A DNA stretch of 44,263 nucleotides from Candidatus Woesearchaeota archaeon. GTDB taxonomy: Archaea > Nanobdellota > Nanobdellia > SCGC-AAA011-G17 > ARS1403. Under the pieces are notes generated by a model. That model was given only the letters and a program-made list of their open reading frames with translations. It was not told the DNA's origin and did not search any database. The DNA lies in contig JAGVZI010000006.1 in assembly GCA_018302705.1 (NCBI GenBank), positions 1 to 44,263 of the forward strand, given 5' to 3'. The position numbers were made by a program, and so were the translations under genes. This document shows, one piece after another, positions 1-44,263 of this stretch; the first letter of the stretch is position 1; every line of letters starts with the position of its first letter.

Positions 1-96
1 TTGGAAAGCCCTTTTAATTAGGAATATAATTAGGAGAGTTAAAATTATTGCAAAAGCTATTAAGAATCTTTTGAAAGGAAGTTTTTCATTTGCCAT
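1..96 (-). CDS. N-terminal part of a small membrane protein (runs off window)
   Basis: On the minus strand an ATG at 96-94 opens 32 codons to the window edge without a stop. The peptide begins MANEKLPFKRFLIAFAII and continues with a hydrophobic stretch ending in basic residues (FLIKRAFQ), the pattern of an N-terminal membrane anchor. The gene is truncated by the window, so family and function cannot be given. It is too short for the ORF track. Coding status is inferred only from the hydrophobic segment and its positive flank. Confidence 0.35.
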   Translation of the reverse strand, partial: MANEKLPFKRFLIAFAIILTLLIIFLIKRAFQ

Positions 97-166
97 GCTA
101 TTTTCGATTGTTCTTTATGTTTAAATGTTTTCGCTGATTTTGACATTTGGAAAATCTAAAGTGATT

Positions 167-294
167 ATGAAAGGTTATGAGATTTATTATAACTTCCTAA
201 GAAAGCATCAGGCAATAAATATCCTTATGAGTTAACTACTGATTTGGAATTGGATAAAAATAAATTGTTGGATTTGATTAGATTAAGCTGTTAA
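167..294 (+). pseudogene. Possible frameshifted small gene remnant
   Basis: Two overlapping plus-strand frames read as protein when joined. One starts at ATG 167 (MKGYEIYYNF). The other is open from 193 and reads PKKASGNKYPYELTTDLELD, ending at TAA 292-294. A single indel near 193-198 would join them into a peptide of about 41 residues. The second half has the charged, Leu-rich look of real coding sequence. It is convergent with the minus-strand ORF ending at 291. This could equally be chance in a short AT-rich stretch. Confidence 0.2.
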
Positions 295-509
295 ACCTTT
301 TTTATTTCTATAATCTTTTCAACATCTATTTCTTTACGTGCGGTTGTTCCATTTATTATTATTTTTTGTGGAGTTGCTTTAATAAGAATACCTTCGTCTG
401 TTCTTGCTTTATTATCATTGTTTTTATCATAATATTTCACACTAATTCTGTCTCCAGGATTTATTAAATTCGCTCCACTTATCTCCCCTATTCTTTGTTT
501 TATATCCAT
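291..509 (-). CDS. Hypothetical 72-aa protein, probable small beta-barrel fold
   Basis: This 72-residue ORF is not recognised. It is rich in Lys/Ile with alternating polar and hydrophobic residues (NPGDRISVKYYD, KIIINGTTARKEIDVEKI), as in small all-beta SH3-like or Sm-like folds; that is inference from composition. It has no signal peptide or membrane segment. It starts one base after the stop of the minus-strand ORF at 511-774, so the two are probably co-transcribed. Confidence 0.5.
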   Translation of the reverse strand: MDIKQRIGEISGANLINPGDRISVKYYDKNNDNKARTDEGILIKATPQKIIINGTTARKEIDVEKIIEIKKV

Positions 510-510
510 T

Positions 511-774
511 TTATTCTTTATTATTTAGCCTAATATAAAAAGTAAATAAGGCTTGCCATAACCCTCCATATAAAAGAGTTTCATTCTTTGTATTAGCAAA
601 AGCCCCCGCTAGTACACCTCCAATTATAATATAAATAATAGTCATAAAGAGTGCAAAGTAATTAAAGTTTGCGGTATTTACCTTGCTTCCTCCTATTGAT
701 ATTACTTCAGTAAAAATTTTATTTTTACGTATGAACCTTGTAAATTCCATAATAAAAGCACCAAGCATTCCCAT
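511..774 (-). CDS. Hypothetical 87-aa membrane protein
   Basis: The ORF encodes a short amphipathic or membrane N-terminus (MGMLGAFIMEF), a basic polar segment (TRFIRKNK) and a hydrophobic segment (YFALFMTIIYIIIGGVLAGAFA), followed by a second weaker one near the C-terminus. This suggests two membrane helices. The family is not recognised. It lies directly upstream of the 72-aa ORF on the same strand and is divergent from the ribosomal operon at 937. Confidence 0.5.
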   Translation of the reverse strand: MGMLGAFIMEFTRFIRKNKIFTEVISIGGSKVNTANFNYFALFMTIIYIIIGGVLAGAFANTKNETLLYGGLWQALFTFYIRLNNKE

Positions 775-872
775 TAAAAATCCTGTCCAATCCCATCCTA
801 TAAGTATAAAAATCCTAATTAAGCAGACTTTTAAAATGTATTGGGCCTACACAACAAATCTTTTGTAGATAG

Positions 873-930
873 TTTTTTAAACCCTTAATTTCAGATAAAG
901 TTATTCCGTTATACTACTTAATGTAGGAGG
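873..930 (+). promoter_or_regulatory. Promoter and RBS of the L1-L10-L12 operon
   Basis: A TATA-like box TTTTTTAAAC lies at 873-882, placing transcription start near 905. A strong Shine-Dalgarno TAGGAGG at 924-930 stands six bases before the L1 ATG. Unlike many genes here this mRNA has a leader of about 30 bases. In methanogens L1 represses its own operon by binding its mRNA; whether that happens here cannot be read from this leader. Confidence 0.55.
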
Positions 931-936
931 AAATAA

Positions 937-1611
937 ATGAATAAAGAAAATTTTTTAGCTGCTTTAAGAAAATTAAGAGAGAATTCTAAGAAAAGAAAAT
1001 TTGACCAGACAGTTGACATTATAATTAATTTGAAAGACGTTGACAAGAAAAATTCTTTTGACACTTATTTGACTCTGCCGCATAGTATAGGGAAAACTGT
1101 GAAGATCTGCGCCCTTGTTGATTCTGAATATGAGAAGCAGGCCAAATCGCTGGCTGATAAAGTTATTACTAAGGAGATGCTTGGTAAATTAGAGGCTAAA
1201 GAAATTTCCAAACTTGCCAGCGAGTATGACATCTTTATTGCCCAGTCGAGCCTGATGGGACAGACTGCAACTGTATTTGGAAAAATTTTAGGGTCGCTTG
1301 GGAAGATGCCGAATCCTAAGACGGGAGGGGTTTTGATGCCCGGGGTTGAGATGAAGGATAGTGTTGATAAATTCAGGAAAAATATGAGGGTTAGGAATAG
1401 GAACGAGACTATTATAAAAGTTTCATTCGGGAAAGAAAGCTTTGATGATAATATGCTGGCTGAGAATGCAAATGCTGTTTATGAAAACATTTTGAATGTG
1501 CTGCCTAATGGGGAGGGGAGTATAAAAAATATTATTATTAAATTTACTATGAGCAAGCCTGTGAAAATCGGGAAAGGCGGAGGGGAAGATGCTGAGAGAA
1601 AGCAAGGCTAG
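937..1611 (+). CDS. rpl1: Large-subunit ribosomal protein L1 (uL1)
   Basis: uL1 builds the mobile L1 stalk of the 50S subunit and in several archaea also represses its own operon by binding the mRNA. The 224 residues match the family length. The hallmark segment KILGSLGKMPNPKTGG is present, followed by VLMPG, and the C-terminal half carries the RNA-binding repeat ending in IIIKFTMSKPVKIG. The start is supported by the upstream TAGGAGG. The gene overlaps the L10 start by 23 bases, so the two are translationally coupled. The Gly/Lys-rich tail [12 protein letters not shown] is an extension within that overlap. Confidence 0.97.
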   Translation: MNKENFLAALRKLRENSKKRKFDQTVDIIINLKDVDKKNSFDTYLTLPHSIGKTVKICALVDSEYEKQAKSLADKVITKEMLGKLEAKEISKLASEYDIFIAQSSLMGQTATVFGKILGSLGKMPNPKTGGVLMPGVEMKDSVDKFRKNMRVRNRNETIIKVSFGKESFDDNMLAENANAVYENILNVLPNGEGSIKNIIIKFTMSKPVKIGKGGGEDAERKQG

Positions 1612-2467
1612 TGAAGCCAAGAAGAAGGAAGTTGAACTGATAAAGAAGCTGATACGAGAATATAAGACAACTGGGATTTTGGATCTGGTGAATCTGCCAA
1701 GCCCGCAGCTGCAGGGTGCTAGAAGAAAGTCTGATGTTAATATAAGGGTTGTTAAGAAAAGATTGCTGAGAATTGCATTAAAGGAAATTGATGAAGGCGT
1801 TGAGAAACTTGATGAAAGCTTGAATAATGTAACTCCTGCTTTGATTTTGACAAATAATTCTTCTTTTAAACTAGCTAGGGATTTGAGGAGGGGAAAAAGC
1901 TTTGTTGCTGCGAAAGCAGGACAATTAGCGCCTAATGACCTTATTGTAAAAGCCGGACCTACTAGCCTGCCTCCTGGCCCAATAATAGGAGAGCTTGGGA
2001 GCGCGGGGATTAGGGCGAGTGTTGAGCAGGGGAAAGTAACTGTGAAGGAAGATGCTGTTGTTGTTAAATCAGGAGGGGTGATAAGCAGGAAGGTTGCCGA
2101 TGTATTAACTAAGCTGGGAATTAAGCCAATGGAGCTTGGATTGAACCTGGTTGCGACTTATGAAAATGGTTACTTGTTTAAAAAAGAAGTTTTGGACGTG
2201 GATGAAAAATTTTATTTGGATACTTTGAAACTTGCTGTTAGCGAGGGGCTGAACTTGAGTGTAAATATCGGCTATGTTACAGAAGAAAATATTGAGCTGC
2301 TGATTAGAAAAGCTGAAAGCGAAGCCAAGTCTCTTGAGAATGTTTTGTATGCTGAAAGGGATAAGATTATAAATGCTATTTCAAGTGGTGAAAAAGAAGC
2401 TGAAAAAATATCTGATATTATTCAAACTATTCAAATTGAAAATCAAAATCAAGAAGGAGGAAACTAA
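1589..2467 (+). CDS. rplP0: Large-subunit ribosomal protein L10/P0 (uL10)
   Basis: Archaeal L10 (P0) anchors the stalk: its N-terminal domain binds 23S rRNA and its C-terminal helical spine binds L12 dimers. The N-terminus ([23 protein letters not shown]) and motifs NIRVVKKRL and [16 protein letters not shown] are typical. The protein is 292 residues. It ends in a polar helix ([21 protein letters not shown]) and lacks the acidic tail and terminal Gly-Leu/Phe motif usual on archaeal P0, so the factor-binding tail here would come only from L12. The last codons contain the AAGGAGG Shine-Dalgarno of the L12 gene. Confidence 0.95.
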
Positions 2468-2469
2468 AA

Positions 2470-2766
2470 ATGAGTTTAGAAGTATATGCAAGCTTACTCT
2501 TATTCAAGGCGGGCAAGGACATTAATGAAAACAATGTAAAAAAAGTTCTTGAATCTGCTGGAGTTAAGGTAGATGATGCGAAAGTCAAGGCTTTGGTGGC
2601 AAACTTGGAAGGCGTTAATATTGAAGATGCTATCAAGCAAGCTGCTGTTGCGCCTGTTGCTGCTCCTGCTGCTGCAAGTGCTCATCCAAAGAAGGAAGAG
2701 AAGAAGGAAGAAGAGAAAAAGCCAACTGAAGAGGCTGCCGCAGGTCTTGGGGCATTATTCGGATAA
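2470..2766 (+). CDS. rpl12: Ribosomal protein L12 / P1 stalk protein
   Basis: This 98-residue acidic stalk protein forms dimers on L10 and recruits translation GTPases. The order is a helical dimerisation domain (residues 1-57, with [17 protein letters not shown]), an Ala/Pro hinge, a Lys/Glu-rich charged stretch and the conserved C-terminal tail GLGALFG that contacts elongation factors. This architecture is archaeal/eukaryotic, not bacterial L7/L12. It is third in the operon, two bases after L10, with AAGGAGG as RBS. Confidence 0.96.
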
Positions 2767-2800
2767 ACTATTTGGCGCAATTTACCAATGATGTTAAAAA

Positions 2801-3676
2801 ATGTCTGATGAGAGAAAAAGAATTAATGAGAGATTTAACGAGGTTGAGGGGGAGATAGCGGAGCTGAGAAAAAAATTAAATAAAACTAATAATGAAAAAG
2901 AGGTGTGGTTCAGGAGGAAAGAGGAGCTGAAAAAAGAGATTGCTAATTCTATCAAAGAAGCTAGAGAATTAAGGGAAGAAAAAAATAAGGTAAATATTCA
3001 AGTCAAGGAACTTAAGGAAAAAAGAGAGAAGCAGAATTCTATAACCAAGGAAAAGATAAATCAGTTTAATGAGTTAAGGAGGGGGATTAATTTTAGAGAG
3101 AGGGAAAGAAAGAGGCCTGCAGATGTAATAAAAAATGATATAGATAAAATAGAGGAGAGAATTGAGACAGAGGCTCTGAAATTTTCCGAGGAAAAAAGGC
3201 TGATGAAGAAAATCGGAAAGCTGAAGCAGGAATATGAGGGCGCTAAAAAAGAAGCGAGTGCTCTTGATGAGATTGGAAAAATAGAAAATGAGATTATTGA
3301 AAGCAAGAAGGCTGCCGAGGAGCTTCATAAAAAAGTGCAGGAGCTAGCTCAGGAAAGCAAGAACAAACACAATGTTTATCTGGAGATTTCTAAGAAGATA
3401 AAAGAGGTTAATAACGAGCAAGAGAAAGCGTTTAATAATTTCTTAAAATTCAAGGAAGAGTTCAATAAGATAGGCAAGGAAGTGGATGAAAAATTAGAAG
3501 CGCTGAGGGATGCTAAGAACAAGCTTGATGGGTTCAGACGGGCTGATAAAAAGGACAAGGACGAGGCTGAAGAGAGAACCCTTAAAAAGAAAGCGAATGA
3601 CGTGGAGGAAAAATTAAAAAGGGGCGAAAAGATAACTAAAGAGGACTTGATAAAGTTTCAGGGTGGCAAGGATTAA
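2801..3676 (+). CDS. Archaeal coiled-coil protein (COG1340-like)
   Basis: The 291 residues are almost entirely charged heptad-type coiled coil (from RFNEVEGEIAELRKKLNK to near residue 270), ending in a short basic/Gly tail (KRGEKITKEDLIKFQGGKD). This length, the internal RRGINFRERERKRPADVIKNDI segment and the C-terminal RGEKITKEDLI match a widespread archaeal family (COG1340) of unknown function, sometimes mis-annotated as phosphoserine phosphatase. No enzymatic motif is visible. It follows the ribosomal operon by 34 bases and overlaps the next ORF by one base, so it is probably co-transcribed with both. Confidence 0.75.
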   Translation: MSDERKRINERFNEVEGEIAELRKKLNKTNNEKEVWFRRKEELKKEIANSIKEARELREEKNKVNIQVKELKEKREKQNSITKEKINQFNELRRGINFRERERKRPADVIKNDIDKIEERIETEALKFSEEKRLMKKIGKLKQEYEGAKKEASALDEIGKIENEIIESKKAAEELHKKVQELAQESKNKHNVYLEISKKIKEVNNEQEKAFNNFLKFKEEFNKIGKEVDEKLEALRDAKNKLDGFRRADKKDKDEAEERTLKKKANDVEEKLKRGEKITKEDLIKFQGGKD

Positions 3677-4248
3677 TGGGAGCTGTAACCGGGTTTGTGA
3701 GCTATGTTGACAAGGTATTTTTGCCTCTTGGCTGGGCTGGTTTATTTGGGTATTCTTTTATCGAGGCTAGTATAAGCCCTTTTCCTGTTGAAGCTTTGCT
3801 GCTGCCTTTGATGATTGCTGATCCTGCAAAAGCTTTGTGGTTTGCTTTTATTGCCACTGCCGGAAGCGTTTTTGGAGCTATGTTCGGATACTATATTGGC
3901 TACGTTGGAAAGATTGCAGTCCTTGAAAAATTTTTTTCAAAAGATAAAATAGCTAAAGTGCACACCTTATATAATAAATATGAATCATGGGCTGTTTTCA
4001 TTGCTGGCTTTACTCCGATACCGTTTAAATTAGTGACTATAAGCGGAGGGGTTTTTTATATCAACTTCAAGAAATTTATTTTGTTTTCGATATTAAGCAG
4101 GGGCTTGAGATTTTTTTTGGAAGCCGGCTTTGTGATATTGTACGGAAACGAGGTGCTTGGATTCTTGGACAGGAATTTTGAACTGCTTACAATAATTGTT
4201 GTAGTCTTGCTTATTGCCGGATACTATCTTTATAAACAGTTTAAATAA
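3676..4248 (+). CDS. DedA/VTT-family membrane protein (YqaA-like)
   Basis: A 190-residue polytopic protein of the VTT/DedA superfamily, members of which are linked to lipid scrambling or membrane homeostasis. About five membrane helices are visible. Diagnostic elements are SISPFPVEALLLPLM in the re-entrant region, GYYIGY, and FIAGFTPIPFKLVTISGG, the conserved F-TPIP motif of the family. The start codon overlaps the stop of the coiled-coil gene (TAATG), indicating coupling. The substrate is unknown. Confidence 0.85.
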   Translation: MGAVTGFVSYVDKVFLPLGWAGLFGYSFIEASISPFPVEALLLPLMIADPAKALWFAFIATAGSVFGAMFGYYIGYVGKIAVLEKFFSKDKIAKVHTLYNKYESWAVFIAGFTPIPFKLVTISGGVFYINFKKFILFSILSRGLRFFLEAGFVILYGNEVLGFLDRNFELLTIIVVVLLIAGYYLYKQFK

Positions 4249-4320
4249 ACATATGCTGTTCTATTCTTCGAGCTTTGCGAGGATGGGGATTTAGTGCAAC
4301 GTTCCCGAAGGGAAAAATTT

Positions 4321-4346
4321 TGAGTTGTAGGGTTAGGATTTTGCAG
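4321..4346 (+). repeat. Left arm of an imperfect inverted repeat
   Basis: This segment (TGAGTTGTAGGGTTAGGATT...) is nearly the reverse complement of 4693-4721, allowing one substitution and a three-base gap. The two arms lie just outside a minus-strand gene and its promoter. The arms could be ends of a small mobile unit or transcript-end stems. No transposase or target duplication was seen. Confidence 0.45.
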
Positions 4347-4348
4347 TA

Positions 4349-4657
4349 TTAAGGGTTTCCACTAAATGTCCCTTTACATTTATTTTCAATACACTCACAT
4401 CCATCAATTGATGGGAATCCGCAAACAGAAGCACTACCAGATAGACCGCAAGTAAATCTGACAAAATCTGGATTAGGTTTGGAATTTTTGTTGGCACAAA
4501 TAGGATAATATCCACAACAATTATGTCTATCAACAATTATACAATCAGAATCAACTTCACAAGAATAATTGATTTTTGGAACATTTATCCAATAAACAAA
4601 AATTCCAGTAAAAATAACTGCGGCAATCACGATTAAAACAATATATAATTTTCTCAT
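4349..4657 (-). CDS. Membrane-anchored Cys-rich secreted protein
   Basis: A 102-residue protein with an N-terminal membrane anchor or signal (MRKLYIVLIVIAAVIFTGIFVYW) and an exposed domain holding ten cysteines, including an adjacent pair (HNCCGYYPIC) and a terminal cluster (DGCECIENKC). The even number and spacing suggest a disulfide-stabilised domain outside the cell, similar to small cysteine-cluster domains seen in archaea. Its TATA box (TTTTTATAATC on the minus strand, centred near 4684) is about 27 bases from the ATG, giving a leaderless mRNA. Gene and promoter sit between the inverted-repeat arms. The partner is unknown. Confidence 0.7.
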   Translation of the reverse strand: MRKLYIVLIVIAAVIFTGIFVYWINVPKINYSCEVDSDCIIVDRHNCCGYYPICANKNSKPNPDFVRFTCGLSGSASVCGFPSIDGCECIENKCKGTFSGNP

Positions 4658-4692
4658 AAACTTATTATGGTGCTTCGATTATAAAAATCTTT

Positions 4693-4721
4693 GCAAAATC
4701 CGTTAAGACCCTACAATTGAG
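4693..4721 (-). repeat. Right arm of an imperfect inverted repeat
   Basis: Its reverse complement matches the left arm at 4321-4346 (TTGTAGGG...GGATTTTGC in both). The arms enclose about 350 bases containing exactly one promoter and one gene. The rest of the intergenic stretch 4722-4836 shows no further gene. Confidence 0.45.
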
Positions 4722-4836
4722 ACGGATGTTAATGTAAAACACCAAATTTTAAGGTTATAAAGCTTGTAATATTAAAATTTAATAGCCCATAAATGGGTTT
4801 TCTGTAGTCATTCTTGGGTTGAGATTAACAAGCAGG

Positions 4837-5607
4837 TTAAATAGAGCCTTCTCTTTGCAGCTCTGAAACTAGGTTCCTTGTTTCTTGCTCTGAGATGTTT
4901 TTCCAGCGCGCTTTGTTGACGATTTCTGACATTTGAATTGGCTGGTTGGGTTTTTGATTCCGCAAAAATGTTACTATATCCCTTACAGATGACTTATTGT
5001 TTGTTCTTGGCTCAAAACCCCTTGGCTCCATTCCGCTTGATGACTGAGAGCTAGTTGATGGCTGGAAGCTGGAGAAAGATGAGGTTGGAGATGAAGATTG
5101 TGCTGGTGATGAAGATGAGTTAGAAGTTTTATTTAAGTCATTCATTTTCCTGCCTTCTTTTGACTCTCCGTAACTGGACATTGAAAGTGCTGAAATATCT
5201 ACTTCTTGGGCAGTTCCTCTTTCCTCCATTCTCGAGGGCATTGGCGCTGGTCTTTGTGTCCGATTCTCTTGCTGTACTTGAGAATAAGACATTGGATGGG
5301 GAATCCTGAGTTCAAACTGCTGCAACTGTAGCTTTGGTTCTTCCACACTCGTCGGGCTGGGTTTTTCAACTGCTAATTTTTCCGGCTCTGCTGCTGGCTG
5401 TACTTGCGGTACTTGCTGTACGGTTGGTTGCGTTGCTAATTGCTGCGGCTCCTTTTTTTCCTGCTCTTTTACTTCTGCCTTTTCCTCTGTTTTTTCCTCC
5501 TCGTATAAATCAGGATTCTCTCTTCTTTTTATTGCGTCTTCTATTATTGCTACTGCATGCCTTAATTCTGCAATTTCCTCTGTTTCCGTGTTTATAGAAA
5601 TTTTCAT
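4837..5607 (-). CDS. Protein with low-complexity linker and C-terminal winged-helix-like domain
   Basis: The 256 residues fall into three parts. An N-terminal helix (residues 1-35, EIAELRHAVAIIEDAIKRR) is followed by a long disordered Glu/Gln/Pro then Ser-rich linker (about 36-205). A compact C-terminal domain (about 207-256, SSVRDIVTFLRNQKPNQPIQMSEIV) looks like a winged helix of the replication/transcription-factor type. The domain stops abruptly at LQREGSI, where related wHTH domains usually run on for a few residues, so the tail may be shortened. A similar helix plus linker plus wHTH layout occurs in DPANN proteins of unknown role. It lies 24 bases downstream of the archaeosortase-like gene. 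Confidence 0.6.
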   Translation of the reverse strand: MKISINTETEEIAELRHAVAIIEDAIKRRENPDLYEEEKTEEKAEVKEQEKKEPQQLATQPTVQQVPQVQPAAEPEKLAVEKPSPTSVEEPKLQLQQFELRIPHPMSYSQVQQENRTQRPAPMPSRMEERGTAQEVDISALSMSSYGESKEGRKMNDLNKTSNSSSSPAQSSSPTSSFSSFQPSTSSQSSSGMEPRGFEPRTNNKSSVRDIVTFLRNQKPNQPIQMSEIVNKARWKNISEQETRNLVSELQREGSI

Positions 5608-5631
5608 TTTTAGTCATGCTGGGGGGTGTAG

Positions 5632-6150
5632 TTAGAATTTAAATAGTTTTGTTTGCTTAAGTAAATATTTCAAATCTGAGTAAATCGGGATTGAGCTTAT
5701 CTTATAATGCTTTATCAGGGAGATCCATGTTAGTGCTACCAGCAAAGATCCGAAAATAATCCAGATGATGTCATGGGCTTGCTGGAATGCATTAAAGCCC
5801 TGTTTTTCCAGCACCGCTATTAGCGTTAGAATTCTTATTAAATTTACAGAGAAAATTATTATTGAGCCTAGGAGGAACATTTTAATCCTGGTTTTCAGCT
5901 TTATATCCTTTGTTAATAGGATTAGCAATAATAATAGAAAATAAGCGGAGATTGCTGCGCATGCCTGGCTGAAGCGGATGTAGTTGCCCGCTGTTATTAT
6001 ATACGGCTGGATTATGAAGGCTTGATAATTTATTAGCCTTAATATAAAATAAGATGAGTATATTGTTGCCGGGTAAATGAGCTTATCCAATAAATTTATT
6101 GTGATTATAAAAGGGATTAATAGCCTTGCAATCAATGATAAATAATACAT
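5632..6150 (-). CDS. Exosortase/archaeosortase-family transpeptidase, minimal form
   Basis: A 172-residue integral membrane protein with about five hydrophobic helices. The family's catalytic Cys-Arg-His set can be placed: C64 in SQACAAISAYF, R106 in NLIRILTLIAV and H126 in QQAHDIIWIIFG, in the expected order and membrane-boundary setting. Archaeosortases cleave a C-terminal tripartite signal and transfer surface proteins to a lipid. This protein is short compared with ArtA and lacks accessory domains. It is leaderless from TATTTAAATA at 6171-6180, a palindrome shared with the divergent PAP2 gene. A possible substrate is the surface protein at 7377-9410. Without a search a different small membrane family cannot be fully excluded. 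Confidence 0.75.
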   Translation of the reverse strand: MYYLSLIARLLIPFIITINLLDKLIYPATIYSSYFILRLINYQAFIIQPYIITAGNYIRFSQACAAISAYFLLLLLILLTKDIKLKTRIKMFLLGSIIIFSVNLIRILTLIAVLEKQGFNAFQQAHDIIWIIFGSLLVALTWISLIKHYKISSIPIYSDLKYLLKQTKLFKF

Positions 6151-6170
6151 AGAAAGGTTCTACCAGTATT

Positions 6171-6180
6171 TATTTAAATA
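6171..6180. promoter_or_regulatory. Palindromic TATA box shared by archaeosortase and PAP2 genes
   Basis: TATTTAAATA is a perfect ten-base palindrome. It is centred 25-26 bases from both divergent start codons (ATG ending at 6150 on minus, ATG 6201 on plus). That is the spacing expected for two leaderless archaeal transcripts, so one TBP site may serve both genes. Confidence 0.6.
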
Positions 6181-6200
6181 CCTAGCTGTTCTTTATTACG

Positions 6201-6731
6201 ATGAAAAAATGGATTTTGTTTGCAGCATTTTTTGTTTTGATGCTTATAAGCTTTATTTTTGACCGGGAAATTTTAAAATTTTTTAATGCATTACCGGACA
6301 AACTTTTTCCATTTATGTATGCTGCAAGCCATTATGCTTTTTTTATTGCCGTGGTTTTAATAAGCAGCTATCTGCTCTGGGATAAAAGGAAAATTGTTTA
6401 TCTTTGGGCAGGGATCAGCTTTACTTATGTTGCTAGCATAGTTTTGAAATTATTAGTTCAAAGGGTAAGGCCACTGGGTTCTGGCTTGACTTCTACCGGA
6501 TTAGAGGCTTTCAGTTTTCCAAGCAGCCATGCTACAGTGTATTTTTTTATTTTTGCTTTTATGGCGGGGTACTATGAGAAATATGAATATAGATTAGCCT
6601 TCTTACTGCTTGCTGTTTTAGTTTCCTTATCAAGAGTTTATCTTGGACTGCATTATTTAACCGACGTAATTGGAGGGGGGCTATTGGGTGCTGGGCTGTA
6701 TTTATTTTTGAGAAAATGGATAAAGGGGTAG
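6201..6731 (+). CDS. PAP2-family membrane phosphatase
   Basis: A 176-residue lipid phosphatase with about five membrane helices and all three PAP2 motifs: K83-x6-R90-P91 (KLLVQRVRP), FPSSH (S108-S109-H110) and S144-R145-x5-H151-x3-D155 (SRVYLGLHYLTD). The family removes phosphate from polyprenyl diphosphate, phosphatidate or related lipids at the outer membrane face. Overlap by 16 bases with a polyprenol-kinase-like gene, and divergence from an archaeosortase, favour a role in recycling the lipid carrier of surface glycan or protein anchoring. Substrate assignment is inference. Confidence 0.9.
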   Translation: MKKWILFAAFFVLMLISFIFDREILKFFNALPDKLFPFMYAASHYAFFIAVVLISSYLLWDKRKIVYLWAGISFTYVASIVLKLLVQRVRPLGSGLTSTGLEAFSFPSSHATVYFFIFAFMAGYYEKYEYRLAFLLLAVLVSLSRVYLGLHYLTDVIGGGLLGAGLYLFLRKWIKG

Positions 6732-7282
6732 AATTCAAAAGGCAGGTATTTCATCTAGTACTAGGAATTATCCTAGTTTACCTATTATATATAGATGTTT
6801 TGAACTTGCAGGCCATGTTTGTTTTGCTCTTAGCCGGGATTGCTATTTCTCTAGCTTCCAGAAAACGCGATTTAATCTTCATAAACTGGTTTCTGAGGAA
6901 TTTTGACAGGAAAGGAGAGAGCCTGCCCGGGTATGGGGCCTTGACTTATTTTTTGGGAAGCATTATTTCTCTTGGCTTATTTAGGAGAGAGATTGCTTTG
7001 GCCAGCATATTCGTGCTTGGGTTCGGGGACAGCTTTTGCCATCTTGGAAGATTTGGGAGGATTAAGAACCCGCTTAGCAGAACTAAATTCCTCGAGGGAA
7101 CTATTCTAGGTGTTATTGCCGGGGCTTTAGGAGCCTCATTATTTGTTTCCTGGCAGGCTGCTTTTTTTGGAAGCCTGGTTGCGATGAGTGTTGAAGGACT
7201 GGAGCTAGCAATTTTTAAGAAGAAGATAGATGATAATTTGCTGATACCTGTAGTTGCTGGATTTATAATGAGTATGTTTTAG
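6716..7282 (+). CDS. Dolichol/phytol kinase-like CTP-dependent lipid kinase
   Basis: A 188-residue polytopic protein related to the Sec59/dolichol kinase, phytol kinase and CTP:diacylglycerol kinase superfamily. The diagnostic segment is GFGDSFCHLGRFG, then RTKFLEGTILG, matching the family's GD-x-x-G-R and K-x-x-EG-x-x-G pattern for CTP/Mg binding. It starts inside the PAP2 gene at an ATG overlapping its last codons, so the two are coupled. Together they could interconvert polyprenol and polyprenyl phosphate. Confidence 0.8.
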   Translation: MDKGVEFKRQVFHLVLGIILVYLLYIDVLNLQAMFVLLLAGIAISLASRKRDLIFINWFLRNFDRKGESLPGYGALTYFLGSIISLGLFRREIALASIFVLGFGDSFCHLGRFGRIKNPLSRTKFLEGTILGVIAGALGASLFVSWQAAFFGSLVAMSVEGLELAIFKKKIDDNLLIPVVAGFIMSMF

Positions 7283-7312
7283 TGTTGTTATTTTAGAGTG
7301 GATATAAGCGAA

Positions 7313-7376
7313 AGCTTTATAAATGTAATATTTCTGCAATTATTTAGTTTGAGGGGGTGATTCAAGGGGGTTAAAA
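7313..7376 (+). promoter_or_regulatory. Promoter, leader and RBS of the surface-protein gene
   Basis: The TATA element CTTTATAAATG near 7315-7325 predicts a start around 7346. The leader contains GAGGGGGTGA and AAGGGGG shortly before the ATG at 7377. Most neighbours appear leaderless, so this leader with an RBS marks the gene as differently, perhaps strongly, translated. Confidence 0.45.
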
Positions 7377-9410
7377 ATGTACAAAAATCTAAGCAATAAT
7401 ATATATAATAAAATAGGTTTTATAGGAATAATTTTAGCTTTATTTTTGCTGACTTTAAATAGCGCTTTTGCTACTTTGAATGCAACGAATACAAATCCTG
7501 CTACTGATGCTCCAGGAAGAACTGTAACTGGCAGCTTTGTTTTAGGCGATGCTGATGCTGTTGCTGATTCAAATGCTGTTACTGGAATTAACTTCGTTCT
7601 TGGAAGTTTAATTGGGGTTAGCGATAATACGAAAAACATAGCTGTATCTGCTGTGACTTTTAATCCAGCTTCGATTTCTACTTTGAGCGATGATTCAAGC
7701 CAGACAGTAGCTACAAGCGTTGTGATTCCTGTTAATCAAGCTGCTCAAACTTATCAAGGAACTGTGACTATCAGCGGGACAGAAGGGGGAAGTGCTGTAT
7801 CTACTAGCTTTACCTTGAGCGTTGTTGTTAATCCTCTTACTGCATTGGATGTCTTAACTTATGACAATGTCTCTGCTTTAGAGATAATTGGAGAGGAAGG
7901 CGATACTGGGTTGACTGGGACATTCCAGGTTAAGAATGCTGGAAATACTGTCTTGTCTGGGTTGGTTTTCGATACTACTGCTTTGGACTTGACCGATGCT
8001 GATAATAATGCTATTACTTTAGTATTTTCTGATCCTGGAATAATAAATGCAGGCGAGATTAAAACAATAACTGTTACTGCAAGCTATGCGAATAGCATTG
8101 AGCTGGATACTTATGGTGGCGTTGTCAATGTTAAAAGCGGAGCTACTGTTCTGGATTCCTTTAAACTGGATTTGAAGGTGCATCCTGAAATCTGCGAGGA
8201 TGGAATCGTGAAAGACGGAGATGCTGCTTCAAGAACAACTGCTTTCCTGCAATTGAATATCAAGGAGCCAGACAATGGAGATGACTTCAAGCCTGGAGAG
8301 GAGATAAAAGTAGAGGTTGATGTTGAAAACAATAATGACGAGGATCTAGACGTTATTGTTGAGGCTGTATTATATAACCTCGACGAGGATGAAGAGATTG
8401 CCACATTTGAAAGCGATTCTCAAGAGATAAAAGACGGGAACGAAGAAACTTTCGAGTTTGAATTTGAAGTTCCAAGAGACTTTGACGGCGACGAGGACGA
8501 CAGATATGTGCTATTTATAAAAGCTGTTGAAGACGGCGACGAAGATCAGAACTGTAATGTTGACAGCAAGAATCTGGACTTCAGCAGGGAGAAGAATGAT
8601 ATCATTGTAAAGAAAGCTACACTCGCTCCGAATACTGCAAGGGCTGGAGACTTAGTTGAACTAACAGTTGAGGCTGAAAACATAGGGAAGAATGATCAGA
8701 GGGATGCCTATATCCAAGTAACTAATAGTGAGCTTGGAATCAGCTTAAAATCTAATGAGTTTGATCTGGACAAATCCGGAGGATCTGATGACAGATTAAC
8801 AAGAAGGTTTAGCTTAAATATTCCTGCTGGCGTGGCTGAAAAAGAATATACAATAGATGTTGCTGTTGTTGACAAGGATGACGATACTTATGAAAATGGA
8901 CAGGGGTTTGTTACATTAACTGTAAGCGAAGGGACTAAAATAACTGCGGTTACTGGAAAGGCTGTTGGCTTGAATGTTGTCAGCCAGACGAAAGAGATAG
9001 ATGCTTCAAAAGAAACTGCGAATTTACACTTGCTATTTACAAATGCTGAAGCCAATGACTTGACTGCTGTCGTCGATATCAATGCTATAGGGGACTGGGC
9101 CGAACCTGTTTCTGCTCAGACAGTTAACCTGCATCCCGGAGACAATAATCTGTACTTTAATTTGAAATTGAAGGGATTAGAGGAAGGGACTTATTCAGCT
9201 ACTGTTGCAGTAAAGCCTGCTGCAGGAAGCGGTTTTGAAGCCAAGACATTTTCATTGAACTTTGATGTTAAAGAACTGGAAAAGGCATTCGATCTTGGTG
9301 GTTTGTTCAATGGAAACGGGTCAACAACGGTGTTCTGGATAATCGGGGATATTGTGTTGATCTTGATAGCTTTGCTAATTGTTAAAGCTATATTCCTTGG
9401 GAAGAAATAA
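7377..9410 (+). CDS. S-layer-like secreted surface protein with C-terminal membrane anchor
   Basis: The 677 residues begin with a signal peptide (about 1-33, IGIILALFLLTLNSAFA) followed by Thr/Ala/Asn-rich beta domains, an acidic segment with Asp/Glu runs (about 300-390), further Ig/CARDB-like domains (KKATLAPNTARAGDLVELTVEAEN) and a final membrane helix (about 650-674, VFWIIGDIVLILIALLIV) ending in GKK. The domain order matches large surface proteins of DPANN archaea and a role in the cell envelope is inferred. The Gly/Asn/Ser stretch, hydrophobic helix and basic tail are also what an archaeosortase signal would look like, but no known PGF-type motif is present. Confidence 0.7.
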   Translation: MYKNLSNNIYNKIGFIGIILALFLLTLNSAFATLNATNTNPATDAPGRTVTGSFVLGDADAVADSNAVTGINFVLGSLIGVSDNTKNIAVSAVTFNPASISTLSDDSSQTVATSVVIPVNQAAQTYQGTVTISGTEGGSAVSTSFTLSVVVNPLTALDVLTYDNVSALEIIGEEGDTGLTGTFQVKNAGNTVLSGLVFDTTALDLTDADNNAITLVFSDPGIINAGEIKTITVTASYANSIELDTYGGVVNVKSGATVLDSFKLDLKVHPEICEDGIVKDGDAASRTTAFLQLNIKEPDNGDDFKPGEEIKVEVDVENNNDEDLDVIVEAVLYNLDEDEEIATFESDSQEIKDGNEETFEFEFEVPRDFDGDEDDRYVLFIKAVEDGDEDQNCNVDSKNLDFSREKNDIIVKKATLAPNTARAGDLVELTVEAENIGKNDQRDAYIQVTNSELGISLKSNEFDLDKSGGSDDRLTRRFSLNIPAGVAEKEYTIDVAVVDKDDDTYENGQGFVTLTVSEGTKITAVTGKAVGLNVVSQTKEIDASKETANLHLLFTNAEANDLTAVVDINAIGDWAEPVSAQTVNLHPGDNNLYFNLKLKGLEEGTYSATVAVKPAAGSGFEAKTFSLNFDVKELEKAFDLGGLFNGNGSTTVFWIIGDIVLILIALLIVKAIFLGKK

Positions 9411-9436
9411 AACAGGCGTGAAAAAATAGAGGCGAT

Positions 9437-9462
9437 ATTTCTTTTTTCTTTTTTCTTTTTGT
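9437..9462 (+). terminator. Poly-T terminator after the surface-protein gene
   Basis: A run of three T-rich blocks (TTTCTTTTTTCTTTTTTCTTTTT) lies about 27 bases after the stop of the surface-protein gene. Such oligo-T tracts terminate archaeal transcription. There is no clear GC stem in front. Confidence 0.5.
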
Positions 9463-9550
9463 TAAATTTTATAGATTATAGAAAGCTTAATAAATTAGAA
9501 GCGCTTTAATACATGCATAAATAATAAAATAAAAAAAGAGGTGGGTGGCC

Positions 9551-9574
9551 ATGGCTAAAAAGAGAAAGAAATAA
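9551..9574 (+). other. Seven-codon ORF MAKKRKK with strong RBS
   Basis: ATG at 9551 opens seven codons, MAKKRKK, ending TAA. It is preceded by GAGGTGGGTGG, a G-rich Shine-Dalgarno-like tract, and followed by T-rich blocks at about 9599-9625 typical of termination. AT-rich sequence (CATAAATAATAAAATAAAAAAAG) upstream could hold a TATA element. It might be a real micropeptide, a leader or an RNA gene, or chance. The surrounding 9463-9657 holds no longer ORF. Confidence 0.3.
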
Positions 9575-9657
9575 ATTCTAAATTCTGATCTTTAATTAAT
9601 AATTTTTCTTTTTCTTTTTCTTTGAAATTTTTTGTTCTTAACTTATTATTTTTGAGA

Positions 9658-9759
9658 GGGCAGAGAGGGATTCGAATTCGAGAGTTTAAGATTTTTCTTA
9701 AAACTTCCCCCGAACAACCGCTCTGCAGGCGGTGCCGTTAACCGCTTCGGTATCTGCCC
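9658..9759 (-). tRNA. tRNA-Cys (GCA) with an apparent 30-base intron in the T arm
   Basis: Read on the minus strand, the acceptor GGGCAGA pairs with TCTGCCC and the anticodon arm is ACCGC-CTGCAGA-GCGGT with anticodon GCA. A five-base variable loop TGTTC follows. T-stem strand GGGGG (9711-9707) is separated by 30 bases (9706-9677) from loop TTCGAAT and the other strand CCCTC. The 30 bases fold into a hairpin (AGTTTTAAG...CTTAAACT). Removing them gives a regular 72-base tRNA body. A TATA box CTTTTTAAAG (minus, about 9784-9793) sits about 28 bases before the 5' end. The exact splice sites are uncertain; no CCA is encoded. Confidence 0.75.
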
Positions 9760-9887
9760 TTGATACAATCTTCATTTATTAACTTTAAAAAGTTTTGTTT
9801 TTATTTATAGCAGAATGTATTCGCTTATTTTATGATTGTCAAAACCTATATCTTTTCAAAAGTAAATTTATTTCTATCAATCTGAGC

Positions 9888-10009
9888 GGGCCCGACGCGA
9901 TTCGAACGCGCGACCCTCAGCTTACTTCTTTTTGAATAGAAGGTTCACCTTTGCATAAGCTTTTCTAAAGCTTGAATCTGATGCTCTATCCAAACTGAGC
10001 TACGGGCCC
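9888..10009 (-). tRNA. Intron-containing tRNA, anticodon unresolved (possibly CAT)
   Basis: On the minus strand the acceptor GGGCCCG/CGGGCCC, D arm GCTC...GAGC and T arm GCGCG-TTCGAAT-CGCGT are clear. The anticodon arm begins TCAG and closes CTGA with about 48 extra bases inside, which contain hairpins such as AAGGTGAACCTT. Trying single splice phases, only a cut after TTCA and before TAAG gives a canonical loop, TTCATAA (anticodon CAT: elongator Met or Ile2). A cut one base earlier gives CGT (Thr). In both the 31-39 pair is A-G, so two introns or an odd site remain possible. TATA box TTTAAAA (minus) at 10034-10040. Confidence 0.75.
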
Positions 10010-10033
10010 ATAGTAGATTTGGAACATTTTTTG

Positions 10034-10052
10034 TTTAAAAAGCTTTATATAT
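10034..10052. promoter_or_regulatory. Divergent TATA boxes for the interrupted tRNA and the 10074 ORF
   Basis: TTTAAAA at 10034-10040 (minus) is about 29 bases from the tRNA 5' end at 10009. TTTATATAT at 10044-10052 (plus) is about 26 bases before ATG 10074. The two TATA boxes are almost abutting, so the promoters may compete. Confidence 0.5.
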
Positions 10053-10073
10053 CCATATTATTTATATTTTTAG

Positions 10074-10145
10074 ATGGGAAAATATCAAAAACATAGCAAT
10101 TTTGATTTGGTTTTTCCTAGATTGGCTCTTCTTATTTTATTGTGA
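10074..10145 (+). CDS. Possible 23-codon leaderless leader ORF
   Basis: ATG 10074 lies about 26 bases after a TATA box and opens MGKYQKHSNFDLVFPRLALLILL, ending at TGA 10143-10145. The GTG start of the next ORF (10142) overlaps this stop as GTGA, an arrangement typical of coupled translation. It may be a real leader peptide, or the true N-terminus of the next protein separated by a frameshift. It is too short for the ORF track. Confidence 0.35.
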   Translation: MGKYQKHSNFDLVFPRLALLILL

Positions 10146-10489
10146 TAGCGCGAGATGAACTAATTTTGTCTCGCATTTTTGATAAGATAGAAGTGCCTAT
10201 AAATCATTGGGAGATAAGAATGGACAACTATAGAAATAAGGAAGGAGGAAGTAGGAGGGGGAATGGAAATGCAACTATCCTTGTAGGAAGATCTAGGGGA
10301 AGAGAGGGATGGGATTGGACTAAATATTGGTCTAGTGGCAGTCGTAGAGGAAATTTCCCTAATGTGGAAAGACTGGAATCTTTTTTGGAGGATGAATCTT
10401 CTAAATCGGGCATTATAATAATAGCAGCGAAGGGTAGCAGTGAAAAGACTTATACCTTAGTGGAAAAATGGAATCGGATGTATGGTTAA
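10142..10489 (+). CDS. Hypothetical 115-aa protein
   Basis: Starts at GTG within the GTGA overlap with the leader ORF. It encodes a soluble, Arg/Gly-rich middle (GGSRRGNGNATILVGRSRGREG) and a C-terminal alpha/beta part (SGIIIIAAKGSSEKTYTLVEKW). Family not recognised and no catalytic motif seen. The basic Gly-rich region could bind nucleic acid, but that is only suggested by composition. It precedes leuS, which has its own TATA box. Confidence 0.45.
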   Translation: MIARDELILSRIFDKIEVPINHWEIRMDNYRNKEGGSRRGNGNATILVGRSRGREGWDWTKYWSSGSRRGNFPNVERLESFLEDESSKSGIIIIAAKGSSEKTYTLVEKWNRMYG

Positions 10490-10524
10490 CAACCTTTTTA
10501 AATTATAAATAGTTTGTGATTAGA

Positions 10525-12993
10525 ATGAAAGAATTTAGAGACATTGAATTAAAATGGCAGAAGAAGTGGGAGAAAGATAAAATTTTTGAGGCTAAAGATA
10601 AGGGAAAGAAGTGCTATATACTTGAGATGTTTCCGTATCCCTCGGGGTTTGGACTGCATTTAGGGCATACCTTCAATTATTCTATCGGGGATGCTTGCGC
10701 GAGATTTAAACGAGCTAAAGGATTTAATGTTTTTTATCCAATGGGATATGATGCTTTTGGTCTGCCTGCTGAAAATGCTGCGATAAAAGAAAAAATTCAT
10801 CCTAAAAAATATACTGAGCAGAGCATAAAAAATTTTATTTTCCAGCAGAAAAGACTCGGGCTTAGCTATGACTGGAATAGACTGATTAAAACCTGCGATC
10901 CTTCTTATTATAAATGGAATCAGTGGCTGTTCCTGAAATTTTTGGAGAAAAACCTTGCATATAGAGCAAAGGCTCCTGTTAACTGGTGCGATAATTGCGG
11001 CACTGTTCTTGCTAATGAACAAGTTGAAGACGGGGAATGCTGGAGATGCCACAATAAAGTTAGTGTTAAACAGTTAGAGCAATGGTTCTTGAGAATTACC
11101 AAATATGCCGACGAGCTCCTTAAAGACGTTAATAAATTAAATTGGGATGAGAGGATAAAAATTATGCAGAGGAATTGGATTGGAAGAAGCGAAGGGGTTG
11201 AGATTGATTTCAAATTAAAAAACAGCGACGAGAAATTAAAGGTTTTTACGACCAGACCGGATACCTTATGGGGCGTTACTTTTGTGGTAATGGCTCCTGA
11301 AAACCCAAAAGTAGCTGAGCTTGTTAAAGGAACTAAATATGAAAAGGAACTAAAGTATTTTATTGACAAGGTTGTTATTGAGGAGAAATATGAGCGGGCT
11401 GCGGAGGAAAAAGAAAAAGAGGGTTTGTTTACTGGGAGATATGCTGTGAATCCTGTTAATGGCGATGTTGTTCCCATATATATTGCAAATTTTGTTCTGC
11501 TTGAGTATGGAACGGGGGCGGTGATGGCTGTCCCTGCGCATGACCAGAGAGACTTTGAGTTTGCCAGGAAATATAAAATCCCTATTAAGGTCGTTATAAA
11601 ACCCAAAGAATATGAGCTTGACGGGGAGAAGATGATGAGGGCTTATGTTGATCCCGGGATTGTGGTAAATTCTGATAAGCTGTTTAATGGAATGAATAAT
11701 TTGGAAGCGATAAAAGAAATAATCAAGTATCTGGAAAAAAATAAAACAGGAAAGAGGGCTGTGCATTATAAATTGAGAGACTGGCTAATTTCAAGACAGA
11801 GATACTGGGGAACCCCCATTCCAATTGTTTATTGCGATAAATGCGGGATTGTTCCTGCTGATATTCCTGTTCTACTTCCTGAGGATGCTGAGTTCTCTGG
11901 CAAGGGAAACCCCCTGGCTAAAAACGAGAAATTTGTCCATGTTAAATGCCCTGAATGCGATGGAAATGCGAAAAGAGAGACGGACACTATGGATACTTTC
12001 TTTGATTCGAGCTGGTATTTTTTGAGATACTGCGACAATAAAAATGAGAAGAAAATTTTTGATGCCAGGAAAATTGAAAAATGGATGCCGGTTGACCAAT
12101 ACATTGGGGGGGCTGAGCATGCTGTCCTTCATTTACTTTATGCAAGATTCTTTGTAAAAGCGATGAGAGACATGGGGATGCTGAAAATCGACGAGCCCTT
12201 CACCAGTCTATTTAATCAAGGGATGATAAATAAAAATGGAGCTAGGATGAGCAAATCTAAAGGGAATATCGTTGACCCGATGGAAACAATCGAAAAATAC
12301 GGCGCCGATACTCTGAGGACCTACCTCTTGTTCATGGGCGATCCTGGAAAGACGAGAGAATGGGATGATGAGGGCATTGAGGGCGTTTACAGATTCTTGA
12401 AGAAGATTTATTCATTTAGGAATAAAACAAAATCCAAGTCGAACATCAGGGATAAAATATTTGAAAGCAAATTAAACAAAAATATCAAGGAGATTACTTC
12501 TGATATTGAAGAGTTTAAATTTAACTTGGCTATCAGCAAATTAATGCAGCTGGTTAATTTTATTTACAACAATAAGGAAAATATTTCATTGGGAGTTTTT
12601 GAAAATAGTTTCAGGAAAATTTTAGTTGTGCTTAGCTGCTTTGCTCCGCACATTTCCGAGGAATTATACGAGGGAGGATATGTTTCTCTCTCAAAATGGC
12701 CTGAAGTTGAGGAGGATAAGATCGATAAAAACCTTGAGAAAGAGGAGGAACAAATTGAGAAATTGATCGAGGATATAAATCACGTTGCTAAACTAGTTAA
12801 AAAAGAAATCAAGAAATGCTTTGTTTATGTTTTGCCTAAGGAAGAAAAAATTTACGAGGATAATATTGAAGATATTTCCAGAAGAACTGGCTTTGAAATG
12901 AAAATATTTTCTGTTGCTGACAAAGAAAAATATGATCCTGAAGGAAAAAGTAAAAAAACTAAGGCTGGAAAGCCTGCTTTGTATTTGGAATGA
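10525..12993 (+). CDS. leuS: Leucyl-tRNA synthetase, bacterial type
   Basis: Class I synthetase charging tRNA-Leu. The start is set at ATG 10525 (track: GTG 10516) because TATA box CTTTTTAAAT at 10494-10503 is 26 bases upstream, giving a leaderless mRNA of 822 codons. Motifs in order: HLGH (HIGH box), YPMGYDAFGLPAENAA, zinc module CDNCGTVLANEQVEDGECWRC, editing domain with TRPDTLWG, a second Zn pair, and RMSKSKGN (KMSKS). The MGYDAFGLPAENAA form and the position of the editing domain after the zinc module are bacterial LeuRS traits, unlike the archaeal/eukaryotic enzyme. Likely acquired by transfer. Confidence 0.95.
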   Translation: MKEFRDIELKWQKKWEKDKIFEAKDKGKKCYILEMFPYPSGFGLHLGHTFNYSIGDACARFKRAKGFNVFYPMGYDAFGLPAENAAIKEKIHPKKYTEQSIKNFIFQQKRLGLSYDWNRLIKTCDPSYYKWNQWLFLKFLEKNLAYRAKAPVNWCDNCGTVLANEQVEDGECWRCHNKVSVKQLEQWFLRITKYADELLKDVNKLNWDERIKIMQRNWIGRSEGVEIDFKLKNSDEKLKVFTTRPDTLWGVTFVVMAPENPKVAELVKGTKYEKELKYFIDKVVIEEKYERAAEEKEKEGLFTGRYAVNPVNGDVVPIYIANFVLLEYGTGAVMAVPAHDQRDFEFARKYKIPIKVVIKPKEYELDGEKMMRAYVDPGIVVNSDKLFNGMNNLEAIKEIIKYLEKNKTGKRAVHYKLRDWLISRQRYWGTPIPIVYCDKCGIVPADIPVLLPEDAEFSGKGNPLAKNEKFVHVKCPECDGNAKRETDTMDTFFDSSWYFLRYCDNKNEKKIFDARKIEKWMPVDQYIGGAEHAVLHLLYARFFVKAMRDMGMLKIDEPFTSLFNQGMINKNGARMSKSKGNIVDPMETIEKYGADTLRTYLLFMGDPGKTREWDDEGIEGVYRFLKKIYSFRNKTKSKSNIRDKIFESKLNKNIKEITSDIEEFKFNLAISKLMQLVNFIYNNKENISLGVFENSFRKILVVLSCFAPHISEELYEGGYVSLSKWPEVEEDKIDKNLEKEEEQIEKLIEDINHVAKLVKKEIKKCFVYVLPKEEKIYEDNIEDISRRTGFEMKIFSVADKEKYDPEGKSKKTKAGKPALYLE

Positions 12994-13075
12994 TTTATTG
13001 TAGAATGATGAAAATGTTTGACTTAAAGATTTAAAATTCTTTTTTGTTTATTCAGTCTATTTATGAGGAGAATAA

Positions 13076-13450
13076 CTATTTTACCTTCTTCATAATATAA
13101 GGTTTCATTTCATTTATGTTTTCCTTAATATTTCCTATATCTGTTTTTATCGAAGATATATCTTTTTCTGTTGTGATAACTCGTTCTTTTAAAGGATTAA
13201 GATAAACTTTGTATATTGCAAACGAACCGCTTAAAGCAGTTATCATGAATTGCCAGAAGGCGGGAATTGCGGTAATTATTTCTTCTATTGGGTCATTGGT
13301 GGTTAGGGATAATACAAAGAAAAATATCATTAGTAAAATGAAAAAGATTGACAGGTTATAAAAAAACTCCTTTTTATTATGCTTAAATAGATAATAAAAT
13401 ATAAGCGATACTATAAGTGCAATAATATACAAAAACAGATATAGGCCCAT
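13076..13450 (-). CDS. Membrane protein with C-terminal coiled coil
   Basis: A 124-residue ORF with about three hydrophobic segments (YLFLYIIALIVSLIFYYLF, LSIFFILLMIFFFVLSL, FWQFMITALSGSFAIY) followed by a charged helix of about 45 residues (TTEKDISSIKTDIGNIKENINEM). Topology predicts a membrane-bound oligomer with a cytoplasmic coiled coil. No family is recognised. It is convergent with leuS. Confidence 0.55.
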   Translation of the reverse strand: MGLYLFLYIIALIVSLIFYYLFKHNKKEFFYNLSIFFILLMIFFFVLSLTTNDPIEEIITAIPAFWQFMITALSGSFAIYKVYLNPLKERVITTEKDISSIKTDIGNIKENINEMKPYIMKKVK

Positions 13451-13587
13451 AAGATTGAGATGCCTCTTTTTATATATAAATATACTTTACCACCCACTAG
13501 ACTCAACAGCTGAAACAAAATTTATTATTTAATCTATTAGCAAAGCATTCATAGAAAGATATTTATACGTTATCTTTTCTCTCTTAG

Positions 13588-14157
13588 ATGATGGAGAGAA
13601 ATCATATTGTTTTAATTGTTATTGCTGTACTTGTTCTTGTTGTTAGTCTTTCTGGAAATTTTTTTAATGCTTCTACTGGAAGAGCAACTGACAACATACT
13701 AGATTGCGAGGACACTGATTCCGGCATTGATGATAAAGTCGGCGGCAATGTCATAGGCAGTTTTGATCCAACTAAACCCAGAACGGATTTTTGCGTTAAC
13801 TCTACTACCCTTGGAGAATATTATTGCGATAAGGCGAGAAGTGATGGCGCTGTGAAAGAAATTTTTTGCGAAATTGGATGCACTTCTGAAGGAGGATTTG
13901 GTGTTTGTAAAGTTGCTGGAGCTGAGAGTGTGAGATGCGAGTCTGGATGCAGCTATAATGGAGAATGTCTGCCTGTCGGCACAAGAGTTGCTGGAAGGTA
14001 CTGTGACTTTACTCAGGCTTTAAGAGTGCAGAAAGAAGATGCTTGCGATAATAATTATGAGTGTAAAAGCAACCTATGTATTTCTGGGAGCTGCTTGAGT
14101 GAAGAGGGCGGCGTGAACTTCTTGAATGATGTTGAGAAGACTTATTTTTGGGAATAA
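13588..14157 (+). CDS. Secreted Cys-rich protein with N-terminal anchor
   Basis: The 189 residues start with a membrane anchor or signal (HIVLIVIAVLVLVVSLSG) and continue as an exterior domain with many cysteines (YYCD, EIFCEIGC, CESGCSYNGEC). Near the C-terminus is the pattern C-x6-C-x4-C-x4-C (CDNNYECKSNLCISGSC), resembling disulfide-rich extracellular modules. TATA box ATATTTATAC near 13560-13569 lies 24-27 bases before ATG 13588/13591, so either ATG may be used. It resembles the Cys-rich protein at 4349 only in general architecture. Function unknown; probably exposed on the cell surface. Confidence 0.65.
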   Translation: MMERNHIVLIVIAVLVLVVSLSGNFFNASTGRATDNILDCEDTDSGIDDKVGGNVIGSFDPTKPRTDFCVNSTTLGEYYCDKARSDGAVKEIFCEIGCTSEGGFGVCKVAGAESVRCESGCSYNGECLPVGTRVAGRYCDFTQALRVQKEDACDNNYECKSNLCISGSCLSEEGGVNFLNDVEKTYFWE

Positions 14158-14215
14158 TTAAAATTCATAATCCCTTTGCATAATGTTTTTAAACTTCTTT
14201 TATAATCCGTTTGCT

Positions 14216-16087
14216 ATGAAATCAAGCGAGCTTAAGAAAAAATACATTGAATTTTTCAAGAAGAAAGGGCATAAAGAAATTATTAATGCGCCCCTTGTTC
14301 CTGAGAATGATCCTACTGTCTTGTTTACAACTGCAGGGATGCATCCTCTTGTTCCTTTTTTGCTTGGAGAGAAACATCCTGCTGGAAAAAGATTAGTTAA
14401 TGTGCAGAAATGCATAAGGACTGGAGACATTGATGAAGTTGGGGATGAAGTGCATCTAACTTTTTTTGAGATGCTCGGGAATTGGAGCCTGGGAGATTAT
14501 TTCAAGGAAGGTGCTATAAAGATGAGCTATGAATTCTTAACTGAAGTTTTAGGGCTGGATAAAAACAGAATTGGAGTTAGCTGCTTTTTGGGGGACGAAG
14601 ATGCTGAAAGAGATAATACTTCTGCTAATGCTTGGGAGAAACTAGGTATTCCTAAAGAAAGAATAGTCTTCCTGGGCAAGGAGGATAACTGGTGGGGACC
14701 TGCTGGGAATACCGGACCGTGCGGGCCTGATACTGAAATATTTTACTATGCTGGAAAAAATATTCCCAAGAAATTTAATCCCAGAGATAAAAAGTGGGTT
14801 GAAATCTGGAATGATGTGTTCATGGAGTATAATAAGATAAAAGGAGGGGGGGTTGAATTATTAGAGCAGAAGAATGTTGATACTGGGATGGGTATTGAAA
14901 GGACTGTTGCTGTTTTGAACGGATTTTCTGACGTTTATGAAATTGATGTGCTGAAATCTTTGATGGAAAAAGTGAGCAAAATTGCGAGGGGTGAGGATGT
15001 TAGAAGCAAGAGGATAATTGTGGATCATCTAAGGGCTGCAGCATTTATTTTGAATGAAGGGATTGCTCCCAGCAACTTGGAAAGGGGATATGTATTAAGG
15101 CGATTAATAAGAAGAGCAATAAGGCATGGAAGATTACTGGGGATCCAGGATAGGTTCTGCAAAGAGATAGTTAAAGAGGTCTTTATCGTATATAAATGGA
15201 ATTATTTTTTTAGAGAGCAATTTATTTTAGATGAGGTCGGGAAAGAGGAAGAGAAATTTGCGAGCACTTTAGAGCAAGGATTGAAAATCACAGAGAAAAT
15301 TTTTAGCAAAAAAACTCCGATTAAAAAAGAGAAATATCTAAAGTTGATGCAGTTGCCTAATCATGTGGAGATTTTGAAAGATTTGTGGAATAAAAAACAA
15401 GCTGGGAAGGATTATTCAATAAAAGAAGCGAAAATATCCAAGAAAGAAATCGACAAGGCGATTATAACTGGGAAAGAAGGATTTTTGCTGTATCAATCTT
15501 ACGGCTTTCCTGCGGAGATGATTATAGAATTAGCGATGGAAAAAAATCTGCTTTTCCATAGGGGCGGGTTTAGAATGGAGCTTGAAAAACATCAGGAATT
15601 AAGCAGAACTGCCATGGCTGGAAGATTTAAATCCGGGCTGGTTGATCATTCTGAAAAAACTACCAGGCTGCATACAGCAACCCACCTGTTATTGCAGGCC
15701 TTGAGGAATATCTTAGGGGATAAAAATATAATCCAGAAAGGAAGCAATATTACTGCAGATAGATTAAGATTTGATTTTAACTTTCCTAGAAAACTAACTG
15801 ATGATGAGATCAAGAAAATAGAGGGGGAGGTTAATGAGCAGATTATAAAAGGCTTGGAAGTAAATTGGAAGGAGGTGAAATTAATCGACGCTAAAAAAAT
15901 CGGGATCACCGGGGTGTTTGAGCACAAGTATGGAGACAGAGTGAAAGCTTACTTCATTGGAGACTACAGCAAGGAATTATGCTCCGGGCCCCATGTGACT
16001 AATACCAATGAACTGAGAAAATTTAAAATCATTAAGGAAGAAAGTAGCAGCGCGGGAGTGAGAAGAATAAAGGCTGTGCTGGAATGA
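14216..16087 (+). CDS. alaS: Alanyl-tRNA synthetase, compact bacterial type
   Basis: Class II synthetase charging and proofreading tRNA-Ala. Start moved from 14183 to ATG 14216 (MKSSELKKKYIEFF): TATA box GTTTTTAAAC lies 26 bases before it and bacterial AlaRS begins this way. 623 residues. Class II motifs are clear (TTAGMHPLVPFLLG, FFEMLGNWSLGDYFK, GMGIERTVAVLNG), followed by the tRNA-recognition region and an editing domain with zinc ligands H486/H490 (HTATH) and C589/H593 (CSGPH). It stops at SSAGVRRIKAVLE, directly after the editing domain, so the DHHA1/C-Ala dimerisation domain is missing. Such compact AlaRS is known from candidate-phyla bacteria, so transfer is likely. Confidence 0.93.
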   Translation: MKSSELKKKYIEFFKKKGHKEIINAPLVPENDPTVLFTTAGMHPLVPFLLGEKHPAGKRLVNVQKCIRTGDIDEVGDEVHLTFFEMLGNWSLGDYFKEGAIKMSYEFLTEVLGLDKNRIGVSCFLGDEDAERDNTSANAWEKLGIPKERIVFLGKEDNWWGPAGNTGPCGPDTEIFYYAGKNIPKKFNPRDKKWVEIWNDVFMEYNKIKGGGVELLEQKNVDTGMGIERTVAVLNGFSDVYEIDVLKSLMEKVSKIARGEDVRSKRIIVDHLRAAAFILNEGIAPSNLERGYVLRRLIRRAIRHGRLLGIQDRFCKEIVKEVFIVYKWNYFFREQFILDEVGKEEEKFASTLEQGLKITEKIFSKKTPIKKEKYLKLMQLPNHVEILKDLWNKKQAGKDYSIKEAKISKKEIDKAIITGKEGFLLYQSYGFPAEMIIELAMEKNLLFHRGGFRMELEKHQELSRTAMAGRFKSGLVDHSEKTTRLHTATHLLLQALRNILGDKNIIQKGSNITADRLRFDFNFPRKLTDDEIKKIEGEVNEQIIKGLEVNWKEVKLIDAKKIGITGVFEHKYGDRVKAYFIGDYSKELCSGPHVTNTNELRKFKIIKEESSSAGVRRIKAVLE

Positions 16088-16091
16088 TTTA

Positions 16092-16167
16092 TGTTATTGG
16101 TAACATATTTAATGTGATTTGTAACGTAAAGTAAGTGACGAGTAACATATATTATGTGATTTATCAC
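16092..16167 (+). repeat. Operator-like repeats upstream of the HEPN/MNT pair
   Basis: Two 26-base direct repeats start at 16100 and 16142 (both begin GTAACATAT and contain ATGTGATTT; 22 of 26 bases agree), with starts exactly 42 bases apart, about four helical turns. Each contains nested inverted repeats, for example GTGAT-TT-ATCAC in the second copy. A further inverted repeat, TGTTA-TTGG-TAACA, lies at 16092-16105. The block ends just before the TATA box at about 16174-16183. Arrangement and position fit binding sites of a dimeric regulator. Confidence 0.6.
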
Positions 16168-16203
16168 AGAAAGATATTTATATTTGTATTTAGTATTAAT
16201 ATT

Positions 16204-16623
16204 ATGACAACTGTTGAAGAGCATGAAAAAATAATCAAAGAATTTTTGGATGATATAAATGAAAAAATAAGAGCTAATCTTCTTATAGAAAGACAGAAAA
16301 TCATCGGCTTTGCTGCATCTGAAGCTGCTGTTAATTTATTTGCTCTCTTACTTCGTAAAAAGGCTCTTGTTGAACCTGGTTTTAATGCTAATCATAGATT
16401 TTTTGCTTCTCAAAGAATTGCTGAAAAGAGATTCATGAAGCTTGATATTCCTAAGAAAGGAGAGTTAATAAACCTCTTGATTGATCAGGAGAGTTATAGG
16501 AATAAATTATGTTATGGGAAGGATAAGAAGGCTAATCTTGTTAATTTTGCGATAGAAAATTTGTTTAAAATAAAAAACCTTATTGACTCTGTTTTGGAGG
16601 AAAAAAATGACAGAACCGGCTGA
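16204..16623 (+). CDS. HEPN-like protein of a HEPN/MNT pair
   Basis: Start moved from 16135 to ATG 16204 (MTTVEEHEK), 26 bases after the TATA box; 139 residues. The protein is all-helical and ends with SYRNKLCYGKDKKANLVNFAIENL, which matches the position of the R-x4-6-H motif of HEPN RNases. Here the Arg-Asn pair is present (R99-N100) but the catalytic His is replaced by Tyr104. It overlaps by 17 bases the nucleotidyltransferase gene, the standard order of HEPN/MNT toxin-antitoxin modules. The HEPN call rests on this motif position, the helical fold and gene order. RNase activity is doubtful given Y104. Confidence 0.55.
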   Translation: MTTVEEHEKIIKEFLDDINEKIRANLLIERQKIIGFAASEAAVNLFALLLRKKALVEPGFNANHRFFASQRIAEKRFMKLDIPKKGELINLLIDQESYRNKLCYGKDKKANLVNFAIENLFKIKNLIDSVLEEKNDRTG

Positions 16624-17254
16624 TAAACTTCTTTCTTATGTGTATGATTTCTTATCGATGGTTTTTGAAGATTTAAGTATAAAGGGCAGGATTAGAAACG
16701 TTATCCTATTTGGATCAGTAGCTAAAGGAACTTATGATAAAGAAAGCGATATAGATTTATTTTTTGACGTTAAAGATAGATTGGGCATTAAAAACGTTGA
16801 AAAAAATTTGAGATCGATTTTGAACTCTTTTGAAGTGAAAGCCGAAAGGACTTGGAATTTGAAAGGAATTAGATTGCCTGTAAATTTTATTGTTGGCTCC
16901 CTAGAGGATGAAACTTGGAAAAATTTAAAGGATGAAATTATTAGTTCTGGTGTTGTACTATATGGTTCTTACAAAGAAATTCCGGATAATCTTAAATATT
17001 GTTATGTATTCTATTATTCTTTAAGGAACTTAAATAGGAAAGATAAAATGAAATTCATAAGGAGGATTTTTGGTTACAGTTTAAAGAGAGGTAAAAAAGA
17101 GTATAAACAAATGGGATTGTTGGACGAAATTAGGGGCTTTAAACTGAGCTCTAATGCCATTTTAATTTCTGGCGATGATATTTTAAAGGTAAAAAATTTA
17201 TTTAATGAGTTTAGAATAAAATATCGTGTAAAGGAAACCTGGGTAAGAGAATAA
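16607..17254 (+). CDS. MNT-type nucleotidyltransferase
   Basis: Start moved from 16583 to ATG 16607, which has a GGAGG RBS nine bases upstream; 215 residues. The nucleotidyltransferase core is LFGSVAKGTYDKESDIDLFFDV: GS-x3-G and the metal-binding D48-x-D50. A helical C-terminal region ends in FNEFRIKYRVKETWVRE, like other archaeal MNT proteins. In HEPN/MNT systems this enzyme AMPylates the HEPN partner, or neutralises it by binding. Overlap with the HEPN-like gene supports a functional pair. Confidence 0.8.
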   Translation: MTEPADKLLSYVYDFLSMVFEDLSIKGRIRNVILFGSVAKGTYDKESDIDLFFDVKDRLGIKNVEKNLRSILNSFEVKAERTWNLKGIRLPVNFIVGSLEDETWKNLKDEIISSGVVLYGSYKEIPDNLKYCYVFYYSLRNLNRKDKMKFIRRIFGYSLKRGKKEYKQMGLLDEIRGFKLSSNAILISGDDILKVKNLFNEFRIKYRVKETWVRE

Positions 17255-17336
17255 AAATTTGACTCCTGAATGAAATTTAGCTAGAACATATCCTACAAGA
17301 GAGATGGATAGGTTGAATTATCAAAGGGCTTTTGGA

Positions 17337-17726
17337 TTATAGGTTTCTTATCTTTTCTCTTAGCCTGTCGATCTCCAAATCCAATCCTGATTTTTCTGTT
17401 TCTTTTCCCAAGATTGTTTCCTGCTTCCTCTGCTTCTTTATTTCTTCCTTTATCAGAACCTTTTTAGAAACATCTTCTTTTATTTTTTCGTGCTTGATTT
17501 CTGTTAAACGAGGTAGCTCTTCTTCCTCCAGCTTTGTCCTTAAAATTTTTACTTCTTCGAATAGCCTTCTTAATTCAGCCTTTTTTCTGCCCTCAAGACT
17601 TTTTAATTTTTTAAATTCGTGCATTGATTTTAGAGCTTCTGCAGTCGAGATGGCTGATTCAAGCAGGGTTTTTCTAACGAGAATAGGGTTCTTTATCTGC
17701 GCGTGGAGTAATTTGCCTTTTTGCAT
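17337..17726 (-). CDS. Coiled-coil protein, 129 aa
   Basis: Nearly all of the protein is charged helix (ALKSMHEFKKLKSLEGRKKAE, RLFEEVKILRTKLEEEELPRL) with heptad spacing and no membrane segment or enzymatic motif. It begins 13 bases after the stop of the coiled-coil gene at 17740-18138, so both are one operon and their products may interact. Such pairs occur in DPANN genomes with no assigned function. Confidence 0.6.
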   Translation of the reverse strand: MQKGKLLHAQIKNPILVRKTLLESAISTAEALKSMHEFKKLKSLEGRKKAELRRLFEEVKILRTKLEEEELPRLTEIKHEKIKEDVSKKVLIKEEIKKQRKQETILGKETEKSGLDLEIDRLREKIRNL

Positions 17727-17739
17727 TGTACATCATGTT

Positions 17740-18138
17740 TCAAATTTCAAACAGGTTGTTGTCGACTAATGTCAGCTTTTCCTTTATGTCGTTAATTGTG
17801 TTCTGCCATTCTTCAATCTCTGCTTCCTCTTTCTTTTTTAACTCCCTTAATTCATTCAGAACTGCCTGTGCTGTTCTTAGCTTTTCCTTGATTACTTCTA
17901 AAGTGTCTATTGCCTCTTTATATTTTTCAACCTTGACGAAAATAGCTTTTTCTTCAGGAACTGCCAGTGGCCTTTCTCCATGGCTAAAGTCTTGGTCTTG
18001 AACTGCCCTTTTTATATTATCTAGAGATGAAGGGAAAGCTGGCTCGTATGTTGGAAAGTTATGCTCTGGTAATCCTGGAAAAACAGGGGGCCTTATTTTT
18101 TGTTTTGTTTCGTCTTTTTTCTTTTTGAATAATGCCAT
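17740..18138 (-). CDS. DPANN-type Pro-rich/coiled-coil protein, 132 aa
   Basis: An N-terminal basic patch (MALFKKKKDETKQK), a Pro-rich linear stretch (PPVFPGLPEHNFPTYEPAFP) and a C-terminal charged coiled coil (about 70-132). Short Pro-rich N-termini followed by helices recur in DPANN proteins of unknown function. First gene of a two-gene minus-strand operon, divergent from tfe. Confidence 0.6.
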   Translation of the reverse strand: MALFKKKKDETKQKIRPPVFPGLPEHNFPTYEPAFPSSLDNIKRAVQDQDFSHGERPLAVPEEKAIFVKVEKYKEAIDTLEVIKEKLRTAQAVLNELRELKKKEEAEIEEWQNTINDIKEKLTLVDNNLFEI

Positions 18139-18250
18139 TACTATAACCTCTTAATGAGGACTAAAAATCTCATTCTTTATTAACTTTTTCTTATTATTTA
18201 TATGTAGTGAACAATACCGGGAACCTGCACAGACAATAAGACATAGAAAA

Positions 18251-18260
18251 TTATATAAAG
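18251..18260 (+). promoter_or_regulatory. TATA box of tfe
   Basis: TTATATAAAG is centred about 30 bases before the tfe ATG, so the message is leaderless or nearly so. Confidence 0.5.
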
Positions 18261-18285
18261 CATTATCTGGAATTTATACTGATTT

Positions 18286-18990
18286 ATGAACCCTTTAGAT
18301 AAATTAGTTGACGACTTTATTTCAGAGGCGATAGGGAAAGATGTTCTTGAACTTGTCCAGTACCTGAAAAAAAGGGAAAACGTGAGCGAATTTAAACTGG
18401 CTGAGCATTTTAACCTGACAGTAAACCAGATAAGGAATATGCTGTATAGGTTGTATGCCCATAGCCTAGTTGATTTTACTAGAAAGAAAGATAAGAAAAA
18501 AGGGTGGTATATCTATTACTGGGATTTTTATCTGAAAAGAGCCTTGGATGCTGCCCTGGCGCATAAGGAGAAAAGGCTTGGCATTTTAAAGGAGTTGCTG
18601 AAGAGAGAGGAAACCGGGCAGTATTTTAGCTGCCCTGATAACGATGTTAGGTTGGGGTTTGAGCAGGCAATTGAGCATGGATTTAAATGCCCTGAATGCG
18701 ATAAAATTTTAGTGCAGGACAATAACTCCAGGAAGATACAGAGACTAATGAAGAGCATTGAAGAACTGGAAGGAGAAATAAAAACAGGGAAAGAGGCTGC
18801 GATTAAAAGAGCTGAGGAAATTAAGATTAAAGAAGCTAGAAGACCGATAAGAAAAATTAAAACCAAAAGAAAAAAAGTTAGTCAAAGGAAAAAAGCAAAA
18901 ACTTGGGCTGCGAAAAAATCAGAAGCGAGGAAGAAGAAAAGTACAGCTAAGGGAAAATCCAGCAAATCTAAAAAAGCAAAAAAGAGATGA
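18286..18990 (+). CDS. tfe: Transcription factor E alpha subunit (TFE/TFIIE-alpha)
   Basis: TFE helps open promoter DNA with RNA polymerase, TBP and TFB. The N-terminal winged helix (about 10-90, FKLAEHFNLTVNQIRNMLYRLY) and a linker helix are followed by a zinc-ribbon region. The ribbon is C116-x2-N119 ... C135-x2-C138 (FSCPDNDVR...FKCPECD), so the second of four cysteines is replaced by Asn and zinc binding may be lost or use another ligand. A Lys-rich tail of about 60 residues follows (KKKSTAKGKSSKSKKAKKR), longer than in typical archaeal TFE; it may bind DNA. The stop is four bases from a convergent small ORF. Confidence 0.92.
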   Translation: MNPLDKLVDDFISEAIGKDVLELVQYLKKRENVSEFKLAEHFNLTVNQIRNMLYRLYAHSLVDFTRKKDKKKGWYIYYWDFYLKRALDAALAHKEKRLGILKELLKREETGQYFSCPDNDVRLGFEQAIEHGFKCPECDKILVQDNNSRKIQRLMKSIEELEGEIKTGKEAAIKRAEEIKIKEARRPIRKIKTKRKKVSQRKKAKTWAAKKSEARKKKSTAKGKSSKSKKAKKR

Positions 18991-18994
18991 TTGA

Positions 18995-19102
18995 TTAATT
19001 CTGGGATCTAAATTTGCCGCCCTTTTTATAAACTCTGTAGCGCCTTTTTGCCTTCCTGTCACTTTTGCTTTTTCTTCTTTCGTAATGAGGTTCTTGCACC
19101 AT
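18995..19102 (-). CDS. Possible 35-aa basic protein
   Basis: Minus-strand ATG at 19102-19100 opens a very basic 35-residue peptide containing RRKSKSDRKAKRRYRVYKKGG and ending FRSQN. It overlaps the last 44 bases of the 138-aa membrane-protein gene in another frame and ends four bases from the tfe stop. Length, charge and the tight fit between genes look like a small nucleic-acid-binding protein. The overlapping frame also yields a basic tail, so part of the signal could be a shadow. Too short for the ORF track. Confidence 0.45.
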   Translation of the reverse strand: MVQEPHYERRKSKSDRKAKRRYRVYKKGGKFRSQN

Positions 19103-19475
19103 TTTTTGTGTATACGGATATTAAATGAGAGGCTATGATATTTAAATCTAAGGTGTAGGTTGAGATTGCCTTCGAGGTTATGCCTATTATTACAAAGCTT
19201 ATTGTCGAGCCTATGATTGAGGCTATTTTTACCAAGTTGTTTGTTATTATTTCCGAGCCTGGAATAAATGAGCCAAATGCAGAGACTACGGAGGAATATA
19301 AAAGTATGAAAAAAATTATTCTTGTTATCTCCAAAGAGCGGAGCTTTAATCCAGTGTGCTTTAATCTTTCCTTTAATTCCTGAACCTGCTTGAAATCCTT
19401 GATGCCTATGTTTGATGCATCTTCTAGCGAGTTTATGTAGTGCAGCGCTCTGTGATATTTTCCTAGACCAAGCAT
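19059..19475 (-). CDS. Membrane protein with two central helices, 138 aa
   Basis: An N-terminal soluble helix (HRALHYINSLEDASNIGIKDFKQV), two hydrophobic segments (TRIIFFILLYSSVVSAF and IIGSTISFVIIGITS) and a basic C-terminus (ARTSLRKKKKQK). TATA-like sequence (minus, near 19500) is about 25 bases from the ATG. Family not recognised. Divergent from the large subtilase gene. Confidence 0.6.
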   Translation of the reverse strand: MLGLGKYHRALHYINSLEDASNIGIKDFKQVQELKERLKHTGLKLRSLEITRIIFFILLYSSVVSAFGSFIPGSEIITNNLVKIASIIGSTISFVIIGITSKAISTYTLDLNIIASHLISVYTKNGARTSLRKKKKQK

Positions 19476-19670
19476 ATTATTATATTTTTTATTTACTATA
19501 AATAGTTTTTTGTTTTGATAGCATTATTTCTAAATATTTTTTAATTTTAATAGCGTTAAAATCAATGATAGAATTTCTTAATCTTAAGCCATTGAATATC
19601 TATGAAAGAATTTAGTTAGCTACAAAAAGCATGGATAGTTTTTTATAGTTTTGAATGCTTTTATTCCTGC

Positions 19671-22600
19671 ATGTATCTGAAAAGAGGCTTGATTTTAGTA
19701 GTTGTTTTTTTACTGATTCCGGTTGTTAGTTCTGAGCTTAATTTTCAATGCGAAGACGGGACTTTGTTCGGGGATTGCAATGATAAAGGGGAGATTTGCG
19801 CCGGGAGCAGGAATTTAATTATAGATAACAGAGCAAGTTTAGAGAAACAGAGAAGATATGTGTTTTTTGGCTATCCAGAAGAAAGCTGCTACGAAGGGGC
19901 TTATAACTTATTTATTGGAGGTAAATTAATTCCATTAGCACGCAGTAGCTCAGAAAAGGGAAGAGCTGTTGCTGATTTTATTACGGAGGAGAATATTAAT
20001 GGAGAGGCTAATGTTAGGTGTGCTTTTGATAATAAAAATATTAAAATTGATAAAAGGTATTTGGGAGAAGTTAGTGAAGATGTGGGATTATATGAAGATT
20101 GTGATTTTTGCGGGAAATGTGCTGGAGGTGCTGGAATAAATGCTGAAATAAGTATTGCTACTACAAAGGATTATTATTGGGAAAAGGAAATGATAGAATT
20201 GACTGATCCTCCGTCACAACATGAAGATTTGAAAAAGATAACAGGAGATATTGTGCTGGATTATAATCCTGCTTCAAATGTTCCTGATGATCTTAATGCT
20301 ATAAACTCTGATGAGGAGGCTGGAATTGGGAGCGTTCATGAAAATGAAGTTGCTGAAGATGAGATTGTTGAGCCAAATGGATATATAATAGAGTTTGAAG
20401 ATGATCCTGTCTTAGTCAAAAAGGTTGAACTTGAAAGCGAAGCTAAAGAAAACCAGGATTACATCGATACTCATTATACTTATAATCCGCTTGTACGGTT
20501 TAAGATGGTCTTTGGTGTATCTCTTGAAGACGTTGATGACAGGTTAGAGAGATATAAAGTTGGTTTGAATAGGAAAAATGCAAATATTAAGGAACAAGTA
20601 TTGAGAAGATTAGATAAGAGGGATTATGTAACTGTAACTGGATATGCAATTAAGGGTAGTTTAAGCGAGGAAGAATTAGGTATTTTTTACGAGTACCAAA
20701 ATGTATTTAATGGCATTGCTCTGGATATAAGTAGCGGAGAGGCAGAAGAAATTAGAAGCGTGAGAGGTGTTAAGAGAGTTCATCCAAATTATCCTATTAG
20801 AGCACTTTTACAGGAATCTGTGCCTTTAATCAATGCTGATGATGTATGGAATCTTAGAGACAGTAATGGAGAATTTTTAACAGGGAGGGGGGTTGATATT
20901 GCTGTTATTGATACTGGCGTTGATTATACTCATTCTGATTTGGGCGGGTGCTCTAGAGACCAATTTTTAGGTGGGAGCTGCGGGAAAGTTGTTGGCGGTT
21001 ATGATTTTTTTGATGGAGATAATGATCCAATGGATTGCATGGGACATGGAACTCATGTTGCTGCAACTGCTGCTGGCAATGGTGCTTTAAAAGGAGTTGC
21101 TCCGGATGCTGATATCTACGCTTACAGAGTTTTGGACTGTAGAGGTTCTGGTTATTCTGCTATGCTTATTGCATCTGTTGAACGAGTTATGGATCCTAAT
21201 GAAGATGGTGATTTCTCTGACCATCATGAGGTTATAAGCATGAGTTTAGGATGGCCCCCTTTTTATGAAGATGATACTGAAGAGCTTAAGGCTCAAATAG
21301 TGAATAATGCTGTCAGTGCGGGTGTTGTTGCTGTTATAGCTGCGGGGAATTCTGGACCTGAGGGAAATTGGTTCTGTTGGGGACTTGATGGGGGAAGCAC
21401 AAACTCAATATGCTCGCCAGGCATTGCTAAAAATGCCATCACTGTTGGCGCTGTCGATAAACAACTTCAAATTGCTGGATTCAGCTCTAGAGGTCCTGCT
21501 ATGGATTTGGATGGGGTAACTGAGATAAATAAGCCTGATATCGTTGCTCCTGGTGTTGATATATGCGCTGCTCAATGGGATGATGCTTTTTATGGCAGTT
21601 GTAATAATGATGATGAGCATGTTGCCATCTCTGGAACTTCTATGGCTACACCGCATGTTGCAGGCGCTGCAGCCTTGCTAATACAAAAAAACCCTGACTG
21701 GACTTCATTTGAAATTAAAGAGGCTTTGAAAAGCAGCGCTACAGATCTTGGTTTAGAAGTTAATACTCAAGGAACTGGGTTTCTAGATATTCTAAGAGCT
21801 GTGTCTTTGGAAAAACCCCCTGCTGTTATATATATAGACTCTGTTAACAGAGACAGGACAAATGTTATTATTAGAGGGACTGTTACTCATGATGATTTTG
21901 ATAAATATGAAATATATACCAGAAAAGGAGACAATGAGTTTAATGAGATCTATGAAAGTCCTTATCCGGTTAGCAATGGAGTTATAGTTGTTTTCAGTCA
22001 TGCTTCTTTAGACGTAGGAAGATACGAGCTTGAATTAAGAGTATATGATAGAGAAGGAAATTTAATCGGAAATAAAATAATTTCCTTTAATGTTCCTAAT
22101 GTTGAAATACTGAATATTGCTAATGATGGGGGCGTTGACAATGATGGAGATGGGGATTATGATGCCCTTGCTGTTGAGCTTGATGCTTATGCAAGAGCTT
22201 ATGGAAGTGGCGAGATGCAAGCAGAATTGGAAATTGAAGGAGAACAACTAGCTTTCCCATTAAGTTTTGGGATGTCTGCTTACCCGTATTCTGTTATTGA
22301 AGGGGAAAATATTATCAGATTTGAATTTGATGGAGACAATATTAGAAGAGAACTATTTAATAATGAATTTGATGCTGATGAAGAAGTAATGTTTAAATTG
22401 AAGGTACTTCCTTTGGAAGGAGAGAGAAAAAGAGTTTTTGAGCTTATTAATAGATACAGCATTGATGATTTTGACAAGACTGTTGACCTTGCTGCTGGAG
22501 ATATTCTTGCTGAAGGTGTTTCTGGAGGACCGGTTTTCTTAGACTCTCAAAACCGACTGTCTGGATTAATATTTAATAATGGAAATGCTCCTTTTGTGGG

Positions 22601-24440
22601 AAAAGTTTATGTCTATGAAATAAAACCAGATGATGAATTAGATTTAATCTACTATGCTCAGATATTTGAAGAAAGATTTTACACGACTAATTCTTTCTCT
22701 TTTGATTACATTCCTGATGTTGAAGGAAAGCGTGAGCTTAGACTCATTGTTGAAGCTGAAGATGATATAACCCCCGATGATAATATGAGAGACATTGAAA
22801 TAGTTGTTTTTCCTAGGAAACCAGATCTCATAGGAATTTTTAGAGGGGTGAATAGAGCCATTGTTAATGAATCAACTAGCATTTCTGTTAGGATATGGAA
22901 TGGTGGCAGGGCAAATGCAAAAGATGTTAATGCCTCTCTGTACTATATAAATCCTGAAAATGCTGATGAAAAGATCTTGATTGGAGAAAAAAATAATCTT
23001 GATATTCGTTCAGGTACTTTTGATGAAGTGAGTTTCGAATGGACTCCAGAGAGGAAAGGGGATATTATTTTAAGACTTGAAATTGAAGCTGAAGACGATC
23101 TAAATTTGGAGAATAATATTATAGAGATAAATTATTATGTTTTTTCAAATGCTCCTGATATTGAAGTCTGGATTGATGTTGAGCGAAGACTTCGCGTTAA
23201 TGAGAGAACCGAGATTAGAATTATATTATCTAACAATGGCCCTAAAGATGCGGAAAATGTAAGCGTTGTTGTTTCTAGCGTGAAAGATGGAACGATATCT
23301 GAAATAAATAAAAGCTATGTGGAAAAAGCAAATGGGTATTGGTCTCTTGACTACTTTATTGAATGGACTCCTGTGGAAGTCGGTGAATATATATTGGAAG
23401 CTGTTGCCGAGGTGGAAGGTGATGACAACTTAAATAATAATAGAGGAGACAGATTTGTAAATGTGCTGCCTGATGCACCTGATGTTACTGGGCATTATAA
23501 TTGGGAGCCAACACTTGTCATTATTAACCAACCTTCTAACTTAAGCTTTAAGATTTTTAATCAGGGATTTAGAGTTGCTGAAAATATAAATGTAAGCCTT
23601 TTTGAAATCATTAACAATGATGAACTGATTGGCTCTAGCATTATTGATTCTTTGCTTCCTGAAGAGATAAGAAAGATTCTTTTTGAATGGACCCCTATAA
23701 GCCCCGGTTATAAACAACTAAAGCTTGTTGTTGAAACCAAGAATGATGCCGATCCTGCGAATGATATTTATCCGTTCAGTTTGGGCGTATTAAGTGATAA
23801 TGTAGATATAATTATAAATCCTTTTTTAACTGGGTCTAATCTTATTATTAACAAGGATAATTTAATTGAGTTCGGTATGCATAATTCGGGAGGCAGGACC
23901 TCTGATGAAATCTTTGTTTCATTGTCCTTTGTTCATATTGAAGGGGAGGAGACATTGCTTTACAACAGAAGCCATGGGTTTTTGAATGGAGATAGTGGTG
24001 CTGGTTCGGGGATAAGTTATACTCCTGACGAGGTTGGTATTAAGGAGTTTAAGATAAGAGCAATTACAGAAAATGATTATGATCTTAGCAATAATGAAGG
24101 GGAATTTTTAATGAAGGTAGTCCCTCAGTCTAAGTTGATAAACCTGGGAAGCAATGCTTTATCCGGCTATTTATCCTTAGAGATCCAGAGGGAAAATCTT
24201 GGAAAATGGGAACCTTATGCTGTGCTTATTGATGATCAAAGCAAAGGAACTATAAGAACATTAAATGGGGGGGAAAGCCTAGCTTTGGATGAATTATTTA
24301 ATGAGCTTGAATATAGCATTAGCATTTCAGACAAAGGCAGTTTTAGGGTTTATGTCGCCTTCCTTGATGAAAATAGAAGCATTATTGAGACTTATGACGG
24401 GAAAAAATTGGAGGCTAGTTATCAGTTCATTGAAAGGTAG
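19671..24440 (+). CDS. Giant secreted subtilisin-like serine protease with CARDB-like repeats
   Basis: 1589 residues. A signal peptide (about 1-22, GLILVVVFLLIPVVSS) is followed by a Cys-containing region, an inhibitor-like propeptide (about 235-380) and an S8 peptidase domain (about 395-710). The triad is D414 (AVIDTGVDY), H459 (GHGTHVA) and S657 (SGTSMATPH), with the oxyanion Asn in AAGNSGPEG. The rest is repeated Ig-like CARDB-type domains of about 110 residues, each with the pattern N-x-G...A-x-N-V and FEWTP followed by D-x-N-x-x-NN. There is no C-terminal anchor. TATA box TTTTTATAG is about 27 bases before ATG. Possible roles are surface-protein processing or predation/attachment; not decided by sequence. 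Confidence 0.92.
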   Translation: MYLKRGLILVVVFLLIPVVSSELNFQCEDGTLFGDCNDKGEICAGSRNLIIDNRASLEKQRRYVFFGYPEESCYEGAYNLFIGGKLIPLARSSSEKGRAVADFITEENINGEANVRCAFDNKNIKIDKRYLGEVSEDVGLYEDCDFCGKCAGGAGINAEISIATTKDYYWEKEMIELTDPPSQHEDLKKITGDIVLDYNPASNVPDDLNAINSDEEAGIGSVHENEVAEDEIVEPNGYIIEFEDDPVLVKKVELESEAKENQDYIDTHYTYNPLVRFKMVFGVSLEDVDDRLERYKVGLNRKNANIKEQVLRRLDKRDYVTVTGYAIKGSLSEEELGIFYEYQNVFNGIALDISSGEAEEIRSVRGVKRVHPNYPIRALLQESVPLINADDVWNLRDSNGEFLTGRGVDIAVIDTGVDYTHSDLGGCSRDQFLGGSCGKVVGGYDFFDGDNDPMDCMGHGTHVAATAAGNGALKGVAPDADIYAYRVLDCRGSGYSAMLIASVERVMDPNEDGDFSDHHEVISMSLGWPPFYEDDTEELKAQIVNNAVSAGVVAVIAAGNSGPEGNWFCWGLDGGSTNSICSPGIAKNAITVGAVDKQLQIAGFSSRGPAMDLDGVTEINKPDIVAPGVDICAAQWDDAFYGSCNNDDEHVAISGTSMATPHVAGAAALLIQKNPDWTSFEIKEALKSSATDLGLEVNTQGTGFLDILRAVSLEKPPAVIYIDSVNRDRTNVIIRGTVTHDDFDKYEIYTRKGDNEFNEIYESPYPVSNGVIVVFSHASLDVGRYELELRVYDREGNLIGNKIISFNVPNVEILNIANDGGVDNDGDGDYDALAVELDAYARAYGSGEMQAELEIEGEQLAFPLSFGMSAYPYSVIEGENIIRFEFDGDNIRRELFNNEFDADEEVMFKLKVLPLEGERKRVFELINRYSIDDFDKTVDLAAGDILAEGVSGGPVFLDSQNRLSGLIFNNGNAPFVGKVYVYEIKPDDELDLIYYAQIFEERFYTTNSFSFDYIPDVEGKRELRLIVEAEDDITPDDNMRDIEIVVFPRKPDLIGIFRGVNRAIVNESTSISVRIWNGGRANAKDVNASLYYINPENADEKILIGEKNNLDIRSGTFDEVSFEWTPERKGDIILRLEIEAEDDLNLENNIIEINYYVFSNAPDIEVWIDVERRLRVNERTEIRIILSNNGPKDAENVSVVVSSVKDGTISEINKSYVEKANGYWSLDYFIEWTPVEVGEYILEAVAEVEGDDNLNNNRGDRFVNVLPDAPDVTGHYNWEPTLVIINQPSNLSFKIFNQGFRVAENINVSLFEIINNDELIGSSIIDSLLPEEIRKILFEWTPISPGYKQLKLVVETKNDADPANDIYPFSLGVLSDNVDIIINPFLTGSNLIINKDNLIEFGMHNSGGRTSDEIFVSLSFVHIEGEETLLYNRSHGFLNGDSGAGSGISYTPDEVGIKEFKIRAITENDYDLSNNEGEFLMKVVPQSKLINLGSNALSGYLSLEIQRENLGKWEPYAVLIDDQSKGTIRTLNGGESLALDELFNELEYSISISDKGSFRVYVAFLDENRSIIETYDGKKLEASYQFIER

Positions 24441-24441
24441 A

Positions 24442-25038
24442 ATGAGACTTCATAAAATAATTTATAGGAGCTTGAAAGCGCGCAATCCTCTAATTTTTAT
24501 TCTTTTTATTATTTTTTATACAATCTTCGCTGTGCCTAATGTTTTTTCACAAGACTTTTCACAGGGATATATCGAAAGCAGAATTGACAGCTTGTTTTTG
24601 GCTGATGAGAAGATTAGCTTCAATATCCGGGTAAGAAATCCAACACGAGAGATCCTTGACGTAAGATTGTTTGTGGAGATTGTCGGACCCGACTACAACG
24701 AAGAGATTTTTAAGGAGAGATTATACTTGTATCCTGGAGATTTGTATTTGAAGAGCCTCGATGACAGGCTTGCCAGCGGAGACTACAAGATAAGGATAGG
24801 ATTAAAGGACAAATTCTTTGAAACTGTTTATGATCAAAAGATCTTGGAGTTTAAAGTTGTTAGAAGCTGCAATATTGACAATATTTGCAGTTATGAAAAA
24901 GCTTATGAAAAATGCGAGAGGTGCGTATCCAAAGCCGATCCATTTGATAGTTTTGTTCCTGTGTTTTTTGGAATTATTATTTTTGGGATAATCTTGGTTA
25001 TCTATTTTGAAACTAAAAGGAGGAATGCTCTGGGATGA
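24442..25038 (+). CDS. Membrane-anchored exterior protein downstream of the subtilase
   Basis: Start moved from 24289 to ATG 24442, one base after the subtilase stop; this restores a signal peptide (LIFILFIIFYTIFAVPNVFS). The 198-residue protein has a beta-rich exterior domain (FNIRVRNPTREILDVRLFVEIVGP), a Cys-containing juxtamembrane part (CNIDNICSYEKAYEKCERC) and a C-terminal helix (PVFFGIIIFGIILVIYF) with a basic tail. The gene spacing suggests one operon with the protease; it could hold the otherwise unanchored enzyme at the cell surface, which is inference. Confidence 0.65.
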   Translation: MRLHKIIYRSLKARNPLIFILFIIFYTIFAVPNVFSQDFSQGYIESRIDSLFLADEKISFNIRVRNPTREILDVRLFVEIVGPDYNEEIFKERLYLYPGDLYLKSLDDRLASGDYKIRIGLKDKFFETVYDQKILEFKVVRSCNIDNICSYEKAYEKCERCVSKADPFDSFVPVFFGIIIFGIILVIYFETKRRNALG

Positions 25039-25172
25039 ATGTAAATACTGGCTTGATTTTTGCTCTCCTATTGTATCCGGCCAGAGAGTTGACATTGAAC
25101 TGAATTATTTTTTTAGATGACATAAGACATGTAGCCGCAAAGGATATATAATCTGCTTTCTTCATTGTTAAT

Positions 25173-26393
25173 ATGCTTGTTTCAAGGCCTAAGTGGAGGG
25201 ATGTTGAACTTCAGCTGAAAGTTAAAAGCGCTTTTAATTCTGTCTTGGAGCTCGGCAAGGATAACTTTTTTGGCAGCAGCCCGCCGGGTGTTTTTGTCGG
25301 TTCAAAATTGAGATATCCTAATGTCAATGTCGGGATTTTAAGCCCTGCTGTGCATGACGAGAATTCTTGGATACTGGATAATCCTAGATACTGGGCTAAT
25401 TCTGAAACCACGATAAAAGACGTTGTTTCTTATCGAGGAAGCTTGATTAATTCCAGATTTAAAAGCAGCGTTAAGGATGCCAGAAGGGAGAATAAATTTT
25501 TGGATGTTGCCAAGGAAATTGCTCTCGGGTATAAGCCTGTTGATGTCGAGATTTATTTTAAGAAAAAACTTAATTTTGGAATTGATAAAGATAAAATTAC
25601 TACCCCTATTGGCCCCGCTATTTCTTTGAAGAGCGTAAAGATTGCTGACAATGTTAAAGTGCTAAACTCTGTTGAGAAAGTTTTTGAAGACACAGATTTG
25701 AAAGCTAATGATGCAGTGAATTATCTGTATGGAAAAAACATTGACGAGAACTTTTTGACTAAATTGCTGAGCATTGGCGTGATGGGGCTGAAGAAAAACA
25801 GGAGATTAGTTCCCACGAGATGGAGCATAACCGCTGTCGATGACACAATCGGGAAAAGATTCATTGAAGAGATAAAATCCTTCCCTAGCATTGATAAATT
25901 CTTACTGTTCACCGGCAACTTTTTTGGAAACTATTATTATGTAATGCTGTTTCCCGAGGTTTGGAGCTATGAATTATTTGAGGGCTACCTGCCTGGGGCT
26001 GTCTGGAATTTTTCAGGGAAAATCGAATTTGCAACTGATCATGAATGGTATGATGGAAGGAAGAGTTATGCGGAAAAAACGGCCGGAGGGTATTATGCTT
26101 CTCGTATAGGTGTGCTCGAATATCTGAACAAAATAAAAAGGCAGGCTTCCGTACTAGTAATAAGGTTTGAAACTCCTGAATACACTGACAGCTTGGGGGT
26201 GTGGGTTGTGAGATCGGCTGCAAGGAAAGCGTTGGAAAATAAATTTGCTGAATTTGAAACAAGAGAGCAAATGCTGGAATGCGTCAAGCAATTAATTGTC
26301 AGGAAATTTAATTTCAATATTGAGAGGGTTTATAACCAAAGTGCTTTGCTTAGAAAATTAAGAACTCAAAGGAAACTAAATGAGTTTATTTGA
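25173..26393 (+). CDS. Nre-family DNA repair protein (NreA-like), lacking N-terminal zinc finger
   Basis: Archaeal Nre proteins act in repair of mitomycin-type DNA damage and can bind PCNA. The 406 residues show family hallmarks: FGSSPPGVFVGSKLRYPNVNVG near the N-terminus, TTPIGPAISLK in the middle, and RLVPTRWSITAVDDTIGK, then NYYYVMLFPEVWSYELFEGYLPG. The usual N-terminal zinc motif is absent, since the protein starts at MLVSRPKWRDVE with a TATA box (GGATATATAATC) 26 bases upstream. The C-terminus ends RKLNEFI without a clear PCNA-interacting box. The gene overlaps a convergent minus-strand ORF by a few bases. Confidence 0.88.
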   Translation: MLVSRPKWRDVELQLKVKSAFNSVLELGKDNFFGSSPPGVFVGSKLRYPNVNVGILSPAVHDENSWILDNPRYWANSETTIKDVVSYRGSLINSRFKSSVKDARRENKFLDVAKEIALGYKPVDVEIYFKKKLNFGIDKDKITTPIGPAISLKSVKIADNVKVLNSVEKVFEDTDLKANDAVNYLYGKNIDENFLTKLLSIGVMGLKKNRRLVPTRWSITAVDDTIGKRFIEEIKSFPSIDKFLLFTGNFFGNYYYVMLFPEVWSYELFEGYLPGAVWNFSGKIEFATDHEWYDGRKSYAEKTAGGYYASRIGVLEYLNKIKRQASVLVIRFETPEYTDSLGVWVVRSAARKALENKFAEFETREQMLECVKQLIVRKFNFNIERVYNQSALLRKLRTQRKLNEFI

Positions 26394-26614
26394 AGATATT
26401 TATTCCTAAAAATGTCCTCGATAATAGGTTATCCATTGATACTAATCCTGCAATTATTCCAATTGTTTTTATACTTTCTTCATCAAAAAGATTTAATGTT
26501 TTAAGTATCTGGATGAATTCATTAAAAAAGATAATTGTAGCTATGATGAACAACAATGAACAATAGGGCTTCTAGGAAAAATTTTGCTAATGCATTTGTA
26601 GTAATTAATCTCAT
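26386..26614 (-). pseudogene. Small membrane protein gene interrupted by a likely 10-base duplication
   Basis: Minus-strand ATG 26614 reads MRLITTNALAKFFLEALLF and then goes out of frame, stopping after 30 codons. From about 26550 another frame continues as a good membrane protein (FIIATIIFFNEFIQILK ... SRTFLGINIFK) to TAA at 26386. Plus-strand sequence at the junction is GAACAACAAT followed by GAACAATAGG, a partial ten-base repeat; deleting one ten-base unit joins both frames into one 72-residue protein. It is the third gene of a cluster of tiny membrane proteins. It could be decay, switchable slippage or an assembly error. Confidence 0.5.
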
Positions 26615-26706
26615 ATTATTTTAAATATTTTAAGAATTAGGAAAAATACTAGCAGGTATATTATTACCCTTATTATTTTATCTACTTCTGTTAACTTTTC
26701 TGCCAT
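26611..26706 (-). CDS. 31-aa single-span membrane protein
   Basis: ATG at 26706 encodes a short charged N-terminus (MAEKLTEVDKII) and one membrane helix (IYLLVFFLILKIFKII). Its stop overlaps the next start as ATGA, the usual sign of coupled translation, which supports coding. It is too short for the ORF track. Function unknown. Confidence 0.5.
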   Translation of the reverse strand: MAEKLTEVDKIIRVIIYLLVFFLILKIFKII

Positions 26707-26737
26707 ACTTTATACCTTGTTTTTGATTTTATTTAAA

Positions 26738-26911
26738 CTATTCGGTGAAACCAATCAAAACAAACATCAATCCTATGAAAATTACTAGCAAACCGAAAGA
26801 TCCCTTAATTATTGTCCATAATGCTGCTAAGTTTCCCGGCCATTGTAAATAAGTCCAGGCTCCGGCGAGCATAATCAACAAACCCAAGATTATTTTTATT
26901 GACTTGTTCAT
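26738..26911 (-). CDS. 57-aa two-helix membrane protein
   Basis: Minus-strand ATG 26911 opens a 57-residue protein with two hydrophobic helices (IKIILGLLIMLAGAWTYL and GLLVIFIGLMFVLIGF) separated by a short loop with Trp and Pro. The TTTAAA element at 26935-26940 is 27 bases from this ATG and also serves prs. Similar two-helix small proteins are frequent in DPANN genomes. Below the length cut of the ORF track; first gene of a three-gene cluster. Confidence 0.6.
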   Translation of the reverse strand: MNKSIKIILGLLIMLAGAWTYLQWPGNLAALWTIIKGSFGLLVIFIGLMFVLIGFTE

Positions 26912-26934
26912 GCTTATATTAGAAGTAGATAAAG

Positions 26935-26940
26935 TTTAAA
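26935..26940. promoter_or_regulatory. Palindromic TATA core shared by prs and the small membrane protein
   Basis: TTTAAA is centred about 27 bases from the minus-strand ATG 26911 and about 28 bases from the plus-strand ATG 26966. This fits one TBP site serving two divergent leaderless messages. Confidence 0.5.
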
Positions 26941-26965
26941 TATCTTATAGTTGTTACTTAGAGTG

Positions 26966-27799
26966 ATGATAATTGCAGGTATGAGCAACAGCAAAGATTT
27001 GGCTGAAAAAATTGCAAGAAGATTAAATGTTGACTACGATGATTTGATTTTAAGAGATTTTTCTGATGGAGAGCTGCATGTCAAGTTTAACTGCGACGTG
27101 AAAGGAAAGAAGGTTGCGCTTGTCCAGAGCTTGTATCCTTATCCGAATCATTCTTTTTTTGAAGTTATGTATGCTGCTTCTGCTGCAAGGGACTTGGGGG
27201 CAAAGGAAATAATTTATGTTGCTCCGTATATTGCTTTTTTTAGAGAAGATAACCGGAAAGTTGGAGGGGAGTGCGTGCAACAGAATATTGTTGCTGATCT
27301 GCTGAATAGGAATGTGGATGCTGTGCTGAGCGTCGAGCCGCATCTTCACCAGCATAACCTTCCTGGGAAATTTTCCATTCCTTTTTATAGATTAGAATGC
27401 AATGAGGCCTTGAGAAAATATGCGAGGGATAATTTTTCCGGATGCAAGATTGTCGGGTTTGGCGAGAGAGCTTGGAAACTGGCTAAGCATGTTGATAAAA
27501 ATGCTGCTCTGTATGAAAAAGGAAATCATGGAAATGTGAATGAAGATAAGATTGAATACGGCGATAATGTATTAATAGTAGATGATATAATTGCAAGCGG
27601 CAACAGCATGATGGCAAATATTGCGAATTTGAAATGCAAAAAAATTAATGTGCTGGCTGTGCACGGGCTGTTTAATGGGGATTCTTTTTTAAGATTAAAA
27701 GGGATTGCTGAAAGGATTGTTAGCTGCAATACTGTCCGGCACGAAAGCAACAAGATAGATGTTAGTGGCTTGATTGCCGGGAAGTTGATGGAGATATGA
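26966..27799 (+). CDS. prs: Ribose-phosphate pyrophosphokinase (PRPP synthetase)
   Basis: Makes PRPP from ribose 5-phosphate and ATP for nucleotide synthesis. Start moved from TTG 26951 to ATG 26966 (MIIAGMSNSK), 28 bases from the TATA core; 277 residues, close to archaeal enzymes. Motifs: FSDGELHVKF near residue 35, YAASAARDLGAKEI, and APYIAFFREDNR. The PRPP-binding loop is VLIVDDIIASGN, differing from the usual DDI-[IV]-x-T-G-G by Ser for Thr and Asn for Gly, which could lower affinity. Followed after one base by the MFS-like gene. Confidence 0.92.
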   Translation: MIIAGMSNSKDLAEKIARRLNVDYDDLILRDFSDGELHVKFNCDVKGKKVALVQSLYPYPNHSFFEVMYAASAARDLGAKEIIYVAPYIAFFREDNRKVGGECVQQNIVADLLNRNVDAVLSVEPHLHQHNLPGKFSIPFYRLECNEALRKYARDNFSGCKIVGFGERAWKLAKHVDKNAALYEKGNHGNVNEDKIEYGDNVLIVDDIIASGNSMMANIANLKCKKINVLAVHGLFNGDSFLRLKGIAERIVSCNTVRHESNKIDVSGLIAGKLMEI

Positions 27800-27800
27800 T

Positions 27801-28865
27801 ATGCTAGAGCATCCAATCAATTATATAAGATTTATTCTGAAAAGTGAATTGAATGCACTTTATGCTTCTGTTGTTTTGAGAGATTTAGCTTTTAGCATGG
27901 TGGGGATTTTTGTACCGCTTTACCTCTTTGTAGAACTGAAATACAACCTAAGCTTTGTAATCCTGTTTTACCTGATTTACAGTCTTTCGTATATGCTGTT
28001 CATTTTTCCAAGTTCCAAACTCGTTGATATCTTTTCTTTTAAATACATTGTATTAATCTCTTCCCCTTTGTATATATCTTATTTTATCCTTTTGGACCTT
28101 ATACCCTTGTATTCATGGCTGTTCTATCTTGTTCCATTCTTGCTCGGCATTGTAGATTCTTTTTTCTGGCTGGGATTTCATTTTGAGTTTTCAGAAGCAA
28201 GTGACTATAAGGAGAGAGGCAAGGAAGTGGGTAATTGGTTTAATTTTAGCCTGTTTTCAGGATTAGTCGGGCCGCTGGTAGGCGGGAGCCTTTTGCTGGC
28301 TTCCGGATTTGAACTGCTATTTTTCATCGTTGCTGCTTTAATATTTGGAAGCGCTGTACCTGTGTTCTTCTGCAGATATAAAAATAAAAGAATGGAGGTT
28401 GAATTTAAAAAAATTTTTAGCGTCAAATTCTTAAAAGACGGGGTCGCGTTTTTCGGGAATGGTGGCACTGGCATTGTCGGAGGGATTTTCTGGCCGATTT
28501 TTGTATTTTCTTTTTTGCAAGGCTATCTTAAATTAGGAAGCTTGGCGACGATAGTATCTTTATTTACATTAAAAATAGGGAGCATCTTTAACTGCCTGTC
28601 CTGGCTGCTGAGGATATTTGCAAAAAATACCTTGCAGTTAATCGGGTTGTACTTCTTTGGCGGATTTAGCTCAATGGCTGCAGAGCTTCCTTTTTCCGCG
28701 CTGATGTACGACAAGTCAAAAAACAGGGGAGAATATTTTATAATGAGAGGGATTTATTTCTCGCTTGGAAGGATTGGAATTTTACTTCTTGTGCTGTGGG
28801 CCGGCAGCTTGAAAAGCAGCTTCTTCTTCGCTGGCTTGTTCAGCTTGCTTTATATGTTCTTATAG
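27801..28865 (+). CDS. MFS-like multi-pass membrane transporter
   Basis: A 354-residue protein with about ten hydrophobic helices. The loop after the fourth or fifth helix (HFEFSEASDYKERGKEVGNW) and GLVGPLVGGSLLLASGF resemble the central part of major-facilitator transporters found in archaea and candidate-phyla bacteria. It is shorter than a full twelve-helix transporter, ending LFSLLYMFL, so the last helices may be missing. Start is one base after the prs stop (TGATATG). Substrate unknown. Confidence 0.65.
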   Translation: MLEHPINYIRFILKSELNALYASVVLRDLAFSMVGIFVPLYLFVELKYNLSFVILFYLIYSLSYMLFIFPSSKLVDIFSFKYIVLISSPLYISYFILLDLIPLYSWLFYLVPFLLGIVDSFFWLGFHFEFSEASDYKERGKEVGNWFNFSLFSGLVGPLVGGSLLLASGFELLFFIVAALIFGSAVPVFFCRYKNKRMEVEFKKIFSVKFLKDGVAFFGNGGTGIVGGIFWPIFVFSFLQGYLKLGSLATIVSLFTLKIGSIFNCLSWLLRIFAKNTLQLIGLYFFGGFSSMAAELPFSALMYDKSKNRGEYFIMRGIYFSLGRIGILLLVLWAGSLKSSFFFAGLFSLLYMFL

Positions 28866-28984
28866 AAAGGCTTTTTTATAATACATACTAAGTAATTACA
28901 ATTTTAATAAATATTTAAATATACTTGTTTGTTTTGCGACGAATATAGAAAACTTTAAAAGTTGAGATTTTGGAAATAAATGTT

Positions 28985-29548
28985 ATGTTTTATCAGAGAA
29001 TTAAAGAAAGCTGGAAGAACTTAAGCAAAGAGCTTAGGCAGGAAAGACTTATTGAATGGAGGAGGTCTAATGCTGTTGTTAGGGTTGAGAAACCTATGAG
29101 ACTTGATAGGGCTAGAGCTTTGGGCTATAGAGCTAAACAAGGTGTTTTTGTTGTTAGAGTGAGAGTTAAAAGGGGAGGGAGGCAGAGGGAGAGGCCTTTG
29201 AAGCACGGGAGAAGAAGCAAGAGAGCAACTTCTAGAAAAATTGTGAAGATGAATTATTTGTGGATCTGCGAGCAGAGGGCTAATAGAAGATATAAGAACT
29301 GCGAGGTTTTAGGAAGCTATCCCCTCTTAAAAGATGGAAAATATTTCTGGGCCGAGGTAATGCTGGTCGATAGAAACCATCCTGTGATTGTTAATGACCC
29401 AATTTTAAGGAGTATTGCAAGGCAAAGAGGAAGAACTTTTAGAGGGTTGACGAGCAGCGGGAGAAAATCAAGAGGGTTAAGGGGAAAAGGTGCTGGTTAT
29501 GAAAAGATAAGGCCCAGCATAAGGGCGCATTTTGGAAGAGGGAAGTAA
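28985..29548 (+). CDS. rpl15e: Large-subunit ribosomal protein L15e (eL15)
   Basis: Archaeal/eukaryotic 50S protein absent from bacteria. Start moved from 28970 to ATG 28985 (MFYQRIKESW), about 29 bases after TATA AACTTTAAAA. The 187 residues have all hallmarks: RLDRARALGYRAKQG, VRVRVKRGGR, the LWICEQRANRRYKNCEVLGSY core and a basic Gly/Arg-rich C-terminus (GLTSSGRKSRGLRGKG). Length matches the family. Monocistronic by appearance. Confidence 0.97.
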   Translation: MFYQRIKESWKNLSKELRQERLIEWRRSNAVVRVEKPMRLDRARALGYRAKQGVFVVRVRVKRGGRQRERPLKHGRRSKRATSRKIVKMNYLWICEQRANRRYKNCEVLGSYPLLKDGKYFWAEVMLVDRNHPVIVNDPILRSIARQRGRTFRGLTSSGRKSRGLRGKGAGYEKIRPSIRAHFGRGK

Positions 29549-29594
29549 ACAATAAATAGGTAATTTTATATAGAAATTTTCTTTAGTACTATGC

Positions 29595-30749
29595 ATGAGA
29601 AGAGGTTTGGCTTGCTTAGTTTTTTTATTTTTGCTGTTTTTTTATAGTGCGTCTATCTATGCACAGCAAAATACTGTTACTTTTAACGGGACGATTCCAG
29701 AATTGAATATTGTAACCGGGATGAACCGAGGCGTTGTTGATTTGAGCGCATATTTTAACAGCAGCAACTCCCTGACTTACAAATATAAAGCTGGAAGCAA
29801 TGGGATTGATGGATTAATCATCGAGGCAAATAGCAATGGAGTTACTAATATCGAGGCCAGCGATCTTGGAACCAGATCTGTTATTTTCATTGCAGATGAC
29901 GACATTGATGTTGTTGAAAGCAATGAGGTGAGGATAGTAATAACTAGGGGCGCCGGCGGCGCTGTGGAGAAAATAAGCTTCTCTCCAAATACAGACAGTA
30001 TTTCATTGGAGGAAGGTGATGGGCAGGCATTTGCCGTTTCAGGAAACAAAAGCGTTGAATGGTATGTTGATGACGTCAAAATAAATAATACTGAGAAAAC
30101 ATATAATTTCGACGGCGATGCCGGGCTGCATACTGTCCGTGCTGTCGTCGACGGTAGCGAGAAAAATTGGAATGTTTCTGTTTTAGCTACCTCTGCTCCT
30201 CCAGCTGCTCAACAAGAAGCTGAAGCAGAAGAAAAAAGCCCTGTTTGCGGGAATGATATAAGGGAGGCGGGGGAGAACTGCAGTAATTGCCCAAGCGATG
30301 TTAAATGCAGCTCAAATACCGAATGCATAAATGGTGTTTGCGCTCCTGTTAAACAACAAGGAAGATTAATTTTATGGCTTGTGCTGCTCGCAGCTGTTAT
30401 AGTATTTGTTGTAATGGGCATTATATTAATCAGAAAGAAAGGAGTTGGCGCCGGATTCTTTGAGAGAATTAAAGCGCTGTTTAAAGGAAAGAAAAAAGAA
30501 TTAACTGGAGTGACTGGCAGAATAGAAGAGGAGAGGATAGAGAAAATAGACGAGGTTGATTTGAACCCGCTTGTTATATATTTCAGGGACAATCTTGGCA
30601 AGTATGAAAAAGAAGCGCTGATAAATCAGACTCTGCAGCAAGGGTGGACTAGAGAGCAGATCGATACTGCCTTAAGCAGGATAGAGGGTTTGGGAGGAGG
30701 GAATGACGAAGCTGGAAACGATAAAAACCCTGTTGAAAAAAAGCCATAA
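29595..30749 (+). CDS. Membrane protein with Ig-like exterior, Cys cluster and cytoplasmic helical tail
   Basis: 384 residues: signal peptide (about 1-23, LVFLFLLFFYSASIYA), beta-rich Ig-like domains, an acidic/Pro linker (APPAAQQEAEAEE), a Cys cluster (CGNDIREAGENCSNCPSDVKC), a membrane helix (about 257-278) and a cytoplasmic basic part. The tail contains ALINQTLQQGWTREQIDTAL, a short helical motif common at the ends of CPR/DPANN membrane proteins. TATA TTTTATATA is 27 bases before the ATG. It shares coding sequence with the DHH gene start (47-base overlap), so the two are co-expressed. Function unknown; likely a surface sensor or scaffold. Confidence 0.65.
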   Translation: MRRGLACLVFLFLLFFYSASIYAQQNTVTFNGTIPELNIVTGMNRGVVDLSAYFNSSNSLTYKYKAGSNGIDGLIIEANSNGVTNIEASDLGTRSVIFIADDDIDVVESNEVRIVITRGAGGAVEKISFSPNTDSISLEEGDGQAFAVSGNKSVEWYVDDVKINNTEKTYNFDGDAGLHTVRAVVDGSEKNWNVSVLATSAPPAAQQEAEAEEKSPVCGNDIREAGENCSNCPSDVKCSSNTECINGVCAPVKQQGRLILWLVLLAAVIVFVVMGIILIRKKGVGAGFFERIKALFKGKKKELTGVTGRIEEERIEKIDEVDLNPLVIYFRDNLGKYEKEALINQTLQQGWTREQIDTALSRIEGLGGGNDEAGNDKNPVEKKP

Positions 30750-31749
30750 TCCATTGTACTTTTACGATGACGATGCTGATGGGTTAGTCAGCTATCTGTT
30801 ATTGAAAAGAAAGTTTGAGAAAGGAATTGGAGTGATAGTAAGAGTCAGAGGAATGTCTCTAAATGAAGAAGGATTATACCTGAAAAAAATCGATGAGCAC
30901 AATCCAGACTTGGTTGTATTCCTTGACAAGCCTAATTTGAACCAAGATGTATTTGATAAAATAAATGTCAAGAAAATTTGGATCGATCACCATAATATCG
31001 TTAATGTCAAAGGGGTTAATTATTATAATCCTAGAATGAGGAATAGAAAAGACAACAAGCCGACTAGCTATATTTGCTATAAAATAACAGGAAAAGATTT
31101 GTGGCTTGCTGCTATCGGAAGCGTTGCCGACTGGAGCTTGGTTTTATTTAATGACTTTAAAAAAGATTATGGGGACCTGGTTGAGGGCGTTAGTTCATTG
31201 AATAACATCAAGGCTGATGATGTGTTGTATAATACTAAACTTGGCGAGCTGATCAGGATTTTCTCCTTTTCATTAAAAGGCAAAATAAATGAAGTTAGCA
31301 GGAATATCGAGATGATCTTGAAGATTAATGACCCTTATGAAATCCTGTTTAAGAAAAGCGAAAATGGGAAGAGGCTTTTTGAAAGTGCAGAGAGGATAAG
31401 CAAGAAATACGACGATTTATTGAAAAAAGCGCTGGATGAGAGCAAAAAATCTAAGGGGAGGGTTATTGCTTTCAGGTATGTATCTGATCAGGTAAGCTTT
31501 ACAAGCGATCTGGCGAATGAATTGGTGCATAGAAATCCCGGGAGGATTATTGCTGTCGGCAGGATCAAGGACGAGCAGATGAGAATAAGCTTGAGGAGCT
31601 CTGTTGACGATGTCGAGCTTCCTGGTGTTATTCACAGGATTTTTAGCGAGATTAAAGGGAGCGGTGGCGGTCATGAGCATGCTGTTGCCGTTGAGATTCA
31701 TAAGGATGACTATGAAAGATTTATCAAACTGCTGAGGGAATATGTTTAA
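30703..31749 (+). CDS. DHH-family phosphoesterase
   Basis: The 348 residues show a DHH/DHHA1 layout: YDDDADGLVS (residues 21-30, metal ligands), FLDKPN (third motif), IDHHN (DHH signature), GSVADW and C-terminal GSGGGHEHAVAVEI (DHHA1). Relatives include RecJ-like nucleases, oligoribonucleases and cyclic-dinucleotide hydrolases; which of these applies is open. Lys in FLDKP, where His is frequent, is unusual. GGGAGGAGGGA lies just before its ATG, inside the previous gene. It overlaps the transglutaminase gene by eight bases. Confidence 0.88.
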   Translation: MTKLETIKTLLKKSHNPLYFYDDDADGLVSYLLLKRKFEKGIGVIVRVRGMSLNEEGLYLKKIDEHNPDLVVFLDKPNLNQDVFDKINVKKIWIDHHNIVNVKGVNYYNPRMRNRKDNKPTSYICYKITGKDLWLAAIGSVADWSLVLFNDFKKDYGDLVEGVSSLNNIKADDVLYNTKLGELIRIFSFSLKGKINEVSRNIEMILKINDPYEILFKKSENGKRLFESAERISKKYDDLLKKALDESKKSKGRVIAFRYVSDQVSFTSDLANELVHRNPGRIIAVGRIKDEQMRISLRSSVDDVELPGVIHRIFSEIKGSGGGHEHAVAVEIHKDDYERFIKLLREYV

Positions 31750-33223
31750 GAGATTTAAAGAAAAACTTATTTTTATCCTGCCGGCAATAATTTTGCTAGT
31801 TGTTTTACCTGCAGCAAGTGTTAGTGCTCAAAGCGAACTTGATTTTCAGATAATTAAGGTCAGCTTAGACGGGAGTGTTGGGCTAGATTTTCAAACTCCC
31901 CAATCCAGACTGGATTATTTTGCTGCTGACCTGAGGATATTTCCCAAGGATTCTTATAGAGAAGATATTCTCGAGTTTAACCTGAAACACCGGCCTAGTG
32001 CAAGCGTCATTATGAAGAATAGCATTGAATATAACTGGGACGACGACGTTGACGAGGTAAGTTTTGGCTACGATGCCAAGGTAAAAGTTTGGAATAGGAT
32101 ATTTCAAATTCCTGCTGATATTCCCCTGTCTAGCCTTACTTTAGCGAAGGAGCATATTAAATACGTTAAGGAAACTGAACTGGTGGACATTGACAATGAA
32201 ATAAGGGAGAAGGCTTTTGAAATCACTGAGGGAAGTAGCACATTGTATGAAACTGTTTTTAGACTTGCTGAATGGGTAAGGACGAATGTTAAGTATGATC
32301 TGAACACTCTGACTGAAGAGGCGACGCAGAAAAGCAGCTGGGTTTTGGAAAATAAATACGGAGTTTGCGACGAGATAACCAACTTGTTTGTTAGTTTTTT
32401 GAGGAGCTTGAATATTCCTGTCAGATACATTGTCGGGATTGCTTATAGCGACGCTGTTCCTGATGGTTGGGCTCCGCATGCATGGGCTGAAGTTTATTTT
32501 CAAGGATACGGGTGGATCCCGTGGGATGTTACCTTCGGCCAATATGGGTGGGTTGATACAGGGCATGTTAAATTAAGCGAGAGCGTTGACGCCAAGGACC
32601 CTAGTGTCGAATATACTTGGAGGGCTGTAAAAGTCGGATTGAAAGAGAAGAATTTGGAATTGAATACGAGCATTATAAAAAAAGGAGAGAAGATTTTTCC
32701 TTTGATTGATATTAAAGCCGATGTTTTACTGGATGAGGTTAAAGGAGGGAGCTTTATTCCTTTGGAAGTTACTGTCAGGAATTTGCAAGGCTACTATTTA
32801 TCAACTTTGGTCTTTGTCAAATCTGCCCCTGGAATTTTGGGAGACAATACCAAAGCTGTTCTCTTGGGGCCGCGCGAGGAGAAGAAAATTAGCTGGATTT
32901 TGAGCGTGCCTGAATTAAACGGGGATTTTACATACAAGTCTAAAGTTGAAGTAGGAGAGAGTTTTGGGAACTCAGCTGGAGATGAACTGCTTATCGGCGA
33001 TAAATTTAGCTTTTACAGCAAGGGAGACGCCGAGAACCTATCGGATGGATTTAAACCTGAATCTATCTCGACTGAAGACGGCATTGAGGATGAGTTTGAA
33101 ACAGAAGTTTCTTATGTAGTTGTTAAAAATGGAAATGAAAACAATGAGATTAAAGAAAAAAGCATATTCAAAAGAATTTTAATATTTTTTGATAATCTAT
33201 TTTCATATGGAATTGGAAGATAA
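31742..33223 (+). CDS. Secreted transglutaminase-like protease-fold protein
   Basis: 493 residues: signal peptide (about 1-28, IFILPAIILLVVLPAASVSA), an exterior beta domain, then a transglutaminase-like core (about 165-275). The triad is C209 (KYGVCDEITNLF), H246 (APHAWAEVYF) and D262 (IPWDVTFG). A further Ig-like region follows, and the last hydrophobic stretch (FKRILIFFDNLFSYGI) may touch the membrane. The core can act as peptidase, amidase or crosslinker; an envelope role is inferred from the signal peptide. Co-transcribed with the DHH gene. Confidence 0.88.
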   Translation: MFKRFKEKLIFILPAIILLVVLPAASVSAQSELDFQIIKVSLDGSVGLDFQTPQSRLDYFAADLRIFPKDSYREDILEFNLKHRPSASVIMKNSIEYNWDDDVDEVSFGYDAKVKVWNRIFQIPADIPLSSLTLAKEHIKYVKETELVDIDNEIREKAFEITEGSSTLYETVFRLAEWVRTNVKYDLNTLTEEATQKSSWVLENKYGVCDEITNLFVSFLRSLNIPVRYIVGIAYSDAVPDGWAPHAWAEVYFQGYGWIPWDVTFGQYGWVDTGHVKLSESVDAKDPSVEYTWRAVKVGLKEKNLELNTSIIKKGEKIFPLIDIKADVLLDEVKGGSFIPLEVTVRNLQGYYLSTLVFVKSAPGILGDNTKAVLLGPREEKKISWILSVPELNGDFTYKSKVEVGESFGNSAGDELLIGDKFSFYSKGDAENLSDGFKPESISTEDGIEDEFETEVSYVVVKNGNENNEIKEKSIFKRILIFFDNLFSYGIGR

Positions 33224-33920
33224 TTACGAGGACATAATAAAAAAAGCTGAAAGAGGCTTGAATAAAAAAATTTCTAGCAATAATCTTTCTGAAGTTGCAA
33301 AATATTTAAACTTGAATTTTAAATCCCTGAGAAATATAAAGGAAGGAAAATATAAACCAGAGAAATTTGACTATGGCAAAGTTTATGATGGATTAAAAAT
33401 TAAGAAAATTTTCTCCTCTTTTATGGATGGAGAAGTTAATTCCTACATTGTTATTGATGAAGATAATAATTGCGTCATTATTGATACTGCTCAAGCTCCT
33501 GAGAAGATAATTGATTTTGTTAAGAAAGAAGACCTTCATCTTGAATGGTTTTTGAAAACTCATGAACATCAAGATCACGTTGAAGGGGAGTGGGATATCT
33601 GGGAAGAATTGGGGACAAATAATTTAGATTTTGAAGATTTAGAAAGTGAGCCGGTTCTTAACTTTGAAAAAAGAAAAATTAGGGTTTTTAGAACTCCTGG
33701 ACACAGCGAAGAATCTCTGACATATCAAATTGGAAAATTTTTATTCGTTGGTGATTTGATTTTTGCTGGTTCTTTGGGAGGAGGAAACTATTCATATAAA
33801 AAGTTGTTGGAGAGCGCTAAAATGATTTTAAGTCTTGATGAAGGTTTATTTATTTTTCCTGGGCATGGTCCTGCTACGACGGTAAAGGAAGAGAAAGAGA
33901 ATAATGCGTTCATTGTTTAA
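33207..33920 (+). CDS. Metallo-beta-lactamase-fold hydrolase (glyoxalase II-like)
   Basis: Start moved from 33189 to ATG 33207 (MELEDNYED); 237 residues. An N-terminal helical extension of about 45 residues precedes the MBL core. The metal site is THEHQDHVEG (H119, H121, D123, H124), then TPGHSEES, FVGDLIFAGS and FPGHGPATTV, the order of glyoxalase II-like hydrolases. Probable substrate is a small thioester or related metabolite; not decided by sequence. The start lies inside the end of the transglutaminase gene, suggesting one operon. Confidence 0.88.
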   Translation: MELEDNYEDIIKKAERGLNKKISSNNLSEVAKYLNLNFKSLRNIKEGKYKPEKFDYGKVYDGLKIKKIFSSFMDGEVNSYIVIDEDNNCVIIDTAQAPEKIIDFVKKEDLHLEWFLKTHEHQDHVEGEWDIWEELGTNNLDFEDLESEPVLNFEKRKIRVFRTPGHSEESLTYQIGKFLFVGDLIFAGSLGGGNYSYKKLLESAKMILSLDEGLFIFPGHGPATTVKEEKENNAFIV

Positions 33921-33931
33921 TTTTAAGTAAT

Positions 33932-35404
33932 CTAGTAAGTTTTAGCGAGGTATACTAGATGGTTTGCTGGTTTTTTGCAGACTATGCAATTTTCCCTCGA
34001 TTTTGGCTTTTCTGCATTTGGGAATAAAGTGCCGCAGACAACCGCGCCTTCTGTTTTTTCCTTTAATACATCCGCGCAATTTTTCCCTTCATTGCTTACA
34101 GAACAAAAGGGAGCCCTAACAAATCCCCGATAACTATCGATTATCTTTTTAACTTCAGCCAAAGAGAAAGCGTTTCTTATTTTGCCTTTGAAATATTTTT
34201 CTGCGGCTTTTTCAATTTGGGCATCGATTTCATGGGCTTGTTTTTTTATTTCGCTATTTATCTTTTTTAGAGATACGGTTATCCCGGCCCTGTCTGTCCT
34301 TCTTTTTATTGTTATTTTTTTATTTTTTAACTCTCTAGGCCCTATTTCTATTCTTAATGGCACGCCTTTTAATTCCCATTTGTTATATTTAAATCCCGGC
34401 GAATTTTCAGATAAGTCAATCTCAACTTTAAATTTGCTTAATGAGCTTTTTATTTTTTGGCAGTATTTGATCAGCTTTTTTGATTCCTTTTCATCCTTAG
34501 CTGAAATTATCGGGATTATTATTATCTGTATCGGCGCAATTTCAAACGGCAGGATTAAACCTTTGTCATCTCCATGAATTGCTATTAAAGCTGCAAGTTG
34601 CCTCCATATTCCTGGGCCGAAACATGTTTGAAAAGCGAATTTTTCTTTTTCATCTTTGTCAATGAATTTTATGCTGTATGCTCTGGAGAAGTTTGTTCCC
34701 AAGTCGTGAGTTGAAGCCAACTGGTTTCTTTTTCCGTCGGGCATTAACGTGTCTGGCGTGAAGGTATCGTCTGCTCCCAGGAATTTGTCCCACTGCGGCC
34801 TCTTGAAAAATAAGAAAGGGATCTTTAATTTTTCAGTCATTATTCTTTTTGCCATCTGCAAATCTTTTTCCACCTGTTTTATTGCTTCGTCATGCGTTGC
34901 GAATACGTCATGCGTTTCGAAGAACATGAATTCCCTCCCGCGAATAAAAGGCCTTGTAACTTTTTCATTTCTGAATACGGTTATCCTTGATTGGTATCCC
35001 TTATATGGGAGGTCCTTATGGCTGCGAATCCAAAGAGAATACATCGGATATATCTGCGCTTCTCCTGTCGGCCTTAATGCAAATCTTTCTTCTATTGTTT
35101 CTAATCCTGCTTCTGTTACCCAAAAAACTTCCGGCGTGAAACCTGCATGCTCTTTCTCTTTTGTCAGATTCTTTTCTTTGACTGCTATTGGAAATAAGAA
35201 AGGCTCGTGACTGTCTTTTTCAACTTCGTCTTCAAAGTACTCGTAGATTTTCCTTGCTATTTTGAACGACCAAGGCCGGTGCACAATAAACCCTTGGATT
35301 CCGAATCTTATATCTGCTAATTCTGCTTTTTGAACTACCTGTGAATACCACTCTGAAAAGTTTTCTTCTTTTCTTACTGTTACTCCCTCTTGTCTTTCTT
35401 TCAT
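33932..35404 (-). CDS. proS: Prolyl-tRNA synthetase, archaeal/eukaryotic type
   Basis: Class II synthetase charging tRNA-Pro. 490 residues. The N-terminus (EENFSEWYSQVVQKAELAD) and motifs RPTGEAQIYPMYSLWIRSHKDLP, FIRGREFMFFETHD and CFGPGIWR are those of the archaeal form without the bacterial editing insertion. The zinc-containing C-terminal domain is visible (FCSVSNEGKNC ... VCGTLFP ... NCIVCKKP) and ends in aromatic LAKTY, as expected. It is the third gene of a minus-strand cluster after two tiny membrane-protein genes. In contrast with LeuRS, AlaRS and AspRS of this window it is native archaeal type. Confidence 0.96.
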   Translation of the reverse strand: MKERQEGVTVRKEENFSEWYSQVVQKAELADIRFGIQGFIVHRPWSFKIARKIYEYFEDEVEKDSHEPFLFPIAVKEKNLTKEKEHAGFTPEVFWVTEAGLETIEERFALRPTGEAQIYPMYSLWIRSHKDLPYKGYQSRITVFRNEKVTRPFIRGREFMFFETHDVFATHDEAIKQVEKDLQMAKRIMTEKLKIPFLFFKRPQWDKFLGADDTFTPDTLMPDGKRNQLASTHDLGTNFSRAYSIKFIDKDEKEKFAFQTCFGPGIWRQLAALIAIHGDDKGLILPFEIAPIQIIIIPIISAKDEKESKKLIKYCQKIKSSLSKFKVEIDLSENSPGFKYNKWELKGVPLRIEIGPRELKNKKITIKRRTDRAGITVSLKKINSEIKKQAHEIDAQIEKAAEKYFKGKIRNAFSLAEVKKIIDSYRGFVRAPFCSVSNEGKNCADVLKEKTEGAVVCGTLFPNAEKPKSRENCIVCKKPANHLVYLAKTY

Positions 35405-35413
35405 TTGAACCCC

Positions 35414-35506
35414 TTAGAATTTTAATCTCGACATCAAGAAGAACAATATTATCAATACCAGGATAATTTGCCAATTTTCTTGTATCCAGTTCATCACTTT
35501 ATTCAT
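35414..35506 (-). CDS. 30-aa single-span membrane protein before proS
   Basis: Minus-strand ATG 35506 encodes MNKVMNWIQENWQI, then a membrane helix (ILVLIILFFLMSR) and ends LKF. A strong Shine-Dalgarno AAGGAGG precedes it, which is unusual here and supports coding. It ends nine bases before proS. Below the ORF-track cut-off. Function unknown. Confidence 0.6.
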   Translation of the reverse strand: MNKVMNWIQENWQIILVLIILFFLMSRLKF

Positions 35507-35525
35507 TTTTTATTTTCCTCCTTAA

Positions 35526-35696
35526 CTACATAATAAAGACCCATAACATGAATATAAATAATAATTCCGATATGGTTATAGTTAATGTCTCGGCAGCTGA
35601 TGTCTTTAGATTATAATAAAATCCAACCATTAAACCAATAACACTTCCAAAAGCTATCACTGCTGTTGAAAATGCGGTTATCCTTTCTGATTGCAT
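35526..35696 (-). CDS. 56-aa two-helix membrane protein
   Basis: Minus-strand ATG 35696 opens MQSERITAF, a first helix (STAVIAFGSVIGLMVGFYY), a short polar loop (NLKTSAAET) and a second helix (ITISELLFIFMLWVFIM). TATA ATATTTTTATAC (minus, near 35723) is about 27 bases away, so the message is leaderless. First gene of the proS cluster. Not recognised; too short for the track. Confidence 0.55.
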   Translation of the reverse strand: MQSERITAFSTAVIAFGSVIGLMVGFYYNLKTSAAETLTITISELLFIFMLWVFIM

Positions 35697-35744
35697 GTTA
35701 TTTCCATTATCTTTTCTGTATAAAAATATATCGCGATTTAAATC

Positions 35745-35818
35745 GGGCCTGCTAGGATTCGAACCCAGGATCTTCCGGTCCGAAGCCGGATGTTTTATCC
35801 AGACTAAACTACAGACCC
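35745..35818 (-). tRNA. tRNA-Arg (TCG)
   Basis: On the minus strand a 74-base cloverleaf is complete: acceptor GGGTCTG/CAGGCCC (one G-T pair), D arm TAGTTTAGTCTGGATAAAAC, anticodon arm TCCGG-CTTCGGA-CCGGA with anticodon TCG, and T arm CTGGG-TTCGAAT-CCTAG. No intron and no encoded CCA. TATA-like CTTTAAAAG (minus, about 35842-35851) is about 29 bases before the 5' end. Confidence 0.92.
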
Positions 35819-35828
35819 TTGGAAAATT

Positions 35829-35851
35829 ATTTAAGTTATGGACTTTTAAAG
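35829..35851. promoter_or_regulatory. Interleaved promoters of tRNA-Arg and the pilin-like gene
   Basis: Plus-strand ATTTAA at 35829-35834 lies about 27 bases before the pilin ATG. Minus-strand TATA at about 35842-35851 lies about 29 bases before the tRNA-Arg 5' end. Each TATA box sits inside the other gene's promoter, so simultaneous firing would be hindered. Confidence 0.4.
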
Positions 35852-35858
35852 TTTTGGT

Positions 35859-36380
35859 ATGAAAAGAGGCGTTTCCCCATTAATTGCTGCTGTTTTGCTT
35901 ATTGTTTTTGTTGTAACCCTCTTGATTGTCATTTTTAATTTAACTAGGGAAACTGTTGAATCTGGGTTTGAAAAAGGGGAGGAGATTTTCGAGGGATTTT
36001 CTAATTGCGACGAGGTTAAGTTCTTTGTTGAAAATGCTGAATGCGGAAGATCTGATCATGAGAATGAAAGAAGGAGAAATACTGACTTGTTGTACATGAA
36101 TATAAAGAATGAAAAGAATGTTGACTTTAAGGATGCATTTGTCGTGAAGTTTTTTTATTCTGGCGGTGGAGGGGAAGAAGTTAGCAGCGTATTGGATGAT
36201 ACAAGAGTGAATGCTTATGAAGTTAAAACTATGGGGATTTACAGGCCTTATGTCGAAGGCGACTTTGGAAAAGATTACAAGGAAATAAACTCAATTGAAA
36301 TAGTACCGAGGGTAAAAGCCGGGGATGAATTCAAATTCTGCACTGATAAGAAAAGGGAGATAGAGGTGAGGAATTGCTGA
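35859..36380 (+). CDS. Archaeal type IV pilin-like protein
   Basis: 173 residues with the class III signal typical of archaeal pilins: KRGVSPLIAAVLLIVFVVTLL, a short basic leader before a hydrophobic helix that forms the filament core. The prepilin peptidase would cut after Gly4. The remaining domain is polar and beta-rich with cysteines near both ends (SNCDEVKFFVENAEC, KFCTDKKREIEVRNC). Probably a minor pilin or pseudopilin; no other pilus gene is in the window. Leaderless from the TATA box at 35829. Confidence 0.8.
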   Translation: MKRGVSPLIAAVLLIVFVVTLLIVIFNLTRETVESGFEKGEEIFEGFSNCDEVKFFVENAECGRSDHENERRRNTDLLYMNIKNEKNVDFKDAFVVKFFYSGGGGEEVSSVLDDTRVNAYEVKTMGIYRPYVEGDFGKDYKEINSIEIVPRVKAGDEFKFCTDKKREIEVRNC

Positions 36381-36389
36381 ACTAATAAC

Positions 36390-37742
36390 CTAGAGTAATT
36401 TTTTTAGCAGCTTTTCTGTTATTTTTGGATTTGCCTTCCCCCCGGATAAGCGCATGACTTGGCCCATTAAATAATGCAACGCTTCCTGTTTTCCAGATTT
36501 GTAGTCTTCTACAACTGCTTTGTTGTTTTTAATCGCTTCCTTGCATAATCTTTCTAATTCCCCTTCTGATGCGATCATTCCTAACTTTTGTCTTTCAACA
36601 TGCCCCTTTGGAGAGAATGGTTTTTCTATCAACTTAATCAGAAGATCTTTTGCCGTTGCATCATTAATTTTGTTTTCTTTTAGCAGCGTTAATAATTCGA
36701 TAATGTGCTCGGCTTCAATTTTTATTTCTTTTAATTCCTTTTTGTTGTAATGCAAAACTTTCATCAAATCCCGCCTAAGCCATTTTGCTGCCAGTATCGG
36801 GTCTATTTCTTCAGCTACCTGTTCAAATAATTCTGCCAGTTCTTTTTCTGCTGCCAGTGTCTCAGCATCCTCTGGCTGCAGCTTGTACTGCTTCTTGAAT
36901 CTTGACGCCTTTTCCAAGCTTAGTTCTGGAATCTGCTTTTTTATCTCGTCAAGCATTTGTTTTGTAATTTCTATCTTTGGGAGATCACTTTCAAAGATGT
37001 AACCATAATCTGATTCTCCCTCCTTTATTCTCTGCAGAAATGTGATTCCTTTTTCTGAATCCCAACCGCGGGTTTCTTGCTGCCTGGCAGGCTCTTTTTC
37101 TTGACGAGCAGCTTCGTAGTCCAAAGCGCGCTCAATTTCTTTTAATCCGGTTATATTTTTTATTTCTATTCTTTCTCCTACTGTGGAAATATTTGCATCT
37201 GCTTTCATTGTTGCCTCTGACCTTCTTGTGTAGATGCCTAAGTATTCTAAAATTGTAATTAATTTCCTTAAAAATAGACGGGCTTCATTAGGAGATTTGA
37301 AATCAGGCTCTGTTACTATCTCTATTAATGGGATTCCTGATCTGTTATAGTCGATTAGACAAGTATTCTCTTTGTGTATTAATGCCCCAGGATCTTCTTC
37401 TAAGTGGACTCTTCTGATCCTTATACCATCCAAATTTCCATTTGTTCCAATAGGGATTTCATATTGAGAAATTTGATAATCTTTTGCTAGATCTGGATAG
37501 AAATAATTCTTTCTGGAGAAGAATGTTTCTTTGGAAATCGTGCAGTCTAAAGCCAATGCTACTTTTATTGCTTGTGTGATTGCCTCTTTGTTTAAGACGG
37601 GTTTGCTTCCTGGAAGACCGATACAAGTTGGACAGACTAATGTATTCGGATTTTCGCTTCCTGAAGTTGGACAAGAACAAAAGGTTTTACTGCGGGTTGA
37701 GAGCTGAATATGTGCTTCTATCCCACAGCGAAATTTACTCAT
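36390..37742 (-). CDS. gatB: Asp/Glu-tRNA amidotransferase subunit B
   Basis: GatB is the kinase/tRNA-binding subunit of GatCAB: it activates Asp-tRNA(Asn) or Glu-tRNA(Gln) and receives ammonia from GatA. The 450 residues start GIEAHIQLSTRSKTFCSC, with a zinc motif C-x-C...C-x-x-C (FCSCPTSGSENPNTLVCPTC). Core motifs FSRKNYFYPDLAKDYQISQYE, HLEEDPGAL and DYNRSGIPLIEIVTEPD follow, then a helical and a YqeY-like C-terminal domain. The N-terminus is only a few residues before the core, shorter than usual. Its ATG overlaps the stop of the upstream LAGLIDADG gene by eight bases, so it now depends on that gene's promoter or on long readthrough. Confidence 0.95.
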   Translation of the reverse strand: MSKFRCGIEAHIQLSTRSKTFCSCPTSGSENPNTLVCPTCIGLPGSKPVLNKEAITQAIKVALALDCTISKETFFSRKNYFYPDLAKDYQISQYEIPIGTNGNLDGIRIRRVHLEEDPGALIHKENTCLIDYNRSGIPLIEIVTEPDFKSPNEARLFLRKLITILEYLGIYTRRSEATMKADANISTVGERIEIKNITGLKEIERALDYEAARQEKEPARQQETRGWDSEKGITFLQRIKEGESDYGYIFESDLPKIEITKQMLDEIKKQIPELSLEKASRFKKQYKLQPEDAETLAAEKELAELFEQVAEEIDPILAAKWLRRDLMKVLHYNKKELKEIKIEAEHIIELLTLLKENKINDATAKDLLIKLIEKPFSPKGHVERQKLGMIASEGELERLCKEAIKNNKAVVEDYKSGKQEALHYLMGQVMRLSGGKANPKITEKLLKKLL

Positions 37743-39591
37743 TTAATATTCCCCCAATATCGATATCTAAAGGTCTAGGTAAGTGTTCTTTACCAACTAT
37801 CCAATGCCTTATTGTTGGTTGGGAGACATTCAACTCTCTGGATATTTCACTATAATTCATGCCTTCTTTGAATAATTTTTTTGCCTTTTCAAACTTAATC
37901 TTTTGTTTGTTGAATCTTCTCAACTTTAAATTTGCTTCTTCTACTGTAATTTCTAAGGATTTCTTCTTTTCAGTATTGAATTTATATTTGATTATCTTCG
38001 AGAAATTTATGACATCTAGAATTGATGTGTAAATAGGAAATCTTGAGAAATATGTTATTTTTCCATCTCTTTTTCTTATATTGCTTGGCTTGGGGGTTTC
38101 TACTTCTCCACACCTTATGTTGAATCCTTCTAGTAATCCCTTTATTGAATTTAAAAATTCTATTAGATTGTCTTGGTATCCTCTATCTTTACACATTCCG
38201 AAACTAACAACCGGTATCTCTATCTTATTTTTTAATTTATTTAATTTGACGCTGTGTTTCTGATTTTCACATTCTAATAATCCTTCTAGAAATTCAAGTT
38301 TTATTTCATCATCACCTTTTGTTATCCATAATGGAATTGTGATTCTCTGTAATACTTTCTCTCCTTTAGGTAACCCTTTTCCATATAGAAATCTAACGAA
38401 TGTACTATTTTTAATGTATAATATCCAAGATTTATTTCCTATAATTTTTCTTGGTATTTTGTTTTTTATCTTTGTTATTTCTCCTGTACTCTTATTCTCT
38501 TCAATTCGTATTTTTATCTTTGGGATTTTTTTACTAATATATCTCTTAATTTTTTCTAAATCCTTTTTATTTCCACATAGGAAATAGTAGCTTAGTCTGT
38601 TACTTATTCCTCCATCTCCAAAACCCCATCCTATTATTCTTGACAATGTTTTCTTATCCATTTTATGTAAGCCATACTTATGAATATTTAATAAGGTTCT
38701 AATCCCGTCTGGATAACTTCCTTTTTGCCAGGAATAAAATTCGTGACGATTTATCCCTTTATCGAATGTAGACCACTGTTTTTTGTAACCTTTTAATAAT
38801 TCTAAATAACCTTTTGTGTTTCCTCTGTTATACGTATCTATTATTTTTTTTATTTCTTCCATCCTTAGGTATCTTTCCAGTTCTTTAATTATTTTGCTTG
38901 TTCTTTCTAAATGCTCATTGAACTTTTTTATTCTTAGTTTATACGAGTATCTTGTTTTGTATGTCTGCTCTAAGGGTTTATTTTTTGAGACTAGAATAAG
39001 ATTTTCCATAATTTTTGGTGGTTTCTCCCTCCATTTGCATGGATCTGATTCTACTCTGTTGCATAAATACATTATCCACCTATTCTTTACTTTAAACCCT
39101 TTTTTTATTTCTTTTAGAATTAGGAAATCTCTGACTCTTTTGAGATCATTATTAGACAAATTTCTTAATACTTCTATTATTTTCTCTTTATTATTTATTT
39201 CAAAATGTTTCTTTAATAGTTCATATATTCCTTCTTCATTGGACAATTCTCCCTTTAATTTTGTAAATTTCTCGAAGAAATTATGGTGTCTATTAAATAA
39301 TAAACAAGGAAATCCTTCTTTTTCCCATAATCTTCTTGTTGAAGGAGGAATTTTTAGAAATTTTTCCAGATTCTTTTTTTGTGAATACTTTTCTTTTAAA
39401 GTAAGCCACAGAAAACTTTTGTTAATTCCAAGTTTTCTCTTTTCATCTAATTTTCCATAAAGAGTATACATACTTTGTCTTGTTAATTCATCTGTTTTTT
39501 TCACCCTAATTCTATCTATTAAAATGCTAAAATCCCCATAATCCAATTTTGTTTTTGGATTTTTCAAGATTGTTTCTTTTATCGATTTCAT
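37735..39591 (-). CDS. Free-standing LAGLIDADG protein with C-terminal HTH, inserted in the gat operon
   Basis: 618 residues. The N-terminal 300 are helical, basic and not recognised, with one possible HTH (about 80-95, IPPSTRRLWEKEGFP). The first LAGLIDADG helix is LSRIIGWGFGDGGI (D326 acidic ligand), the second is KLEFLEGLLECE (433-442), about 110 residues apart as in single-chain homing endonucleases. A Trp-ended HTH follows (about 576-598, YSEISRELNVSQPTIRHWI). TATA CATTTATAAATAA (minus, 39611-39623) is 26 bases before the ATG, so it is leaderless. It lies between ASCH and gatB and is visibly more A/T-rich than gatB. It is not an intein: GatB is intact. It may be an active endonuclease or a repurposed regulator. 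Confidence 0.75.
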   Translation of the reverse strand: MKSIKETILKNPKTKLDYGDFSILIDRIRVKKTDELTRQSMYTLYGKLDEKRKLGINKSFLWLTLKEKYSQKKNLEKFLKIPPSTRRLWEKEGFPCLLFNRHHNFFEKFTKLKGELSNEEGIYELLKKHFEINNKEKIIEVLRNLSNNDLKRVRDFLILKEIKKGFKVKNRWIMYLCNRVESDPCKWREKPPKIMENLILVSKNKPLEQTYKTRYSYKLRIKKFNEHLERTSKIIKELERYLRMEEIKKIIDTYNRGNTKGYLELLKGYKKQWSTFDKGINRHEFYSWQKGSYPDGIRTLLNIHKYGLHKMDKKTLSRIIGWGFGDGGISNRLSYYFLCGNKKDLEKIKRYISKKIPKIKIRIEENKSTGEITKIKNKIPRKIIGNKSWILYIKNSTFVRFLYGKGLPKGEKVLQRITIPLWITKGDDEIKLEFLEGLLECENQKHSVKLNKLKNKIEIPVVSFGMCKDRGYQDNLIEFLNSIKGLLEGFNIRCGEVETPKPSNIRKRDGKITYFSRFPIYTSILDVINFSKIIKYKFNTEKKKSLEITVEEANLKLRRFNKQKIKFEKAKKLFKEGMNYSEISRELNVSQPTIRHWIVGKEHLPRPLDIDIGGILNE

Positions 39592-39610
39592 ACTAATTTT
39601 TGATTGTTTT

Positions 39611-39623
39611 TTATTTATAAATG
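39611..39623 (-). promoter_or_regulatory. TATA box of the LAGLIDADG gene (and so of gatB)
   Basis: CATTTATAAATAA on the minus strand is centred 26 bases before the LAGLIDADG ATG at 39591, in the 56-base gap after the ASCH gene. It would drive LAGLIDADG and gatB apart from gatC/gatA. Confidence 0.55.
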
Positions 39624-39647
39624 CTGTGCGGATGTATGGCAGGTATG

Positions 39648-40097
39648 TCAGTTGAAATTCTGTGAATTTATTTTTAACCTCTCAATATTATCTACGCATA
39701 ACCATGATGACATTAATCCAAAACCTTTCTTATTTATTTCAAAAGGGATTATCTTTTCTGGGGTTCTTAAATATATTAGAATGCAATATTTTTTATCTTT
39801 GAATAAACTAAGAAATCTTTGAATCTTTTCTTTTTTAATTCCAACTTCCGCTCCATACTTCTCTAGTATTTCTTTGACTTTGTTCTTGTTTAAATCTGAA
39901 AATTGTAAAACTTTCCCTACTTTAGTCTTTATTGTAACTGGTTCTCCAGAATTTTTAAAATAAATTGCCTCTCCAGGTTTGATTTTATTCCAAGGGGGAT
40001 ACTTGTTTTTATACCATCTCGATTCTATGGTTTTTTCTCTTGTTAGTATTTTTTCTGTTAAATTCCATCCTTTTTTCATTATTGCTAGATGTTCCAT
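39648..40097 (-). CDS. ASCH-domain protein, probable RNA-binding
   Basis: ASCH domains are PUA-like folds thought to bind RNA or act on modified nucleosides. The start is set at ATG 40097 (MEHLAIMKKGW), one base after the gatA stop, rather than track 40121, giving 149 residues. Visible motifs are LTREKTIESRWYKNKYPPWNKIKPGEAIYFKN, the conserved E-x-R plus G-D/E-I-Y-F pattern, and KVGKVLQF. It sits between gatA and the LAGLIDADG gene. A role in tRNA handling with GatCAB is suggested by position only. Confidence 0.8.
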   Translation of the reverse strand: MEHLAIMKKGWNLTEKILTREKTIESRWYKNKYPPWNKIKPGEAIYFKNSGEPVTIKTKVGKVLQFSDLNKNKVKEILEKYGAEVGIKKEKIQRFLSLFKDKKYCILIYLRTPEKIIPFEINKKGFGLMSSWLCVDNIERLKINSQNFN

Positions 40098-40098
40098 G

Positions 40099-41445
40099 TT
40101 AACTTCTTTCAATTTCTTCACCTAGTGTTCTTAATTTTTCTTCTTCTAAATGATTAGCTATTAACATAATACCGACGGGCATTTTTTCTTTGAAGCCAGC
40201 GTTAATTGATAAATGCGGAAGACCTGCGAGATTTGGACCGACTGTTAAAATATCCATCATGTAATTTTCTAATGGACTTAGCTTTTTTATCTCGTCAAAC
40301 TTTGGAGCTATTATCGGCATCGTTGGAGAAATTAAGACATCATACTTCTTAAAGGCTTTTTTATACTCGTTGAGGATTAATGTTCTAACTTTCAATGCCT
40401 TGAGATAATATGCATCTCTGAAGCCAGACATTCTTGCGAAAGTGCCTAAGATTATCCTGCGCTTTGCTTCTTTTGAGAAAAACTTGCTGCGGACCTCAGT
40501 GAAGAATTCATTAAAATTTCCTTTTAATGGAAGTGTTTGGCCGTATCTTAAACCGCAGTATTTTGCAAGATTTGTAGATGCTTCTGATAAAGCTATTAAA
40601 TAATAAGCAGGAATTGAGTATTTTTTTATTAATGGGAGGGAGATGATATCGTAATTTTTTATCTTACTTAGGATTACATCTTTTATTTCTTTATCTACTT
40701 CTAATGACTCTTTGATAACTGCTATTTTTTTTATTTTTTTCTCAGGCAGGATTTTTTGGGGCAATGATGTGGAGTCTTTTTCATCATAGCCGGCTATGTG
40801 ATACAAACCTAGGAATGCTTCTGAAACTTTTTTTCCAATCGTTCCTATTTTATCCAATGAGTTTGCATAATCAATCAAACCATATCTCGAAACTAAGCCA
40901 TAAGTCGGGGTTAAACCTGCTACTCCGCAGAAAGATGCCGGGTTTGCTATACTGCCGCCTGTTGATTCTCCCAATGCTAAATGCGGTTGCGTTGTGAATG
41001 CTGTAAATCCCGCTGCTCCACCAGAACTGCCGCCACACGACCTTGTTATGTCATGTGGGTTCCTTGGAATCTTTTTTGTGTTTACTGAGAATCCTCCAAA
41101 TCCAAATTCGTCTTGAGAAGTTTTTCCTATAATAATCGCCCCTTCTTTTTCTAGCTTATTAATTACTGTTGCTGAAAACGGCGGCCTATATTCTTTTAAT
41201 ATTTCTGAGCCTGCTGCTGACTCTATGCCCCTTACACAAATCCCATCTTTAACTGAAACCGGCAGACCGGCTAGTTTTCCCATTGGATCTTTTTCTATTT
41301 TTTCAGCTTGCTCCAATGCATATGATTTTGAGATTGCTGTGAAATGGTTCGGGGAGTTTTTTGCTTCCTGGAGAATTTTTTCTACTGTTTTTACTACTGA
41401 AACTTCTTTTGATTTTACTTTTTCTAAATATTCTTTAGTGTTCAT
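40099..41445 (-). CDS. gatA: Asp/Glu-tRNA amidotransferase subunit A
   Basis: GatA is the glutaminase of GatCAB, an amidase-signature enzyme. 448 residues. The triad K66 (LPVSVKDGI), S141 (CGGSSGGAAG) and S165 (GESTGGSIANP) has exactly the spacing of known GatA (75 and 24 residues). GTFARMSGFRDAYYLKAL and the C-terminal LPHLSINAGF-x-LPVG-like region complete the fold. It overlaps the upstream membrane-protein gene by four bases (ATGA). Confidence 0.96.
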   Translation of the reverse strand: MNTKEYLEKVKSKEVSVVKTVEKILQEAKNSPNHFTAISKSYALEQAEKIEKDPMGKLAGLPVSVKDGICVRGIESAAGSEILKEYRPPFSATVINKLEKEGAIIIGKTSQDEFGFGGFSVNTKKIPRNPHDITRSCGGSSGGAAGFTAFTTQPHLALGESTGGSIANPASFCGVAGLTPTYGLVSRYGLIDYANSLDKIGTIGKKVSEAFLGLYHIAGYDEKDSTSLPQKILPEKKIKKIAVIKESLEVDKEIKDVILSKIKNYDIISLPLIKKYSIPAYYLIALSEASTNLAKYCGLRYGQTLPLKGNFNEFFTEVRSKFFSKEAKRRIILGTFARMSGFRDAYYLKALKVRTLILNEYKKAFKKYDVLISPTMPIIAPKFDEIKKLSPLENYMMDILTVGPNLAGLPHLSINAGFKEKMPVGIMLIANHLEEEKLRTLGEEIERS

Positions 41446-41840
41446 TTTTTGTATTTGTTAATTAAAAATATTGAGATTATTATTAATAGCGTAGTTGAGA
41501 TTAGATTATAAGGAGACCAGGAATACCAAAATGAATAAGGGGCTAGAGGTTTGTTAATCAAATCTGCTATATAAAAGGGAGTTGCTGTAATTTGATCGAC
41601 TATTAATCCTAATGCTATTGCTAGAAGATAAAAGGAGTATTTTTGATTTTTAATTGGGAAGTAGATTATTAATAAGATTATCCCTAGAAAGGCATGATGG
41701 AATTTGTCTCCCCATATTATACTGCTTGGTGGAATGAACTTAGGAACAGAGTAAATGAGAAATCGTATTATTAGAATCGTAGCTAGAAAGACTATTATGA
41801 ATTTCTTTTTAGATTGTTTTTGGACCTTTGAAGTAACCAT
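41442..41840 (-). CDS. Small multi-pass membrane protein between gatC and gatA
   Basis: 132 residues, about four membrane helices (FIIVFLATILIIRFLIYSV, HHAFLGIILLIIYFPI, FYLLAIALGLIVDQ, LISTTLLIIISIFLI). The pair of histidines before the second helix (GDKFHHAFLG) recalls VanZ-like and related small membrane proteins, but the assignment is weak. It overlaps gatC by 32 bases and gatA by four bases. Its insertion between the two Gat subunit genes is unexpected. Confidence 0.65.
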   Translation of the reverse strand: MVTSKVQKQSKKKFIIVFLATILIIRFLIYSVPKFIPPSSIIWGDKFHHAFLGIILLIIYFPIKNQKYSFYLLAIALGLIVDQITATPFYIADLINKPLAPYSFWYSWSPYNLISTTLLIIISIFLINKYKK

Positions 41841-42093
41841 CTTGTTTGTGTTTTGTATTTTGTAATGCTTCTTGTTGCGTCAAACCTTTTTCTGTTACAT
41901 CTTCTCTTGTGATATTTTTTATTTCTATAGGATGAAATGTCGGCGGCAAATTGGCTGTTGGGGCTTTTTCTATTTCTGAGAAATATCCCAGGATCTCTTT
42001 TAACTGCGGAAGGAATTCTTTTATTTCTGATTCTCCTAATTCCAACCTTGCATTTCTTGCTACCCTTTCAATCAATGCCTTATCTATTTTCAT
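41809..42093 (-). CDS. gatC: Asp/Glu-tRNA amidotransferase subunit C
   Basis: GatC wraps around the GatA-GatB interface and stabilises the complex. The 94 residues match the family: ALIERVARNARLELGESEIKEFLPQLKEIL, YFSEIEKAPTANLPPTFHPI, then REDVTEKGLTQQEALQNTKHKQDGYFKGPK, ending in the usual F-x-GP. It starts directly after the aspS stop, so both are one operon. Confidence 0.94.
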   Translation of the reverse strand: MKIDKALIERVARNARLELGESEIKEFLPQLKEILGYFSEIEKAPTANLPPTFHPIEIKNITREDVTEKGLTQQEALQNTKHKQDGYFKGPKTI

Positions 42094-43878
42094 TTATTCC
42101 CTCTTCTTTGCGACATCGACTTTTATATGCAGGTCTGATAATTGTTGAGCTGTTGCACCTGATGGCGAGCCATCCATAGGGTTCTGGGCCGCCTTGTTTT
42201 TTGGAAATGCTATTACCTCCCTAATATCACTAATTCCGAGCAGCATTGCAACTATCCTGTCAAAGCCTAATCCCATGCCACCATGCTTCGGACCTCCTGC
42301 TAATGAATACGCATTCAATAAAAATCCGAACTTTTGCTCAGCCTCTTCTTTTTCTATGCCTATAACCTTAAACACTTTTTGCTGCAGATGCGGGTCTGAG
42401 ATGCGAATTGAGCCTGAGCCGATTTCAGTCCCGTTTAATACTATATCAAATAAATTCCCATAGACTTTTGAAGGATCCTTTTCTATGAATTTTTCTGTGT
42501 CTTTGGTTGGGTGAGAGAATATATGGTGTGTTGCATCCCATTTATTTTCTTCTTCATTCCACTCGAATAATGGAAAGCGCGTTACCCAACAGAATTTCAG
42601 CTCATCCTTGTTTATTAAACCCTGTCTTTTTGCCAATTCGATTCTTAAGGATGAGAGGATTTCATTTGCTCTTTTTTGCTTATCTGCTATGAAGAAAACT
42701 GTAGAATCTTTTTCTAATTTTAATCTGCTTATCAATTCTTTTTGAATTTTTTCCGGGAAATATTTTACTATTGACGATTCCAGGATTTTTCCGTCGTATT
42801 TCATATAAGCCAATCCTTTAGCTCCGAGCTCTTTTTGAGAGAAGTCTATCAGGGAATCAATTTCTTTTCTTCCAACTGCTTTTTCAGCCACTAAAACCTT
42901 TACACTTTCTGCTTTTTTGAATATTTCAAAATCTGATTTCTTTGCTATGTCCGTTATTGTTGCCAATTCTAATTCATATCTCAGATCTGGCTTGTCATTT
43001 CCATATCTTTCTATTGACTCTTCGTAATTTAAAACTATGAATTTTTCTTTTATATCCTTGTTGAGAACTTTTTTTACTATGCGCTTCATCAAACTCCCGA
43101 CTAAATTCATAATGTCCTCTTCATTTACAAAAGACATTTCGAAATCCAACTGAGAATGCTCTGGCTGCCTGTCACTTCTTAAATCTTCATCGCGCATGCA
43201 AATTGCCGGTAGCTGGAAATAGCGGTCAATACCAGATATCATTAGAATTTGTTTATACAATTGTGGCGATTGGGGGAGGGCATAAAACTTTCCAGGATTT
43301 ACCCTACTTGGAACAAGATAATCTCGAGCCCCTTCTGGCGTTGGCTTTACAAACATCGGGGTTTGGACCTCTAGGAAATGCTCCTGCTCCATGAACTCCC
43401 GAGCAGCCTGCAAACACCTTTGCCTGAACATTAAATTTTTCTGCATGATCGGCCTGCGCAAGTCTAGGAATCGATATTTCAACCTCAGCTCTTCGCTTGG
43501 GGTAATGCGGTCATCGATTTCAAAAGGGGGCGTGTTTGCTTTAGCAATGGAGGTTAATTTTGAAATAAAAACTTCTATTTCCCCCGTTGATAGATTAGGA
43601 TTTGTCATCCCTTTCTTTCTCTCCTTCACTTTTCCCGTTACCTGAATGCAGTCCTCCCTTCTTAAAGAATCAGCTGCCTTGTGGATATCTTTATTAAATT
43701 CCGGATCAAAGATAATTTGAGTGAAGCCATATCTGTCCCTTAAATCTATGAAGATAATCCCGCCATGGTCTCGTCGAGAATTTACCCAGCCACACAATGT
43801 CACTTCTTCTCCTACATGTTTTTTGGTTAATTCTCCATTTGTATGCGTTCTCATTGAAGTTTTGAGTGTCATTAACAT
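42094..43878 (-). CDS. aspS: Aspartyl-tRNA synthetase, bacterial type
   Basis: Class II synthetase. The start is set at ATG 43878 (track 43926) because TATA ATTTAAAAG (minus, about 43893-43902) lies only just upstream; ATG 43872 or 43854 (MRTHTNGEL, where bacterial AspRS begins) is also possible. About 594 residues: OB domain (VTLCGWVNSRRDHGGIIFIDLRDRYG), class II core (LKYRFLDLRRP, MRDEDLRSDRQPEHSQLDFEMSF), a GAD insertion of about 120 residues found only in bacterial AspRS, then GLGFDRIVAMLLG. With gatCAB in the same operon it may be non-discriminating, charging both tRNA-Asp and tRNA-Asn; that is inferred from context. Confidence 0.95.
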   Translation of the reverse strand: MLMTLKTSMRTHTNGELTKKHVGEEVTLCGWVNSRRDHGGIIFIDLRDRYGFTQIIFDPEFNKDIHKAADSLRREDCIQVTGKVKERKKGMTNPNLSTGEIEVFISKLTSIAKANTPPFEIDDRITPSEELRLKYRFLDLRRPIMQKNLMFRQRCLQAAREFMEQEHFLEVQTPMFVKPTPEGARDYLVPSRVNPGKFYALPQSPQLYKQILMISGIDRYFQLPAICMRDEDLRSDRQPEHSQLDFEMSFVNEEDIMNLVGSLMKRIVKKVLNKDIKEKFIVLNYEESIERYGNDKPDLRYELELATITDIAKKSDFEIFKKAESVKVLVAEKAVGRKEIDSLIDFSQKELGAKGLAYMKYDGKILESSIVKYFPEKIQKELISRLKLEKDSTVFFIADKQKRANEILSSLRIELAKRQGLINKDELKFCWVTRFPLFEWNEEENKWDATHHIFSHPTKDTEKFIEKDPSKVYGNLFDIVLNGTEIGSGSIRISDPHLQQKVFKVIGIEKEEAEQKFGFLLNAYSLAGGPKHGGMGLGFDRIVAMLLGISDIREVIAFPKNKAAQNPMDGSPSGATAQQLSDLHIKVDVAKKRE

Positions 43879-43932
43879 ATTGAATAAAAGAGGACTTTTA
43901 AATGTTTTTACTCTGCGGTTTTCCATAAAGTA

Positions 43933-44263
43933 TTATTTATACTTCTCCCATAATAAATGAAAGAAACTTCTGTATATTTCAGCTAATTGTTTGGAATGAA
44001 TTAAGTAACCTACTGGCTTTTCTCCCCAGGTCAACAAAGTTATTTTATCTTTGAAGATTCCCATATTGGGGGGAAGGGGATCTTCAGTGTATTTCATACT
44101 CATAAAATACCTTTTAGTTCTACCTTCAAAATATTCTTTTAATCTTAAGGGAGCTAATCCTTTGGTCCTTAGTCCTTTTTCTTTTCTAATAGGATCGTAT
44201 TTTCTAAAGAAATCTTGAATTTCCTTGTTCATAAATTCTACATCTGCTGAAAAGAAACAATAT
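43933..44263 (-). CDS. C-terminal part of a TrmB-like transcriptional regulator (partial)
   Basis: The frame stays open upstream of track ATG 44232 to the window edge (YCFFSADVEFMNKEIQDFF), so the gene is cut. The visible part ends LLTWGEKPVGYLIHSKQLAEIYRSFFHLLWEKYK, the characteristic end of archaeal TrmB-type regulators' effector domain (…F-x-x-LW-x-x-A/Y-K). The DNA-binding domain must lie outside. It lies upstream of aspS on the same strand but aspS has its own TATA box. Confidence 0.55.
   Translation of the reverse strand, partial: YCFFSADVEFMNKEIQDFFRKYDPIRKEKGLRTKGLAPLRLKEYFEGRTKRYFMSMKYTEDPLPPNMGIFKDKITLLTWGEKPVGYLIHSKQLAEIYRSFFHLLWEKYK

Follow-up and report, generated by a model that had tools for sequence, protein, structure and literature searches.

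The window, i.e. the whole stretch of 44,263 nucleotides analysed here (from the genome G000), carries on its minus strand the gene order aspS–gatC–X–gatA–ASCH–ORF–gatB, as the earlier note had read it, and re-reading of the sequence likewise recovered the 618-codon ORF at 37735-39591. All sequence evidence in this study derives from draft genomes, and an archaeal affiliation is deduced from the genes present (RadA, Nre, Hjc and Kae1) and from the promoters. The ORF, gatB and their features are as follows:

36390..37742, minus strand: gatB, intact except for altered first codons (GatB_N 2.9e-90, GatB_Yqey 5.9e-41)
37723..37730, minus strand: CGCTGTGG, encoding Arg-Cys-Gly, gatB codons 5-7; common to the gatB of genome G008, which also bears the endonuclease gene, and not seen in any other gatB start read
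37735..39591, minus strand: free-standing LAGLIDADG homing endonuclease (HEN) gene, 618 codons (ORF, profile match, AF2 model and Foldseek)
37750..37755, minus strand: GGGGGA, SD-like sequence for gatB inside the last codons of the endonuclease ORF, 7 nt before the gatB ATG
37798..37884, minus strand: C-terminal helix-turn-helix (HTH), HTH_23 (PF13384), residues 570-598 (E 1.1e-5)
38266..38292, minus strand: second LAGLIDADG helix, FLEGLLECE, with E442 (alignment and close relative)
38608..38640, minus strand: first LAGLIDADG helix, RIIGWGFGDGG, with D326 (invariant in the 20-sequence alignment)
38692..39591, minus strand: N-terminal ~300 residues, helical, low-confidence model; only in the 618-aa protein and its G008 relative

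The LAGLIDADG region of the protein (residues 314-600), including the C-terminal HTH segment, matches the NCBIfam model of intein-containing RtcB proteins (NF038162, E 4.9e-24), the HTH—already claimed earlier and confirmed by PF13384—being the sole match in a Pfam search. The two helices with acidic residues were also read correctly: D326 lies within IIGWGFGDGG (I319-G328), and the position of E442 is acidic in the close relative, too. The aligned LAGLIDADG relatives, mostly located inside much longer frames, run on into a similar C-terminal segment. The AlphaFold (AF2) model, built from the 20-sequence alignment, has pLDDT values mostly >85 across residues ~310-600, and its Foldseek matches include PI-SceI, the TliVMA intein, I-Tsp061I, the bI3 maturase and I-DmoI (1ef0 2.2e-5, 2dch 4.9e-5, I-DmoI ~1e-3); predicted structure and Foldseek thus confirm the fold on which the family assignment depends. 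Concerning the N-terminus, remarked on before as unrecognised, residues 1-300 belong to no convincing Pfam, NCBIfam or PHROGs family and gave no relative in a search of 371 phylum genomes, the weak matches opened from that search (Elp3, RelA/SpoT and glycosyltransferase frames) being due to chance. Scans of genome-contig and viral-contig collections revealed no relatives of the 618-aa protein. Splicing domains within a host ORF, as expected of an intein, are not what is seen here: the endonuclease ORF has its own start and stop and GatB is intact. A tRNA location is excluded as well, as had been stated.

With regard to the insertion site, about a dozen of the relatives sampled have adjacent gatA and gatB genes, separated by no more than about 40 bases. 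The single full-length relative of the protein among 103 genomes of the order, 58% identical, comes from G008—another genus of the same family—where its gene likewise separates gatA from gatB, the stop overlapping gatB. There is thus a conserved insertion site with HEN-less alleles, i.e. adjacent gatA and gatB, the RCG codons being present in HEN-bearing gatB only. The same slot holds a different LAGLIDADG ORF (387 aa) in G004, an AbrB-PIN-like pair in G005 and a small ASCH-like gene in G002. Between the two genera, the HEN genes of the window and G008 have pN 0.24 and pS 0.69, close to gatA (0.21/0.69), which indicates that both are old and under purifying selection; no near-identical pair with and without the HEN is known among the genomes compared, which also argues for an old insertion. 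The synteny comparison thus turned out opposite to the case in which all relatives carry the gene and empty sites are lacking, since the gene is mostly absent, though under purifying selection. There is thus good support for the suggestion that a homing endonuclease has landed at an operon junction: the fold and the acidic residues, the gatA–gatB relatives without the gene, the same-site relative in G008 and, additionally, a nuclease-like gene, itself unrelated, that fills this slot in the sister species G006. As to the neighbouring gatC–gatA junction, it is interrupted in the window, too, by a membrane-protein-like ORF (41442-41840), and in G006 it additionally holds an alpha/beta hydrolase (L044:3116-3913).

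The ORF stop and the gatB start overlap by eight bases (37735-37742), just as previously described. In both HEN-bearing genomes gatB starts with M-S/G-K/N-F/L-R-C-G-I-E, CGCTGTGG being identical; the other gatB starts read have (K/V/I)-I-G-(I/L)-E or a close variant, with RCG found only in the two HEN-bearing genes. Past the RCG point, the gatB of the window resembles that of G006 and not that of G008. Since RCG is confined to HEN-bearing gatB and the sequence beyond it is G006-like, the insert ends inside the first codons of gatB. The insert thus supplies gatB with a new ATG and, 7 nt before it, an SD-like sequence, the G008 counterpart of GGGGGA being GGAGGA; the altered start would also remove the endonuclease's own target. 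That gatB expression depends on the endonuclease gene is therefore plausible in cis only, by virtue of the SD-like GGGGGA in the last codons of the ORF.

Upstream of the endonuclease gene, the following features were delimited:

39612..39621, minus strand: TATA box, TTTATAAATA, 20 nt from its end to the ATG
39612..39655, minus strand: operator and TATA box, TCAACTGACATACCTGCCATACATCCGCACAG-CA-TTTATAAATA (strict pattern and models R1 and R2)
39648..40121, minus strand: ASCH-domain gene (profile match); the block with the promoter is about 91% identical to that of the sister species G006

The TATA box ends 20 nt upstream of the ATG, a distance that fits leaderless initiation in archaea and agrees with the start proposed earlier. 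The sequence upstream of it, TGACATACCTGCCATACATCCGCACAG, contains an operator of 32 bp directly against the TATA box, consisting of YGRCA repeats about 9 bp apart and then CGCRCAG. Neither this operator nor the change in the opening codons of gatB had been noted earlier. Its strict pattern has one match in the window and none in 100 shuffles; in eight genomes of the family it has 17 matches, the reversed control yielding 0. The gene thus does have its own promoter, as the earlier note maintained, but not a private one, since it carries the operator of a set of repair genes.

This operator bears on the possibility that the 618-aa protein has been domesticated to regulate gatB or its own operon, with the LAGLIDADG fold used as in WhiA. 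The HTH, the presence of WhiA among the Foldseek matches (E 0.04-0.08), the purifying selection and the operon position would all suit such a regulator; we nevertheless consider it improbable, since both acidic motif residues are kept, the gene is absent from most relatives, unrelated nuclease-like ORFs occupy the same slot and the operator is common to unrelated genes. The role of gatB regulator proposed before is likewise unsupported, the gene being absent in nearly all relatives and replaced by nuclease ORFs, and the operator occurring at dozens of loci. Autoregulation by the endonuclease's own HTH was rejected because unrelated genes have the same operator.

Two models of the operator were used: R1, whose training includes the window site, and R2, for which only seven repair-gene promoters, all of them from other genomes, served as the training set. 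At the window site R1 gives E 5.3e-11 (the site being part of the model) and R2 28.8 bits (E 2.7e-7); R2 also finds most nuclease promoters. In the control loci—taken from the gat regions of other families in the order and matched for gene context, not lineage—R1 had 0 matches in 213 kb and R2 0 in 286 kb. The genomes of the family contain 2-21 R1 sites each at E<=0.3. At loci found by protein search, R1 sites lie upstream of radA in G024, G027, G038, G059, G061, G062, G070, G071 and G076, all outside the family of the window; R1 matches outside this family are mostly partial. A local search of 32 radA loci placed every significant match upstream of radA; at other radA loci repeat-plus-TATA variants are visible, which are weaker evidence, their selection having required a GNCA core. 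The radA start of G000 itself lies beyond the contig end, where the operator is unreadable. The operator is also found at Hef-like helicase genes (G073 and G014) and DinD-like genes (G024, G027 and G079), so that repair genes share it. Among the free-standing LAGLIDADG ORFs found in the family by protein similarity, 10 of 17 have an upstream model match and one more a degenerate copy recognised by eye; at least five, mostly in G004, are without the operator.

In total, the operator precedes radA, lhr, nre, hef, dinD-like and cas4-like genes as well as many free-standing LAGLIDADG/HNH endonuclease and TnpB genes, and in nearly every case the gene behind it starts about 20-24 nt past the TATA box, the radA operon having a longer leader than the other operator-bearing genes. 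A scan of 57 downstream proteins yielded LAGLIDADG_3 (27/57), TnpB (4/57) and Bro-N (DinD-like; 2/57), and also Nre, Cas4, NUMOD3 and an ATP-dependent helicase model; names of downstream ORFs without a profile match rest on reading of the translation. NUMOD3/HNH_repeat ORFs and a mini-protein of 46-59 aa follow the operator, too. In G000, sites precede the endonuclease gene of the window, two or three other LAGLIDADG ORFs (C23, C27 and probably C24), a NUMOD3-like fragment, an Lhr-like helicase and probably the mini-protein operon.

One could regard the block as an ordinary strong core-promoter element (BRE/upstream element and TATA box) often carried by mobile genes, in line with its fixed distance from the TATA box and the many mobile nucleases among its genes. 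This we judge rather unlikely, given the low number of R1 sites per family genome, the absence of matches from the control loci, the sites before radA in several families and before lhr, nre, hef and dinD-like genes, and the lineage-specific repeat sequences, as expected for an operator tracking a regulator.

Several further observations concern the operator-bearing genes. At L131:2080-3210, G000:C27, an operator-bearing LAGLIDADG gene lies directly upstream of, and overlaps, an hjc-like (Holliday junction resolvase) gene. In L251, L256, L260, L261, L263 and L156, such LAGLIDADG genes overlap or abut gene starts, the genes concerned being those of ribosomal protein L11, glutaredoxin, PHP, hisS, rfcL and valS-like genes; this suggests that gene-start insertion is common in the family of the window. 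Two others are positioned just downstream of gatB (G038:C11:4544 and G002:C17:51344). The conserved mini-protein (W.EY...NxxW) follows the operator in L243, L255, L265, L309 and G009 (L223), i.e. in several families, with a ~36-aa Cys-containing ORF beside it in G000 and G005; it is possibly a core member of the regulon. In L200, L201 and L204, a gene of ~90 aa is placed directly before radA, between radA and the operator. Finally, GACACCCGCGCCAAGTGCGCGCAG occurs six times in G037, on six contigs and in four of the six within about 1.5 kb of the contig start; it is probably a repeated element.

The slot of the sister species G006 needs separate consideration. An unrelated ORF of 680 aa (L044:5748-7790) lies there between ASCH and gatB behind the same promoter; it has several HTH-like segments, a C-terminus with weak Hjc-like PD-(D/E)XK similarity and no full-length relative within the order. 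Window and G006 have in common the ASCH gene, the promoter and the three codons that open the ORF, after which they diverge abruptly. The dS between the two species is 0.33 for ASCH but 1.26 for gatA and 1.54 for gatB, from which a recent move of the ASCH-promoter block between G000 and G006 follows. Constraint alone as the cause of the ~90% upstream identity was therefore dropped, the synonymous divergence of ASCH showing a recent transfer of the whole block. This exchange, together with the dozens of mobile genes carrying the operator, might be taken to mean that the promoter block spread with mobile genes and was acquired by repair genes secondarily. Such an origin seems very improbable to us: the operator is found at radA in five or more families of the order other than f1, constantly upstream of the small gene preceding radA and with a lineage-specific sequence. 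Being constant in place and lineage-specific in these families, the radA operator points to an ancestral host element.

Based on the above results, the probable explanation is a homing endonuclease at the gatB start that is expressed as part of the host RadA/repair regulon, for which we infer cleavage, target site, regulator and damage induction. A free-standing LAGLIDADG gene would have invaded the start of gatB, whose first codons would have been replaced by the 3' end of the insert with its new ATG and SD-like sequence, so that the essential gatB stays expressed. Transcribed from a leaderless promoter with the operator used in this archaeal order for radA and other DNA-repair genes, the endonuclease would be produced upon activation of recombinational repair, would cut gatB alleles without the insert, and RadA-dependent repair would copy the gene in. 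A homing endonuclease gains only if RadA repairs its break from the HEN-bearing copy, and TnpB likewise depends on recombination; sharing the radA operator may thus time the cut to repair capacity. Since the operator sequence varies by lineage, with repair genes and HENs in step, both appear to follow the host's regulator. We also lean slightly towards the wider proposal of an order-wide SOS-like regulon (~9-bp YGRCA repeats adjoining the TATA box of radA, lhr, nre, hef and dinD-like genes), joined family-wide by selfish nucleases (LAGLIDADG, HNH and TnpB), so that breaks needing recombination would come only when RadA is induced; the damage response of the operator-bearing genes we infer from gene content only.

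The gene shares with the free-standing LAGLIDADG endonucleases I-DmoI and I-Tsp061I, and with the PI-SceI domain, the fold, the two acidic helices and a conserved essential gene as the site. It differs from them in having no intron or intein partner, in its position at a gene start that is rewritten by the insertion, in the ~300-residue extra N-terminus and in the promoter with a repair-gene operator. In contrast to the intein-containing RtcB proteins (NF038162), its best profile match, the protein is free-standing, without splicing domains and without an extein. The bacterial SOS regulon (LexA/RecA) would be analogous in that a single operator likewise governs a recA-family gene together with DinD-like genes, helicases and mobile genes, whereas here direct repeats lie beside an archaeal TATA box and no LexA box was recognised.

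Descriptions of DNA-damage regulons in archaea are scarce; the open literature yielded that of the Sulfolobales, with Orc1-2 as the global regulator and a damage-responsive hexanucleotide promoter motif (PMC9738581). Both are archaeal promoter motifs, but motif and lineage differ, and the damage response is presumed in the present case. The open-access literature yielded neither a description of homing endonucleases as members of such a regulon nor a paper on a damage regulon of such a kind in such a lineage. The operator thus offers a concrete and testable regulon candidate across an archaeal order. For selfish nucleases it suggests a general rule, namely to link cleavage to the repair process by which they spread, and gatB exemplifies the arrival of such a gene within the opening codons of an essential gene whose start it then rebuilds.
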